Assembly: GCA_937899785.1 (NCBI GenBank)
Contig: CALCCG010000183.1
Location: forward strand, 33,733 to 97,732
Source of the DNA: an uncultured Erythrobacter sp.
GTDB taxonomy: Bacteria; Pseudomonadota; Alphaproteobacteria; Sphingomonadales; Sphingomonadaceae
Direction: 5' to 3'
DNA length: 64,000 nt
Shown: positions 1 to 64,000 of the stretch, piece by piece
How positions within the stretch are numbered: position 1 is the stretch's first letter
How the letters are laid out: each line of letters begins with the position of its first letter
The notes under the pieces: model-generated
What the model saw: only the letters and a program-made list of their open reading frames with translations
What the model was told of the DNA's origin: nothing
The model's database searches: none
Position numbers and translations under genes: made by a program

Positions 1-500
1 GTGCGCTCGACAAAAGTCTCAATCATGGCATCGTCGAAAATCACATCGTTCGAATTGGCGACGCAATGTAGCCTTTCGCCCTGATATTTGACGATTAGAG
101 CGCTATCAATGTCCGATGCACTACCGGTCTTATGCGGCAAAATCTCAAGCGACGTTGCATTGGTCTGCCAGGGTGTGGTGAGGACCGTCGCGTCTAAGCC
201 ATCGGCCCGCATTTTAAACAAAAGATGGTTCGGAGAGTGATCCGCAATAACCACCTCTTTCTGGCCATAACGTTCAAAATAGGCCTTCAGAAACTCCGCA
301 TCGTAGTGATCGGGGTGGATATGCGAGACGTATATGAGATCCACATCGCCGACCGATGCAAGAGGATCTGTGACTTCGGGGAAGTGATACCAAGAACCGT
401 CATAGACGCCCTCGGTAAACCAGGGGTCGCAGAGAATTTTAAGATCAGGGGTCTCGATGACTATGCAAGCCGAGTAGATGTATCTCACGGAAATGGACAT
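1..500 (-). CDS. MBL-fold metallo-hydrolase, C-terminus cut by window edge
   Basis: Manual reverse-strand translation from ATG at 500: MSISVRYIYSACIVIETPDLKILCDPWFTEG...LIYVSHIHPDHYD, with HxHxDH motif; open to the window edge so missing from the ORF track. Confidence 0.85.
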   Translation of the reverse strand, partial: MSISVRYIYSACIVIETPDLKILCDPWFTEGVYDGSWYHFPEVTDPLASVGDVDLIYVSHIHPDHYDAEFLKAYFERYGQKEVVIADHSPNHLLFKMRADGLDATVLTTPWQTNATSLEILPHKTGSASDIDSALIVKYQGERLHCVANSNDVIFDDAMIETFVER

Positions 501-795
501 GGTCTGACCTGTTCGTTGGCTCGATAGCGAAAAAGCAACCTCTAGGTGCATCGAAACAGGCCGGTTGGCAAACCTTTGAGGCTGCTTGTTCCGCAGATAA
601 TTGCGCAGCGTTGCGCGTGCTTGGCGAAACATCGCAAGACGATCTCATGGACGACCGTGTTCCATGACGATCGCCACCGGACTTAAAGAGATTGTAAACG
701 GGAAATCTTAAGGTTTGGCTGCGATAGCTCGCGGGCTCAGAGCTGCAATTTGGTGGTTCGATTAAGGCATTGCCTTGTCCAGGGGTTAGGTCAGC

Positions 796-2286
796 GTGAC
801 GTTCAAACCGATAGAAAATCCATCCATTCAGCCGCCACGCCCAGTGGAGGCTGGACCCTTCGAGCTAGAAGCTCAAATCCCCCCGGCAGTTTCGTCGTTG
901 GATCCCGGTGTCGCAGGCTACAGTCTGGCGATTGCGCTGCGAGTGGTGCAGCGGGTAGAATCGTCTTTGGGTCGCGGCGCGGTCTATCAGGAAATTCTGA
1001 GCAAAAACGCGATCTACCGCCTCGTTGATGCGCTGTATTCACGAGCCGACAGACGCTTCCTTCAGCCGCTCCTTCTGTTCATCTACATGCTGAAGAGCGT
1101 GGTTTCACTGGGGCCCTTCAACCAGAAGAACGCCGAAGCTGTGGCGATCTCAAATTTCCCCAACGAGCATAAGACGATAGACCGTGTCGTTGCGCTCATC
1201 CCGGACGTTCCCGTGCTCCGGGTCACCGTCGGTCGCAAGCACATCTTTGGTCTCGGTCAGCTCGCTACAATCCTCAAAATGCTTGGAGCCGCTCCACGCT
1301 TGTGGTCCTTTCTGCGCTTTTTGACGCGGACACACAGCTTCATGCCCTCAGCTCGCATTGCAAGCGCGCTCGCCTTTTACATTCGTTTCTCTCAGCTGCT
1401 GCGGGAGCGTTCCGCGCTCCAGGCCTGTGTCGTCGCCAGCAATTACAGCCCCGAGGCGATCGGCCTGGCGGCCGCGGCGCACCAGAACGGTCGACGAGTG
1501 GTCTACGCCAACCACGCACCGGTCCCTGCCAACATCGAGGTTGTGCCACCCGTGCTCGCCGATTGCGGGCTCTTCTACGGCGATAGAACGACAAGCGTCT
1601 ATAAGGCGCGCGCTGCATGCACCGCTGAGGTCGCGCTGATCGGACAGCCGGGCGATTCCAAGCCGATGCAGTGGCGCGATGAGGTGAACACCGTTGGCAT
1701 CTTCCTCACATCGGGGACGAAGGTTGAAGCGTTGCAAAGCTTGATCGCCACCATACGGCTTAGCCTGCCGATGGCGCGTGTTCTGATCCGCCAACACCCT
1801 GTGACGCTTCTGAAGACCGACTTCTCCGGCCTCAGCACCGACGATCCCAAAGTCGAGCTCACCATCGGCAACCCGCTCGATGAAGAGATTGCAGCGTGCG
1901 ACATGGTCATTTGTGGCAATAGCGGTGTCGCCATGAATGTCCTGAGCGGCGGGCGACCGGTTGCCTATCTTTCAAGCCTCGATGGCATTTTGTTCGATGC
2001 CAACGGGTTTGTGGCAAGCCGTTTGGCGTGTTCGATCCCGTGGTGGAGCGACGATGTCTACGATCGGCTCAAATCCTTCTATCAGATGGAGGGCTGGGTC
2101 GACGTGATGCGCTCTTATGATGCCTCTTATGAAGTGGATACAGACGCACTGCAACGCGAAGCCGCGCGCGTTCTTCTGAGCTATATCCGGCCGGATACAG
2201 GCACCCAGCGCGGCAAGAAAGACGCCGCGAACCGCGCCGCGGTGGCGCGCGCCGTTTTGACGGAAGCCGATCGGTCCGCCGCTTAG
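796..2286 (+). CDS. Polysaccharide/capsule-type glycosyltransferase-like protein (GT-B-like)
   Basis: 496-aa ORF; C-terminal part (VLIRQHP...EEIAACDMVICGNSGVAMNVLSGGRPVAYL) resembles capsule/polysialyl-type transferases. Confidence 0.55.
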   Translation: MTFKPIENPSIQPPRPVEAGPFELEAQIPPAVSSLDPGVAGYSLAIALRVVQRVESSLGRGAVYQEILSKNAIYRLVDALYSRADRRFLQPLLLFIYMLKSVVSLGPFNQKNAEAVAISNFPNEHKTIDRVVALIPDVPVLRVTVGRKHIFGLGQLATILKMLGAAPRLWSFLRFLTRTHSFMPSARIASALAFYIRFSQLLRERSALQACVVASNYSPEAIGLAAAAHQNGRRVVYANHAPVPANIEVVPPVLADCGLFYGDRTTSVYKARAACTAEVALIGQPGDSKPMQWRDEVNTVGIFLTSGTKVEALQSLIATIRLSLPMARVLIRQHPVTLLKTDFSGLSTDDPKVELTIGNPLDEEIAACDMVICGNSGVAMNVLSGGRPVAYLSSLDGILFDANGFVASRLACSIPWWSDDVYDRLKSFYQMEGWVDVMRSYDASYEVDTDALQREAARVLLSYIRPDTGTQRGKKDAANRAAVARAVLTEADRSAA

Positions 2287-2417
2287 CGTCAGGCCTCTGG
2301 CCGAGCGTTGCGCCTGGCGCTCTCAAGCGGGTTTATCACCCCATCGCGATAGACGTTGAATTTTGCCAGCAAGGCTCCCACAGGGCCGAGGCAACAACGC
2401 CTTTTCGTGAAAAAGCC

Positions 2418-3365
2418 ATGACCACCACAAATCCTCTGCCTTCTCCATCTTCTGCTTCCCGCTCAGCGGGTTTTGCCTACGCGGTAGCGGGTTTTGCGGT
2501 ATTGTCTTGCGGCGATGCGGTGGTGAAGAGCATGGCGGGTGACTGGCCTCCTTACGCTGTGGCGGCCTTGCGCTTTTCGATCGGCGCGCTGGGACTTTCG
2601 GCGTTGCTCTGGCGGGCGCAGGGGCCGACCGCCTTTGTTCCGGTTAATCCATGGTTGCAGATGGCAAGAGGTCTGTGCCTTGCGATGGCGTCTCTGTGCG
2701 TCTTCTCAGAGAGCTTCGTGATGCCGCTGGCCGAGGCGATGGCGAGAGGCTTTCTGGCGCCCATTCTGCTGCAGGTCTTCGCCGGTGTTCTGCTTGGCGA
2801 GCGCGTCGCACCCAAGGTTTATGCCGTTTCGCTCGTGGCTTTGGCGGGCGTGGCGATCATCTTGCGGCCCAGTCTTGCGGTGCTGGGTTGGGCCGCTTTG
2901 CTCCCGCTTGTGTCCGCGGTGTTCTTTGCTCTTCTGATGGTCGCCAACCGCGCCAGCGCCGGGCGAAGCAGCGCGCTCGCAGCGCAGGTCTTCGTGGCCG
3001 GAGCGTGCGCGCCGATCCTTATCCTGGCCAGCCTTTTCGCCAAGATCTCCGGCGTTCCCGAGCTCGCCTTCACCTGGCCAAGCTGGGACGTCGTTGCGCG
3101 CTGCGCCGTGGTTGCCGTGACAGCGAGCACGGCGCATTGGCTTGTGTATCTCGGCACCGCCAAGGCGGGCGCGGCGGAAGTGGCCCCGGCGATCTATGTG
3201 CAAATGGTCGTCGCGGTTACTTTGGGCTGGGTGTTCTTCGACGAAACGCCGGATGAGTGGACGTTGGTCGGAGCCGCTATGATCATCGCCGCTGGCCTGT
3301 ATCTATGGCAAGACGGGCAGCGCTTGGTTCGCCAAGTGGAAAAATCCTTGCAAAATCGGCGCTAA
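2418..3365 (+). CDS. EamA/DMT-family transporter
   Basis: 315-aa, about 10 hydrophobic segments in two repeats, typical DMT pattern. Confidence 0.85.
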   Translation: MTTTNPLPSPSSASRSAGFAYAVAGFAVLSCGDAVVKSMAGDWPPYAVAALRFSIGALGLSALLWRAQGPTAFVPVNPWLQMARGLCLAMASLCVFSESFVMPLAEAMARGFLAPILLQVFAGVLLGERVAPKVYAVSLVALAGVAIILRPSLAVLGWAALLPLVSAVFFALLMVANRASAGRSSALAAQVFVAGACAPILILASLFAKISGVPELAFTWPSWDVVARCAVVAVTASTAHWLVYLGTAKAGAAEVAPAIYVQMVVAVTLGWVFFDETPDEWTLVGAAMIIAAGLYLWQDGQRLVRQVEKSLQNRR

Positions 3366-3459
3366 GGCACGCAATGCGAGCGAGTTTTCAAGCCTGTGTT
3401 CATCGCTCGGTGCGTAAGCCGCCGCCGCAGCCAAAGACTAAGGGGGAACAAGATACACA

Positions 3460-5283
3460 ATGTGCGGCATTATCGGGATCGTAAGCGGAACAAGAGTGGC
3501 GGAGCGGCTGGTCGATAGCCTGCAGCGAATGGAATATCGGGGTTACGATTCCGCCGGAATTTGCGTCATCAACGAAGGCCAGCTTGCGCGCCGCCGAGCG
3601 GAAGGCAAGCTCAGCAACCTGCTTGATGTTCTGGGGCGCGAACCCGTCGATGGCGTGACCGGTATTGCCCACACGCGTTGGGCCACGCACGGCGCGCCGA
3701 CCGAGGCTAACGCCCACCCGCACGCGACCCAGGACGTCGCGATCGTCCACAATGGGATCATTGAGAATTTCAAGGAATTGCGCGCTGAGGTCGCGGCGGC
3801 CGGCCGGACCTTCCAGAGCGAGACCGACAGCGAGGTTGTGGCGCATCTGATCTCGATGCGGATCGCAGCCGGTGACAGCCCTGAAGACGCCGCACGCGCC
3901 GTGTTCCCACGTTTGCGAGGCGCCTTTGCGTTGGCGATTACTTTTCGCGATTACCCGGATCTGCTGCTCGGCGCGCGGCTCGGTTCTCCGCTTGTACTGG
4001 GCCATGGCGAAGGTGAGATGTTTCTGGGCTCGGACGCGCTTGCCCTGGCTGCGCTTACCCAGCAGATAACCTATCTCGAAGAAGGTGACTGGGCCGTGGT
4101 GCGGCGTGACCGCGCGCAGGTGTTTGACGCGGATGGACGCGAAACCATCCGTCCTATGCAGGCCTCAGGCGCGTCGGCTGCGGCGGTGGAAAAGGGCAAT
4201 TACCGGCACTTTATGCAAAAGGAGATTTTCGAGCAGCCCACCGTGGTCGCCCAGACACTCTCCTCCTATCTCCGGCGCGAGGACAACTCTGTGGCGCTGC
4301 CGCAGCTCGATTTCGATATCTCGGGGGTGAAGCGCCTTACGATTGTCGCTTGCGGGACTTCATTTTACGCCGGAATGGTCGCCAAATACTGGTTTGAGCA
4401 ATTCGCCCGGGTCCCCGTCGATATCGATGTGGCGAGCGAGTTTCGCTACCGCGAGCCAGTGCTGGAAGACGGTGGGCTGGCGCTCTTCATTTCGCAATCC
4501 GGGGAGACGGCGGACACTTTGGCGGCGCTGCGCCATTGCAAGGCGGAGGGCCAGGTCATCGGGGTGGTCGTCAACGTGCCCACCAGCACCATGGCGCGCG
4601 AGGCGGACCTGTTGCTGCCCACGCACGCCGGGCCGGAGATCGGTGTGGCTTCAACGAAGGCTTTCACCTGCCAGCTGGCCGTTCTCGCCGCGCTTGCGGC
4701 CCATATGGCGGTGAAAAAGGGGCTGCTTGATCGCGAAGCGGAGGTCGAAATCGTGACGCACCTTTTGGAAGCGCCCGCCGCGCTCAACGCCGCACTGGAT
4801 CACGACGACGATATCGCCGCGATGGCGCCTCTTATCGCGCCCGCGCGCGACGTGCTTTATCTGGGGCGTGGGCAGGACTTTCCGCTCGCGCTTGAGGGCG
4901 CACTAAAACTGAAGGAAATCAGTTATATCCACGCGGAAGGTTACGCCAGTGGAGAGATGAAGCACGGGCCCATTGCGCTGATTGATGATGATGTGCCGGT
5001 GGTCGTCATCGCGCCTTCCGGGCCGCTTTTTGAAAAGACGGTCTCCAATATGGAGGAGGTCCGTGCGCGTGGCGGGCAGGTTGTGCTAATCTCTGATCCC
5101 GATGGATTGGCGCAAGCGGGTGAGGGGTGCCTTGCGACGATCGAGATGCCGGTCGTTCACCCGCTGATCGCGCCGCTTGTTTACGCGATCCCAGTGCAAC
5201 TGCTCGCGTATCACGTGGCGGTGGTGAAAGGCACCGATGTCGATCAGCCGCGTAATCTGGCGAAATCGGTGACGGTAGAATGA
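3460..5283 (+). CDS. glmS: Glutamine--fructose-6-phosphate aminotransferase (isomerizing)
   Basis: Starts MCGIIGIV (N-terminal Cys amidotransferase); SIS domains; ends DQPRNLAKSVTVE. Confidence 0.97.
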   Translation: MCGIIGIVSGTRVAERLVDSLQRMEYRGYDSAGICVINEGQLARRRAEGKLSNLLDVLGREPVDGVTGIAHTRWATHGAPTEANAHPHATQDVAIVHNGIIENFKELRAEVAAAGRTFQSETDSEVVAHLISMRIAAGDSPEDAARAVFPRLRGAFALAITFRDYPDLLLGARLGSPLVLGHGEGEMFLGSDALALAALTQQITYLEEGDWAVVRRDRAQVFDADGRETIRPMQASGASAAAVEKGNYRHFMQKEIFEQPTVVAQTLSSYLRREDNSVALPQLDFDISGVKRLTIVACGTSFYAGMVAKYWFEQFARVPVDIDVASEFRYREPVLEDGGLALFISQSGETADTLAALRHCKAEGQVIGVVVNVPTSTMAREADLLLPTHAGPEIGVASTKAFTCQLAVLAALAAHMAVKKGLLDREAEVEIVTHLLEAPAALNAALDHDDDIAAMAPLIAPARDVLYLGRGQDFPLALEGALKLKEISYIHAEGYASGEMKHGPIALIDDDVPVVVIAPSGPLFEKTVSNMEEVRARGGQVVLISDPDGLAQAGEGCLATIEMPVVHPLIAPLVYAIPVQLLAYHVAVVKGTDVDQPRNLAKSVTVE

Positions 5284-5802
5284 CGGGTTCTTCGCCCGCG
5301 CTGCTCCACGATGATAGGGTCTTTGAAATCGGCGCACCACGCTGGTTTACGCGCCTGTCCATTGTTTTTCTGCCATTTGCCCTCCTGGCCGGCGCCTTTG
5401 CGATGACCTGGGCGTTGGGCTGGATCGGTGCCATCGCGGCCGGTGTCCTATCGACTTATGTCCTCATTAAGTGGTCGCCAACACGAAAGCGCTGGAACTT
5501 GACAGAGCAAGGTGTGGACTTTGACAAAACTTATCATGGCCGGATCGGTTGGGCGTCCATAAACCGGATTAAGCTTAGTCATGCTCGCGTGCAATTTGAC
5601 TACATATAGCTTCTCAGATGAGCAGACGCGCTACATGGAGGAGAAGCGGAAAGAGGGCCTTTGCATCACGCCGATTGTCCACTTCAGTGAGGAGATCCCT
5701 CTGCGCTGGACCGGAGTAAAGGCCGATGATGTTGAAAAGGCAATCGCCCGGTTTTGGCCCGACGAAATGCGGAACCTCGATTCCGTGCTGGTGCGCGACT
5801 GA
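5280..5802 (+). pseudogene. PH-domain-like membrane protein apparently split by a +1 frameshift (5280-5609 and 5581-5802)
   Basis: Two overlapping ORFs in different frames; the second continues a plausible single protein (...VQFDY / SFSDEQTRYMEEKRKEGL...PLRWTGVKADDVEKAIARFWPDE). Confidence 0.5.
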
Positions 5803-6010
5803 GCCGGCCTTGATAATGCTCGTCTTCTGGACCCGGTATAACCGCGTTAGAGGGGCGCAATTGGGATCAGGCCGCGGCGGCGAAAGTGCTGCGCTAAGCC
5901 TTTCTGAGTGAAGCCTAATTCCCACCAAGAGAAGTTGTGGTCTTTGGTTAAAAGACGCCGTCATTGCGGCCTTTTACTTTACCGGCCTCTAACCTTTTAC
6001 GCTTACCTGC

Positions 6011-8368
6011 TTGGGGGTGAACCAGCCGATCACTCCTTTGCAGGAAGCGCCTGCCCAAGTGTCCTACGCGGCCGTACTCGGTCTGACCGGCGCGCGCGGC
6101 AACGAGGGGGCGAGGCTGCGTGGGGTGCTATATTCGGCGCTTTCGAACGTTACCTTTCTGCGCGTCTTCGGCCACGCGATCCTCGCCGTGTTTGTTGCGC
6201 AGATCTACCTCAAGACGGTTCCCACCCTTTGGCTGGGCGGGTGGGTGGTGGTCTTGGTGGGTCTCCACTTTCTGGGCGCTCGATTTGACCGGGCTTTGGC
6301 CGATGCGGACCGGCGCAAGATCAGCCGTTTTGAGTTCTACCGCCAGTCGATGACGTCGGTGTTCTCGGGCGTGCTGTGGGGCGGGGCGGTGCTGGTCTTT
6401 GGCCCTCTGGGATCATTGGAAGACTTGCTGGCTCTGCTGGCGGTCATTGCGATCATTTCGTCGGGCGCGATCTACTTTCGCACTTCAGCGCCGCTTGGCG
6501 CGGTGCTTTTCGCGCTGGTTTCCGGCGTTGCGATCAGCGCGTATCTGGCGCTCAACGGCTTGTGGTTTGCGATGGCCGGCGGCTGCGTATTCACGATCTG
6601 CACCATCCTGGGCGCGATGCAGGCCGGACAAACCTTCTTGAAGGTCCGGCTTTCCCAAGACGCGATCGCGGAGAAGGAAGAGGTTGTCTCGCTGCTGCTG
6701 CGAGAGTTTGAGGAGAACGAGGCCGATTGGCTGTGGGAGGTCGACACGGCGCGGCGTCTGCGCGCAGTCAGCCCGCGCTTTGCCTTTGCGCTCGGCCGAG
6801 GCCAGGCCGAAGCGGAGGGCAAACCCTTTCTCGATTGTGTGACCGCTCGCGCATGGAGCGAAGGACAGTTTCCGCAAAGCCTCCACCAGCTTGCCGACAA
6901 GCTCAAGAACCGTGAGAACTTTTCCAACCTGATTGTGCAGGTCTCGATCCACGGAGAGATGCGTTGGTGGGAATTGTCGGGCACGCCGATGCGCGATGAG
7001 AGGGGAAAGTTCTGTGGCTTTCGCGGCGTGGGTTCGGATGTAACCGAGCAGCGCGAATCCGATGAAAAGATCGCGTATCTGGCGCGGTTCGACACATTGA
7101 CCTCTTTGCCCAACCGTTTGCAGTTGACCGAAGCGTTGGGCGAGGCGCTGCGTTACGCGGAGCAATGGCGCACGCGGTGCGCGTTGCTGATGGTGGATCT
7201 CGATCGGTTTAAGTCAGTGAACGATTCGCTGGGCCACATGACGGGGGACAAACTGCTGGCGCAGGTATCCTCTCGGCTGCAGGCGCTAATGGGCGACAAT
7301 GCGATCTGCGGGCGCCTGGGCGGCGATGAATTTGCGATCGTGATCCGCGATGCCAGCGATGGCAACCATGTGCGCGCGATGGCACGCCGCGTTATCGACG
7401 CGCTATCCGAACCCTACCAGGTTGAGCAGCACACGCTCTATGTTGGCGCGAGCGTTGGCTCAGCCTTTGGCCCGCGCGATGGGGCCAGCGTCGAGGAGTT
7501 GATGCGCAACGCCGACCTCGCGCTTTACCGTGCAAAGGATGTCGGCGGGGGCGACCATTACCGCTTTGAACCGATGCTGCACGCCTCCGCTGAGGAACGG
7601 CGCAAGCTTGAGGTCTCTTTGCGAAAAGCGCTGGGGCGTGATGAGATGGTGCTGCATTACCAGCCGGTCGTCGACGCGCGCAGCGAGAACATCGTTAGTT
7701 TTGAAGCGCTGGTGCGTTGGGACAGCGCGGATCACGGTTTCGTCAGCCCTGGAAAGTTCATTCCGCTCGCAGAAGAGACGCGGCTGATTGTGCCAATCGG
7801 CAAATGGGTTCTGCGTCAGGCGTGCTTGGAGGCGCGCTCCTGGCCTGAAGAGATCAAGGTCAACGTCAACGTGTCGCCGGAGCAATTGCTCGAGCCGGAC
7901 TTTCACCAAGAGGTGGTCGACGTTCTTTCTTCGACCGGCCTTCGCCCCGAGCGGCTGGAGATCGAGGTGACTGAAAGCATCTTCCTGCGCGACGCGACCG
8001 TGGCGCGCAACGCGCTGGAGCAAGCGATGGCGCTGGGCTGCTCGGTGGCGCTTGATGACTTTGGGACCGGCTATTCCTCGCTCGGTTATCTGCGCAAATT
8101 GCGCTTCTCGACGATCAAGGTGGATCGCACCTTTGTTCAGGGAGCTTCGCAGGGCAGCAACGAAAGCCTTGCTATCATCAACGCCGTGGTCGCGATGGCC
8201 AAGAGCCTCGACATGACCACAACCGCCGAAGGGGTGGAAAGCGTTGAAGAGGCTGAACTGATCCGCAATCTGGGTTGCGACAAGATCCAGGGCTTCTATT
8301 TTGGACGACCGATGTCCAACGAAGACGCCCGGCGGCTGTTTAAGGCGCCGCGCTCAAAACGCGCTTAG
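6011..8368 (+). CDS. Membrane-anchored PAS-GGDEF-EAL cyclic di-GMP protein
   Basis: Intact GRLGGDEF and SFEALVRW motifs; N-terminal TM segments; TTG (6011) or GTG (6017) start. Confidence 0.93.
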
Positions 8369-9054
8369 GCGCTCACCAGGCTTGCGATTACGCTTTCAAA
8401 AACGCGACGGCCATCCGCGCCGCCAAGGCTCGCATGCGCAACCTCGGCCATCGCGCGCTCAGGGTGCGGCATCATGCCAAGAACCCGTCCGTTTGCGCTC
8501 AGCACGCCGGCGATATCGCGCTGCGATCCGTTGCACGGCGCGGCGTAGCGAAAGGCGATACGGTCCTCCGCTTCAAGCGAGTCCAGCGTGGGCGTGTCGG
8601 CAAAATAATTGCCATCGTGATGCGCGACCGGCACGCGAATGACCTCGCCCTTGGCGAAACCTGCGGTGAAAGGCGAAGCAGTGTTGATCACTTCGAGCCC
8701 AACCGTCCGGCAAACAAAGCGCTGCGTTGCGTTGCGCATAAGCACACCCGGCAACAAGCCGCTTTCGCAGAGGATTTGAAACCCGTTGCAGATGCCCAAC
8801 ACCGGCACGCCGCGCTCAGCCGCTGCGACAACAGCGTGCATGATCGGGCTCTTCGCGGCCATGGCTCCCACCCGCAGGTAATCACCATAGGAGAAGCCTC
8901 CCGGCAGCGCGATGAAATCCAGGCCGCTGGGCAGATCAGCGTCGCCATGCCAGATCCGCCGCGGCGCCGCGCCCGTCACCGCTTCGAGAGCGACGGCAAT
9001 GTCGCGATCACAATTGGAGCCGGGAAAGGTGATGACAGCGGCGGTGAAAGCCAT
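8365..9054 (-). CDS. purQ: Phosphoribosylformylglycinamidine synthase subunit PurQ
   Basis: 229-aa, [18 protein letters not shown]...[11 protein letters not shown] glutaminase signature. Confidence 0.96.
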
Positions 9055-9299
9055 CAGGCGCTCTCCGGCTCAAGCTTTTCGATCACGAAGTCTTCGATCA
9101 CGGTGTTCGCGAGCAAGCCGCTGCACATCGAATGGAGCGTCGAATCCGACGTGCCGTCGGCGACATCCATCTCAATCAGGCGACCTATCCGCACATCGGT
9201 CACGGCGTCGAAGCCCATGCCTTCCAGCGAGTGATGCACAGCGCGGCCCTGTGGATCGAGCACACCGGGCTTGAGACGAACAAGGATACGGACTTTCAT
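9054..9299 (-). CDS. purS: Phosphoribosylformylglycinamidine synthase subunit PurS
   Basis: [30 protein letters not shown]; internal start preferred over the 9380 ORF start; overlaps purQ. Confidence 0.94.
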
Positions 9300-9610
9300 G
9301 GCTGGCCCTTTCCAAAGGGAAATCGTGAGGAGAGTCTTGCGTGAGAACAGCGTTTCATCCGCTAAGCGCTTTAACGTCAATGCTGTAACGGTGCACCCCG
9401 CAAAGACCCAGTTTTGCGCAACCGCCTGCTTCGTCTTGCTGCAACAGCGATGCGAATCTGTCGCCGCGCTGCAACAATCACCCGAAGAAAGATATCCAAT
9501 CGCCGCGTTCTGCGGGTAATTTCGCCTGAAAACCTCGATTCATGCGCGCAAATCTGTCAGCGGCTTCCTCGCAAGATGCATTGTTGCAACCGAAAATGGG
9601 GGGCCGACTC

Positions 9611-11818
9611 ATGTCAAACCGTATTCCCGCCGCGCGCGCTTTGTGGGCCAGCACCACCGCTATGACCGCCGCTGTCTTCGCCTTTGCCGCTCCTGCAGCG
9701 GCGCAAGCTGGCGACGCTTCTGAGGCAGAGGAAGGCCAGTTGCCTTCGATTATTGTGACTGCAAACCGCCGCGAAGAAAGCCTTCAGGACGTCCCAATTT
9801 CGGCCGAAATCCTCGATCAGGGCCGCATCGGAGCGATTTTTTCGGCCGCCGCGGACACCACCGCGCTCGCCGGAGCGGTTCCCGGGCTCAACATTGAAAG
9901 CTCAAACGGCCGCGTGGCGCCGCGCTTTTACATTCGCGGGCTTGGCAACACCGACTTTGACCTGGCCGCATCACAGCCCGTTTCGGTGATCCTGGACGAT
10001 GTTGTTATGGAAAACGTGACACTGAAATCCTTTCCGATCTTTGATGTCCAGCGCGTGGAAGTTCTGCGCGGGCCGCAAGGCACTCTGTTCGGCCGCAACA
10101 CGCCGGCCGGCATCGTCAAAATCGACACGATCAAGCCCGGCTTTGAAGACGATATTCAGGTTGGGCTGAGCGTCGGTTCGTTTGGCACCGTGTCCGCCAA
10201 CGCGGCGTGGGGTGGGGGAATTGTCGAGGACAAGCTGGCCTTCCGCGTTTCGACCCAGTTTCAGCGCCGCAGCGATTGGATCGATAACGGGTTTACCGGT
10301 GAAGAGGACGCGCTGGGCGCCTACACCGACTTCGCCATTCGTGGCCAAATGCTTCTGGTGCCCGATGAAGAGCGGCGCTTTTCGATGCTGGCGTCGGTGA
10401 ACTTTCGCGACCTTAGCGGCAGCTCAACCTTTTTCCGCGCCAATGTGCTGGGTCCGGGCAACAACGAACTGAACGCGAACTACGACCGCGACACGGTGTT
10501 CTATGATGCGGGAGGCGGCAACCCGGCCGAGTACCAGCAGTTCGGCGCCACGCTGAAGATGGACTATGAGTTTGACTTCGCGACGATTACGCAGATTTCC
10601 AGTTACTGGGAGAGTGAAGGCTTCTCGCGCGGGGACGTCGATGGCGGCAATCTGGTAACCGGTCCGGGTTTCATCCCGTTCCCATCGGACACGCAGGACT
10701 CGATCGATCTGCAGCAATTCACGAGCGAAACCCGTTTGGCCTCAAACGGTGATGGACCGCTGAGCTGGCAGGTCGGCGCGTTTATCTTCACCAGTGATTT
10801 CGACGTGTCGACGGTGGGCTTCACCTTTCCGCCGCCCGTCACGGTTAACCACACGAACGACGCTTGGGCCGTGTTTGGCCAGCTTTCGTATGACCTGAAC
10901 GATATGTTCCGCGTTACCGGCGGGCTGCGCTACTCCGACGATGAGAAGGACTTTGTGGTCGTCGAAGGCGCCGCGCCGCAGCCGGTTTCGGTGCAGGATG
11001 ACAACATCGATTGGGATGTCAGCCTGTTCGCTGATATTGACGACGAGACAAGCCTCTACGCTCGGGTTGCTAACGCGTTCCGCGCGCCGACCATCCAGGG
11101 CCGCGACGTGGCTTTTTTCGGCGCACCGAGCGTCGCGCAGTCGGAAAACATCACCAGCTGGGAGCTTGGCTTTAAGAGCGAGTTCATCGATCGGCGGCTG
11201 CGCCTGAACGGTTCGGTCTTTTACTACACCGTGGAAGACCCGCAATTCACTGCGGTCGGTGGTACGGGCAACCTGGTGCAGCTGATCAACGCCAACGAGG
11301 GCGAGGCCTATGGCTACGAGCTTGACGCTGCGTTCCAGGCATCGCCGCAAATCCTGCTGACGCTGGGCATCGCCTACAACAACACGCAGATCAACGATGA
11401 CGATCTCGCCGTGGGTGTGTGCGCCCAATGCACCGTGACCGATCCGTTTAACCAGAACGGCTTTGCGCTGGTCGATGGCAACCCATTCCCCAACGCACCC
11501 GAGGTAAGCGGCGATTTCACCTTCAGCTACACCGTTCCGGTGGGCGACAACGATGAAGTCTTCCTCTTCACTGACTGGGTGTATCTGGGTGAAACCAACT
11601 TCCTGCTCTATGAAAGCCTTGAAAACAATGCCGACAGCCGCATCGAGGGCGGTCTGCGAATGGGCTATCGCGGCAACAATGGGCAGTACGAACTGGCTCT
11701 GTTTGCCCGCAACATCACCAACGCTGACAACGTGCAAGGCGTCGTTGATTTCAACAACAACACCGCCTTCGTAAACGAGCCGCGCGTGATCGGCGTCTCG
11801 GTGGGCTTTAGCCTTTAG
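9611..11818 (+). CDS. TonB-dependent receptor
   Basis: Signal peptide MSNRIPAARALWAST...AAPAAAQA; plug (SIIVTANRREESLQDVPISAEILDQ) and C-terminal ...GVSVGFSL; ORF open from 9542. Confidence 0.93.
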   Translation: MSNRIPAARALWASTTAMTAAVFAFAAPAAAQAGDASEAEEGQLPSIIVTANRREESLQDVPISAEILDQGRIGAIFSAAADTTALAGAVPGLNIESSNGRVAPRFYIRGLGNTDFDLAASQPVSVILDDVVMENVTLKSFPIFDVQRVEVLRGPQGTLFGRNTPAGIVKIDTIKPGFEDDIQVGLSVGSFGTVSANAAWGGGIVEDKLAFRVSTQFQRRSDWIDNGFTGEEDALGAYTDFAIRGQMLLVPDEERRFSMLASVNFRDLSGSSTFFRANVLGPGNNELNANYDRDTVFYDAGGGNPAEYQQFGATLKMDYEFDFATITQISSYWESEGFSRGDVDGGNLVTGPGFIPFPSDTQDSIDLQQFTSETRLASNGDGPLSWQVGAFIFTSDFDVSTVGFTFPPPVTVNHTNDAWAVFGQLSYDLNDMFRVTGGLRYSDDEKDFVVVEGAAPQPVSVQDDNIDWDVSLFADIDDETSLYARVANAFRAPTIQGRDVAFFGAPSVAQSENITSWELGFKSEFIDRRLRLNGSVFYYTVEDPQFTAVGGTGNLVQLINANEGEAYGYELDAAFQASPQILLTLGIAYNNTQINDDDLAVGVCAQCTVTDPFNQNGFALVDGNPFPNAPEVSGDFTFSYTVPVGDNDEVFLFTDWVYLGETNFLLYESLENNADSRIEGGLRMGYRGNNGQYELALFARNITNADNVQGVVDFNNNTAFVNEPRVIGVSVGFSL

Positions 11819-11885
11819 AGCGGCCAACGGCTTTCGCGTTGCTCCCGGACGCTGGTGTGTAAGCGAAGGCGCGCGCGATACAGGA

Positions 11886-11921
11886 AAGGGCTGGCGGGAG
11901 GCGACCCGTCAGCCCTTTTTT
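11886..11921 (+). terminator. Rho-independent terminator after the TonB-dependent receptor
   Basis: AAGGGCTGGCGGG-AGGCGA-CCCGTCAGCCCTT followed by a T run; 13-bp stem with one G-T pair. Confidence 0.9.
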
Positions 11922-11968
11922 CTCCTCGGCATCAGATCGGCTGGTGAGCCTTTTCCGGCAAGCTATCG

Positions 11969-14881
11969 CTAGTTGGCGTTTGCCATTTCGGCGACCGCTT
12001 TGGACTTTGCCAACGCGCTTGGCAGCACGACAAACGTCGCGGCCTCAGCGGGCTGGACATAGACCTGAGCGGCGGCCTTCAAGTCACCTACCGAAACCGC
12101 TTTGAGCACATCGGGATAGGCAAAGAAGCGATCGATACGCTCTGGGTCGCTTTGCGCGCGCTGGGTTAGCACGGTGTAGACACCCAGATCCTTGAGCGCG
12201 TTTTCGTGCCGTTCGAGGAGCGGTTTGCGTGCGCGTTCAACCAGGTCCTGCGAGATGCCATCATCGGTCACAAGCTCGCGCAACATGGTATCAATGGCGG
12301 CGCGCGCCGCGTCGACCTGACTGTCTTCGAGCGACACGCTGATCGTGATCGTTCCGTAATCTCGGTAGTGGCGGCTGTTGCTCACATTGGCGCGCGGCGA
12401 ATACGCCTGGCCCAGCTCTTCGCGGATCGTATCTGTCAGTTCCAGTTGAAGCACGCGGCCGAGCATTTGCAGTTTGACAGCCTCGTCATAGTCGCGGTTG
12501 TCCGGCGCGGGCCAGATCATACGCAACAAGGCCTGATCGGGCTCGCCATCGTGCTCGATAACGCGGGTGGAGCGATCCTGAGTGAAAGTCCGCAAGCGGG
12601 CCTCCTCGCGCACACGGAACTGGTCTTCGCGCTCTGTCAGCGCACCAAAGGTGGACGCGACCGCGGCGATCGCGGCGTCTTCATCAAGGTCTCCAACAAG
12701 GCCAATCTCAATCGCGCCCCGGCTTAACCGGTCCTCGATCACGCTTTGTAGCCCGTCAAAGTCGAGCGCTTCGAAGGCTTCCTTGGGTTGCAAGGTGAAG
12801 CGCGGGTCGCCATCGGACAGGTCTCCCCCGACGACTGCGCCAAGCGCCCGGCCTGGCGTCGAGGTGAGAGTCTCAAAGAAATTGTCGATGCCCTTGCGAA
12901 ACCGTTCCACGCCTTCGGGTCGATAGCCCGGATCGGTGATCAACGCCGCCATGAGCTGCAATTGCAGTTCCAGATCGCGCGGCGTCGTTGTCGAACCCAT
13001 GCCGAAGCTGTCGACGCCCGCGTCAAACCCAAGGCCAACGCTGCGCCCGGCTAGGATTGTAGAAAGCTCATCCTGGCTGTGTTCGCCCAGCCCACCCGCG
13101 GACAAAGAGCCCGAGAGGTAGACGGCGAGCGGGTCGTCCTTGGTGGTCATCAACGTGCCGCCATCGACGGCCAGGCGGACGTTCACCCGGTCCTCTTGCA
13201 CATCGGTCTGCTTAATGTTGAGTTTGACGCCGTTGTCGAACTCGATCTGACGTATGCCGAGCTGGGTCTCCATCGTGTCCGAAACAATCGTGCCCGATGC
13301 GCCGAATTCGGTGTAGGCGAAAGCGGTGGCGCCCGTGTCGAGCGGGGCCGCGATGGGCAGGGCCATGCCTTCTTCAAAAGCGAGCCTCAGCGCTTCCTTG
13401 CCGCCTTCGGGCGCCTTGCGGCCCTGGAACCGGATCAGAGGGTCCTCAAGCGCGATCACGTGGCTCTTGAACGCGGCGAAGACGCTGTCCGACGTGATGT
13501 TGGGAGCCATCTCTTCGAACAGAGCTAGCCGGTACTCCGGTGTTGTCGGGATAGCGTCGTTGGACACCAGCGACAAAGCCGCGCCGACAAAGGCGCCGTT
13601 GGGGCGCGTGTCCTTGGCTTTGACCGCGTTTTCAAGCGCGGTCCTCCTGCGTGCCAATTGTTCGTCCACTTCGGCCTGGGTAAAGCCAAAGGCCAGCGCC
13701 TGGTTGTATTCGCGCACAGCCGCCAGCAGACCCTTGCGCCATTCGCCGTCGACGCTGCCAATATTGACGCCCGTGTTGCGCCCATCTTCGAAGAAATTGC
13801 CTTGCGTGAAGCTGGCTCCGCGGAAGGGGGCATCGGCCTTTCGCGCCAGCCGCGCGAGGCGGCGGTTGACGATGGCGTAACCGAGCGACCGCAGCGCCGC
13901 CGCCTTGCGATTGGCGAGCGTGTCCGGCTCATCAATCCAAGCGTCGAATTGGACGATTGCAACGCTCTCAGACAGCGAAGGATCGGTGTAGATATCGGTC
14001 TTGCCGCCTTGCGTGACATCGAGCGGTCCGGTCACTGGATCCTTTGGCGCCGGGCCGCCTGACCAGTCCGCAAACCTGGCGCGCAAAGCCGCCTCCATAA
14101 CGTCGACCGGGTAATCGCCGACGATCACCAAGACCGTGTTGCGCGGCGTGTAGGTCCGCTCATACAAAGTGCGCATCTGTTCCGACGTGGCGCCCTCGAT
14201 CACTTCCAGCGTCCCGATCGGCAAGCGGTCGCCGAACCGCGCATCGGGCGCGTAGAATTCGAAGCCGTCTTCCTGCGCGCGCTGGGCAAAGCTGCGCCGA
14301 TCGCGCCGTTCAGCCAGGATGATGCCCCGCTCGCGCTCGACCGCCTCCGGCGCGATCAGGAGCTCGCTCGCGGTCTCGCGCATCAACATTAAAGCGGTGT
14401 CAAGCAGATCCGCGTCGTTGCGCGGTAAGTTGAGCATATAGGTCACCGCTTCAAGCCCGGTCGAAGCGTTGGTGTCCGCGCCAAAGGCAAGCCCTTCGCG
14501 TTCGAGGAGCTTGATCATCTCGCCTTCGGGGATCCCTTTGGACCCATTAAAGGCCATGTGTTCAAGATAGTGTGACAGGCCGCGCTCGCTGTCGGTTTCT
14601 TCAAGCGATCCGCTGCCGATGCGCATCCGGACCATGGCGGTGCCTTCGGGTGTCGCGTTTTGGCGCAGGATAAAGCGCAGGCCGTTTTCAAGCTCGCCAA
14701 AGACATAGCCCGGATCGACTTCGACGTCGCTGTTCTCAAACGCCCACCTGGGTTCGGGGTCCGCTTGCTCTTGCGTTGTGGTCGCGCTGGTCTGGGTTTG
14801 CGCTGCCAGAGACTGGACAAGCACAAGGTTCGGAAGAGCGAGCGCAAGGCTTGCGGCGAACAGTGTCGGGCGAATGATCAT
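11969..14881 (-). CDS. M16-family (insulinase/pitrilysin-like) zinc metallopeptidase
   Basis: 970 aa, HxxEH motif HYLEHMAFNG, two M16 halves, N-terminal signal peptide. Confidence 0.93.
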   Translation of the reverse strand: MIIRPTLFAASLALALPNLVLVQSLAAQTQTSATTTQEQADPEPRWAFENSDVEVDPGYVFGELENGLRFILRQNATPEGTAMVRMRIGSGSLEETDSERGLSHYLEHMAFNGSKGIPEGEMIKLLEREGLAFGADTNASTGLEAVTYMLNLPRNDADLLDTALMLMRETASELLIAPEAVERERGIILAERRDRRSFAQRAQEDGFEFYAPDARFGDRLPIGTLEVIEGATSEQMRTLYERTYTPRNTVLVIVGDYPVDVMEAALRARFADWSGGPAPKDPVTGPLDVTQGGKTDIYTDPSLSESVAIVQFDAWIDEPDTLANRKAAALRSLGYAIVNRRLARLARKADAPFRGASFTQGNFFEDGRNTGVNIGSVDGEWRKGLLAAVREYNQALAFGFTQAEVDEQLARRRTALENAVKAKDTRPNGAFVGAALSLVSNDAIPTTPEYRLALFEEMAPNITSDSVFAAFKSHVIALEDPLIRFQGRKAPEGGKEALRLAFEEGMALPIAAPLDTGATAFAYTEFGASGTIVSDTMETQLGIRQIEFDNGVKLNIKQTDVQEDRVNVRLAVDGGTLMTTKDDPLAVYLSGSLSAGGLGEHSQDELSTILAGRSVGLGFDAGVDSFGMGSTTTPRDLELQLQLMAALITDPGYRPEGVERFRKGIDNFFETLTSTPGRALGAVVGGDLSDGDPRFTLQPKEAFEALDFDGLQSVIEDRLSRGAIEIGLVGDLDEDAAIAAVASTFGALTEREDQFRVREEARLRTFTQDRSTRVIEHDGEPDQALLRMIWPAPDNRDYDEAVKLQMLGRVLQLELTDTIREELGQAYSPRANVSNSRHYRDYGTITISVSLEDSQVDAARAAIDTMLRELVTDDGISQDLVERARKPLLERHENALKDLGVYTVLTQRAQSDPERIDRFFAYPDVLKAVSVGDLKAAAQVYVQPAEAATFVVLPSALAKSKAVAEMANAN

Positions 14882-15013
14882 GGGGGGCGCAGTCTCTCCA
14901 GCGGTTGTTTTGTCCTTATCTGATGAGCTTAGCCGATTTACACAGCCTGAAAAGGGGCTCTGCGCGCGGGCTGCGCGCGCATTTTTCCAATTGTTCCGGC
15001 CGCGAGGCCTATG

Positions 15014-15814
15014 TCACTTCTTGGGAGGCTGCCCGCGCAGGCGTGAGCGATGGGTCGACAGGTCGAGCACTTCACCCGGCTGGTTGTCCTCACCTTGCAG
15101 CAGGCCCAGGCGCCGCGCGACTTCGCGGTAGGCTTCTTCTTCGCCGCCCATGTCCCGGCGGAAGCGGTCTTTGTCGAGCTTTTCGCCGGTCGCCATGTCC
15201 CACAGCCGACAGCCATCCGGACTGATCTCGTCGGCCAGGATCACGCGGCTGTAGTCCCCATCATAAAGCCGGCCAAACTCGAGCTTGAAATCAACCAGGC
15301 GGATGTCAATCGCGGCGAACATACCGCACAGGAAATCGTTGATCCGGATCGCCATTGACGAGATGTCGTGCATCTCCTCCTGGCTGGCCCAATTGAAACA
15401 GGCGATGTGCTCTTCCGCGATCAGCGGATCGCCAAGCGAATCATCCTTGAAGTAATATTCGATCAACGTGTGCGGCAGCGGTTCGCCTTCTTCGATGCCC
15501 AGCCGCTTGGAAAGCGAGCCGGCGGCCACGTTGCGCAGCACCACTTCGATTGGGATGATCTCAACCTGGCGCACCAATTGCTCGCGCATGTTCAGACGGC
15601 GGATGAAGTGGGTCGGGATGCCGATATGCGAAAGACGGCTGAAGACGTGCTCGCTGATGCGGTTGTTGATCACGCCCTTGCCGTTGATCGTGCCCTGCTT
15701 TTCCGCGTTGAAGGCGGTGGCGTCGTCTTTGAAATATTGGATCAGCGTACCGGGTTCGGGACCCTCATAGAGAATCTTGGCCTTGCCTTCGTAAATCTGA
15801 CGACGACGGGACAT
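15014..15814 (-). CDS. purC: Phosphoribosylaminoimidazole-succinocarboxamide synthase
   Basis: [36 protein letters not shown]...; SAICAR synthase signatures. Confidence 0.96.
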
Positions 15815-15854
15815 GAACGTGCACCCTCCTGGCAGCGGCCCACCTTGCTGCGAA

Positions 15855-15930
15855 TGGTGCCCGGGGGCGGAATCGAACCACCGACACGCGGATTTTCAAT
15901 CCGCTGCTCTACCCCTGAGCTACCCGGGCA
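15855..15930 (-). tRNA. tRNA-Phe (GAA)
   Basis: Reverse complement TGCCCGGGTAGCTCAGGGGTAGAGCAGCGGATTGAAAATCCGCGTGTCGGTGGTTCGATTCCGCCCCCGGGCACCA; cloverleaf, GAA anticodon, encoded CCA. Confidence 0.96.
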
Positions 15931-16021
15931 TTCGCTGCGGCGACGGTGGTCTTCAAAGGCCACCGGCGAGCAAATGAGTGCGCGCCTATGCCGAGGCCAC
16001 GCGCGATTGGCAAGCGCAAAA

Positions 16022-16210
16022 TCACTCTTGTTCGGGCCAGTTCGCGCTGGCGATCTCTTCGGGGCTCGCCGAGCGACCGGGAACCGCATAGCCATCGCCG
16101 AACCACTGCGCCAGATCGCGATCTTTGCATCGTTGTGAACAGAATGGGGCGAAGTCCGCCACGCGCGGTTTGCCACACATTGGGCAGGATTTTGCGGCGG
16201 TGTTCGTCAT
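16022..16210 (-). CDS. yacG: DNA gyrase inhibitor YacG
   Basis: 62 aa with CPMCGK...FCSQRCKDRDLAQWF zinc-binding pattern. Confidence 0.93.
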   Translation of the reverse strand: MTNTAAKSCPMCGKPRVADFAPFCSQRCKDRDLAQWFGDGYAVPGRSASPEEIASANWPEQE

Positions 16211-17181
16211 GAAGCGGCAATTTGGGCCCGGGGCGCCTCAAGCGCAAGACCGGGATCGGTTTCAATTCGAACAACGCGTCCTGTGCGCTGCGCAAGGTCT
16301 CCTATCCACTGCGGTTTGAGCTTTGCCTTGAGCGCGGGGTGAACGCCTAACAGCAGCACCGGGCCCGTTCCTTGCGCGCGCTCGGCCACACGCAAAGCGT
16401 ACCGGGCGCACAGCGCAACGCGCGATGTCGCGAAGCGCTGGAGCAGCGATGGGCCCTCCAACCGCGCAACCAGCTGGACAAAGCCAAACCCGTTGATCGC
16501 GGTGCGTTCATGCGGCCACCCGTTCAGCTCGGCTGCAAGCGCTTCGTCGAGCGCGCGGCGATCGGCCTTGGCCTCCATCGTTGGAAAATCGATCCCGATA
16601 TTGCCGCCCACTCCAAACCAGCGCAGCGCTCGGGCGATTGCCGGGATCGCGGCGAGCGCGACCTCACGCGGGCTGCCCTGGCCATCAACATCACTCACCG
16701 TCATGGCCGGAGTGGCGCTGCACACGATCTCTCCACCCGAAAACGCCAGCGATCCGGATGACGCCGCGTGCCAGACCTCCTCCCAGAGCCCTGCCTCAAA
16801 AGCGGGCATATATGCGCCCATCGGAAAGGCGGGGCCTGGCTGTGCCGCTTCCTTGGGCAGCGTGTCGGCGAGGTAGCGCCCGTGGGCCTGTTTGAAGCGC
16901 CCCCGTTCAGCAACAGGCGCGCGTGTGATGGACAACGCGAAACGCGCGCCTTGGGTTATCTCTTGTGGGAGATGATCGACCAGCACGTTTGCGCCATTCT
17001 CCAGAGTTGCAAGGCCGCGGCGGGCGCCCGCCGGCTTGGTGGAAAGCTGCGCCATGCGCGCCTCGCCTGCCCGTAGCTCGCCCGGCCAGGAAAGCGCAGC
17101 GGCGCGGACTGCATCACCTTCGATCAGCAGCGCGCGGGTCTCACCGATCCCTTCCTCGATCCGCCATTCAGCCAAGGGCAA
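16207..17181 (-). CDS. Ribonuclease E/G-family-like protein
   Basis: 324 aa; position next to yacG/maf and RNase E/G-like motifs (GGNIGIDFPTMEAKADR). Confidence 0.75.
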   Translation of the reverse strand: MPLAEWRIEEGIGETRALLIEGDAVRAAALSWPGELRAGEARMAQLSTKPAGARRGLATLENGANVLVDHLPQEITQGARFALSITRAPVAERGRFKQAHGRYLADTLPKEAAQPGPAFPMGAYMPAFEAGLWEEVWHAASSGSLAFSGGEIVCSATPAMTVSDVDGQGSPREVALAAIPAIARALRWFGVGGNIGIDFPTMEAKADRRALDEALAAELNGWPHERTAINGFGFVQLVARLEGPSLLQRFATSRVALCARYALRVAERAQGTGPVLLLGVHPALKAKLKPQWIGDLAQRTGRVVRIETDPGLALEAPRAQIAAS

Positions 17182-17740
17182 AGCCAGCCGATTTGAGTAA
17201 TGCGCGCGCTTCGAAGAGCGGCAGACCCATGACGCTCGAATGGCTGCCGCGGATCCACTGGATCAGCCCCTCTGCCGCGCCCTGGATTGCATAGCCGCCC
17301 GCTTTGCCGCGCCATTCATCGCCGGCGATGTAGGCGTCAATCTCATCCCGGCTGAGCGACTTGAAGCGTACAATGTTCTCGCTCAGTCGCGATTTGATCG
17401 AACCATCGGGCGCGCGCAGAACGACACTGGAAAGGACAATATGACGGCGTCCCGACAGCAATTCCAGACATTCGCGCGCTTCGCCTTCCTCTTCGGTTTT
17501 GGGCAGGATGCGCCGCCCAGCCGCCACCACCGTATCACCGGCAAGAACAAAGCCTCTGGCCTCAATCGCGCGCGCCTTTTGTTCGCCCATCCGCAGCGCA
17601 TAGTCGCGTGGACGCTCGCTTGAAAGCGGCGTTTCGTCGATATTGGCGGGCTCGATCGCGTCGGGCACAACGCCGAGCCGCGCCAACAGATCGCGCCGAC
17701 GAGGGGACGCGGAGGCAAGAGTGAGATGCGGCGCGCTCAT
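17168..17740 (-). CDS. maf: Maf-family nucleotide pyrophosphatase
   Basis: LTLASASPRRRDLLARLGV...KARAIEARGFVLAGDTVVAAGRRIL. Confidence 0.95.
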   Translation of the reverse strand: MSAPHLTLASASPRRRDLLARLGVVPDAIEPANIDETPLSSERPRDYALRMGEQKARAIEARGFVLAGDTVVAAGRRILPKTEEEGEARECLELLSGRRHIVLSSVVLRAPDGSIKSRLSENIVRFKSLSRDEIDAYIAGDEWRGKAGGYAIQGAAEGLIQWIRGSHSSVMGLPLFEARALLKSAGFALG

Positions 17741-17754
17741 GAGCGCGGGCGGCG

Positions 17755-18000
17755 TTACTGCGGTCCGGGACCGCCGCGGCCCGGCATGAAGCGATAGGTG
17801 ATGCGCGCCTTGGTCAGATCATACGGGGTGAGTTCGCACAGCACTTCGTCACCAACGAGCACGCGGATTCGGTTTTTGCGCATCTTGCCCGCTGTGTGGC
17901 CGAGCACTTCATGACCGTTTTCAAGCTCCACTCTAAACATCGCGTTGGGCAACAATTCCACCACGCGCCCACGCATTTCGAGGAGTTCTTCTTTGGCCAT
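17755..18000 (-). CDS. infA: Translation initiation factor IF-1
   Basis: [53 protein letters not shown]; internal start at 18000. Confidence 0.96.
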
Positions 18001-18211
18001 GTAATTCCTTAAGTCGGTTGCTCGGAGAAACGTTCCGTCGGTCTGGGCCGGGCGTTTAGCGATGAAGAGAACAAAATGGAAGCCTCGTGCGTTAGGGCTT
18101 GCAAACCCCTCCACCAGGCGCGTCTCCTCCCGCGCTTCCGTCGTTCTCACGGTGCAAACTGATACACGCTGTTGCTTGTCTGCTCGCGCGCATTGCTGAA
18201 AAGGCCCCCGC

Positions 18212-21200
18212 ATGACCTTGATCCCCCAAACGCGCGTTTGCCTGCTGGCTGGCGTTTGCCTTGCCACGTTAAGCGGTTTGGGCAGCGCCGCGCCGCTTTT
18301 CGCTCAGGGGTCGCAAGCCGGCGCGCTTGCGGGTGACGGGGTTGGATACGCTGCGCAGCGCGCTCGCGATGAGGGCCTAAGCGCGCAGCAAGGCGCTCAA
18401 GAGGCGGACGAAACCGAATTTGGGGCGGATAGCGGCGGCGGCCCCGGCAATGAGTTGCAAGAAGGACCCGACGGCACCGAGATTGTCGTTGAGGGCGTGC
18501 GCCTGCGCGGGCAGTTAGACGTGGAACAGGAGCCGATCCTGGAGCTGGGCGAAGCGGATATCGCGGCGGAGGGCGTCGCGTCTATCGCCGATCTCGTGAC
18601 GCAGATTCAGAATCAAACCGGTTCCGCGCGCGGACGCGGCGGAGGCGGGCGTCCGGTTATCCTCGTCAATGGCATTCGTCCGGGAAGCTTTCGAGAACTG
18701 TTCCAATACCCACCCGAAGCGTTGGCCAAGGTCGAGGTTTTCCCCGAAGAAGTCGCCCAGCGGTTCGGTTTCCCGCCGGATCGCCGCGTGATCAATCTAA
18801 TCCTCAAAGAGAACTATTCCAGCCGCGAGATCGAGCTCGAGTTTGAAGGCCCCGCGCGCGGCGGCAATCTCACCACCGAGCAAGAGTTTGGCTATCTCAA
18901 GATCGCCGATGGCGGCCGGTTCAACATCAACTTCACCGCGCAAGATGTCTCCTTACTGACCGAGGATGAGCGCAACATCATCCAGCCGCCGGGTTCGACA
19001 TCGGACCTGGCGACTGATCCCAGCCAGGCGGAATTCCGAAGCCTCATCCCCGACAGCCGTGTCCTCGACGCCAATATCAGCTGGGCCAAGGCCTATCTGG
19101 AGAGCGGTCTCTCGCTTTCGGCCAACGCCAATTACGAACGCCGCGACAGCCGCAGTCTCGACGGTCTCAACCTCGTAACCCTGACCAATCCGGACGGCGA
19201 AAGCCTGACGCGCACCTTTGGCGAGGACGACCCGCTCGAGCGGCGCAGCGCCACCGATACGGGCGCCGTGGCTGGTTCGCTCACTTTGCCGGTCAACGCT
19301 TTCCGCCTGACCAGCACCTTTGATGCCAGCCTCACCGAAAACACCACCGAGATAGACAATCCGTTTGACACAAGCGCTCTGCAACTGGCGGCGCTTGACG
19401 GATCGCTTGCGATTGACGGCGAGCTGCCGACCAGCGCGGATGCTGGGTTCGAGACCGCCTTTTCGCGCACTTGGCTTGCGTCGACGCTTACCACCGTGCG
19501 CGGCCCCTTGGCGAACTTGCCGGGGGGTGAGCTGCTCACAACCTTTGATATCGGATACAATTGGAACCGGCTGGAAAGCGCTGACACGCGGACGCAAGAG
19601 GACGTGCAGCTGACGCGCGGCAATCTTTCAACCGGGGCCAATTTTGTGATCCCGATCACCAGCCGCCGCAACGGTTTTGCCGACGCGTTGGGCAGTTTCA
19701 CGCTGAACGCGCAGATCGGGGTCGAAGAGCTCTCCGATTTCGGAACTCTCGGCGACTACAACACCTCGCTCAATTGGTCGCCTGTGGACGGGCTCGATTT
19801 GTCAGCGACCTACATTTATCGTGAGGTCGCCCCGAGCCTTGGCGATCTCGGCAACCCTCCGGTCACCAATTTCAACGTCCCGGTCTTCGATTTCGTGAAC
19901 GGGGAAACCGTGCTGGCCACCGTCACCACGGGCGGCAATCCGCAATTGCCAGCGGAAACCCAGCGAGACTGGAAGTTCGCCGTCAATTGGGAGCTGCCCT
20001 TTGTCGACGGAGTGCGCTTCACGGTCGAATATATTCGCAACCGCTCTGATGATGTGACCAGCGCGTTTCCGCAGGTGACTGACGAGATCGAGGGAGCCTT
20101 CCCAGACCGGATTACACGCGATGCGTCCGGCACGCTGATCGCTCTTGATCGGCGTCCGGTCAGCTTTTCCGAGACCCGCTCGGACCGCTTGCAGTTCCGC
20201 CTCTCGGCGCGCGGCGGGTTTGGCGGCGCGGGTGGTGGCCCTCGTGGAGGAGGAGGGGGTCGAGGCGGGCCGCCTTTTGGCGCCTCAGCGCGCGGTGGAC
20301 CGCCCGCTTCGTCAAGCGGATCGAGCACCCCTCCATCCGGTGCCGGCGGGCCACCGCGTTTTGGCACAGCACCTGGTGCACCGGCGCAAGCAGGCGGCCT
20401 GCCGGGCGGTGGCGGTCCGGGTGGCGGCTTTATGGCGTTTCGCGAGCGGATCTGCGCCGATGACGGCCTTGACCTTTTGAAGCGGATCGTCGCTGCGGCT
20501 CAAAATGGCGAGGATGTTTCTGCGCTGGCTCCGGGCCTTCCACCCCAAGCCATAGAGCGCATTGTCGCGCGTTTGGGCGGCGGCGGGGAGAATGTAAGCG
20601 ACGAACAGCTTGAGATGGCGCGCTCGCGCATTTGTTCGCTGGACCCGGCTCGCCTGTCGGGTCGCGGTGGGCCGCCTCGTGGACCCGGTGCGCCCGGTCA
20701 GCCGCAAGGCCCGGGAGTGCCAGGCGGACCGGGGCCGCAATCGGACGCGATGGCGAGTGCGCAGGCGCGGCTGTGCGGTGAGAACGGTCTGGCCACAATG
20801 CGCGAGCTTGTGGCCAAAATTGAGCGCGGCGAGGACGTCTCGGACATTCTGCCGGGAATGGATCCGCAATTCCTCAAATTCGGGCTCGATCGGATGCGTT
20901 CTGACGATGGCAGTGTCCCGGATGCCGCGCTGGACCGGATGCGCAGTCGGATTTGCTCGACCATGCCGCAGTCCGGCCAGGGTGGCCCGCCGAGCGCTGG
21001 CGGTGCCCCCGCACAAGGGGCCGGCGGCCCCGCGTTCAATCCGTTAGCAGCGGGAGGACGGCGCGGTTGGCGCTATTTCGTCAACCTCACGCACACACTT
21101 GAGTTGCAGAGCGAGATTCTCATCGCGCCCGGTGTCGAGGTGCTCGACCAGCTTGATGGCGATGCGACCGGTGCGTTTGGCTTCCCGCGCCATTCCTCCC

Positions 21201-21541
21201 GATTGGAAGCCGGGCTGTTTGGCAACGGTGTCGGCTTCCGTTTGTCGGGGCGCTACACCGGCGAAACGCGGCTGGATGGCTCGGATACGGGCGGCAGCGG
21301 CGATCTGTTCTTCAACGATCTCGCTACGTTCGACCTGCGCGTCTTTGGCAATGTGGACCAGATCACAGGCAGCCGGAGCCCGGCGCTCAAAAACCTGCGC
21401 GTTTCCTTGAGAATGGACAACATTTTCGACGCCCAGCGCGCGGTGCGGGACGAAAACGGGGACACACCGATCAATTACCAACCGTTCGTGATCGATCCGG
21501 TTGGTCGCTTTATCGGGATCGATATCCGCAAGCTGTTCTGA
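18212..21541 (+). CDS. TonB-dependent receptor with Gly/Pro-rich insertion carrying a duplicated cysteine-flanked domain
   Basis: 1109 aa; plug ([35 protein letters not shown]), barrel, insertion, then C-terminal strands ending [11 protein letters not shown]. Confidence 0.88.
20450..20956 (+). repeat. Two in-frame domain copies (20450-20635 and 20771-20956), 62 codons each
   Basis: [29 protein letters not shown]...ARSRIC and [29 protein letters not shown]...MRSRIC; C-x59-C in both. Confidence 0.9.
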
Positions 21542-21553
21542 GGCGAGCCGCGC

Positions 21554-22402
21554 TTACAGGCTCAGCTTGGGGAACAACCAGCTTTGGCCTTGGCTCGCTT
21601 CAAACGGGGCCCATTCCCCTTCTGGTTGCGCCAACCGATCGGCAATGGCGATCATAACAGAAGGATTGACGCCAAGGCCGCAATGGCTGGCGTAGACTAG
21701 GATGTTCTCGCTCGGCGCTCCGGTCGCCTTGGCCGGGTCCTGAACGCTGCCGCGCCAGTGGACGACGCCATCCGTCTTGGTCAGCACCGAAGTGGTCGGC
21801 ACCGGCGGAGCAATGTCGAGGCCACGGAACTGGCCGTCGCGAATGCGTTCAGGTTCGTCGCCGTTGAAAAACTTGAACAGGCGCGCGGCGTTGGTGTGGT
21901 TGCGATCATCGGTGATGGGGCTGCCAAGGCTCATCACCAACCGCACTTTATCCGGGTGCAGTTTGGCAAGCTCGCGTGCGAGCACACCGCCCAAACTCCA
22001 GCCGATCAGCGAAACTTTGCCGCCGCTGTCCTGGAACAGCCGCTCCAATTGGTCTTCCAGTTTCCGGATAAGCTCTTCGTTGACGCGCACGTTGCGGCCC
22101 GAATCCCAGCCATGCGCGTCATAGCCAAGGCTTCTGAGCAGACCGCGCATCGGGATAGTCGAACTGTTGGTGGCCATAAATCCTGGCAGCGTCATCACGG
22201 CATGGCCGTCGCCTTGTGGGAGGCTCGTCATCCAGGCCCGCGAGGCGTAAAACGCGGCGAATTCCAGCATCGCGCGGCCTTCGGAAAGCGTCCAAATGCG
22301 GTGCGGCGGTCTGGGAAGCTCGGTCGGCATTTCGCGCTCAAGCTTGCCGTCATTGACGATGATGCTGCCGGGCAGGGGCTGCATGGGTGCCATAGAGGCC
22401 AT
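21554..22402 (-). CDS. Alpha/beta hydrolase (lipase-like)
   Basis: GWSLGG nucleophile elbow; overlaps the WS/DGAT gene. Confidence 0.85.
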   Translation of the reverse strand: MASMAPMQPLPGSIIVNDGKLEREMPTELPRPPHRIWTLSEGRAMLEFAAFYASRAWMTSLPQGDGHAVMTLPGFMATNSSTIPMRGLLRSLGYDAHGWDSGRNVRVNEELIRKLEDQLERLFQDSGGKVSLIGWSLGGVLARELAKLHPDKVRLVMSLGSPITDDRNHTNAARLFKFFNGDEPERIRDGQFRGLDIAPPVPTTSVLTKTDGVVHWRGSVQDPAKATGAPSENILVYASHCGLGVNPSVMIAIADRLAQPEGEWAPFEASQGQSWLFPKLSL

Positions 22403-24018
22403 TACTTGCTCTCCTCGGTGATGCGCGCGGCCGACGCTGATGTCGGTTTGCGCTTGGCCGTGGATCCCTTCCTAGCCGGTTTGCGTGTCGTCCTCTTTGA
22501 CACAGGTTTTGTCTTTGGTGCGGGCTTGCCCGCCGGTTTTCTACCGCGCGGGTTAGCACGTACGGTCTTAACCGTCGATTGAGGAGCGCCTTTCGCATCC
22601 ACAGCCTTGGCGGCGGCCAGCAGATCGTCAAAGCTTTCCTGCAGGCATTCGGAATAGAATTCCGGGTCCGGCATGATGTCGCGGCACGCGGTGAAGCTGA
22701 TATAGGCCTCATCGACATAGGATTGGACGACGTGTGCCAGGCCCAACCCATCGGTAAGGCAAATGAGCGAGAGCGCCATGCTCTCAAGCCGCGCGCTGGA
22801 TGAATAGATGTGCACCGGCGGGCCGGGCACATTGGTCACCACGGTGTTGAACGGCATCGCCCGGTGCGCAAGGCTGACGCGGCTGAACAATTGCGCCCCC
22901 AGCGCCATGTAGAGCAGCGGGTTGACCTTGCTCACCTCGGTCATGGTGCGCGCGCCGATGGCGTTGGTCATCGCCTTGGAATTGCTCGTTTGGCTGTAGA
23001 CGTATTCGAGGCGCTCTTTGGGATCGGCGAGATGCGTGCCCAGCGGGGCGACCATGGCGGAGACCTGGTTGCCCATATCGCCCTTTTCCCCGTCGGATCG
23101 CACTGAGATCGGGGCCATCGCGGTCATCGTCGATTTGGGCAGATCATCCTTGGCAGTGAGATATTTGTTCAGCGCCCCGCCGATCACAGCGATGGCCACA
23201 TCGTTGACCTTCGCCTCGGGTAACAGCGCGCGGATCGACTTGAACGCTTTGAGATCAAAGCTTCGCCCTTCGACCACGCGGTGCGGCGAGATCGTCTTGT
23301 TAAAGCGCGTGCGCGGCGGAATTATGTCGCTGGTGATCTTGAAATCGCGCGCGATCAGCCCCTTGATCGCGCTCGCGACGCCGGGAATGCTTTGCGCCGC
23401 AACTTGCGCCTGACGCAGCGGATTGATCAGTGAATTGACGTAGGACTTGCCCAAAAGCTCGACCGGGCCAGGGATTTTCTCCGGCTTCCAGGTGTCGGGT
23501 TCGTTCGGGGGAGGCGTGTTGGGCGCGAGCGTGTGCAGCGCCTCCATCAAATCAATCCCGCTCATCCCGTCAATCGCGGAGTGATGAACCTTGGTCACGA
23601 AGGCAAAACACCCCGGGGGATAGCCCTCAACCGCATCGAGACCTTCGACCACGGTGAACTCCCAGGGCGGGCGGTTGAGATCAAGCGGGCGCGCGTGAAT
23701 GCGCGCGGCCTGGATGCACAATTGCCGCCAATCGCCGGGCCTGGGCAAAGCGACATGGCGCACGTGGTATTCAAGATCGAAATCGGGGTCTTCTATCCAG
23801 TAGGGATAGTCGAGATCAAACGGAACGCGGACCAGCCGCTGACGCATGGTGCGCGAGAGCTGCATGCGCGATCCAATGAACGCCAGAATATCCTTAAACC
23901 GGACAAAGCCACCCGGAGCGGTTTCCGGATTGTAGATCAGGACGCTGCCGATATGCATCGGCGAATTGGGCGATTCCATCGCCACAAACGAGGAATCCAT
24001 GCCTTGCAGTTGCCGCAA
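22402..24018 (-). CDS. Wax ester synthase / diacylglycerol O-acyltransferase (WS/DGAT)
   Basis: HHSAIDGMSGIDLM catalytic HHxxxDG motif; NVPGPP motif; Lys/Ala/Pro-rich basic C-terminal tail. Confidence 0.94.
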   Translation of the reverse strand: MRQLQGMDSSFVAMESPNSPMHIGSVLIYNPETAPGGFVRFKDILAFIGSRMQLSRTMRQRLVRVPFDLDYPYWIEDPDFDLEYHVRHVALPRPGDWRQLCIQAARIHARPLDLNRPPWEFTVVEGLDAVEGYPPGCFAFVTKVHHSAIDGMSGIDLMEALHTLAPNTPPPNEPDTWKPEKIPGPVELLGKSYVNSLINPLRQAQVAAQSIPGVASAIKGLIARDFKITSDIIPPRTRFNKTISPHRVVEGRSFDLKAFKSIRALLPEAKVNDVAIAVIGGALNKYLTAKDDLPKSTMTAMAPISVRSDGEKGDMGNQVSAMVAPLGTHLADPKERLEYVYSQTSNSKAMTNAIGARTMTEVSKVNPLLYMALGAQLFSRVSLAHRAMPFNTVVTNVPGPPVHIYSSSARLESMALSLICLTDGLGLAHVVQSYVDEAYISFTACRDIMPDPEFYSECLQESFDDLLAAAKAVDAKGAPQSTVKTVRANPRGRKPAGKPAPKTKPVSKRTTRKPARKGSTAKRKPTSASAARITEESK

Positions 24019-24168
24019 GTCGCTCTCCTATCCCGGTTTCGCGCTGCTGTTTTCGCGCGTTTAACCCGGGGTAAGGGCGTTTGTGTTGCGAGACAAGTTG
24101 ACGCGGGCGGCAGGTTGAAAGGCGGTCATGCGCGTGGAGGCAAGAAAGTTACGCTGGCCCAGACGCGC

Positions 24169-24588
24169 TCATGGGGCCGCGGCGCGATCGCTGCGCCACC
24201 AGTCGCCAGCGCCTAGGCTGCGCAGCGGCGCAAATCCGGCCAACACCATCAGGCCTGCCAAGATCGCCAAGTTCTTGATGAAATTCTGGGTTTCGCGTTC
24301 CACCATCGCCTCAGCCACATTCCAGAAGTCGTGGAGCATGACGTTGACCAGCAAGACGTAGATCACAAAGCCATAGGCGACGAGCTTTACGTGACGCCCG
24401 CTGATAAGCAGCAGGCCGCCAACGATGTTGGTGACGGTGGCTATCCACATCAACGGGGTCGCAAAGGCGATATTGTGGCTCTCCATATAGGCGATGGTCT
24501 GATCCGGCGCGGCAGCCTTCATCAGGCCGGGCAGGAGGAAATACAGCCCCAATAGGACCCGACCGATTGTTACGCTCGCTTGCGACAT
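24169..24588 (-). CDS. DoxX-like small membrane protein
   Basis: MSQASVTIGRVLLGLYFLLPGLMKAAAPDQTIAYMESHNI; four TM segments; internal start. Confidence 0.75.
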   Translation of the reverse strand: MSQASVTIGRVLLGLYFLLPGLMKAAAPDQTIAYMESHNIAFATPLMWIATVTNIVGGLLLISGRHVKLVAYGFVIYVLLVNVMLHDFWNVAEAMVERETQNFIKNLAILAGLMVLAGFAPLRSLGAGDWWRSDRAAAP

Positions 24589-24616
24589 GGCTTGGCTCTC
24601 CCTGTTTGGCCCTTGA

Positions 24617-25828
24617 TCACACGGCCAGCGCCTCACCGCAAGCCACCCCGCTCGCCCAGGCCCATTGGAAGTTGTATCCACCCAGCCAGCCCGTGACGTC
24701 GACCGCTTCGCCAATGGCGTAAAGGCCGGGCACGCGATTGGCTTGCATGGTCTGCGAAGAAAGTTCCGAGGTTGCGATGCCGCCTATGGTGACTTCGGCC
24801 TTCGCAAAGCCCTCGGTGCCGTTGGGGGTAAAGCGCCACTTGGCCAGCCGCTCCATCGCCGCGCGCAGCGCCTTGTCGGAGGTGTTGGCGAGCTCGCTTT
24901 CGATGCTGATCTTATCGGCCAGCGCGTCGGCCAGCCGGTCGGGCAGGTGCTCGCGCAGCGCCGATCTGAGAGTGGCGCGCGGCCGGTCGCGCTTGGCGGA
25001 CAGCAACCATCCGATCTCAGCCGCTGGCAGAAAGGCGATCGCGATATCCTCGCCATGGCGCCAATAGGATGAGATTTGCAGGATCGCCGGGCCGGACAGC
25101 CCCTTATGCGTAAACAGCGCGGCTTCCTCAAAGCTGGCCTTGCCGGTCGAGGCGCGCACCGGAGCCGATACGCCCGAAAGCTCGCGAAAAAGAACATCCT
25201 CGCCCCCTAGGGTCAGCGGGACAAGCGCCGGGCGCGGTTCGACCACTTTGAGCCCGAATTGTCGCGCCAGATCATAGGCAAAGCCGCTCGCGCCCATCTT
25301 CGGGATCGACGGGCCACCGGTGGCGATCACGAGGGACGGGGCGGAGTAGGTTTCACCGGAGGCCGAAACTCCGAAGACACCGTCTTCGTGTACCACGGTT
25401 GTGACGGCGGCGTCGCAAATGACGTCCACGCTTTGGGTGCATTCGTTCAAGAGCATCTGGACAATCTGCTTGGCCGATCCGTCACAGAACAGCTGGCCCA
25501 ACGTCTTTTCGTGCCAAGCGATGCCGTGCCTATCGACCAATTCGATAAAGTCAGCCGGCGTGTACCGCGCCAGCGCCGATTTGGCGAAATGCGGGTTGGC
25601 GGACAGGAAGTTGGCGGGGCCTGCGCCCAGATTGGTGAAATTGCAGCGGCCACCGCCCGAAATCAGGATTTTCTTGCCGGGCCTTTCGGCTTTTTCGAGC
25701 ACCGCGACGCGGAGGCCCCGCTGGCTCGCCGCGCCCGCGCACATCAAGCCTGCGGCACCCGCGCCGAGGATAATCACGTCATATGTCTGCACGCGCCTGC
25801 CGATAGTCCGGTGCGAACGGATTGCCAA
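24617..25828 (-). CDS. HI0933/YhiN-family NAD(P)/FAD-dependent oxidoreductase
   Basis: VIILGAGAAGLMCAGAASQRGLRVAVLEKAERPGKKILISGGGRCNFTNL. Confidence 0.93.
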   Translation of the reverse strand: MAIRSHRTIGRRVQTYDVIILGAGAAGLMCAGAASQRGLRVAVLEKAERPGKKILISGGGRCNFTNLGAGPANFLSANPHFAKSALARYTPADFIELVDRHGIAWHEKTLGQLFCDGSAKQIVQMLLNECTQSVDVICDAAVTTVVHEDGVFGVSASGETYSAPSLVIATGGPSIPKMGASGFAYDLARQFGLKVVEPRPALVPLTLGGEDVLFRELSGVSAPVRASTGKASFEEAALFTHKGLSGPAILQISSYWRHGEDIAIAFLPAAEIGWLLSAKRDRPRATLRSALREHLPDRLADALADKISIESELANTSDKALRAAMERLAKWRFTPNGTEGFAKAEVTIGGIATSELSSQTMQANRVPGLYAIGEAVDVTGWLGGYNFQWAWASGVACGEALAV

Positions 25829-25858
25829 CGCCCCCTTGCAATCCCTATTTCATAGGTC

Positions 25859-27823
25859 ATGGCCAAGGCTGAGGCAGGCAGTCCCCACGACCCAAGAGGC
25901 GCTGAACGGTTTAATGAGAGCCGCGCGGCGCAGACCGTTGCGTCCGCTCAACCCAATCTCGAAGCGGGGGTGGAGGCGATCCGCAACACGGTTGCAACCC
26001 TGAAGCCCGTTCCCGGCGTTTACCGGATGCTCGATACGCGCGGAGACGTCCTTTACGTCGGCAAAGCGCGCTCGCTCAAAGCGCGGGTGGCGAACTACGC
26101 CGCTGTCAACCAGCTGACTACGCGGCTGATGCGGATGGTCTCGCAGTGCCGTTCGATGGAGATCGTCACAACCAATTCCGAAGCCGAGGCGTTGCTGCTC
26201 GAAGCGCAGCTGATCAAGCGTTTCCGCCCGCCTTTCAATGTCTTGCTGCGCGACGACAAGAGCTTTCCCTTCATCCTGCTGCGCGCCGATCACGAGTTTC
26301 CGCGCATCCACAAACATCGCGGCGCGCGCCGGGCGAAGGGCAGTTATTACGGGCCGTTTGCAAGCGCCGGAAGCGTCAACACCACCTTGAACGCGCTGCA
26401 AAAGCTGTTCCTTCTGCGAAGCTGCACCGACGGTTTCTTCAACAACCGCGATCGGCCCTGCCTGCTCTACCAGATCAAGCGCTGCTCGGCGCCTTGCGTC
26501 GGGCGGATCGACGAAGACGGCTACGACGCGTTGGTCAAACAGGCGAAGGACTTTCTCGCCGGCAAATCGAGCCAGGTGCAGGCAGATCTGGAAAGGCAGA
26601 TGGCCAAGGCGGCAGACGAGCTGGACTTCGAAACCGCCGCGATCTTACGCGATCGTCTGCGCGCCGCGACCTTCATTCAGGGCAGCCAGGCGATCAACGC
26701 GCGCACGTTGGGCGACGCGGATGTTTTTGCGCTCGCCAGCAAAGGCGGGCATGTCGGCGTGCAAGCCTTCTTCATCCGCGGCGGACAAAATTGGGGGCAT
26801 CGCGCGTTCTTTCCTAGCCATACCAAGGATGTGGAGGAGGCGCAGGTTCTCGCCGACGTTATGCTGCAGTTTTATGAGGAAGTTCCCCCGCCGCCCAACG
26901 TGCTGGTCGATCGCGAACTGCCCGAGAGAGAGCTGATGGAAGCGGCTTTGTCCGAGGTGGCGGGCAAGAAGGTGACCATCGCGATCCCCCAGCGCGGCGA
27001 CCGGCGCAAACTGCTCAGCCAGGCGCAGCGCAACGCGGTCGAAGCGTTGGAGCGGCGGCTGGCGGAAAAAGGCACTAAGGCCAAGGTTCACAGAGAGCTT
27101 GCCGAATTCCTCGAAATGGGCGAGCCGCCCGAGCGCATCGAGGTCTACGACAACAGCCACATTCAGGGCACCAAGGCCGTCGGCGCGATGGTGGTGGCCA
27201 GCCCTGAGGGTTTTGAAAAATCGCAATATCGCAAGTTCAACATCCGCGAAGCGCAGTCCAATGACGACTTTGGCATGATGCGCGAGGTGATGGAGCGTCG
27301 GTTCCGCAAATTCGCCGAAGGGACCGAGCCCGACGCGAAACCCGGCAAGAAAGGCCACGAAACTGTGCTTCCCGATCTGCTGTTGGTCGATGGCGGCAAG
27401 GGACAGGTTTCCAGCGTCATGAGCGTGCTCGAGGAATACGGCCTGGCGGACGAATTCACCGTGATCGGCATCGCAAAGGGCCCGCATCACGGGCGCGAGG
27501 GGCGCGAAGTGTTCCACTTTCCCGACGGGCGCGAAAAGACGCTGCCCACCAATTCGCCCGTCCTGTTCTACGCCCAGCGCTTGCGCGATGAAGTCCACCG
27601 CTATGTCATCGGCGCGCACCGGGCCAAACGCTCCAAGGCGATCACGGCAAGCCCGCTTGACGAGATCCCCGGTATCGGGCCGGCGAGGAAGCGCGCTTTG
27701 CTCTTGCATTTCGGCACCGCCAGCAAGGTTCGCGCCGCCGCGCTTGAAGACCTCCAGCGCGCGCCGGGTGTTAGCGCCAAGGTTGCGCAGCAAATCTACG
27801 ATTTCTACCATGCGGGAGGTTAG
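25859..27823 (+). CDS. uvrC: Excinuclease ABC subunit UvrC
   Basis: GIY-YIG domain (PGVYRMLDTRGDVLYVGKARSLKARV), UVR motif, RNase H-like domain, C-terminal HhH. Confidence 0.97.
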   Translation: MAKAEAGSPHDPRGAERFNESRAAQTVASAQPNLEAGVEAIRNTVATLKPVPGVYRMLDTRGDVLYVGKARSLKARVANYAAVNQLTTRLMRMVSQCRSMEIVTTNSEAEALLLEAQLIKRFRPPFNVLLRDDKSFPFILLRADHEFPRIHKHRGARRAKGSYYGPFASAGSVNTTLNALQKLFLLRSCTDGFFNNRDRPCLLYQIKRCSAPCVGRIDEDGYDALVKQAKDFLAGKSSQVQADLERQMAKAADELDFETAAILRDRLRAATFIQGSQAINARTLGDADVFALASKGGHVGVQAFFIRGGQNWGHRAFFPSHTKDVEEAQVLADVMLQFYEEVPPPPNVLVDRELPERELMEAALSEVAGKKVTIAIPQRGDRRKLLSQAQRNAVEALERRLAEKGTKAKVHRELAEFLEMGEPPERIEVYDNSHIQGTKAVGAMVVASPEGFEKSQYRKFNIREAQSNDDFGMMREVMERRFRKFAEGTEPDAKPGKKGHETVLPDLLLVDGGKGQVSSVMSVLEEYGLADEFTVIGIAKGPHHGREGREVFHFPDGREKTLPTNSPVLFYAQRLRDEVHRYVIGAHRAKRSKAITASPLDEIPGIGPARKRALLLHFGTASKVRAAALEDLQRAPGVSAKVAQQIYDFYHAGG

Positions 27824-27939
27824 GCAAACCCTCTGAGAAACCGCGATTTTCGAGAAAGTCGAACGTTTTGAGGGGCCTGCTTCCACACCCGATCTTTACC
27901 TTAGTCGCCTAACACACAAAGCCTGTTGAGGAACGGGTA

Positions 27940-30258
27940 GTGTTGGAACCAGTCAGAAAGCTTTTGGCGACGCCGCGCGTAAGGCATTGCGCGATCGCGA
28001 TCGCGCTCGCGACACTGACCGCGTTCCTGACGCTTTTGCGCCCACTCGACATCACCGCCTGGTCGCTCCAGGCCAAGCTTTTCACCCATCCGCCCAGCGG
28101 TTCGATCGTGCTGGTGACCGACGATCAGGGCGCCGCGCGCAATTCCTTGCCTGCGGCGAACACGCTGATCCTCGCCGCGCTTGAAAACCTGGATGAGGCG
28201 GGCGCAAGCCGGGTCGTGATCGACACACCGCTAAGGGCCAGCACCAATCCCGAGCTGGATCAAAGGCTGCGCGACGCCATCGTCGCAATGGACGACCGCG
28301 CCGTCATCGCCGCGCCGCTTGATCCCGCAATCACCGAAGGCCGGTTGCGCCACCCCAACGCAAGCCTGTTCAAGAACGCCGCTCCGCTGGCGAGCAGCGA
28401 CCTGTTGACCGACTTTCTCGACTTTGTCTGGGCGATAGAGCCCGCGCACAAGGTTGGCCCAGACCGCTACCCCGCGCTCTGGACTGTCCTTGCGCCAGCC
28501 GAGGCTGGGAACACCCCGATTTATCCCGCTTATTCGCTCAAGTCCCGCGACATCCCTGCGGTCGACATCTCCGATCTGGCATCGGGCGATCCCGAGGCGC
28601 TGCAACGCGTGCGCGCCAAGCAGGTGGTGTTCGCCGCGCTCGATGGCGATGAGCGCGTCTTCCAGGCGCCCGACAGCGTCAAACTCAACATTTCCTCTGC
28701 GCATCTTCACATCATCGCGGCGGAGACCGCGCTTCGCGCAAGCGGCAAATTCTATCCCGCCTGGTTGACCAATCTCGCCTTTGGATTTGTCCTGCTCGCG
28801 ATCGTCTGCCTGCCCTTTACCAAGCGCGAACGTCGGATCGCCTACGCCTTCTGGAGCGCGCTCTTCGTTGTGGCGTTCATCCTCGCGGCCTCGTCAGGAC
28901 ACCGGGTGATGTTGGCCGATCCGATTTTGATTGCGTTCGCTTATGGCACGATGCGCATGATCGCCAATTATCGCCGGCGGCACCTCTATGTTGATGCGCA
29001 AAGCCGTCTGCCCAACTTCACCGCGTTTCGCCGCCACCTCGAAGCGCAAGGCGCTCTTGGTGAGCATGTGATGGTGATCATCAAAGTCGCGCGGCTCGAC
29101 GCCATATTCGCAACCCTTAAGGGAAGCGAGCAAGGCGAATATCTGCGCCAGGTCGCCAGCCGTCTGGCGCTGGGCGAAGCGGGTGCGAACGTGTTCCATG
29201 ACGGCGGCAAGTATCTGGGGATGGCCTTTCGCCGCTCCGACTACGTCGATTTGCAAGGGCACCTCGAGGGCTTGCGCGCCGTTGCCTCGCAAGCGGTGAT
29301 GGTGGGCGATACCCCGATTGATGTGGCGATCACGATCGGTGTTGACCAGTCCAAAGAAGGCGATGTGTCCAACCGCATCAGTTCCGCCATCGCCGCCGCC
29401 GATCAGGCGCGTGAGGCCTATCGGCCGGTCTTCATCATCTCCGACTTCCAGGCCGACAGCGAGGAATGGGACCATTCGCTGCAATCCCGGCTCGAGCACG
29501 CTTTGTCCGAAAACCGTATTTCGGTGAAACTTCAACCTAAGGTCGACATGCAGTCGGGCCTGTTTGTCGGAGCCGAGGCGCTGGCGCGCTGGACTGACCA
29601 GAAACGCGGCGAGATCCCGCCAGTGCGTTTCATCCTCCAATGCGAGCGTGCAGGGCGGCTGGACGATCTGACCAAGCGCGTCATGGAAAAGAGCATGTAC
29701 GCCTCGATGGACCTCCAGGCGAAGGGCCTTCCATCGAAGGTTTCGGTCAACGTGTCGGCGATCCAGTTCGTCGACAGCCGGATTGTTGATCTGGTTGAGA
29801 TAGCGCTGAGCGCGACCGGCGCCGATCCGAGCAATATGATGATCGAGATCACGGAAACCGCGCGGGTTGAGAACATTGTGCGCGCGCGGTCGATCGTGGA
29901 GGAGATCAAAGGTCTCGGGATTGAGTTCTCCATCGACGATTTCGGTGTTGGCAGCGGCAATTTCGACGCGCTTTACGGGCTTCCCTTTGATGAAATGAAG
30001 ATCGACCGCATGTTTGCCAACGAAGCGGCGCGTTGCCCCAGAGCGCGCGCCGTCGTGGCCTCAATGCTCGACCTTTCGCGATCCTTTGGCATCCGCAGCG
30101 TGGTCGAAGGGATCGATCACCTCGCCACGTTTGAGGTGCTGCGCGATATGGGCGGCGATCTGGCGCAAGGCTTTTGCATCGCGCGGCCGCAGACATTGCC
30201 CTTACTGTGCGAGACTTTGAAGCTTCAGGCGACGACCCAGTTACGGAGAACGCCTTAA
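27940..30258 (+). CDS. CHASE2-like membrane sensor with degenerate GGDEF and EAL domain
   Basis: GGDEF position reads DGGKYLGM; EAL motif GAEALARW and other EAL catalytic residues kept. Confidence 0.85.
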   Translation: MLEPVRKLLATPRVRHCAIAIALATLTAFLTLLRPLDITAWSLQAKLFTHPPSGSIVLVTDDQGAARNSLPAANTLILAALENLDEAGASRVVIDTPLRASTNPELDQRLRDAIVAMDDRAVIAAPLDPAITEGRLRHPNASLFKNAAPLASSDLLTDFLDFVWAIEPAHKVGPDRYPALWTVLAPAEAGNTPIYPAYSLKSRDIPAVDISDLASGDPEALQRVRAKQVVFAALDGDERVFQAPDSVKLNISSAHLHIIAAETALRASGKFYPAWLTNLAFGFVLLAIVCLPFTKRERRIAYAFWSALFVVAFILAASSGHRVMLADPILIAFAYGTMRMIANYRRRHLYVDAQSRLPNFTAFRRHLEAQGALGEHVMVIIKVARLDAIFATLKGSEQGEYLRQVASRLALGEAGANVFHDGGKYLGMAFRRSDYVDLQGHLEGLRAVASQAVMVGDTPIDVAITIGVDQSKEGDVSNRISSAIAAADQAREAYRPVFIISDFQADSEEWDHSLQSRLEHALSENRISVKLQPKVDMQSGLFVGAEALARWTDQKRGEIPPVRFILQCERAGRLDDLTKRVMEKSMYASMDLQAKGLPSKVSVNVSAIQFVDSRIVDLVEIALSATGADPSNMMIEITETARVENIVRARSIVEEIKGLGIEFSIDDFGVGSGNFDALYGLPFDEMKIDRMFANEAARCPRARAVVASMLDLSRSFGIRSVVEGIDHLATFEVLRDMGGDLAQGFCIARPQTLPLLCETLKLQATTQLRRTP

Positions 30259-30329
30259 GGGTTAATACTTTACAAACTCGAATGCTTAAGATACTCCTAA
30301 CGGGTCTTCAAAACCTAAGGAGCTTCGCT

Positions 30330-30362
30330 ATGCGTTCGATCTGGGACTGGATTTTCGCCTAA
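30330..30362 (+). other. Candidate micro-ORF/leader peptide MRSIWDWIFA
   Basis: AAGGAG at 30317-30322, 7 nt before ATG; ten codons then TAA; strong hairpin 25 nt downstream. Confidence 0.4.
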
Positions 30363-30386
30363 GGCGATCCAACAAAAACGAGTTTC

Positions 30387-30421
30387 AAGAGCCCCGCAAG
30401 TCGGGGCTCTTTTCGTTTTTG
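30387..30421 (+). terminator. Rho-independent terminator
   Basis: AAGAGCCCCG-CAAGT-CGGGGCTCTT then T-rich; outer arms CAAAAACGA / TCGTTTTTG can extend the stem. Confidence 0.9.
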
Positions 30422-30450
30422 GGTGAATTTTCTGTTGGATTTCAGAGCTC

Positions 30451-30468
30451 TTGTTGGATTTCCAACAA
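30451..30468. promoter_or_regulatory. Perfect inverted repeat TTGTTGGA-TT-TCCAACAA, candidate operator
   Basis: 8-bp arms upstream of the MarR gene; extra half-sites at 30368-30375 and 30433-30440. Confidence 0.6.
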
Positions 30469-30559
30469 GGGTCGGGTCGGTCGTCAAGCGTCTTCATTTT
30501 CAAGCTATACGGGTTTCGACTAAATTGATCGCCGCGTCGCTTGGTGCAGAATCACCAGC

Positions 30560-31021
30560 ATGATGCAGCCCGAATCGCCTGAAAATGTTAACGTTTGCGA
30601 CCTTGTAAACGCTCTACGCGCGCTCCAGACCGCGCTTGATCAGCGCGACGCCGCGATCAGCGCGGCCCACCAAATGGCGCGCAGCGACTGGCGATGCCTC
30701 CAGTGGCTGCGCGATAACGGCCCGCAATCACCCAGCGCAATTCGCCACGCGCTTGGTCTGACCAGCGGGAGCGTAACCGCGCTGCTTGATCGGTTGGAGG
30801 CCCGCGGGCTGGTCGAACGCTGCGCCGATCCACGCGATCGCCGCGCGCTTCGGATTGCGTTGTGCGACGCCGCTACAGATTTGCTCGACAGGACCGATGC
30901 GCCCTTGGCCCAGGTAGCCGACAAGCTCGCGGTGCGATGGGGCACGGAGCGCATGTTGGCCGCTGAGCGGGCCTGCCTTGACCTGGCCAAGCTGGTTGCG
31001 TGGGTGGCGGTCAAGGGGTGA
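30560..31021 (+). CDS. MarR-family winged-helix transcriptional regulator
   Basis: LGLTSGSVTALLDRLEARGLVERCADPRDRRALRIAL. Confidence 0.93.
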   Translation: MMQPESPENVNVCDLVNALRALQTALDQRDAAISAAHQMARSDWRCLQWLRDNGPQSPSAIRHALGLTSGSVTALLDRLEARGLVERCADPRDRRALRIALCDAATDLLDRTDAPLAQVADKLAVRWGTERMLAAERACLDLAKLVAWVAVKG

Positions 31022-31113
31022 CCGATGGGCCTTTACGGTGAGGGCTCGACCAGCGGCGTGCTGGCTCGACCAAGGGCGTTGACCCTCAAGGCCCGTGCGG
31101 AGAGACAAAGGCC

Positions 31114-32955
31114 ATGTTCGGTTTCCGCCCCCCCGTCGCTTTTACTCTCCTTATGCTCGCCGGTTCTGGCGCTGGCTATGCCGCCGCACAGAACGAGCTT
31201 TCGCCCGCGCCGATCGGTCTGTGGCAATACAGCCAGCCGGTCGTCTCCGACACGATAAGCGTTGCCTTCGCGCGCGATGAGCTGGGCGTCTGGTCGGCCA
31301 CCGTCGATGGCAAGCCCTATCTTGTGGCGGTCGAAGGCGACGCTCTGTCGCTCAATGCGGCGGAGGACAACCGCTTTAGCGGAACGCTCAGCGCCGACGG
31401 CGCTGTCATCGAAGGGTTCTGGTATCAGCCGGCCGACAGCCTGCATTACCAGCGGGTCGAAACGCCCATCCGCCTGGAACGCGGCGACCGTGCGGCGGGT
31501 GGTAGCGCCCGCTGGGCAAGCGACATCACGGTTCAGAGCCGGCCCTACCGTCTGTTCCTCGACATCTTTGAGGAACACGATGGCTCCATCACCGCAGCGT
31601 TCCGGAATCCGGAAGGCAACAACATCTTGTTCTCCTATCGGTTTGCGGTGGAGCGCGATGCGAAGGGTGAGTGGGACCTAGTGCGGCGACGCGGGGATAG
31701 CGAAACACGGTACGATCTTGACCTCAGCCAGCCGGACGCGCTCAGACTGGATTATGGCCGGATAGACGGCTGGCAAACCTTCACGCCCGCGGGGGAGACG
31801 CCAATGCCCGGCTATTACGCGCGCGATCCCCGGCAGGGTGACGTCGGATACTCCGTCCCCGAACAGCTGGAGGACGGTTGGGCCGTGGCGTCCGCAGAGG
31901 AAGTGGGCTTTGACCGTTCAGCGCTGGACGCGCTGGCGCGCGAAATCGCGGGTTTTGACGCGCGGGCGGCCCGGCCCAAATTGCTCCATTCGATGCTGGT
32001 TGCGCACAAGGGCAAGCTGGTGTTCGAGGAGTATTATTTCGGCCATGATCGGGAGACGCGCCACGATGTGCGCTCACTTGGTAAGGTCTTTGGATCGGTG
32101 ATGGTGGGCGCGCTGAGGCAGCAGGGCGCGGATATTGGTCCAGGCGATCGGACTGTCGAGCGGGTGCTGGCGCAGGCGGGCGTCGCGCCGGACGATCCGC
32201 GCACCAATGGCATCACATTGGGCGATCTGATGACCTATACAAGCGGCCTCGATTGTGTTTCCAACGACACCTCCACGGGTTCTGAAGAGCGGATGTGGGC
32301 ACAAGAAGAAGAGGCCAATTACTGGCGCTTCACCGCGAAGCTCCCGCAATTGCACGACCCGGGCACGCGCTACGCTTACTGCTCGGGCAGCGCCAATTTG
32401 GTGGGGGCGAGCCTTGTCGAATTTGGCAACGCCCCGGTCCACCACCAGTTTGATCGCCTGATCGCACAGCCGCTTGGTTTTGGCTCGTATCATTGGGCGC
32501 TGGCGCCCAATGGCGAAGTCTATCTGGGCGGCGGCGCCTATATGCGTCCGCGCGATGTGCTCAAGGTTGGCGCGCTCTACACGGGCGGCGGTCAGTGGAA
32601 CGGACAACAGGTGCTGGACCCGAAATGGGTTGCGACGTCGACCACCGCCAAGCTGCCGATCACCGCCGCGACGACGGGGCTTTCGCAGGAAGACTTCAAC
32701 AACTTCTATTTCGGCGGCGAGCAGGCCTATATCTGGCGCGTCGACACGGTTGTAGCGGGCGAGAAAACCTACCGCTCCTACGAAGCGAGCGGGAATGGTG
32801 GGCAATTGCTGATCATCGTGCCCGAGCTTGATCTGGCGGTGGTCTTTATGGGTGGAAATTACCGCGATGGCGGCGTCTGGGGGCGCTGGCGCAACGCGTT
32901 GATCGGCGGCCATATCATCCCAGCGATGAGCCCTGCGCTGATCAACGCGCCTTAG
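31114..32955 (+). CDS. Beta-lactamase-family serine hydrolase with N-terminal lipocalin-like extension
   Basis: 613 aa; SLGKVFGSVMVGAL (SxxK), LMTYTSGLD; signal peptide. Confidence 0.85.
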   Translation: MFGFRPPVAFTLLMLAGSGAGYAAAQNELSPAPIGLWQYSQPVVSDTISVAFARDELGVWSATVDGKPYLVAVEGDALSLNAAEDNRFSGTLSADGAVIEGFWYQPADSLHYQRVETPIRLERGDRAAGGSARWASDITVQSRPYRLFLDIFEEHDGSITAAFRNPEGNNILFSYRFAVERDAKGEWDLVRRRGDSETRYDLDLSQPDALRLDYGRIDGWQTFTPAGETPMPGYYARDPRQGDVGYSVPEQLEDGWAVASAEEVGFDRSALDALAREIAGFDARAARPKLLHSMLVAHKGKLVFEEYYFGHDRETRHDVRSLGKVFGSVMVGALRQQGADIGPGDRTVERVLAQAGVAPDDPRTNGITLGDLMTYTSGLDCVSNDTSTGSEERMWAQEEEANYWRFTAKLPQLHDPGTRYAYCSGSANLVGASLVEFGNAPVHHQFDRLIAQPLGFGSYHWALAPNGEVYLGGGAYMRPRDVLKVGALYTGGGQWNGQQVLDPKWVATSTTAKLPITAATTGLSQEDFNNFYFGGEQAYIWRVDTVVAGEKTYRSYEASGNGGQLLIIVPELDLAVVFMGGNYRDGGVWGRWRNALIGGHIIPAMSPALINAP

Positions 32956-33010
32956 CCCCTTGCCCAGAGAAGGACGATTGCCACGCGGCCTAGCCTCTTC
33001 GCTTTCAAAG

Positions 33011-33025
33011 TCCAGTTGAACTGGA
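33011..33025. promoter_or_regulatory. Palindrome TCCAGTT-G-AACTGGA upstream of the Ni-SOD operon
   Basis: Perfect 7-bp arms around one central base, 64 nt before the first start codon. Confidence 0.45.
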
Positions 33026-33089
33026 GGCCCCTCGCGTCTAGCCCGGGCGTCGGGATGATCCAATTCGTATCCGATTCAGAGGAGCCATC

Positions 33090-33266
33090 ATGACCAAACT
33101 GCATCAGCTTCCGCTTGCGCTGGCCGCGCTGACCGCTGCCACGCCGGCCTTTGCGCACGAAGCCGACTTCTTCCACACCCACGCCGAAGGGCTGATGTGG
33201 ACCGCCGCGCTCGCGGTCGCCGGAGTCGTCGCCATCCGCTTTGCGATTTCGATCGCGCGCAAATAA
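33090..33266 (+). CDS. Small His-containing membrane protein leading the Ni-SOD operon
   Basis: 58 aa: MTKLHQLPLALAALTAATPAFAHEADFFHTHAEGLMWTAALAVAGVVAIRFAISIARK; GAGG-type RBS; absent from the ORF track. Confidence 0.8.
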   Translation: MTKLHQLPLALAALTAATPAFAHEADFFHTHAEGLMWTAALAVAGVVAIRFAISIARK

Positions 33267-33291
33267 TTTCCCGAGTTCAGGAGACACACCC

Positions 33292-33765
33292 ATGATCACC
33301 AAGCTGCTCGAAAAGACCGGCCTTCTTGTCACCGCCCGCGCGCATTGCGATGTTCCCTGCGGCATCTACGACACCGGCCCCGCGCTCTATCACGCCGTTT
33401 CGGTCGTGCGTCTGATGGACCAGTTCCTCGCCGCTGATGACAGCGCGTTCCTGACCAAGGCGCGCTTGGTCGCTAACAAGGAAGAGCAGGCCGAGGCCGT
33501 CAAGCACGAGATCCGCGTGATCTGGGGCGACTATGTCAAGCCGCCGATCGTCGAGAAGTACCCGAACATTCACGAGCTGACACACTCCATCATGATGACC
33601 GCGTCCAAGTGCAAGCAGGATTGCCACCGCGAAGACGGCGAGAAGCTGGTCGAACTCGTCAACGAGTTCGCCGAGATATTCTGGGCGACCAAAGGCGTCG
33701 AAACCGGCAAGGCGCCGTGCCCGTACGAGCCCAAGCTTCCGGTCGTCTTCCCGAAGCTCGGCTAA
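33292..33765 (+). CDS. sodN: Nickel superoxide dismutase
   Basis: Mature N-terminus HCDVPCGIY (nickel hook) after short leader MITKLLEKTGLLVTARA. Confidence 0.97.
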   Translation: MITKLLEKTGLLVTARAHCDVPCGIYDTGPALYHAVSVVRLMDQFLAADDSAFLTKARLVANKEEQAEAVKHEIRVIWGDYVKPPIVEKYPNIHELTHSIMMTASKCKQDCHREDGEKLVELVNEFAEIFWATKGVETGKAPCPYEPKLPVVFPKLG

Positions 33766-33781
33766 CCTTTCAGGGCATGCG

Positions 33782-34069
33782 TTGAGCCTTTTCGGTTTCA
33801 CGATTGCCCGCATCGCCGGGGCCAGTATGGAGCCGGTCTTGCCCGATAGGAGCCTCGCCCTGTTCCGCGCGAAGCAAAGCGTGGGGCGGGGCGATGTCGT
33901 TCTGGTCGACCATCCTGAATTTTGCGTGATTGTGAAACGCGCGCGCGCGGTTGAGCCCGATGGTGGGGCGCGGCTGGAAGGCACTTCGACCGCTTCCACC
34001 AGCGCAGAACGACTCGGGCGGGTCGGGCCGGATCGGATCCAAGGTGTTTTGGTGATGCGCCTGCGCTAG
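33782..34069 (+). CDS. sodX: Nickel-type superoxide dismutase maturation protease
   Basis: S26-like GASMEPVLPD (Ser) and VIVKRA (Lys); directly downstream of sodN; TTG start. Confidence 0.92.
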   Translation: MSLFGFTIARIAGASMEPVLPDRSLALFRAKQSVGRGDVVLVDHPEFCVIVKRARAVEPDGGARLEGTSTASTSAERLGRVGPDRIQGVLVMRLR

Positions 34070-35592
34070 GCTGCGAGTTCGCTGCGTTTGAACGCCGCGT
34101 CGCTGCGCAATTGATCGTGCTCGACCCAGGTCGAATGCACCCCGCTCGAAATCTTGTGCGGCAAGGCGGCGCGGCAAATCGGACCCTTGGTCACATCGCT
34201 CGCGTCCAGAATGGCGAGCTCAGAGGTTCCGGTGTTTTCATCGATCAGGAAGGTGACGAGATAACCATCATCCTCGCGTCTCTTCTGTCCTACCGCTTCG
34301 CTACGTGAGGACGATGCATCCTTGCGCGGCACCATCGGGCTTTCGCTTGCAAAGACGCCCTCCGGCAAGGTGTAAACCTGATCCTCGCCGCCTCCGGTGT
34401 CATGGCGAACATAGCCGTTGAACAGAAACCAGCCCGGCTTGCTCGTGGTAGACCAGGTGTAACGGTTGGGCTTCATCAAGTGGTTGGGATTGATCATCCC
34501 GAACTCAACCACCCGGTCCGACAACCGCTCTTCGCGGGTCTCGCCGGTCGCCAGATTGAAGCGCCAGCGGTGAAAGCGGCACTGGAACGAATGCTCGTCC
34601 ACATAGGCCATCATATGGCTGTATTCGCCCGCTTCCTCGATCGGATCGGGCATGGGCTTATCCTGATAATAGCCCTCAAGAATGACCTCATCGCCCTCCT
34701 CATAGGCGTTGGTCCAGTGAAGGACATAGGTGGGCGAGGCTTCGAACCAGCGGATATCCTCAGGCTGGCCATGGCGCGGGATCAAAGCAAAGCGCGTCGG
34801 TACACCGTCGTGAATGCGCGCGGCGTGGATGTTGCGCTCCAAGAGTTTGGCGTCCCAGAACAGCGGCATATCGTTGAGGATCGACCAGTTTTTCGTTATC
34901 GCCATATCGTGCGGCAAGCGCGGCCCGGGCAGCGGGATCGGCACGTAATGCGCCAGAGCTCCCGACCGATCGACGACCCCGTAATGCATAAACGGCGCGT
35001 GCTTGGAATAGTTGAAGAACATGCATTCGCCGGTCGCTTCATCCACCTTGGGGTGGGCGGAAACGCCGTCGAGCGGGCCCCAGGGCGCTTTGCCGAGCGT
35101 ATCCAGCGTGAGCGGATCGACCATCCACGCCTCACCGCATTGGTAAAGCGTCGCGTAAGCCACCCCAGCGTGAACGATAATGTCGGTTGATCCGGTGTCC
35201 TTCAGCCCCCCATGCGCGCCAAAGCCAGGGCGTTTGGAGGTGCCGTGTGGATCCATCAAGCCGCCCCACAGACCTGCGCCGGCAATCTGCTCAGCTTCAA
35301 AGCAGGCCGTGCGCACAAAGCGATTGCGATAGCTCGCCTTGCCGCCGGAAATGCTGACCTGGTGGATCATCGCGTCGCCATCAAACGGATGGTGACGGCC
35401 CAGCGGCTGGTGGACGGGATTTTCCGTGTTTCGCAGATAGACGCCATCAATGTCGGCGGGGATTTCGCCTTCGATCACTTCCAGCTCATCGACATCCACT
35501 TCTTCGTGGCATGGCGTCCACGCGCCCGAAAGGTACGGGTGGTTGCTGGGTTGAAGGCTGGTTTTGACGGGCGGTTGGCGTGTGATCTGCAT
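34066..35592 (-). CDS. Carotenoid oxygenase (RPE65/lignostilbene dioxygenase family)
   Basis: 508 aa; LSGAWTPCHEEVDVDELEVIEGEIPADIDGVYLRN...HPFDGDAMIH. Confidence 0.94.
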   Translation of the reverse strand: MQITRQPPVKTSLQPSNHPYLSGAWTPCHEEVDVDELEVIEGEIPADIDGVYLRNTENPVHQPLGRHHPFDGDAMIHQVSISGGKASYRNRFVRTACFEAEQIAGAGLWGGLMDPHGTSKRPGFGAHGGLKDTGSTDIIVHAGVAYATLYQCGEAWMVDPLTLDTLGKAPWGPLDGVSAHPKVDEATGECMFFNYSKHAPFMHYGVVDRSGALAHYVPIPLPGPRLPHDMAITKNWSILNDMPLFWDAKLLERNIHAARIHDGVPTRFALIPRHGQPEDIRWFEASPTYVLHWTNAYEEGDEVILEGYYQDKPMPDPIEEAGEYSHMMAYVDEHSFQCRFHRWRFNLATGETREERLSDRVVEFGMINPNHLMKPNRYTWSTTSKPGWFLFNGYVRHDTGGGEDQVYTLPEGVFASESPMVPRKDASSSRSEAVGQKRREDDGYLVTFLIDENTGTSELAILDASDVTKGPICRAALPHKISSGVHSTWVEHDQLRSDAAFKRSELAA

Positions 35593-35657
35593 GGGCTTTG
35601 CTCTCTCCGCGACGGAGACTACCTTGCCTTGGCGCTGAGGAAAAGAGTCTGTCAGAC

Positions 35658-35671
35658 TTGATATGGGTCAA
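35658..35671. promoter_or_regulatory. FNR/FixK-type box TTGATATGGGTCAA upstream of universal stress gene
   Basis: TTGAT-N4-(G)TCAA, one mismatch to TTGAT-N4-ATCAA, 56 nt before ATG at 35728. Confidence 0.5.
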
Positions 35672-35727
35672 AGACAGCGCATCCGCTGTCAATCAGCATG
35701 GCTGAAAGACGAGAAGGGATCCGGCCG

Positions 35728-36546
35728 ATGAAATCAATTCTGCTTCATATTGGCGGCGACGGCTGCATGGAGGCGCGCTTGCAGGTTGCCCTCGACATTG
35801 CCCGCGCCACAAACGCGCATATCACCTGCCTGCAAGCGGTCAGTTACGAGGTGTTTGCGCCCGGTGATTTCTATGGGTCGGCTATGGCCGCAGCGATGCC
35901 GCGCATCCGCGAAGCGGCCGAGGCATTGCGCGAAAAGCTTGAAGCGCACCTGCAAAACGAGGACGTATCCTGGGAGTGGCAATTCTTCAGCGGCATGGCG
36001 GAAACCCACCTGCTCGAACAATCCGCGCTGCACGATGTAATCCTGGTGGGACCCACTGATATCGGCGCGGATGGGACAAGGCTGCCCTCAAGCATGGCGG
36101 GCGAACTGGCGATCAAAGCGCCGATCCCGGTGCTTGTTGTGCCCGGCCATGTGAAAGAGTTTAATGTGCATGCGCCGGTTCTGGTGGCGTGGAATGGATC
36201 GGCGGAATCGTGTCTGGCGCTGCGCGGCGCTGTGCCGTTATTGGCGATGGCGGACGCGGTCTATCTCGCCAGCGTGGAAGAGATATCGGACAAGAGCCGG
36301 TTTGATTTCCCACCAACCGATGGCGCGCGCTATCTGAGCCGGCACGATATCGAAGCGGAGATCATCGCGATTCCCAGGAACGAGTCGAAAGTGGCGGACA
36401 CGCTATTTTCGGCCGCCAAAATGCGCGAATGCGGAATGATCGTGATGGGTGCATACGGCCATTCGCGGCTTGCCGAATTGCTTTTGGGTGGGGTGACGCG
36501 GCGCTCGCTGACCGATCCGCAACTGCCGATTTTCATGGCGCATTAA
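35728..36546 (+). CDS. UspA-family universal stress protein
   Basis: MKSILLHIGGDGCMEARLQVALDIARATNAHITCL...GAYGHSRLAELLLGGVTRRSL. Confidence 0.93.
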   Translation: MKSILLHIGGDGCMEARLQVALDIARATNAHITCLQAVSYEVFAPGDFYGSAMAAAMPRIREAAEALREKLEAHLQNEDVSWEWQFFSGMAETHLLEQSALHDVILVGPTDIGADGTRLPSSMAGELAIKAPIPVLVVPGHVKEFNVHAPVLVAWNGSAESCLALRGAVPLLAMADAVYLASVEEISDKSRFDFPPTDGARYLSRHDIEAEIIAIPRNESKVADTLFSAAKMRECGMIVMGAYGHSRLAELLLGGVTRRSLTDPQLPIFMAH

Positions 36547-36776
36547 GGGCGAGCTGCTCGCTCTCGCGGGGTGGGTCGCAGGGCGTTGCGCCGCGTCGTC
36601 TTCCCACTTGGAAAGCGCGTGCTAGGGCGCTTGGACGCTCTCTCTCAGCCTGGTCTTCAACGCGCGCGGATTGCGCCCTCATCGCGCCTCCGAAGGGGGC
36701 GCTTGGCGGGGTCGGTTTTGCGCTTTTGGATTGTGTAACCTGTGTCTCCCACACCGGCGGCGTGCGGACCGGATGG

Positions 36777-37709
36777 TTAGGTCTTGGGTTTGGGCTTGCG
36801 TTTGCGCAGAACGCCCTCTTGCGCGACGCTGGCGACCAGACGGCCATCGCGCGTGAAGATGCGGCCTCGGTTGAAGCCGCGCCCGCCACCCGACCAGGGG
36901 CTGTCGGTGACGTAGAGCAGCCACTCGTCGGCGCGCGCGTCGCTGTGGAACCAGAGCGCATGATCGAGGCTGGCGCCGACCAGCTCGCCGCGCATCCACG
37001 ACAGGCCGTGGGGCAAGGCGCTGGTGCCGAGCAGGGTGAAGTCGCTGGCGTAGGTGATGAGCGCGCGGTGCAAAGCGGGGGTGTCCGCCTCGCCGGTGAC
37101 AGGCGCGATGGTGCGGAACCAGGTGTGGGCGTGCGGGGGTTGCGGATCGGTGTTCATCCAGTGGAGCCGGTCCACAGTGCGCATCTCGATCGGGCGCGGG
37201 CGTAGCATGAGCTTGCGCTGGTTTTCGGTCAGAAGCTCACTGATCTGCTCGACAACCTCGCGGCGGATCTCGGTGTCGGGTTTGAGCCCTTCGGGAGGCG
37301 CGACATCAGGCATCGGGGCCTCGCAATGCTCCAGGCCTTGTTCGGGGATCTGGAAGCTGGCGGTGAGGTTGAGGATGGGCTGCCAGCGGCCGTCTTGGTC
37401 TTCTTGAGAGGCGACCACGCGGCGGTTTGAGAAGCTGTTTCCGTCAAAGTCGCGCTCGATGCGGTACTCGATCGGTTTGCCCTCTGTGCCGCCGCGCAGG
37501 AAGTAGGCGTGGAGCGAATGCGCGACCTTGCCGCGTGCGACGCCGCGCTGTGCGGATTGGAGCGCCTGCGCCAGGACCTGGCCGCCGAACACTCGGCCAA
37601 GTCCCCCCTTCTGGGGCGAACCAAGGCAAATGTCCGAAGCGGTTTGCTCAACGGTCAACAGTCGGACGAGCCCGGCGACAAGCCGTTCGGGAAGTGGGGT
37701 TTCGCTCAT
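36777..37709 (-). CDS. tesB: Acyl-CoA thioesterase II
   Basis: GGQVLAQALQSAQRGVARGKVAHSLHAYFLRGG; double hot-dog; start at MSETPLPERLV. Confidence 0.92.
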   Translation of the reverse strand: MSETPLPERLVAGLVRLLTVEQTASDICLGSPQKGGLGRVFGGQVLAQALQSAQRGVARGKVAHSLHAYFLRGGTEGKPIEYRIERDFDGNSFSNRRVVASQEDQDGRWQPILNLTASFQIPEQGLEHCEAPMPDVAPPEGLKPDTEIRREVVEQISELLTENQRKLMLRPRPIEMRTVDRLHWMNTDPQPPHAHTWFRTIAPVTGEADTPALHRALITYASDFTLLGTSALPHGLSWMRGELVGASLDHALWFHSDARADEWLLYVTDSPWSGGGRGFNRGRIFTRDGRLVASVAQEGVLRKRKPKPKT

Positions 37710-37741
37710 GGCAACGGCCATGCGAGTGTGCAGACGCTCCG

Positions 37742-38827
37742 TCAAGCGGACGAGGCTTGGTGGTGCACGGGGCGTTCCCACAGGGGCTGCAGCGCGCGGG
37801 CCAAGAACGGGTTGCGCACGAACAGAAGGTCTACGAAAGCGCCCGCGGGTTCCGCACCCATCTGCTGCTTGTAGCCCGCGTCGCCCAGGCCCCAGTCAAG
37901 CCACTGAACGCCGCGTTGGGCGGCTCTGGTGAAGTCGTCGTAAAGCAGAATACGCCCGGGCGAGTGTTTGGAGAAACGCTGATCGAAATTGTTGGCAATA
38001 CAATAGCGCGTTGTCCCGCAATCCAGCCCGAAGGTGAAGGCGACCGGCGTTTCGCCGACCGATAAGACGCTGCCGCGGATCATCGCCGCAAGCGCCGGGT
38101 CACGGGCGATATCTTCCCAGGTGGCGCGCAGGTCCGGGTCCATGAACTTGGTGTCTGCGCCCTCGTCGAGCTGGCCGACCCAGCTGTGTGCCTCGATCGC
38201 CGCGATCGAATCGCGGACCGCCAGGCTCCAGTCCTGGCCGCTGAAGGAAGCAAGGCTGACGGGCCCCGTTTTCTCCAGTTGGCGCACACGCCAGCGGTCC
38301 TTTTGCTGCCCCTTGCTCGAGGGCCAGGCACCGCTCTCACTGAGCTTAGCCAGATCGAGCGCAAAGAGTTGGCCAACGGTCTTAGAAAGCACGCGCCAGC
38401 CCGCCAGGCTGGCCGCCTTTCGCAGCAGCTGAAGCGAGGCGTCGCTTTCCAATGCGGGACCGAGACGAAGGACCATCCCAAGCGCGGCCTTGAGCTCCCG
38501 ATTGTCCAGCGCACCGGCCAGATCGCTTGCGCTGGCGCTGCGGTCGACCGGCACGCCGCGCATGGGCCAGTAGGGCCCGGTGACCTCGCTTACGGTGAGC
38601 CCTAACACGGCGGGGCCGACCGGCCTGGGGCGCAGCGGGAAGGCTGCGAGCGGCGTGCCCGACGTTGAGCGCGCGACGACAATTTGCGTTGCCGGAGCCG
38701 GGCCGCTCAAAAACCACGCCGCTCGCAGGAAACCCCGCTCGGGGCGTTCGGCGTGGGCAAGGGCATCGAGCGTCTCGCTACCACTGAGCGTCTCGGCTTT
38801 GAGCCCATGGGAAAATGGGGCGTTCAT
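37742..38827 (-). CDS. GNAT/FemAB-like (CelD-type) acyltransferase
   Basis: C-terminal FGLDCGTTRYCIANNFDQRFSKHSPGRILLYDDF...LDWGLGDAGYKQQMGAEP. Confidence 0.8.
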   Translation of the reverse strand: MNAPFSHGLKAETLSGSETLDALAHAERPERGFLRAAWFLSGPAPATQIVVARSTSGTPLAAFPLRPRPVGPAVLGLTVSEVTGPYWPMRGVPVDRSASASDLAGALDNRELKAALGMVLRLGPALESDASLQLLRKAASLAGWRVLSKTVGQLFALDLAKLSESGAWPSSKGQQKDRWRVRQLEKTGPVSLASFSGQDWSLAVRDSIAAIEAHSWVGQLDEGADTKFMDPDLRATWEDIARDPALAAMIRGSVLSVGETPVAFTFGLDCGTTRYCIANNFDQRFSKHSPGRILLYDDFTRAAQRGVQWLDWGLGDAGYKQQMGAEPAGAFVDLLFVRNPFLARALQPLWERPVHHQASSA

Positions 38828-38922
38828 GTTCGTCTTCGCCTTTGCCGGTGGCGCCGTGCGCGGGGTTCCAAAATGGCTTATCAGCGAGAGTTTAAGAAAT
38901 AGCCGTGGTTGGCAGGCCAACG

Positions 38923-38957
38923 AAAAACCCCGCCGAGCTTTGGGCCCGGCGGGGTTT
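38923..38957 (-). terminator. Rho-independent terminator after hppA
   Basis: Minus-strand AAACCCCGCCG...CGGCGGGGTTTTT stem-loop just after the hppA stop. Confidence 0.9.
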
Positions 38958-38982
38958 GTCTTTATCACAGCGGCGGGTGCGC

Positions 38983-41091
38983 TTAGTGCGCTCCGGCCAA
39001 AGCCGCGAGCAGAAGCAGCGCGACGATATTCGTGATCTTAATCATCGGGTTCACGGCTGGGCCCGCTGTGTCCTTGTAAGGATCGCCCACCGTGTCACCC
39101 GTCACCGCGGCTTTGTGAGCTTCGGAGCCCTTGCCGCCGTGATTGCCGTCTTCGATGTACTTCTTGGCGTTGTCCCATGCGCCGCCACCAGCGGTCATGG
39201 AAAGCGCGACGAAAAGACCGCCCACGATCACACCCAAAAGCAGCGCGCCGAGCGCGGCAAAGGCGTTGTCCTGACCTGCGATCAGGTAGATCACAAAGTA
39301 GGTCGCGATCGGCGCGAGCACCGGTAGAAGCGACGGCACGATCATTTCCTTAATCGCCGCCTTGGTCACCAGGTCCACCGTCCGGGCGTAGTCCGGTCGG
39401 CTGGTGCCGGCCATAATCCCTGCGTCCTTGGCGAACTGGTCACGCACGTCGACAACCACGTCGCCCGCCGCGCGGCCCACAGCCGTCATGCCCATCGCAC
39501 CAAACAGGTACGGGAGGAGCGCGCCCAGCAACAGGCCGACGATCACGTAGGGGTTCTCAAGACCGAAATCGACGTTGGCATCCGGGAAGAACTCCCGAAG
39601 GTCAGCCGTGTAGGCGGCGAAAAGCACCAGAGCGGCCAGGCCAGCGGAACCAATCGCATAGCCCTTGGTCACAGCCTTCGTAGTGTTGCCAACGGCGTCG
39701 AGAAGGTCAGTCTTCTCACGCACGCTTTCATCGAGTTCTGACATCTCGGCGATGCCGCCAGCGTTATCCGTCACCGGGCCGTACGCGTCGAGCGCCACGA
39801 CCATGCCCGCCAGAGCCAGCATCGCGGTCGCGCCATAGGCGAGACCGATCAGACCAGCGAGCTGATACGCGCCGATAATCGCCGCAATGATTACGATGGT
39901 CGGCAGAGCGGTCGATTCCAGGCTGATCGCGAGACCCTGGATCACGTTGGTGCCGTGGCCCGTCTCCGAAGCCTTGGCGATCGATCGCACCGGGCGGAAA
40001 TTGGTGCCGGTGTAGTACTCGGTGATCCAGATGATAATGCCCGTCAGCACCAGGCCAATCAGCGAGCATAGGAACAGGTCCATGCCGCTGAACGCAACGC
40101 CGCTCGGGCCAGCGCCCAGATCCGCGCTCATGTCACCCAATGCGTACTGCGTGACCACGTAGATCAGCGGAACGGCTAGAACGGCGGTGACGATGAAGCC
40201 TTTGTACATCGCGCCCATGACGTTGGTGCCGTTGCCCAGACGAACAAAGTAGGTGCCGATGATCGAGGTGACGATGCACGCCCCGCCGATCAGCAGCGGA
40301 AGTGCCATCATCGGGAGGAGCAGATCGCCGAGCACTTCGCTGAAGAGCAGCGCGGTCAGGACCATGGTCGCACCCACGGTGACAACATATGTCTCGAACA
40401 GGTCCGCGGCCATACCAGCGCAGTCGCCGACATTGTCGCCGACATTGTCAGCGATTGTGGCGGGGTTTCGGGGGTCATCCTCTGGGATCGAGGCTTCGAC
40501 CTTACCGACGAGGTCCGCGCCGACGTCAGCCGCCTTGGTGAAAATACCGCCACCAAGCCGGGCAAAGATCGAGATCAGCGAAGCGCCAAAGGCAAGGCCT
40601 AGGAGACCGTCAATCACAGTGCGGTCGTTCGGGGCAAGTTCCATTGGACCCACCAGAACATAGAAATACACCGCGATCGCCAGCAGCGCGAGGCCCGCCA
40701 CGAGCATGCCGGTGATGGCGCCCGCGCGAAACGCAATGGTTAGCCCCTGTTGGCGGCCTTGCTCCGCTGCGGCCGCTGTGCGCACGTTGGAGCGGACCGA
40801 GATGTTCATCCCGATATAGCCCGCAACTCCTGAGAGCACAGCGCCGATGACAAAGCCAACAGCCGGTATCATACCCAGCGCGAAACCGACGATGATAGCG
40901 GCAACAACGCCAACAATAGCAATCGCAGTGTATTGACGGTTGAGGTAAGCCTGCGCGCCTTCTTGAATGGCGCCGGCGATTTCCTGCATTTTGGCGTTCC
41001 CGGCGCTCGCGCCCAGAACCTGTCGGCTGGTGACGATGCCATAGACAATGGCAAGCAGACCCAGACCGATCGAAATCAGTATCAGATTCAC
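38983..41091 (-). CDS. hppA: Membrane-bound proton-translocating pyrophosphatase, K+-independent type by motif
   Basis: [24 protein letters not shown] start at 41091 ([18 protein letters not shown]). Confidence 0.95.
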
Positions 41092-41302
41092 GAATTGATC
41101 CCCTCTTAAACAAGTATCTCTTGTTTTATGATTGGCTTTCCCGGAGCGCCCCGCCTGACTGAGTGCCAGGTTGGTCCTTCGAAGTGCAAGAGCCGTTAGC
41201 TTAGGAGCTTGCCGGTGTCTAGCACGAGCGAACGCGGCCCCTATAGGGCGTTTCCCACTTGGTTCTGGCCGGAGAGGTCGCTCACTATCCGCCGGTTTGA
41301 CT

Positions 41303-42160
41303 TTAGCCGTGCTGATACCCGAGTGATTGCGGCTCCAAGAGCGCGGTACCGCCGAGATAGACCGGCGCCTCACTCTCAGCTTCCACGACACCGATTCGGG
41401 TTACGGGCACGGGCAAATCAAGGGCCGGGTGCGCGGTAAAGAGCAGCTCGTAATCATCGCCCCATCGCAGACACTCGTCGAGGCGGGTGGTGTCCGCCAC
41501 TGGAATGAGCTCGGGCTTGAGCCGAAATGAGACCTTGCTGGACTGCGCCATGCGCCAGGCGTCAAGCAGCAAGCCGTCGGATACATCCATCATCGCGCTT
41601 ACAAGCGGAGCCAGCGCGCGCCCCTCCGCAAGACGCGGCTGCGGGCGGTGGAACGCGTCCAGATGCTGAGCATGCCCCTCAAAGCCGAGCATCGCGCGGC
41701 CAAAGATGCCGGTAACATACAGCGCGTCCCCTTCCTTTGCGCCCCGGCGCGAAGGAACAGGCTGATGAGTGGCGCGACCGATTGCGGTAATGCCGAACGT
41801 GCTTGGACCGGTTGACGCGATGGTGTCCCCACCAAGCAATGGCATGTCGTAGATGACCAGAGCGTCGCGCAGGCCGCTTAAGAAGCCTTCATCGTCGCGC
41901 CCAAGGGAAACCCCAATGAGCGCTCCAATCGGATCGGCTCCTTTGGACGCGAGGTCCGACAGGTTCATCGCCACCAGCTTCCAAGCGACATCAGCCATTT
42001 TAGCTTCTGGCGCGAAATGTGTGCCCTCGGCCATCATATCGTGCGTCAGGATGAGCGTTTCTGTCCCACATTCGAAAACCGCGCAGTCATCGTCCAGGCC
42101 GCGAGCAGCGGGGTGCAACGGCAGCGTGCGCAGCCCAGCGACAAACTCAAGCTCGTTCAT
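41303..42160 (-). CDS. thiL: Thiamine-monophosphate kinase
   Basis: [26 protein letters not shown]...[19 protein letters not shown]. Confidence 0.95.
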
Positions 42161-42260
42161 GTCTTTACCGTCATCCCTGTGATCCCGGTGCCAAGCCTAA
42201 AGCGGTCGGCCCGCGAAAAAAAGACACAGAAATTTGCAACCTACGACAGGGGAGTAGAGC

Positions 42261-42740
42261 TCATACTCGTGTTTGCTTGGCGACCGCATCGAGAACACCG
42301 TTCACAAACTTGGCTTCGCGGTCATCAAAGAAGGCCTTGGCAACGTCCACATATTCGCTGATTGCGGCAGCAGGCGGCACGTCCTTGCGAGCGATCAGTT
42401 CATAGGCTCCAGCGCGCAGGATCTGCGTCATAGTCTTGTCGAGCCGCGCCAGTGTCCAGCCAGCGGCCAAACGTGCGCTAAGGATTTCATCGATCTCGTC
42501 GCGCCGCGCGTCCACCCCGCGCACGATATCGTTGAAAAAGTCGACCTCGGCCTCGGCGTATGTGGCTTCTCCATGGTCTTCATCATCGATGACACGGCCC
42601 AATCGGTGCTGGTGAAACTCATCAAGCAGCCAGGGCAGAGCTGTGCCTTCCATCTGCATCTGGTAAAGAGCCTGAACCGCCGCAAGGCGCGCGGCGGATC
42701 GGGCCTGTGAACGTGGGGGAGTTTGAGACGGTGCGCTCAT
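42261..42740 (-). CDS. nusB: Transcription antitermination protein NusB
   Basis: RSAARLAAVQALYQMQM...AISEYVDVAKAFFDDREAKFVNGVLDAV. Confidence 0.96.
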   Translation of the reverse strand: MSAPSQTPPRSQARSAARLAAVQALYQMQMEGTALPWLLDEFHQHRLGRVIDDEDHGEATYAEAEVDFFNDIVRGVDARRDEIDEILSARLAAGWTLARLDKTMTQILRAGAYELIARKDVPPAAAISEYVDVAKAFFDDREAKFVNGVLDAVAKQTRV

Positions 42741-44035
42741 TTGAGGCGTACCTCGACCGATTTGGCGTGTGCGGGCAAACCCTCGGCGTGCGCCAGCGCT
42801 GCGGCTGCAGGGCCAATCGCGTTGAGCGCATCCTGATCCAGCTGGACGAAACTGGTCCGCTTCATGAAGTCGAGAACCGAAAGGCCACTCGAAAAGCGAG
42901 CCCGGCGCCCGGTTGGCAAGACGTGGTTTGGCCCTGCGACATAGTCGCCCACAGCCTCGGGCGTCATGCGACCAACGAAAACACTGCCCGCGTGGCGGAT
43001 CTGCTGTAGCATCGGCTCTGCCGCCTCATTCTCTACCGCCAGTTCGACGTGTTCGGCGGCAAGGCGATTGGCGAGCGCCGGGGCTTCCGCGGCGAGGTCA
43101 TTAACGATGATCATCGCGCCATGTTTGTCCCAGGATTCGCGCGCGCGCTTTCCCGTTTCAAGCGTTGCCAAGAACACATCGATGCTATCCTGAACTTGAC
43201 GCGCATAGGCCTCGTCATCGGTGATCAGAATGCTCTGAGAAGACGGATCATGCTCGGCTTGGCTGAGAAGATCAGCAGCGGTCCAGTCCGGGTCATTTTC
43301 GCCATCAGCGATCACAAGGATTTCCGATGGGCCGGCGACCATGTCGATACCGACCACGCCGTAGAGCTGTCGTTTGGCCTCAGCGACATAGGCGTTGCCT
43401 GGGCCGGTGACGACGTCAACTGGCTTGATCCGCTCGGTGCCATAGGCCAGTGCGCCAACCGCTTGCGCGCCGCCTACGCGCCACATTTCATCAATGCCCG
43501 CAACATGAGCGGCAGCAAGAACCAGCGGATTGGAATTCCCTTTGGGTGTTGGAGTCACGACCACGACGCGCTCTACGCCCGCAACGCGAGCGGGGATCGC
43601 GTTCATCAGGAGCGATGACGGGTAGGCCGCCCGCCCGCCGGGCACATATAGGCCAGCGGCATCGACAGCGCGCCAGATCGCGCCCAAACGCACGCCCGCT
43701 TCGTCGATGAAATCGCGTCCGGAGGGAAGCTGCGCTTCGTGATAAGAGCGCACGCGAGATGCAGCGAGTTCGAGCGCCTCGCGCAGCTCAGACCCGATTT
43801 CGCCGTAGGCCTCTTCCATCCTCTCGCGCGTGACAATCCAGTCGGCTTCATCGATCAACGAGTAGCCATCGAAGCGCTGCGTGAGCTCAACGAGCGCCTT
43901 GTCGCCCGAAGATTTGACATCCGCGAGGATCGAGGAAACTTGACCAGACACATTCGTGTCGGCTTCGCGGCGAGCGTTGACGAGGCGCGTAAACCGGGTC
44001 TCAAAGTCCGGATCAAGAGTGGAAAAGCTCTGCAT
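42737..44035 (-). CDS. hisD: Histidinol dehydrogenase
   Basis: 432 aa; GLYVPGGRAAYPSSLLMNAIPARVAGV; GPSEILVIAD. Confidence 0.97.
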   Translation of the reverse strand: MQSFSTLDPDFETRFTRLVNARREADTNVSGQVSSILADVKSSGDKALVELTQRFDGYSLIDEADWIVTRERMEEAYGEIGSELREALELAASRVRSYHEAQLPSGRDFIDEAGVRLGAIWRAVDAAGLYVPGGRAAYPSSLLMNAIPARVAGVERVVVVTPTPKGNSNPLVLAAAHVAGIDEMWRVGGAQAVGALAYGTERIKPVDVVTGPGNAYVAEAKRQLYGVVGIDMVAGPSEILVIADGENDPDWTAADLLSQAEHDPSSQSILITDDEAYARQVQDSIDVFLATLETGKRARESWDKHGAMIIVNDLAAEAPALANRLAAEHVELAVENEAAEPMLQQIRHAGSVFVGRMTPEAVGDYVAGPNHVLPTGRRARFSSGLSVLDFMKRTSFVQLDQDALNAIGPAAAALAHAEGLPAHAKSVEVRLK

Positions 44036-44745
44036 CAGGCTGCGTCCTTTGCGGCGCTTTGGCGGGCCGTTCTTTCGCGGTGGCCAGCGTTTTCGCGGAA
44101 CGCATCAACAAGCGCTGCAATGCGCGGATCGGTCTTGAGCGCCGCGCGGTTCACGATCAGGCGCGCGGTGATGTCCATGATGCGGCTGGTTTCCACGAGG
44201 CCATTCTGCTTGAGAGTGGTGCCCGTTGAAACCAGGTCAACGATCTGGCGCGCGAGGCCCAGCGACGGGGCAAGCTCCATCGCACCGTTGAGTTTGACGC
44301 ATTCAGCCTGGATCCCACGGCGTTCGAAATGGCGGCGTGTGAGATTGGGGTACTTGGTCGCGACGCGCAGGTGGGTGGCTCCGACCTCGCCCGTTTCATC
44401 GCCCGCTATGCGCGCTACGGACAAGCGGCAATGGCCAATATCAAGATCAACCGGAGCGTAAAGGTCAGCGTAATCAAACTCTTCGATTACATCCGATCCC
44501 ACGATCCCGACTTGCGCCGCGCCATGGGCCACAAAGGTCGCCACATCGAACGCACGCACGCGAATAAGGCGCATATCCGCTCGGCTCGTACCGAACGAAA
44601 GCGAGCGGTTAGACTTGTCGAAGAAGCCATCCTCGGGCACCACGCCGCTGCGCGCCATGACAGGAAGCGCCTCATCGAGGATACGCCCCTTTGGCACAGC
44701 GAAGGAAAGCTGCGCTGGGTGTTGATCGGAAAATGTGGAGGTCAT
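44035..44745 (-). CDS. hisG: ATP phosphoribosyltransferase, short form
   Basis: [36 protein letters not shown]-type motif ([16 protein letters not shown]). Confidence 0.96.
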
Positions 44746-44814
44746 TGCGCGTGCGCCTTTAAAGGCTGGTGCAAAAAAGAGCAATGATATGGCGCCGATA
44801 GAGGAGCTAGGTCG

Positions 44815-45897
44815 ATGTCACCGACCGGGATCATGGCGATCAAAGAGTTTGACGTGGCGATCGCTTGGCAGGCCGATCACGCCTACCAAGCGGGCGCACG
44901 GTGCACGGCGCGCGTGATCCGTGCTTTGGGCAAGGTGCGTGAGACCGACACCAAACTTGCTCAGCGCATGCGCGCTTGGAAGGGGCTGACACTAAAGGAC
45001 GCCATGCCTCTGCGAGTAACGGGCGGACTACATCATCTGGCGCTGACCCGAACCGATGAGCGCTTGGTGCCAGTCTACAACGAGGAACTGACCGATCAGG
45101 ATGCCATCGATGCCATTGTGGTTGATATGGTGGCTCAGCACGATGCAGAGCTTGTGCCGTGGCTTGATGGGCCGCCGCAAACGAACGAGGCCGGGCGTTC
45201 GGCGAGTCTGATGGGAGGCCTCCTGTGGCTAGCCCAGCGGGTGCCGCCGCGCCTTGAGCTCTTCGAACTGGGCGCGAGCGCGGGCGTAAACACGATGTTA
45301 GATCGCTACCGCTTCAGCCTGGGCGGAACCAAGGTTGGTCCTCCGACATCTGTGATGCAGATCGCACCTGAATGGCGAGGCGTGGGCGCTCCACCGCGAC
45401 CGCCATCAGGATTTGAGATTGCGTCTGTGCGCGGCTGCGACGTGGCCCCGATCGATCTCTCCGATCCCGATTCTGCGCTGAAATTGAAAGCCTATGTCTG
45501 GCCCGACGCGCCGGAGCGAATGGCCCGGATTGACGCTGCGATCCAATTGGCGCTTCAAGACGCGCCCGACGTTGTTTTGGAAGACGCAGCCGATTTCGCC
45601 AAAGCGATGTTTGACGAGCCTCAGCCCGCTGGAACCACGCGCGTCATGTTTCATTCGATCATGTGGCAGTACCTGCCCCAAGCCGCCCAGGACGCGATCA
45701 CCGCGATGTTTGAACAGCGCGGTGCAATCGCATCGCGCGAGCGTCCGCTCGCTTGGGTGTGTCTGGAAACCGACCCAGCGACCTTTCGCCACGAATTGAC
45801 GGTTCGGTGTTGGGCTGGTGAGCCAGGCGATGGCCAGCCGATGAAGCTTGCCTATGCACACCCTCACGGCGCTTGGGTCGAATGGATCGGCGTCTAA
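44815..45897 (+). CDS. DUF2332-family protein
   Basis: [36 protein letters not shown] typical of DUF2332. Confidence 0.85.
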
Positions 45898-45937
45898 CCC
45901 GGGTGCATTCCGCCACAAAAACGTGTACTGACAGGCT

Positions 45938-46393
45938 ATGGACGATCGCCCACTCCCATACGCCTCTGACACACTTGAGGATGCTCTGACGGCGTTCCGC
46001 CGTGAGAACGGTTTGGACGCCAAATATGCAGGCATGAGCGAAAAGGCGAAAAAGCTGTTTGAGCAGCACGATATAATTCACGTTCTTTTCGGGCTCAGCA
46101 CAAGTGTGCGCGATGAGGCCAAGGCCGATGGCTGGACTCTTTTGGGCAGCGACGTCACTTGGGTCGAACTGCGCACCTTTTCCGAACTGCCCGAAGAAAA
46201 AGAGATAGTCAGGGATCTTGGGTGGGTGACAATAACTCGCGCAGTCCTTCGGGCTATTCCGGATTATCTCGGAATGGCCTGGCGCTCGCGTCGCCTCACC
46301 AAGAGATGGCGCTGGTCTGACAACGCTCCATATCGAAAAAAATCGGTCGCAGAGATCCGGCGCGAATTCGGAATTGACATCGCGTTATCCTGA
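45938..46393 (+). CDS. Coq4-like protein
   Basis: HDIIH-x11-E (HDIIHVLFGLSTSVRDE) matches the Coq4 zinc motif. Confidence 0.65.
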   Translation: MDDRPLPYASDTLEDALTAFRRENGLDAKYAGMSEKAKKLFEQHDIIHVLFGLSTSVRDEAKADGWTLLGSDVTWVELRTFSELPEEKEIVRDLGWVTITRAVLRAIPDYLGMAWRSRRLTKRWRWSDNAPYRKKSVAEIRREFGIDIALS

Positions 46394-46408
46394 TCCGGCT
46401 TGGATCGA

Positions 46409-46636
46409 TCAATCCTCGTCTGTGCGCCAGCGGAATTGGAATTCCAGCTCGTGCATCGGGCCCTCCTGCTCGTGCTCGATTGAGAATTCGGCGCCCGCGG
46501 GAACGTATAGGCGCTGATTGTCGACTTGGATCTCAAACGCCTGGTTCTGGCGCAAAGCTTCGACAAGTCGCTCAAGCTTGGCGATGTTCTGATCGGTCGA
46601 ATAAGTCTTCGTTACATCGCGGCTGGTTTCGGTCAT
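46409..46636 (-). CDS. Amphi-Trp domain protein
   Basis: 75 aa; IQVDNQRLYVPAGAEFSIEHEQEGPMHELEFQFRW. Confidence 0.8.
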   Translation of the reverse strand: MTETSRDVTKTYSTDQNIAKLERLVEALRQNQAFEIQVDNQRLYVPAGAEFSIEHEQEGPMHELEFQFRWRTDED

Positions 46637-46674
46637 GAAGGGGCTCCTCGTTCAAGAGATTACACCCGCTACCT

Positions 46675-47562
46675 TCAAGATTGCAGGAATTTTTCTATCG
46701 CGGAATTAACTGCATCGGGCGCCTCCCACGGAACGAAGTGGCCGCAATTGGGCACTTCCACTAGGGTGAGCGGGTCGATCACTTGGTCGAGCCCTTCGAG
46801 ATTTTCCTTGGGAAGTGCCAGATCATCGAGCGCCCAGATGACCAGCGTTGGAATGGTCAGGTCGGGAAGGTCGGGCGGAGAATAGTCCGCAGGCAACTCA
46901 AAGGGCTCGTCCATTGTCGGCACGACCATCGGGCTCGCGCGATAATAGTTGATCATGCCAAAGGCCGCGTCGCGGTTTTGCCAATCGCGAAGCAATTGTG
47001 CACGCTCCTCCGGTTCCATCGCGCCTGGCCTGTCCCACTTGACCTCCTTTTGCATAAGCCCGGTAAGACCGCGATCCTTGATCAGAGGGTCGTTGCTCCG
47101 ATCACGGAACCCGCGAATGTACTGGCTTGCTTCGCGCTGTGCCGCATTTGTGTAGAGAAGCTTCTGGAAAATAAGCGGGTGCGGCGCGTTGGCGATGATC
47201 GCGCGGCTTACACGGGTATGCTGCCCCGCCAGAGCGACACCCCACGCAATCGCGCCGCCCCAATCGTGTCCGACAATGGTGAAGCTGGCGATACCCAGCG
47301 TGTCGGCGAGTAGAAAGATATCGCCGATCAGCTTACCCGGTTCATAGGCTTCTACCGCTTGCGGTTTGGATGACTGCCGATATCCGCGCTGGTCCGGCGC
47401 AATGCACCGATAGCGGCCCTTAAAGTGACGGATCTGATGGCGCCACGTGCGGTGGCTCTCCGGAAATCCGTGCAGGAAGATAAGGACCGGCGCATCGACG
47501 GGGCCTTCGTCGACGCACATTAAATGAAAGCCATTGGGAAGATGAACGCGCTTTTGCTCCAT
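46675..47562 (-). CDS. Alpha/beta hydrolase, epoxide hydrolase-like
   Basis: LIFLHGFPESHRTWRHQI; VGHDWGGAIAWG; CGHFVPWEAP. Confidence 0.92.
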   Translation of the reverse strand: MEQKRVHLPNGFHLMCVDEGPVDAPVLIFLHGFPESHRTWRHQIRHFKGRYRCIAPDQRGYRQSSKPQAVEAYEPGKLIGDIFLLADTLGIASFTIVGHDWGGAIAWGVALAGQHTRVSRAIIANAPHPLIFQKLLYTNAAQREASQYIRGFRDRSNDPLIKDRGLTGLMQKEVKWDRPGAMEPEERAQLLRDWQNRDAAFGMINYYRASPMVVPTMDEPFELPADYSPPDLPDLTIPTLVIWALDDLALPKENLEGLDQVIDPLTLVEVPNCGHFVPWEAPDAVNSAIEKFLQS

Positions 47563-48440
47563 CAGCTCTGGCCAGCGGTCTCGGCTTCCATGTTCTGCAT
47601 ATAGCCAGCCGCGACCATTCCTTCGATTTGGTCGAAGAGCGCTTCCGGCGTACGACGAAGTTCCCCCATCGCCAGTTCGGCTCTCTCTGCGATGATGATT
47701 TCGCGCTCCTCATTCGCCATACCGTCGAGCATCGCTCTTGCTGCTTCATGCGCCGGGATTCCGTTTTCGATCGCCTTATCCGAGACCCCTCGCACCGATC
47801 CATCGGCGTTCAGCGCGTTGCGGCTAACATTGGTGGCAACAGAGCCAGGATAGATTGTGTGGACGCTCACTCCGTTGATGGATAGTTCGCCACGCAGAGC
47901 GTCAGCGTAACCCGCAAGACCAAACTTGGCTGCAGAGTACGCGGTGCGCATTGGCACCCCCACTTTTCCGGCAATCGACGAAATGAACGCGAGAGCGCCC
48001 AATCCGCGATCTGCCATGTGCCCGATAAGGCTCTGAGAAAAGGCGATTTGGGCAATGAGATCAATGTCGATGATGTTGCGGTAGACATCCATATTGGTCT
48101 TAAGGGCACGGCTGCGCTGCGAAATTCCCGCGTTGGCCACCGCAATATCGACATGCCCCTTCCACGCGATTGCGGCTGCAGTTGCCTCGCCGAGCGCCGC
48201 CTCGTCGCGCACGTCGAACGGCACAATAAGCGCCTCGCCGCAATCGGCGGCAACTTCCGCGAGGCGCCCCTCGTCTCGTCCAGAAAGCACAACATGGCCG
48301 CCGCGGCTCGCAAGATCGCGCGCTAAAGCCGCGCCGATGCCCGAAGACGCTCCGGTGATCCACGCCACCTTGCCATTGAAGTCCATTGCTCTCCCTTTCC
48401 TATGTCTGCGCAGCGATACCAGACGCGCTGGCGAGGGCAA
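47562..48440 (-). CDS. SDR-family oxidoreductase
   Basis: GASSGIGAALARDLA; YSAAKFGLAGYADALR. Confidence 0.94.
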   Translation of the reverse strand: MPSPARLVSLRRHRKGRAMDFNGKVAWITGASSGIGAALARDLASRGGHVVLSGRDEGRLAEVAADCGEALIVPFDVRDEAALGEATAAAIAWKGHVDIAVANAGISQRSRALKTNMDVYRNIIDIDLIAQIAFSQSLIGHMADRGLGALAFISSIAGKVGVPMRTAYSAAKFGLAGYADALRGELSINGVSVHTIYPGSVATNVSRNALNADGSVRGVSDKAIENGIPAHEAARAMLDGMANEEREIIIAERAELAMGELRRTPEALFDQIEGMVAAGYMQNMEAETAGQS

Positions 48441-48893
48441 TCAACGATCCGCTACGGTCTCGATCATTTCACATAAGTTTTCTGGGAAGATCGCTTCCGG
48501 CCAGTCTTCCAGCTCCTCAAGCGCGAACCAGCGGTGCTGCGTCATGACCTCTCGTTCCAGCTCAGTTTGATGCGCGGTTGTGATGCTCTCTTCCTGAACC
48601 CGAAGCAGGAAGTAACGTTCATCTGCCTGCACAAGCTCGCCTTCAACGGTTGTGAATTTCGGCGCGGTACGCCCGACCTCTTCGCCAGGATCAAAGGTGA
48701 GACCAGTCTCCTCAAACAGCTCGCGTTGTGCGGCCTGTTCAAAGGACTCGTCCGGCTCGCATTCACCACCCGGAGTGACCCAGAAGGGCGTCCGGTCGGG
48801 CAAATCAAATCGGAACAAGAGCACGCGCCCGGCCGCGCTGATGACAAAGCTGCGTGCCGCGCGTCGGGTGCGGAGTTTGGGTTTGGTGTTCAT
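48441..48893 (-). CDS. NUDIX hydrolase
   Basis: GGECEPDESFEQAAQRELFEETGL Nudix box; start MNTKPKLRTRRAARSF. Confidence 0.94.
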   Translation of the reverse strand: MNTKPKLRTRRAARSFVISAAGRVLLFRFDLPDRTPFWVTPGGECEPDESFEQAAQRELFEETGLTFDPGEEVGRTAPKFTTVEGELVQADERYFLLRVQEESITTAHQTELEREVMTQHRWFALEELEDWPEAIFPENLCEMIETVADR

Positions 48894-48903
48894 GCAGCGC
48901 GCT

Positions 48904-49176
48904 CTAGGCTTCCGGTGCGCTCGCTTTGATGGCGACAGCGTGGACCCGCTCCCCCACAATGTCGCCAAGCGCTGCTATGACCGCGCGTTGGCGGGCGAGG
49001 CGGTTCATGCTTGCAAAGGCATGAGCCTCTATCAGCAACGTGAAATGCGATTCTCCCGATCCATCATCGCCTGCGTGGCCGGCGTGGTGTCCGCTGTCAT
49101 TAATGATCTCGAGCGACGATGGCGAAAAGGCCGCTTCGAGCAATTCACGCATTTCGTCCGCGACAGGTCGGCTCAT
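48904..49176 (-). CDS. bolA: BolA-family protein
   Basis: 90 aa; LEIINDSGHHAGHAG...ESHFTLLIEAHAFASMNRLARQRAVIAAL. Confidence 0.93.
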   Translation of the reverse strand: MSRPVADEMRELLEAAFSPSSLEIINDSGHHAGHAGDDGSGESHFTLLIEAHAFASMNRLARQRAVIAALGDIVGERVHAVAIKASAPEA

Positions 49177-49246
49177 AAGGGCGTTTCCTCTTTTGTTGCA
49201 ATCAACGGGTTGGAATCTGGTGTCCGAAGCTCCATTCTCAACCCTT

Positions 49247-49840
49247 ATGGCGTCAAGCAAGTTCCATGGGCGATACGAAGCGGTGGACCGACAGTGTGAC
49301 TGGCCCGGTTGCACAAAGCCAGGCGAGTTTCGCGCGCCTGGATACCGTCCGAACGGCTTTGATGGCCCGGGTGAATGGCGTTGGTTCTGCCTTGAGCATG
49401 TCCGCGAGTTCAACGCTGGATATGACTGGTTTGACGGCATGAGCGCGGACGAAATCCTCAACGCGCAATCGCCTGTTTCTGGCTGGCGGACGGAGAGTGC
49501 CGCCTTTTCCTCCCAAGCGGCAGTGGATGGGATACCGCGCTGGGCGGACTTCGATGACCCCCTTGAAGCCATTTCAGCGCGTGCGAGCGGTATCCGAAGC
49601 CGCGCCGAGCGCACTGCCAAGATGGCAATGAGCGGGCGCTGGAGCCGCGAAGAGGCAGACGCACTTGAGGTCATGGGTCTTGGCTCGGACACCGATAAGC
49701 AGCGCCTGCGCCGCCGGTACTCCGAGCTTGTCCGACGCTACCATCCCGATCGAAACGGCGGCGATCGGAGCTTCGAAGCGCGGCTCAACGCCGTGGTCCA
49801 AGCGTATCAGCTGCTCAGAAAGAGTGTGGTGCTGAGTTAG
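49247..49840 (+). CDS. J-domain (DnaJ-like) protein
   Basis: C-terminal LRRRYSELVRRYHPDRNGGD (HPD); N-terminal Cys/Trp motif CDWPGCTKPGEFRAP. Confidence 0.92.
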   Translation: MASSKFHGRYEAVDRQCDWPGCTKPGEFRAPGYRPNGFDGPGEWRWFCLEHVREFNAGYDWFDGMSADEILNAQSPVSGWRTESAAFSSQAAVDGIPRWADFDDPLEAISARASGIRSRAERTAKMAMSGRWSREEADALEVMGLGSDTDKQRLRRRYSELVRRYHPDRNGGDRSFEARLNAVVQAYQLLRKSVVLS

Positions 49841-50463
49841 CCAGCCGCATTTGCAATCAGTTTGCCGTCGATTGCGTTGGCTTCGCCATAGGCAGGACGC
49901 TGGGTGATGCGTTCGACATAAGCGCTGAAGGCGGGCTTTTCAGGGATGGAGCCAAAGCGCAGGCCCCAGACGAACTGGCTTCCCAGATACGTATCCGCCA
50001 TGGTGAAGCGATCGCCAGCGGCAAAATCGTTGACTTTAAGCCAACCCTCGATCGCCTCCAGCGCCAGCTCAAGCGAGCCAAAGCCAGCCATGGCTGTCCT
50101 GTCTGGCGGCACTTCCCAGCCCATCGCTTTGCCAACCACAGCCTGCTCCAGTGGGCCCGCTGCGAAGAACAGCCAGCGGAAGTAGGATGCCCTTTCTTGT
50201 GGTTGGGGCAGGAGGTCTTTGTCCGGATGAGTCTCCGCCAGATAGTGGTTGATCGCCGCGGCCTCGGTGACGATGTAGTCCTGCCCATCGAGATGGTGGA
50301 CAAGTGCCGGGACCTTGTTCATCGGATTGATCGCTTTGTAGCTGTCTGGACGCGTGGCCCAATCCATGATCACTTGCTCATAATCGGCGCCCGCCTCATG
50401 CAGCGCCCAGCGAGTGATTTGCCCACGGCTCATCGCCACCGTGTAGAACGTGAATTCGCTCAT
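49837..50463 (-). CDS. Glutathione S-transferase-family protein
   Basis: AINPMNKVPALVHHLDGQDYIVTEAAAINHYLAE. Confidence 0.93.
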   Translation of the reverse strand: MSEFTFYTVAMSRGQITRWALHEAGADYEQVIMDWATRPDSYKAINPMNKVPALVHHLDGQDYIVTEAAAINHYLAETHPDKDLLPQPQERASYFRWLFFAAGPLEQAVVGKAMGWEVPPDRTAMAGFGSLELALEAIEGWLKVNDFAAGDRFTMADTYLGSQFVWGLRFGSIPEKPAFSAYVERITQRPAYGEANAIDGKLIANAAG

Positions 50464-50467
50464 CGGA

Positions 50468-50848
50468 CTAGCCCTCTTTGGTTATGCGATAGATCTGGTC
50501 AAAGCTTCCTAAGATCATTCGCTTGCCGTCCATCACCTCGGGAAACTCCATCGAGGTCATCCGATCATCCTTCATCATTTTCTCATGCGCGGCATCGCAC
50601 GTTGCCTTATCGGGCCATACGATCCAGGAAAACACGATCTTCTCACCCGGCTCCGCCGCGACAGCCTTACGAAAATCGGTAACTTCGCCATCGGGCACGT
50701 CGGCTTCCCAATTTTCGGTCGCTTCGAGAGCGCCGAACTCAATAAACATCTCGCCCATGGCGCGGGCGACCTTGAGGTAGTCGTCCTTACCGCCATCTTT
50801 TACGCCAAGCACGAAACCTTGGACATGCATCGTCTTTCCTTCCGCCAC
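50468..50848 (-). CDS. DUF1428-family protein
   Basis: KIVFSWIVWPDKATCDAAHEKMMKD...MDGKRMILGSFDQI. Confidence 0.88.
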   Translation of the reverse strand: MAEGKTMHVQGFVLGVKDGGKDDYLKVARAMGEMFIEFGALEATENWEADVPDGEVTDFRKAVAAEPGEKIVFSWIVWPDKATCDAAHEKMMKDDRMTSMEFPEVMDGKRMILGSFDQIYRITKEG

Positions 50849-50916
50849 TGCCAGAACGCGTCGATGACAAGCGATTATGGCGTAAGTGCGTCAGATTTTG
50901 AACCTATGCTGTTGCG

Positions 50917-51759
50917 CTACGCGTCCTGACGAAAGGCCCAGCGCAAGGTTCGTCCAACCCCCCAAGTGGCTGCCCGGGCGGGGATTGCCGTTAAGACAGG
51001 GCGTTGCAGTCGCAGCATCCGACTAGCCCAATCGGGAAGCATAGCCACGGCCTCCGCGCCCAGCATTGCCTGAACGCCGGGCGGTGTTCCCGGTGGTTTT
51101 TGGCTAAGAACAAGCTGCGCGACCTCGCGCGCCTCTGGGCTGGTCTTCAGGTCCTGCCGAAGCGTTCGAAAAATCGCTTCGGCCTCGTTGCGGTTTTCGG
51201 GCACCGGATCGGCACCCAGCGCGCGCGCGATGACCGCAAATTGCCGGTAGTATTCGTCTTGTTCGTGCCCCGGCATGTCAGGCCTTACATGGCGCAGATA
51301 GCCGGCTAAGAAACTCTGTGCTTCCACAACGTGAACCCAGGCGAGTGTGCGCGGATTGGTGGCGTTGTACGGCGTCCCGTCTGGCAGCGTCCCGCCGATA
51401 CGCGCATGAATGCGATTGACCGCTTCGATTGAGGCCATTGCGCGGTCACGGTGGCCGAAGGTGGTGACGGCAATAAAGCGCGCCGTGCGTTGCAAGCGTC
51501 CGTGCATATCCTCGCGAAAATTCGAATGATCGAGCACCCCTTGGAGCGCGTGCGGGTGGAGCATTTGCAACAGCAGTCCGCGCACGCCTCCGGTCATCAT
51601 CCCGACAAGATCGGCGTGCACGCGTCGGATTGGAGTGTCGCGCTCAAACAGAGCTTCATCTGAGGGTGGGACGGGTTTCTGACCGTTATGGGTGTCGTTG
51701 AAGACTCCGCGGACTTGGTCGACGACGCGCAAGCGCAAGGATTCGATCGGGCTCGCCAT
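50917..51759 (-). CDS. MpaB/DUF2236-family oxygenase-like protein
   Basis: LLLQMLHPHALQGVLDHSNF...NATNPRTLAWVHVVEAQSFL. Confidence 0.85.
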   Translation of the reverse strand: MASPIESLRLRVVDQVRGVFNDTHNGQKPVPPSDEALFERDTPIRRVHADLVGMMTGGVRGLLLQMLHPHALQGVLDHSNFREDMHGRLQRTARFIAVTTFGHRDRAMASIEAVNRIHARIGGTLPDGTPYNATNPRTLAWVHVVEAQSFLAGYLRHVRPDMPGHEQDEYYRQFAVIARALGADPVPENRNEAEAIFRTLRQDLKTSPEAREVAQLVLSQKPPGTPPGVQAMLGAEAVAMLPDWASRMLRLQRPVLTAIPARAATWGVGRTLRWAFRQDA

Positions 51760-51842
51760 AGGATCCTTTGTAATCACTCTGATCGGTTTTTTCGAGCGCT
51801 TTGGGGGTTTTGGGATACGTTCCCACTTCCCAATTGTATCGC

Positions 51843-52526
51843 ATGGAGATCAACGCAGACTTTTCGAAAGCCGTGCTCGCGCACACCGATGCAATTGATT
51901 GGGTTTCTTCGCCAATGGTCGGTGTCGAACGGCGAATGCTTGATCGGATCGGCGGTGAGGTTGCGCGCGCGACCAGCCTTGTGCGCTACGCGGAGGGCAG
52001 CGCATTTCCTGAGCACACGCATGGCGGAGGGGAGGAGTTTATCGTCCTCGAAGGGGTCTTCCAGGATGAGTACGGGGACTATCCCGCCGGGACCTATGTG
52101 CGCAATCCGGTTGGCACTCATCACATTCCGCGGTCCGATCCGGGCTGCACAATCTTTGTGAAGCTCTGGCAGTTTGATCGTGAAGATCGAGAGCAGTTCG
52201 CTATCGACCTGAATACTCTTTTGCTCGAGGATGACCCAATGCGTCCGGGTGTTGCTAGCGCGACGATCGCCAAGCGCCGCTATGAAAGCGTAGAGCTTGA
52301 GCGCTGGAATCCGGGCGCAAGCGATAGGCTTTCGGGCGACGGCGGCGTCGAAGCGCTCATCCTATCGGGGACACTTCTCCATGACGGTGCGGTCTACATG
52401 CGGCACGACTGGATTCGTTTGCCTGAGGGCAAAGCTGTCAAACTGATCGCGGGTGACAGCGGCGCTCGGATGTGGATCAAGCGCGGGCATCTCAACACGA
52501 TCACCGTGCCGAGCCGAGTGACTTAA
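51843..52526 (+). CDS. ChrR-like cupin-domain protein
   Basis: [42 protein letters not shown]. Confidence 0.87.
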
Positions 52527-52573
52527 AGCAACTCTTGCAGCGTGGGCGCTGTCGCTCTAACCGGTGCCTCGCA

Positions 52574-53563
52574 ATGAACTCACCCGCTACTCCCAACACC
52601 GCCGGCGCCGAAGCGCTTCCCACTCAGCCCGATGCGACCGTCGATGTGCGCGACGTGTTCGGCATTGATGTCGATTGGCAGGTCCCTGCCTTTGCCGCGC
52701 CGAGCGAGCATGTGCCTGATCTTGACGAAGACTATGTTTTCGATCCTGATACAACGCTCGCAATCCTGGCGGGCTTTGCCCACAATCGACGAGTGATGGT
52801 GCAGGGCTATCACGGCACGGGTAAGTCCACTCACATCGAGCAGGTTGCAGCGCGCTTGCATTGGCCGAGCGTGCGCGTGAACTTGGATGCCCACATCAGC
52901 CGTATCGATTTGGTCGGCCGCGATGCGATTGTTCTTAAGGACGGTCTGCAGGTGACCGAGTTCAAAGAAGGGATACTGCCTTGGGCGCTCCAAAGCCCTG
53001 TAGCGTTGACCTTTGACGAATACGACGCTGGTCGTCCGGACGTCATGTTTGTGATTCAGCGCGTGCTCGAGTTTGATGGACGTTTAACCTTGCTCGACCA
53101 AAACCGGGTGATCACGCCAAACCCTTATTTTCGTCTCTTCGCGACGACGAACACGGTTGGTTTGGGAGATACAAGCGGACTGTATCACGGAACGCAAGCG
53201 ATCAACCAGGCGCAGATGGACCGTTGGAATGTGGTTGTCGCGTTGAATTATCTGCCTGCGGAAACCGAGCAGCAGATCGTCAAATCCAAGACTCCGGAAA
53301 CCGACGAAAAGGTGATCGCCGACATGGTCAAGGTGGCCGAGCTGACGCGTCAGGGGTTCATGAACGGAGACATTTCGACCGTGATGAGCCCGCGCACAGT
53401 GATCACCTGGGCACAAAACGCCGAGATCTTTAACTCAATGGGCTTCGCCTTCCGCCTGAGCTTTCTCAACAAGTGCGACGAAGCCGAGCGCACGCTGGTG
53501 AGCGAATATTACCAACGCGTGTTTGGCGAGGACCTTCCGGAAAGCGCGGCGGTTATCGCCTGA
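52574..53563 (+). CDS. cobS: Cobaltochelatase CobS-like AAA+ ATPase
   Basis: [43 protein letters not shown]; internal start. Confidence 0.92.
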
Positions 53564-53604
53564 GGGATTGCGCATAGGTGTTATAGAATGCTAATACACC
53601 AGTA

Positions 53605-55791
53605 ATGGCGCTTTTTGACCGTATTCTGAAACGCAAAGGCCAGACCGCTGCAGAGCGCTCGGGCAATGAGTACTACGCGCTGTACGATTCGCCGCGCCCG
53701 CTCGATCTGGATGATGACTCGGAGGGTATTGCCCGGGCTCGGTTTGCGGGGCCCGCGCCGGCTTTCAACCATTGGGATAAGCGCCTCAGCGCGCTGGATG
53801 TCGCAGTCGAGAGCGAAGAGCGCCGCCACGCGCCGCGGTTTACACTTGGTCGGTGGCGGGGGCTTAAGAAGCGTTGGTGGGCCTTGCGGATTTTCGCCGC
53901 GTTGACGCTGGTGTTTGCCCTTCTTGTCGGCTGGCTGGCGGTTACCGCACCCTTGTCCAAGAGCCTGGAGCCGATCGCGCCGCCGCAGATCACACTGCTC
54001 GCCAGCGATGGCACACCCATCGCCCGCTCCGGCGCGATGGTGGCTGAACCGGTCGAGCTCGAAGATCTTCCCGATCACGTACGCCAAGCCTTTATCGCGA
54101 TTGAGGACCGGCGGTTCTATTCGCACTGGGGCGTCGACCCTCGCGGGATCGCGCGCGCGGCCTGGACGGGCGTGGGCGGTGGTAGCACGATCACACAGCA
54201 GCTCGCCAAATTCACGTTCCTAACACCTGAGCAAAGCCTCAGCCGGAAGGCGCGCGAGGCCGTGATCGCCTTGTGGCTAGAGACATGGCTCACCAAGCAC
54301 GAGATCTTGGAACGCTATCTTTCCAACGCCTATTTCGGTGACAACCAATACGGCCTGCGCGCTGCCTCGCTGCATTACTTCTACCGTCAGCCCGAAAACC
54401 TCTTGCCCCATCAGGCGGCGATGCTCGCCGGGCTCCTGCAGGCACCCTCGCGCTATGCCCCGACGCGTCATTACGCACGGGCAAAGCGCAGGATGGATCT
54501 GGTTGTCGGAGCTATGGTGGAGGAGGGCTATCTCACGCAGGCCGAAGCCGACGCGCTGCCGAGCCCACGGATTGATTCGCGTACACGCAACGATTTGCCC
54601 ACCGGCACCTATTTCGCCGATTGGGCGCTGCCGATCGCGCGGGCAAGCAGCGAGGCTGGCTACGCGAGCCAAGTGCTGACCACAACGCTCGACGCCCGGC
54701 TCCAAGCTCTTGCCAAAAGCGCCGTTGCACGCGCGGACTTGGGTGAGGCGCAGGTTGGGCTTGTCGCCATGCGGCCCAGCGGCGAAGTGGTCGCCATGGT
54801 TGGAGGAAAGAGCTACGCCAAAAGCCCCTTCAATCGTGTCACGCAAGCGCGCCGCCAGCCCGGATCAACCTTCAAGCTATTCGTGTATCTCAGCGCGCTC
54901 CAGGAGGGTTGGACGCCGGAGGATACGATTGGAAACACCCCAATTGCGGTGGGCAGCTATCGGCCGCGAAACTCTGGTGAGCAATACTCGAAGGACATTT
55001 CTCTCGAAGACGCCTTGGCAAGCTCAAGCAACGTAGCGACCGTCCGCCTGTTCAACGAGCTGGGCAGTGAGCGCGTTATCCGGACCGCAAGGATGATGGG
55101 CGTGACCTCCCCGTTACCGCAAGGCGATCCCAGTTTGGCCCTGGGTACGTCGACCATGACTCTTCTGGAGCTGACCGGCGCTTACGCCGGCCTTGCGGCA
55201 AATAGCTTTCCCGTGAAGCCCTTCGCCTTTGAACCCGAACAGCCTACCTTCTTCCAGTGGTTATGGGGACTCACCACGGCCCCGGCGAACAGCGTGTCCT
55301 CTTCGGCGCATGAAGATATGGAGCAAATGCTGCGCAGCGCGATCAACGCCGGGACTGGGCGGGCGGCGACCCTGCCAATTGCGAATTATGGGAAGACCGG
55401 AACCACGCAAGACTCTCGTGATGCCTTGTTTGTGGGCTACGCGGGCGAGGGCGATGAGGCTCTGGTGGTGGGTGTATGGATAGGCAACGATGCCAACTCC
55501 TCGCTCGGAAAGGTGAAAAGGGGTGGGGCGCCTGCGCGGATTTGGAAAGACTTCATGCGCGCAGCGCTCTCACTCAAGCCTGCCCCGCGCGCAACGGTCT
55601 CCCCTGATCCGGAGGGGCCAGTTCAGCCGCTTGATGTTGAGGATGGGGCTGTGATCCCGCTTGACGACAAGGGTTCCCAGATCCGGTTTGATGAAGACGG
55701 CATAACGCTTTCCACCGAGGCCGAAGGCTTTCCGCTCGAATTCCGGCTGGATGAAGAGGGTCTGCGGCTCAACGGGGAGAAGGATCGGTAG
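53605..55791 (+). CDS. Bifunctional penicillin-binding protein (transglycosylase/transpeptidase)
   Basis: 728 aa; FIAIEDRRFYSHWGVDPRGIARA; SSSNVATVRL and YGKTGTTQDSRDALFVGY. Confidence 0.95.
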   Translation: MALFDRILKRKGQTAAERSGNEYYALYDSPRPLDLDDDSEGIARARFAGPAPAFNHWDKRLSALDVAVESEERRHAPRFTLGRWRGLKKRWWALRIFAALTLVFALLVGWLAVTAPLSKSLEPIAPPQITLLASDGTPIARSGAMVAEPVELEDLPDHVRQAFIAIEDRRFYSHWGVDPRGIARAAWTGVGGGSTITQQLAKFTFLTPEQSLSRKAREAVIALWLETWLTKHEILERYLSNAYFGDNQYGLRAASLHYFYRQPENLLPHQAAMLAGLLQAPSRYAPTRHYARAKRRMDLVVGAMVEEGYLTQAEADALPSPRIDSRTRNDLPTGTYFADWALPIARASSEAGYASQVLTTTLDARLQALAKSAVARADLGEAQVGLVAMRPSGEVVAMVGGKSYAKSPFNRVTQARRQPGSTFKLFVYLSALQEGWTPEDTIGNTPIAVGSYRPRNSGEQYSKDISLEDALASSSNVATVRLFNELGSERVIRTARMMGVTSPLPQGDPSLALGTSTMTLLELTGAYAGLAANSFPVKPFAFEPEQPTFFQWLWGLTTAPANSVSSSAHEDMEQMLRSAINAGTGRAATLPIANYGKTGTTQDSRDALFVGYAGEGDEALVVGVWIGNDANSSLGKVKRGGAPARIWKDFMRAALSLKPAPRATVSPDPEGPVQPLDVEDGAVIPLDDKGSQIRFDEDGITLSTEAEGFPLEFRLDEEGLRLNGEKDR

Positions 55792-55812
55792 CAAGTCCCT
55801 TGGTCAAGGGCC

Positions 55813-56214
55813 TCAAGCCATCAAAATGTTCATGACAGCAGCGGCGATGGGCCGCCCGCGGTCATCTTGCCACGCCTCGACCGAAAGGTTTGCATTGCGT
55901 CGACCAAGCCTTGTCACGCGCGCCAGCGCAAAGGTAGGCTTCTGCTTACCCGCTGAGAGATACTGCACGGTGATGTTGATTGGCTTGAGTACGGGTTCGC
56001 GGCCTTCCTTCAAGAGCACGGATCGCAACGCGGCGTAGCCCGCGTTTTCAAGCAAGCCGGCGGTTGCGCCACCATGAAAGGCGCCGGGGCGCCCTTCGAC
56101 GTTTGGACCAAAATCGACGGTCAGAACGGGCAGCTCATTCTCGATCCGCTCCACTTGAATGCCGAGCGAGCGCGCGTAGGCGGGGAGGTGATCGTGAGTG
56201 TGCTGGTCAGCCAT
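55813..56214 (-). CDS. PaaI-like hot-dog thioesterase
   Basis: GRPGAFHGGATAGLLENAGYAAL. Confidence 0.85.
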   Translation of the reverse strand: MADQHTHDHLPAYARSLGIQVERIENELPVLTVDFGPNVEGRPGAFHGGATAGLLENAGYAALRSVLLKEGREPVLKPINITVQYLSAGKQKPTFALARVTRLGRRNANLSVEAWQDDRGRPIAAAVMNILMA

Positions 56215-56695
56215 CGACTGTGGACCCCGGCTGGTCCGTTGAACGCGGGTCCTGCCCGATCGTCATGAAAACCCCCGCTACATGCGCCACCGGATCGTCG
56301 ATTTTTCCATCGTGCGCAACTCCTCGCACAAAGGCGGCTGAGCGTGTTGTGCGGTAGCACTCCACTCGGCCAAACACCGCCGTGCCTTCATGGGCCGGGC
56401 GCTGATAATCGACACGCAGATCAAGCGTAGCGATCGGCAAAAAAATGCCAGTGGTCTGCCAGATGGCCATTCCGCTAGCCATATCCATCAAGCTAACGAT
56501 GGGACCGGACGCCAGAACGGAACTGTGCGGCTCTCCAAGCAGGTCTTCGCGCCAAGGCAGTTTCAGCTCGACCCAGTTTTCGGCGTGTTGGCTGTAGCGC
56601 AGTCCAAGCCAGCCCGAATGTCCGTGGCGAAAGAAGAATTTTCCGGCCTCAGCGGGATCAAAACGTGCGGGCGCCGGAGACGGGTCTTTGCTCAT
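56207..56695 (-). CDS. PaaI-like hot-dog thioesterase
   Basis: HSSVLASGPIVSLMDMASGMAIWQTTG; overlaps neighbouring thioesterase. Confidence 0.82.
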   Translation of the reverse strand: MSKDPSPAPARFDPAEAGKFFFRHGHSGWLGLRYSQHAENWVELKLPWREDLLGEPHSSVLASGPIVSLMDMASGMAIWQTTGIFLPIATLDLRVDYQRPAHEGTAVFGRVECYRTTRSAAFVRGVAHDGKIDDPVAHVAGVFMTIGQDPRSTDQPGSTVDG

Positions 56696-56821
56696 CGCTG
56701 ACGACCCTTGGAGCCGCCTGCGTTTCATTACAATCCTTTAATTTCCGAACTGACCCAAGCCCAGTCACTCTCATAAGCGCGCCGCAGCATTCTCCCGGCG
56801 CTTTAGCAAGAGGAACGATCT

Positions 56822-56980
56822 ATGAGCACACCCAATATCGATATCACGTCCATTCCGGGCCTTGAGACCGGTCAAGGCCTTTTTGGATCCATCAAGCAGG
56901 GCGCTGCATCCTATGATGATAGTGTGGTTGACATAATGGTTTATGTCTACGACGTGCTCCCGCCCGAAGCGTTGTTGTGA
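56822..56980 (+). CDS. 52-aa candidate precursor peptide
   Basis: MSTPNIDITSIPGLETGQGLFGSIKQGAASYDDSVVDIMVYVYDVLPPEALL; AGAGGA RBS 7 nt upstream; absent from ORF track; first in a three-gene plus-strand cassette. Confidence 0.6.
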   Translation: MSTPNIDITSIPGLETGQGLFGSIKQGAASYDDSVVDIMVYVYDVLPPEALL

Positions 56981-57006
56981 CGGTGACGCTGGACGGGCCT
57001 TTGTGA

Positions 57007-57996
57007 ATGCAAATTCATCCGGCCATCGCGGCGCTGCGGAGCCCATCGAGCCAGCAGCGTCGCGCTAGCGCGCAGACCACTGCCGCGATGCGGCGCGCTC
57101 GCGATAGCTGGCTCGATCTGGATCAGACACGCCGCCTGATTGATGGTTTGGAGCGCTATGGCACCGGCGGACGGCTTGATGATTGCTCCGAGCTCAACCG
57201 GGTTATGGGTGATCCCGAGCTAGCTCAAACTTGGGTCAACACCCTGTTTGCTGCGACACTCAAGGAGCTTCGGGCTTGGCCGTTTGGAGAGGCCCCTTTC
57301 CGATACCGTGTGGCTTCAGCCTTCGCGACAATGCAATTGCTCGAAGCGGGCGAAGCCACGTTGACCCTCGCTGCCTACGAGCCTCTCGAAGGTATCGAGG
57401 AACCTTCCAGCGCACTCTTTTCCGATCGCCACTCGATCGAGCTTATCCTTACCGGCGCGGCTTCTGGATTGAAGCACACAATTGCACTTCCGGTTGGCGG
57501 CGAAGGTGGCCCGGTCCGGAGTGAGCGCAAGCGCTGGTGCCGCGGCGATCAAATCGAAACGCGCCCGATGGCCGAGGCACGTCACATCGTGCGTGTTGAG
57601 CGGTCGCTTGTGCTCCTGCAACTCACCCGTGAGCCTCTTCGTGCGCGACCAGTGCGAGAGGTTTCTTTGGCGACAGGTGCCGTGGTTCGCACAGCAAGCG
57701 GTGATAAGTCGGCCAGCCAGACCGTTATGGCGCTCAGCGTGTTAGGGGCGCTGCGCGCATACAATTCTCTTGATGTGATGGAGGAGACTGCGCTGAACCT
57801 TGAAGAAGACGTGGATGTGCGATGGGAAGCGGCTCGCCAGGCGCTGGGACTGGGCGCGGTGAGAGGTATGGGTGTTCTGGAAGCCTTGGCGATCCGGGAT
57901 GACGATCCACTTTCGCAACCGGCTATCGCGCTCAAAGAGCAATTGCTTAGTGGGCTTCGTGGATCATCTTTAACGGACTTTCAATGCCGCTCTTGA
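57007..57996 (+). CDS. Uncharacterised protein with HEAT-like C-terminal repeats
   Basis: 329-aa ORF, 13-nt overlap with the next gene; EDVDVRWEAARQALGLGAVRGMGVLEALAIRDDDPLSQPAI looks like HEAT helices. Confidence 0.75.
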   Translation: MQIHPAIAALRSPSSQQRRASAQTTAAMRRARDSWLDLDQTRRLIDGLERYGTGGRLDDCSELNRVMGDPELAQTWVNTLFAATLKELRAWPFGEAPFRYRVASAFATMQLLEAGEATLTLAAYEPLEGIEEPSSALFSDRHSIELILTGAASGLKHTIALPVGGEGGPVRSERKRWCRGDQIETRPMAEARHIVRVERSLVLLQLTREPLRARPVREVSLATGAVVRTASGDKSASQTVMALSVLGALRAYNSLDVMEETALNLEEDVDVRWEAARQALGLGAVRGMGVLEALAIRDDDPLSQPAIALKEQLLSGLRGSSLTDFQCRS

Positions 57997-58889
57997 TCGA
58001 CGACGCCTCGTCGCAGAGCTGCTCATTGCCCGAAGCGATCGAGGCGCTGGCGGATCTCGGCTTTGACCCATACGATGAAGGCTCGACGCTGGAGGCTGCC
58101 GCGTGGCTCAAACGTCTGACCAACAACCGGGAATTCCTCAGCCGATTGCTCATAGATCGCCTGGCTGGCCGGGTTGGTGGCGGGAGCGGGATGGCGCTGG
58201 AAAGCGGGTACGGGCCACAAGCGATAGTCTTGAGCGGCCTGCGAGGTTCCATGTTCTTGCGCGCGAACATCTGGCCCGCTGAACAAGATCTTTGCTTTCA
58301 GACAAGCGGCGCGGCGAACTTCGTTTACGGGGTTCCGCACGATCACAATTTCAGCTTTCTCACCAGCGGTTATTGCGGGCCAGGCTATCGCAGCGACTAT
58401 TTCGAATACGACTATGAAGAGGTAGTCGGCTATCCTGGTGAGCCAGCAGGTCTTCGGTTTATTGAACGCAGCGCGCTTCATGAGGGCAAGCTCATGCTCT
58501 ACCGCGCGCATGTTGATGTCCATTCACAGCTCCCGCCCGAGGCGTTGTCGGTTTCTCTTAACGTTATGCACGTTGACCCGGCGCAAGCGTGGTTTGATCA
58601 ATACGGATTTGATTTGGAACGCGGCGAGATCAGCCGGGTGCTTAGCCCCAACGCAACTGAGGCTTTTCTGCGCGTAGCGGTCGCGAACGCCACGGACGAA
58701 GCGCTTGACTACGCCGAGTGGGTTGGCGCGCATCACCCAAGCGAGCGGTTGCGGTTGGCAAGCTACGAGGCGCGTGCAGCTCTGGGAGATGAAGCAGAGC
58801 AAGACGCGCTGTGGCGCGAGAGCGAAGCGAGTGGAAGCCGTATGGTCGCCGCGATTGCAACGCGTCGCCGAGCGGCCATAACGGGTTAG
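57984..58889 (+). CDS. Uncharacterised cupin-like protein with PHDH motif, candidate metal-dependent modifying enzyme
   Basis: 301 aa; FVYGVPHDHNFSFLTSGYCGPGYRSDYFEYDYEEV...YRAHVDVHSQLPPEAL. Confidence 0.75.
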   Translation: MPLLIDDASSQSCSLPEAIEALADLGFDPYDEGSTLEAAAWLKRLTNNREFLSRLLIDRLAGRVGGGSGMALESGYGPQAIVLSGLRGSMFLRANIWPAEQDLCFQTSGAANFVYGVPHDHNFSFLTSGYCGPGYRSDYFEYDYEEVVGYPGEPAGLRFIERSALHEGKLMLYRAHVDVHSQLPPEALSVSLNVMHVDPAQAWFDQYGFDLERGEISRVLSPNATEAFLRVAVANATDEALDYAEWVGAHHPSERLRLASYEARAALGDEAEQDALWRESEASGSRMVAAIATRRRAAITG

Positions 58890-59440
58890 ATCGTTCCACC
58901 TGCGAGCCGGTCGATCGCGCCTTGCAGGATTACAGCCGCGGCGTGGGCATCGATCGCCTCGGCGCGTTTGGCTCGGCTCATGTCTTGCGCGATCATCGCG
59001 CTCTCGGCGCTCGCAGTGGACCAGCGTTCATCCCACAAGAGCACAGGAAGCCCAAAAGCTTGAGAACAGTTGCCGGCAAAGGCGCGGCTCGCTTGCGCAC
59101 GCGGGCCTTCGCTGCCGTCCATGTTGCGTGGCAGACCCAGGACGATACCCACAACGCTGCGCTCAGTGATCAGCGCAGCCAGGCGGTCGCGATCACGGCT
59201 CCATTTGCCGCGGCCCAAAGTCTTGCCCGCGCTCGCAAAGCGCCACCCTGCGTCACACAAGGCGGTGCCGATCGTCTTCGTGCCAAGGTCAAGGCCAAGC
59301 AGGACGCCACCGTCTGGCAGCGCCTCGGCAAAATCAATCGCACTCTTGGCAATCAGGGCGCAGCGCTCGGTTCGGAGGGCATGGCTGTGCCCGCCATCGA
59401 GAGCGCTCGCCGCGCCACGTCGGCCTGTGTGTTGGCCCAA
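58886..59440 (-). CDS. ruvX: Holliday junction resolvase-like YqgF/RuvX
   Basis: LLGLDLGTKTIGTALCD...GLPRNMDGSEGPRA...LLWDERWSTASAE; true start probably nearer 59356. Confidence 0.92.
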   Translation of the reverse strand: MGQHTGRRGAASALDGGHSHALRTERCALIAKSAIDFAEALPDGGVLLGLDLGTKTIGTALCDAGWRFASAGKTLGRGKWSRDRDRLAALITERSVVGIVLGLPRNMDGSEGPRAQASRAFAGNCSQAFGLPVLLWDERWSTASAESAMIAQDMSRAKRAEAIDAHAAAVILQGAIDRLAGGTI

Positions 59441-60585
59441 AACAGCGGGATATCATACACATGATAATTGTTGCCCGGCAGCACAAAGGGCCCGAGTTCC
59501 GGCGGGTCACCGATAAGCAGAATCCCCCGTTCATCGCATCGTGCGGGAACAGCGGCGGGCACAAGCTCGCCGTCGGATATGCTCTCATCGGGCACCAAAG
59601 TGCCGAGATTAGCGCTTGCAACGGCCGACCCGCCAAAGGCTCCGGTAAGCGGGTTGGAACACAAAATCTGGCTATCGCCGCGTGGCTCCCCGTCGAAGCC
59701 CACTGATGATGCGTAGGTCTCCATTAGTAGGGAGGGCTCGGCAGGCTCGGCAAAGCTCGACCAAGAAATAAGGCACCTGGTTTGCGCGGCGGTGGCGCAA
59801 GCGGGAAGTCCTATGGCTGGCAGATCATGATCAATCGAAACGGGCCAGCCGATCGCGTAGGCGGCAATCAAGCGCTCTCCCATTGGACCAGGCATCACTT
59901 CTTCGCGCAACAACCGAAGGAGATGAAGCGAGCCTTGGCTATGCCCCGCGAGCACAACCGGCGTGTCATCGTCGAGAGACTCTGCAAAGTAGCGATAAGC
60001 CTGCAAAACGTCAGCGTAGGCGGCATCAATGGCGTCCTGCGCTTCGGGTTGATCCGTCATGAACGCTCCCATGGTCGCCTGACGATATCGCGGAGCCCAG
60101 ATCTGCGACGCAGAGTTGAAGGCGCTGGCCATTCCGCGGACATAGGTGCGCGCAAGATTATCCGCCTCCGCGCCACCTTCCGGCGCAACGGCCGCGTTCC
60201 AATCATCGCGGCTCAGATAGCTGGTCGGGTGGACGAAGAAGACTGCGAAGTCGGGTGCATCGGGAGCCTTACCTTGTTCTCCTTGGGTCTTTGGCTCAAC
60301 GGAGGGTTCGGGGTCATCGGGTGACGAAGGGTCAGGCGCGGGCGATGCCAAAGGTGCGTAGGCTGGCTGCCAGCGGGCGGGGTCCTTTAGTCCCATTCCA
60401 GGACGAGAGATCCATAAAGCGGGATCATCATAGGCGCTATCTTCCAGCGGCTCTTGCGCAACGAACTCAGCTGATGGCACAAAGGTTGCCTTCATTATTT
60501 CGTCGCGAAACAGCTCAAAGGCGATCCCAGCGAGAAACACAAGCAAAATGCAAAAGGCAATAAAATACAGAAACTTCTTGGCCAT
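59353..60585 (-). CDS. DUF3089-family alpha/beta hydrolase
   Basis: DFAVFFVHPTSYLS; VVLAGHSQGSLHLLRLL; N-terminal TM segment. Confidence 0.88.
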   Translation of the reverse strand: MAKKFLYFIAFCILLVFLAGIAFELFRDEIMKATFVPSAEFVAQEPLEDSAYDDPALWISRPGMGLKDPARWQPAYAPLASPAPDPSSPDDPEPSVEPKTQGEQGKAPDAPDFAVFFVHPTSYLSRDDWNAAVAPEGGAEADNLARTYVRGMASAFNSASQIWAPRYRQATMGAFMTDQPEAQDAIDAAYADVLQAYRYFAESLDDDTPVVLAGHSQGSLHLLRLLREEVMPGPMGERLIAAYAIGWPVSIDHDLPAIGLPACATAAQTRCLISWSSFAEPAEPSLLMETYASSVGFDGEPRGDSQILCSNPLTGAFGGSAVASANLGTLVPDESISDGELVPAAVPARCDERGILLIGDPPELGPFVLPGNNYHVYDIPLFWANTQADVARRALSMAGTAMPSEPSAAP

Positions 60586-60626
60586 GGGCTGCCTTTCTTA
60601 TCCCCTTGGTTGGAAGCGATTTGAGG

Positions 60627-61643
60627 TCAGCGGTCAGTCCCGTCTGCCTCTGACATCGTGGGCCGAAGCGTGCTCCAGGCGCGATCTCCGCGAAGGCTGG
60701 TATACCAGCTCACCGGGTTCCAGGTCGTCGAGCCATCGAGGCTGAACGTAATAAACTCGGCGCGTCCCCCAACATTCTCGAGCGGGATCGATCCACCAAG
60801 GCCGCGATCTTCAGCGCTGGCGCGGCTGTCTGCGCTTTCATCGCGGTTGTCTCCCATCACAAAAACGTGGCCTTCTGGCACGGTGACAGGTCCGAAATTG
60901 TCGAGGCCCTGATTGCGATGATCGATGATGAGGTAGGAAGCGCCGTTTGGGAGCGTCTCGCGATAAGTGGGAAGCTCGTAAAATTCTTCTCCGGACGGTT
61001 CGCGATCCCGAAAGCCAGTGAAGCTGGAAAGGCAGGGGATGCCTTGGCATAACAGTTCTGGCTCGAATGGGATGCGAACGGCGGGAACCACTTCGCGTTT
61101 GACCATCGTCCCGTTAAGAATGATCCGCCCTTCGCGCACTTGGATCGTGTCACCCGGCAAGGCCACAACGCGCTTGATGTAGTCTTCGTTGCGGGTTGGA
61201 TGCACGGGTATCACGATATCGCCGTATTCAGGCGTCGCCTCCCATACACGCCATGTGCCGCGCGGGAGCATGTGAAAGCTCGCTGAGGCCCACGACCAAC
61301 CATAAGGGTACTTGCTGACCACCAAGCGATCGCCAACATGCAGTGTCGGCATCATCGATGTCGATGGGATGTAAAACGGCTTCGCAACAAGGCTATGGAA
61401 CGCCAGCACGGCAAGAAGCATCAGCGCCAGTCCGCGCATCTCCGCGAGCCAATCAACCTTCTCGTCCTTGCCGGCCTTATCGTACGCCTCATTCTTCAGC
61501 GCGGCGGCGCCATTGTCCTCAGCCCCCTCGAGCTGCGAATCGGCGGGCGTGTCAGTATCCTGGGAGGATTCGGGGATCTTGGTCTGGCTCAAGGTCTTCT
61601 TTTCGATTGGGTCAGGGCTTGGGCAAGGCTTCGATGACAACAA
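60627..61643 (-). CDS. lepB: Signal peptidase I
   Basis: [40 protein letters not shown]; true start may be internal. Confidence 0.95.
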
Positions 61644-62016
61644 AGGCCTGCGCCCACGGATGATCGTCGGTTAGGGTCAGATGAATGTGCGCGTCATGCC
61701 CGGCGGGAGTTATTTCTTCAAGCCGCTTAGCCGCTCCGCCAAAGAGCGCAAGGGTGGGAGCCCCCGATGGAGCGTTGACGACGCCAATGTCTTTCATGAA
61801 GACACCGCGTCGAAAACCGGTGCCCACAGCCTTGCTGAAGGCCTCCTTCGCGGCGAAGCGCTTCGCGTAGGTTCCTGCGATTGTGTAAGGGCGGCGGCGA
61901 GCCTTGGCGCGCTCGGCTTCCGTGAAGACACGGTTTTCGAAGCGTTCGCCAAAGCGATCGAGCGAATTGGCGATGCGGTCGATATTGCAAAGGTCAGAGC
62001 CGAGGCCGATGATCAT
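61612..62016 (-). CDS. acpS: Holo-[acyl-carrier-protein] synthase
   Basis: [15 protein letters not shown]...[18 protein letters not shown]. Confidence 0.96.
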
Positions 62017-62031
62017 TATAGCTTTCTCCGG

Positions 62032-62319
62032 TCAGTCGCCGCGCGTGAGCAGGCCGATGAGCAGCAGGAACGCGATGGTGTGAAGCATCACCTGGCTCTT
62101 AAACAGCGGGTGCGCCAGATCACCATGGGCAAAGCGTAGCGCGCCGACATAGCCGAACATCTGAAGCACAACCCAACCTGCGGCGAAGGGCAGCAGCACG
62201 CCGCTCGCAAAGGCGTAACCCAAAAGGCCAATCGCAGTCAGGAACAAGGCCGCCGCCGCGCCAGCCCAGCGGGTTTGCTCTTTGGTCAGCTCCGGTGCGT
62301 TCTCAGGCGAGGTGTTCAT
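62032..62319 (-). CDS. Small membrane protein of unknown function
   Basis: 95 aa with three TM segments between pdxJ and acpS; overlaps pdxJ by 4 nt. Confidence 0.75.
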   Translation of the reverse strand: MNTSPENAPELTKEQTRWAGAAAALFLTAIGLLGYAFASGVLLPFAAGWVVLQMFGYVGALRFAHGDLAHPLFKSQVMLHTIAFLLLIGLLTRGD

Positions 62320-63071
62320 CGCGCGGCGTCCATCAGATCACGCATCCTACCGATGGCGCCCTCAAGCCCGATAAACACCGCTTCGCCGATCAGATAGTGC
62401 CCGATGTTAAGCTCGGCGATCTGCGGGATAGCCGCAATCGGCTGGACGTTCTCAAAGGTGAGGCCGTGGCCGGCATGCGGCTCAATGCCGTTCTTGGCGG
62501 CGAGCGCGGCCATATCGGAAATGCGCTTCATCTCGCTCGCGACTTTCTTGCTATCGCCATCAAGGAAGGCGTGCGCGTATTCGCCGGTATGGAATTCGAC
62601 GACGGGCGCCCCCAGACGCAGGGCGGCGTCCAGCTGTCGCTCGGTCGCCTCGATGAACAGCGAAACCCGTATATCCGCCTCGCGCAATTGCTCGACAATC
62701 GGGACGAGCGAATTGTGCAGACCCGCCGCGTCGAGCCCGCCTTCGGTGGTGCGCTCCTCGCGCTTTTCCGGCACGATGCAGGCCGCGTGCGGTTTGTGGC
62801 GCAACGCAATTTCCAGCATTTCGGGCGTTGCCGCCATTTCCAGATTGAGCGGCAGATCGGTCGCGCTCTGAATGCGGGCCAGGTCTTCATCGCGGATATG
62901 GCGGCGGTCTTCGCGCAGATGCGCGGTGATGCCATCGCCGCCCACGCTCGCGACAATCTGGGCCGCGCGCACCGGATCGGGATGATCCCCGCCGCGCGCG
63001 TTACGGATGGTGGCGACGTGATCGATGTTGACGCCCAATCGCAGGGGAGCGATCATCCCTGGTCCCCACAC
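62316..63071 (-). CDS. pdxJ: Pyridoxine 5'-phosphate synthase
   Basis: LRLGVNIDHVATIRNARGGDHPDPVRAA; VEFHTGEYAHAF. Confidence 0.97.
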   Translation of the reverse strand: MWGPGMIAPLRLGVNIDHVATIRNARGGDHPDPVRAAQIVASVGGDGITAHLREDRRHIRDEDLARIQSATDLPLNLEMAATPEMLEIALRHKPHAACIVPEKREERTTEGGLDAAGLHNSLVPIVEQLREADIRVSLFIEATERQLDAALRLGAPVVEFHTGEYAHAFLDGDSKKVASEMKRISDMAALAAKNGIEPHAGHGLTFENVQPIAAIPQIAELNIGHYLIGEAVFIGLEGAIGRMRDLMDAAR

Positions 63072-64000
63072 GCCAGCGTGCCGACTGCCTCGAACAGCGG
63101 GCCGCTTTGCATCCAGATATCGCCAAATTCGAAACCGCTTTTGGCGGTGGCGAAGGCCATGGATCGGCCCAGTTCCGGCAACATGATGTTTTCCAATTGA
63201 TAGCGGCCAATGCCGCCCTTGCGCTGCGACACCTTTATTGGGGTGGGGCAGGCGGGGTGTTCGACTTCGAAGACCCAGTGGCCCAGCGCCATATAGCCCA
63301 GTTTGGGATTGCCCTGCCAGAAGGCGGCTCGCGCGCGCCCGCTGGCGATGTCATCCTCATACGCCTTCATGCGCGCCCAGTTCAGGAAAATGAGTTTTTC
63401 GAGCGACCCGCCGAGCGCGGCCGAGGCGCCATAGGCGGGAATGGTGGAGGCTTCGGGACCCCTCGTGAGCTCATAAAAGGTCGACGCGTTGTCCGCCGTG
63501 ATTGCAAAAACAGTCCCGCTCTTGTGCTCGGATGCGGTCAGAAGATACTGCCACTCTTCGAAGCTCAGCTCGTCAAACGCGGCGCCAAGCACGATGTAGT
63601 CGCAATTGTTGTAGGTCCAGCCTTCCGCTGGTGGAGCGGAGCGCCCCTTCATGCACCATTCGAGGCCGTGTTCGCCCGGCTTGTTGTAAAAGTCGGGCCA
63701 TGTGTTCGCGCCGGTCGGCGTTTCTTCGGGATTGCGCAGGCCGCTGCGATGTTGAAGCAGCTGCCGGATCGTGGGGATGGCGCCGTCAGACGCCTTAAAC
63801 CCTTGCACAAATTCGGAAATCGGTGTGTCGAGCGAATATCCGCCCGCGTCGAGCTCGTCGACCATTTTGGCGGCGAGGATCTGTTTGGTGACCGAGGCGA
63901 ACGGCCAAAGCAGGCGGTCCTGGTCAAATGCTCCCAAGCCTTCGGCTGCAAGATCAGGGCTGACCGCGTTGACCATCAACAGGCCGCCCATATCGACAAT
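63053..64000 (-). CDS. Beta-lactamase-family serine hydrolase, N-terminus beyond window
   Basis: FASVTKQILAAKMVDELDAGGYSLDTPISEF; LLQHRSGLRNP; frame open to window edge. Confidence 0.87.
   Translation of the reverse strand: MVDMGGLLMVNAVSPDLAAEGLGAFDQDRLLWPFASVTKQILAAKMVDELDAGGYSLDTPISEFVQGFKASDGAIPTIRQLLQHRSGLRNPEETPTGANTWPDFYNKPGEHGLEWCMKGRSAPPAEGWTYNNCDYIVLGAAFDELSFEEWQYLLTASEHKSGTVFAITADNASTFYELTRGPEASTIPAYGASAALGGSLEKLIFLNWARMKAYEDDIASGRARAAFWQGNPKLGYMALGHWVFEVEHPACPTPIKVSQRKGGIGRYQLENIMLPELGRSMAFATAKSGFEFGDIWMQSGPLFEAVGTLACGDQG

Follow-up and report, generated by a model that had tools for sequence, protein, structure and literature searches.

The window analyzed here, a stretch of 64,000 nt from an uncultured Erythrobacter sp., carries three plus-strand genes that encode a short putative precursor peptide (P) and two larger proteins (B and C), flanked by a thioesterase-like gene (TE2) and by ruvX (Table 1). 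P is separated from B by 26 nt, B and C overlap by 13 nt, and the C ORF shares its last 4 nt with the convergent ruvX ORF. The three ORFs, their spacings, and the 4-nt ruvX overlap given in the initial annotation all proved exact upon re-reading. Promoter and terminator scans returned nothing beyond the chance level. Beside ruvX lies a minus-strand ORF (59353-60585) that encodes a 410-aa alpha/beta-hydrolase-like protein, and this synteny is kept in nearly all Erythrobacter-group loci.

Table 1. Features of the P-B-C cassette and its immediate neighbors (positions in the window)
Feature	Position	Strand	Basis or remark
Shine-Dalgarno-like GAGGA	56810..56814	+	Ahead of the ATG of P; read from sequence
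P, 52-aa putative precursor peptide	56822..56980	+	Conservation, dN/dS
P, leader-like part, residues ≈1-28			IDI..IPGLE....GLFGS
P, conserved aliphatic part, residues ≈35-44			VVDIMVYVYD
P, variable tail			VLPPEALL
B, 329 aa, putative leader-binding partner	57007..57996	+	Model, Foldseek, hhalign, HEAT_2 in relatives
C, 301-aa cupin, putative metal-dependent peptide-modifying oxygenase	57984..58889	+	Model, Foldseek, invariant residues
Codon of R93 (C)	58260..58262	+	Invariant, 43 sequences
Codons of H119-D120-H121 (C)	58338..58346	+	First two ligands (HxH) of the predicted three-His metal site
Codon of H180 (C)	58521..58523	+	Third predicted metal ligand
TE2, thioesterase-like, divergent neighbor	56207..56728	-	Not counted as a cassette part
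ruvX, convergent neighbor	58886..59440	-	Not counted as a cassette part

Homologs of C are present in 21 of the 37 genomes of the same genus that were searched, the window's own included, and in 99 of 301 sampled genomes of the order Sphingomonadales, all of a single family and distributed over 26 of 80 genera. Named genera with relatives include Erythrobacter, Qipengyuania, Altererythrobacter, Porphyrobacter, Croceibacterium, and Novosphingobium, among others. No C homolog was found outside the Sphingomonadaceae in a 290-genome sample of the class, and a sample of the phylum added two genomes of other classes, one of them through a weak partial match.

With profiles for P, B, and C, the order P-B-C on one strand was recovered in 78 of the 80 named loci of the Erythrobacter group, and the remaining two (L065 and L097) are cut off by a contig end within B or C. 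All 18 fully sequenced loci of the same genus have P immediately before B and C; the locus sets share some genomes, so that these counts are not independent. The 18 divergent Sphingomonadaceae loci have an ORF of 43-57 aa just before B, with the N-terminal motif recognizable in most. Outside the order, six loci (L163, on an Alteromonas stellipolaris plasmid; L164; and L188-L191) carry short ORFs before B and C with aliphatic C-termini, such as MSVVELVVDVVNTLGNFDVQLFESHALDPVFVIPIIIVA; in the most divergent loci, P is recognized by its position and composition, without significant sequence similarity. P, B, and C form one unit, a grouping far above the chance level, and wherever the locus is not truncated P precedes B. 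The linkage of a short precursor gene to putative maturase genes, which serves as a criterion for RiPP systems, is found in all untruncated loci, and the co-occurrence search proposed in the initial annotation finds the peptide kept beside both genes in relatives.

The cassette adjoins ruvX in most of the Erythrobacter-group genomes that carry it. In all 14 cassette-free genomes of the same genus, TE2 and ruvX lie side by side, and P, B, and C are missing altogether. In two further genomes that lost the cassette (L148:2469-2618 and L149:2528-2677), an open 3′ remnant of C, ≈45-50 codons in length, remains between TE2 and ruvX. Because the thioesterases and ruvX persist without the cassette, we do not count them as parts of it. 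The thioesterase pair had been considered as a member of the system, as it flanks many divergent loci as well; it was rejected as housekeeping synteny because every cassette-free genome examined has retained it.

Several loci depart from the common arrangement. Two genomes (L133 and L135) hold a second, divergent copy of the cassette elsewhere, located by eye after a yidC-like gene, and in L133 an engB-like gene (also by eye) comes next. On the Alteromonas plasmid, two short ORFs (L163:8588-8737 and 8836-8961) precede B, and either or both could be the precursor. An IMG/VR contig bears a C homolog of 35% identity at its edge (L166:81-839), near an apparent integrase gene, and this homolog may belong to the host flank of a provirus. 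Split ORFs, caused by a frameshift or stop, were seen for B in L041 and L050 and for C in L064, reflecting either decay or sequencing error.

The dN/dS ratios pooled over 16 species pairs are 0.18 (P), 0.27 (B), and 0.135 (C). The value for P, evidence of the purifying selection whose absence the initial annotation would have counted against its proposal, marks it as a real, constrained protein. Conservation among 97 P sequences is strongest at I, P, L, G, F, and G of the N-terminal half and at D, [IV]V, I, M, V, Y, and Y of the C-terminal half, and the last 0-15 residues are the most variable. The N-terminal half is conserved in sphingomonads as IDLxxLPxLDxxxGxFGS, and its I, P, L, G, and F/G columns are retained across the Sphingomonadaceae. 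The C-terminal half is rich in aliphatic residues; its IMVYVY[DE] segment is strongly conserved in Erythrobacter relatives and divergent elsewhere, with second halves such as FELAVTIALIIYD, LISLMLLFSIVIR, WIVVVIYIYETISVGDLF, and ILVVIATYFWENG in the divergent loci. A 10-residue window with at least eight aliphatic or aromatic residues occurs in 22 of 24 divergent peptides, as compared with 8.4% of 1375 other short ORFs from the same loci, a comparison that is partly circular in that some peptides had been recognized by this very feature. Cysteine is present in only 5 of 103 P sequences, making P itself an unlikely thiol substrate.

A conserved leader followed by a more variable core is observed across the Sphingomonadaceae. 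In Erythrobacter relatives, the aliphatic segment itself is conserved and variation is confined to the tail. The leader and core originally proposed for P are supported across the wider family, where the N-terminal motif is kept in sphingomonads and the C-terminal half diverges yet stays aliphatic. The V/Y/D/P-rich variable core put forward with them is not supported as a signature of the class: Erythrobacter relatives alone have this motif and conserve it, with variation limited to the final 0-15 residues. By eye, P has a lasso-like leader (PxL...G), but no lasso enzymes are present and a lasso-type reading was set aside.

For P, B, and C, Pfam yielded no match and NCBIfam none of relevance at E values up to 1, and their relatives behaved likewise, save for a Pfam HEAT_2 match in relatives of B; PDB sequence searches gave nothing useful. 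Matches to NF045632 and TIGR04214 (E 0.15-0.18) and to DUF693 and DUF7696 were dismissed as noise. A match to a known family of unrelated function, which the initial annotation would have counted against its proposal, was found for neither protein in Pfam or NCBIfam. The initial annotation recognized no named RiPP class, and the searches agree, in that there was no match to lasso, lanthipeptide, YcaO, radical SAM, ATP-grasp, MNIO, borosin, or other class markers. The cassette is outside every RiPP class tested here. We found no description of it in the literature searched, a body that leaves subscription papers and most preprints outside its coverage.

The best AlphaFold2 model of C (pLDDT 77, pTM 0.72; pLDDT 47-67 for the other four) is of medium confidence; in it, a cupin barrel is preceded by three helices and followed by five. 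Foldseek comparison of this model with the PDB returned mercaptosuccinate dioxygenase (MSDO; E 1.7e-6) and cysteine dioxygenase (CDO; E 2.6e-5) with a probability of 1.00. Over the range of E 1.7e-6 to 1e-3, MSDO, CDO, and plant cysteine oxidase 4 (PCO4) come first, and JmjC-type ribosomal oxygenases follow with lower TM-scores. The model thus predicts that C is a cupin with a CDO/PCO/MSDO-type fold. Three histidine residues, His119, His121, and His180, are invariant in 43 diverse sequences, as is Arg93, in a wider family whose members share 29-55% identity in C. The histidines are predicted to form a three-His metal site, and the metal is probably Fe(II). Arg93 and His119 are 26 residues apart, a spacing that, as a lead only, would equal that of Arg60 and His86 in rat cysteine dioxygenase. 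C matched neither the Pfam CDO nor the PCO profile and had no relevant PDB sequence match; by profile, it is outside the thiol dioxygenase families despite the shared predicted fold and ligand set. The fold relatives of C act mainly on thiols, yet P is mostly free of cysteine, and the reaction of C cannot be read from its fold.

The model of B (pLDDT 86) has the same order of parts as that of C: helices, a cupin-like barrel, and HEAT-like helices. Many cupins were among its Foldseek matches. Comparison of the two families by hhalign reveals full-length homology (Prob 97, E 8.9e-11) when 42-43 diverse sequences are used, whereas narrow alignments gave no similarity. The conserved histidines are absent from B, in which no His column is common to more than a third of 42 sequences. 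B is most likely a paralog of C that has lost catalysis and has kept or gained a binding role, and it is probably a non-catalytic partner. No PqqD/RRE domain was detected in B or C, either by profile or by secondary structure in the models.

Export genes lie near some of the distant cassettes. On the Alteromonas stellipolaris plasmid, the peptide is preceded by genes for Yip1, HlyD, ABC ATPase, and MacB-type proteins, and C is directly followed by genes for an ABC ATPase and an ABC-2 permease. An ABC ATPase gene directly follows C in L190 as well, and a Yip1-domain gene comes after C in L188. Sets of the MacB type occur in RiPP clusters, such as that of darobactin. The HlyD, ABC ATPase, and MacB genes of the Alteromonas locus resemble these sets, but no radical SAM enzyme is seen with them, and export genes are not seen next to the cassette in the window. 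No exporter or protease gene adjoins the Erythrobacter-group cassettes, that of the window included, just as the initial annotation had remarked for its surroundings, and no protease was seen in any locus. In five Sphingomonas-type loci (L136, L142, L143, L150, and L151), C is directly followed by a fourth gene that is homologous among them. The two members of this group that were scanned with Pfam are winged-helix proteins of the OmpR/PhoB type, and this fourth gene may regulate or respond to the cassette. Neither a Yip1 gene nor such a fourth gene accompanies the cassette of the window.

Several known systems come close to the cassette, and two of them, the crocagin and PbsQ pathways, are precedents for parts of the proposed RiPP-type logic. 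C shares with the thiol dioxygenases CDO, MSDO, and PCO4 a predicted cupin barrel, the HxH...H ligand pattern, and an invariant arginine before the HxH. It differs from them in its low identity (≈13%) and lack of a family-profile match, as well as in its extra C-terminal helical domain, its inactive paralogous partner B, and the linked, mostly Cys-free P. In crocagin biosynthesis, inactive peptide-binding partners guide an oxygenase (PMC10070186). The crocagin system (CgnA/B/C/E) likewise pairs a small precursor and an oxygenase with inactive, enzyme-derived peptide-binding partners, but CgnB and CgnE are akin to aminopeptidase-T-type proteins rather than cupins, and the precursor and its core (IYW) are unrelated to P (PMC10070186). 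The crocagin proteins were rejected as homologs on the basis of fold (PMC10070186). PbsQ is a cupin-fold hydroxylase in a biphenomycin-type RiPP pathway, and the JmjC-like PbsQ and BpmG resemble C in fold and act on a RiPP precursor (PMC12257519). Unlike C, however, they are tailoring enzymes beside MNIO, arginase, and B12-radical-SAM enzymes (PMC12257519), and C matches no JmjC or Cupin profile and carries HxH in place of HxD.

We think it rather probable that P-B-C is a minimal RiPP-type cassette in which B presents the leader and C modifies the aliphatic core. P would be a precursor of ribosomal origin, with its N-terminal half for recognition and its C-terminal half rich in aliphatic, beta-branched residues, and would be modified as a substrate by the downstream proteins, of which C alone has the metal triad and B looks degenerate. 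B, as an inactive cupin/HEAT-like paralog of C, would most likely bind the leader and present P. C, with its three-His metal site and invariant arginine, would most likely oxidize the aliphatic segment or the backbone, and the product would act beyond the modifying complex as a signal, effector, or cofactor. Counted against this reading are the conserved aliphatic segment of the Erythrobacter group, unlike the diversifying cores typical of RiPPs, the lack of an exporter or protease beside the cassettes of that group, the mostly Cys-free P in view of fold relatives that act mainly on thiols, and the medium confidence of the C model. The further proposition is tentative that we have here a new RiPP class, where an enzyme with a thiol-dioxygenase fold and a three-His site, under the guidance of its dead paralog, oxidizes aliphatic residues or the backbone of a Cys-free precursor; we regard it, and with it the specific oxidation of the aliphatic core, as possible and, on balance, doubtful.

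The main rival treats P as a small permanent subunit or activator whose aliphatic segment contributes one strand to the cupin complex of B and C, with C oxidizing a small molecule such as a thiol or another carboxylate. The conserved segment in Erythrobacter relatives looks strand-forming, no protease or exporter is adjacent in that group, and C has an invariant arginine and a fold nearest to those of small-molecule thiol dioxygenases, all of which suit a subunit. The C-terminal half of P, however, diverges almost completely among loci in which C is still 29-55% identical, which is unusual for a structural subunit, and two of the distant cassettes have exporter genes next to them; we judge the subunit unlikely. 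The same two loci with ABC-exporter genes, together with the short hydrophobic C-terminus, could instead point to an unmodified secreted peptide or bacteriocin, with B and C as immunity or regulatory proteins. This we find very improbable, given the strictly conserved metal triad of C, as expected for an enzyme, the close position of B and C behind P nearly everywhere, and the fact that P, inspected by eye, shows neither a secretion signal nor a double-Gly site. The short length of P and its position 26 nt upstream of B would also fit a regulatory upstream ORF or leader that controls B and C and has a functionless product, but the dN/dS of 0.18 and the conservation of motifs at the protein level largely refute this idea, to which we give almost no credence.

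If C does modify P, the minimal RiPP-type cassette would represent a RiPP class built on a fold known mainly for thiol oxidation, and a dead enzyme paralog would bind the leader in place of an RRE domain. The cassette is found in approximately one-third of the sampled Sphingomonadales genomes, yet has no name in Pfam or NCBIfam, and its three short genes make it easy to clone and test. That one lineage conserves the core hints at a physiological molecule which is itself conserved: if the cassette does define a new RiPP class, the IMVYVY[DE] segment kept in Erythrobacter relatives would give rise to a single such molecule, acting as a signal or cofactor and not as an antibiotic.
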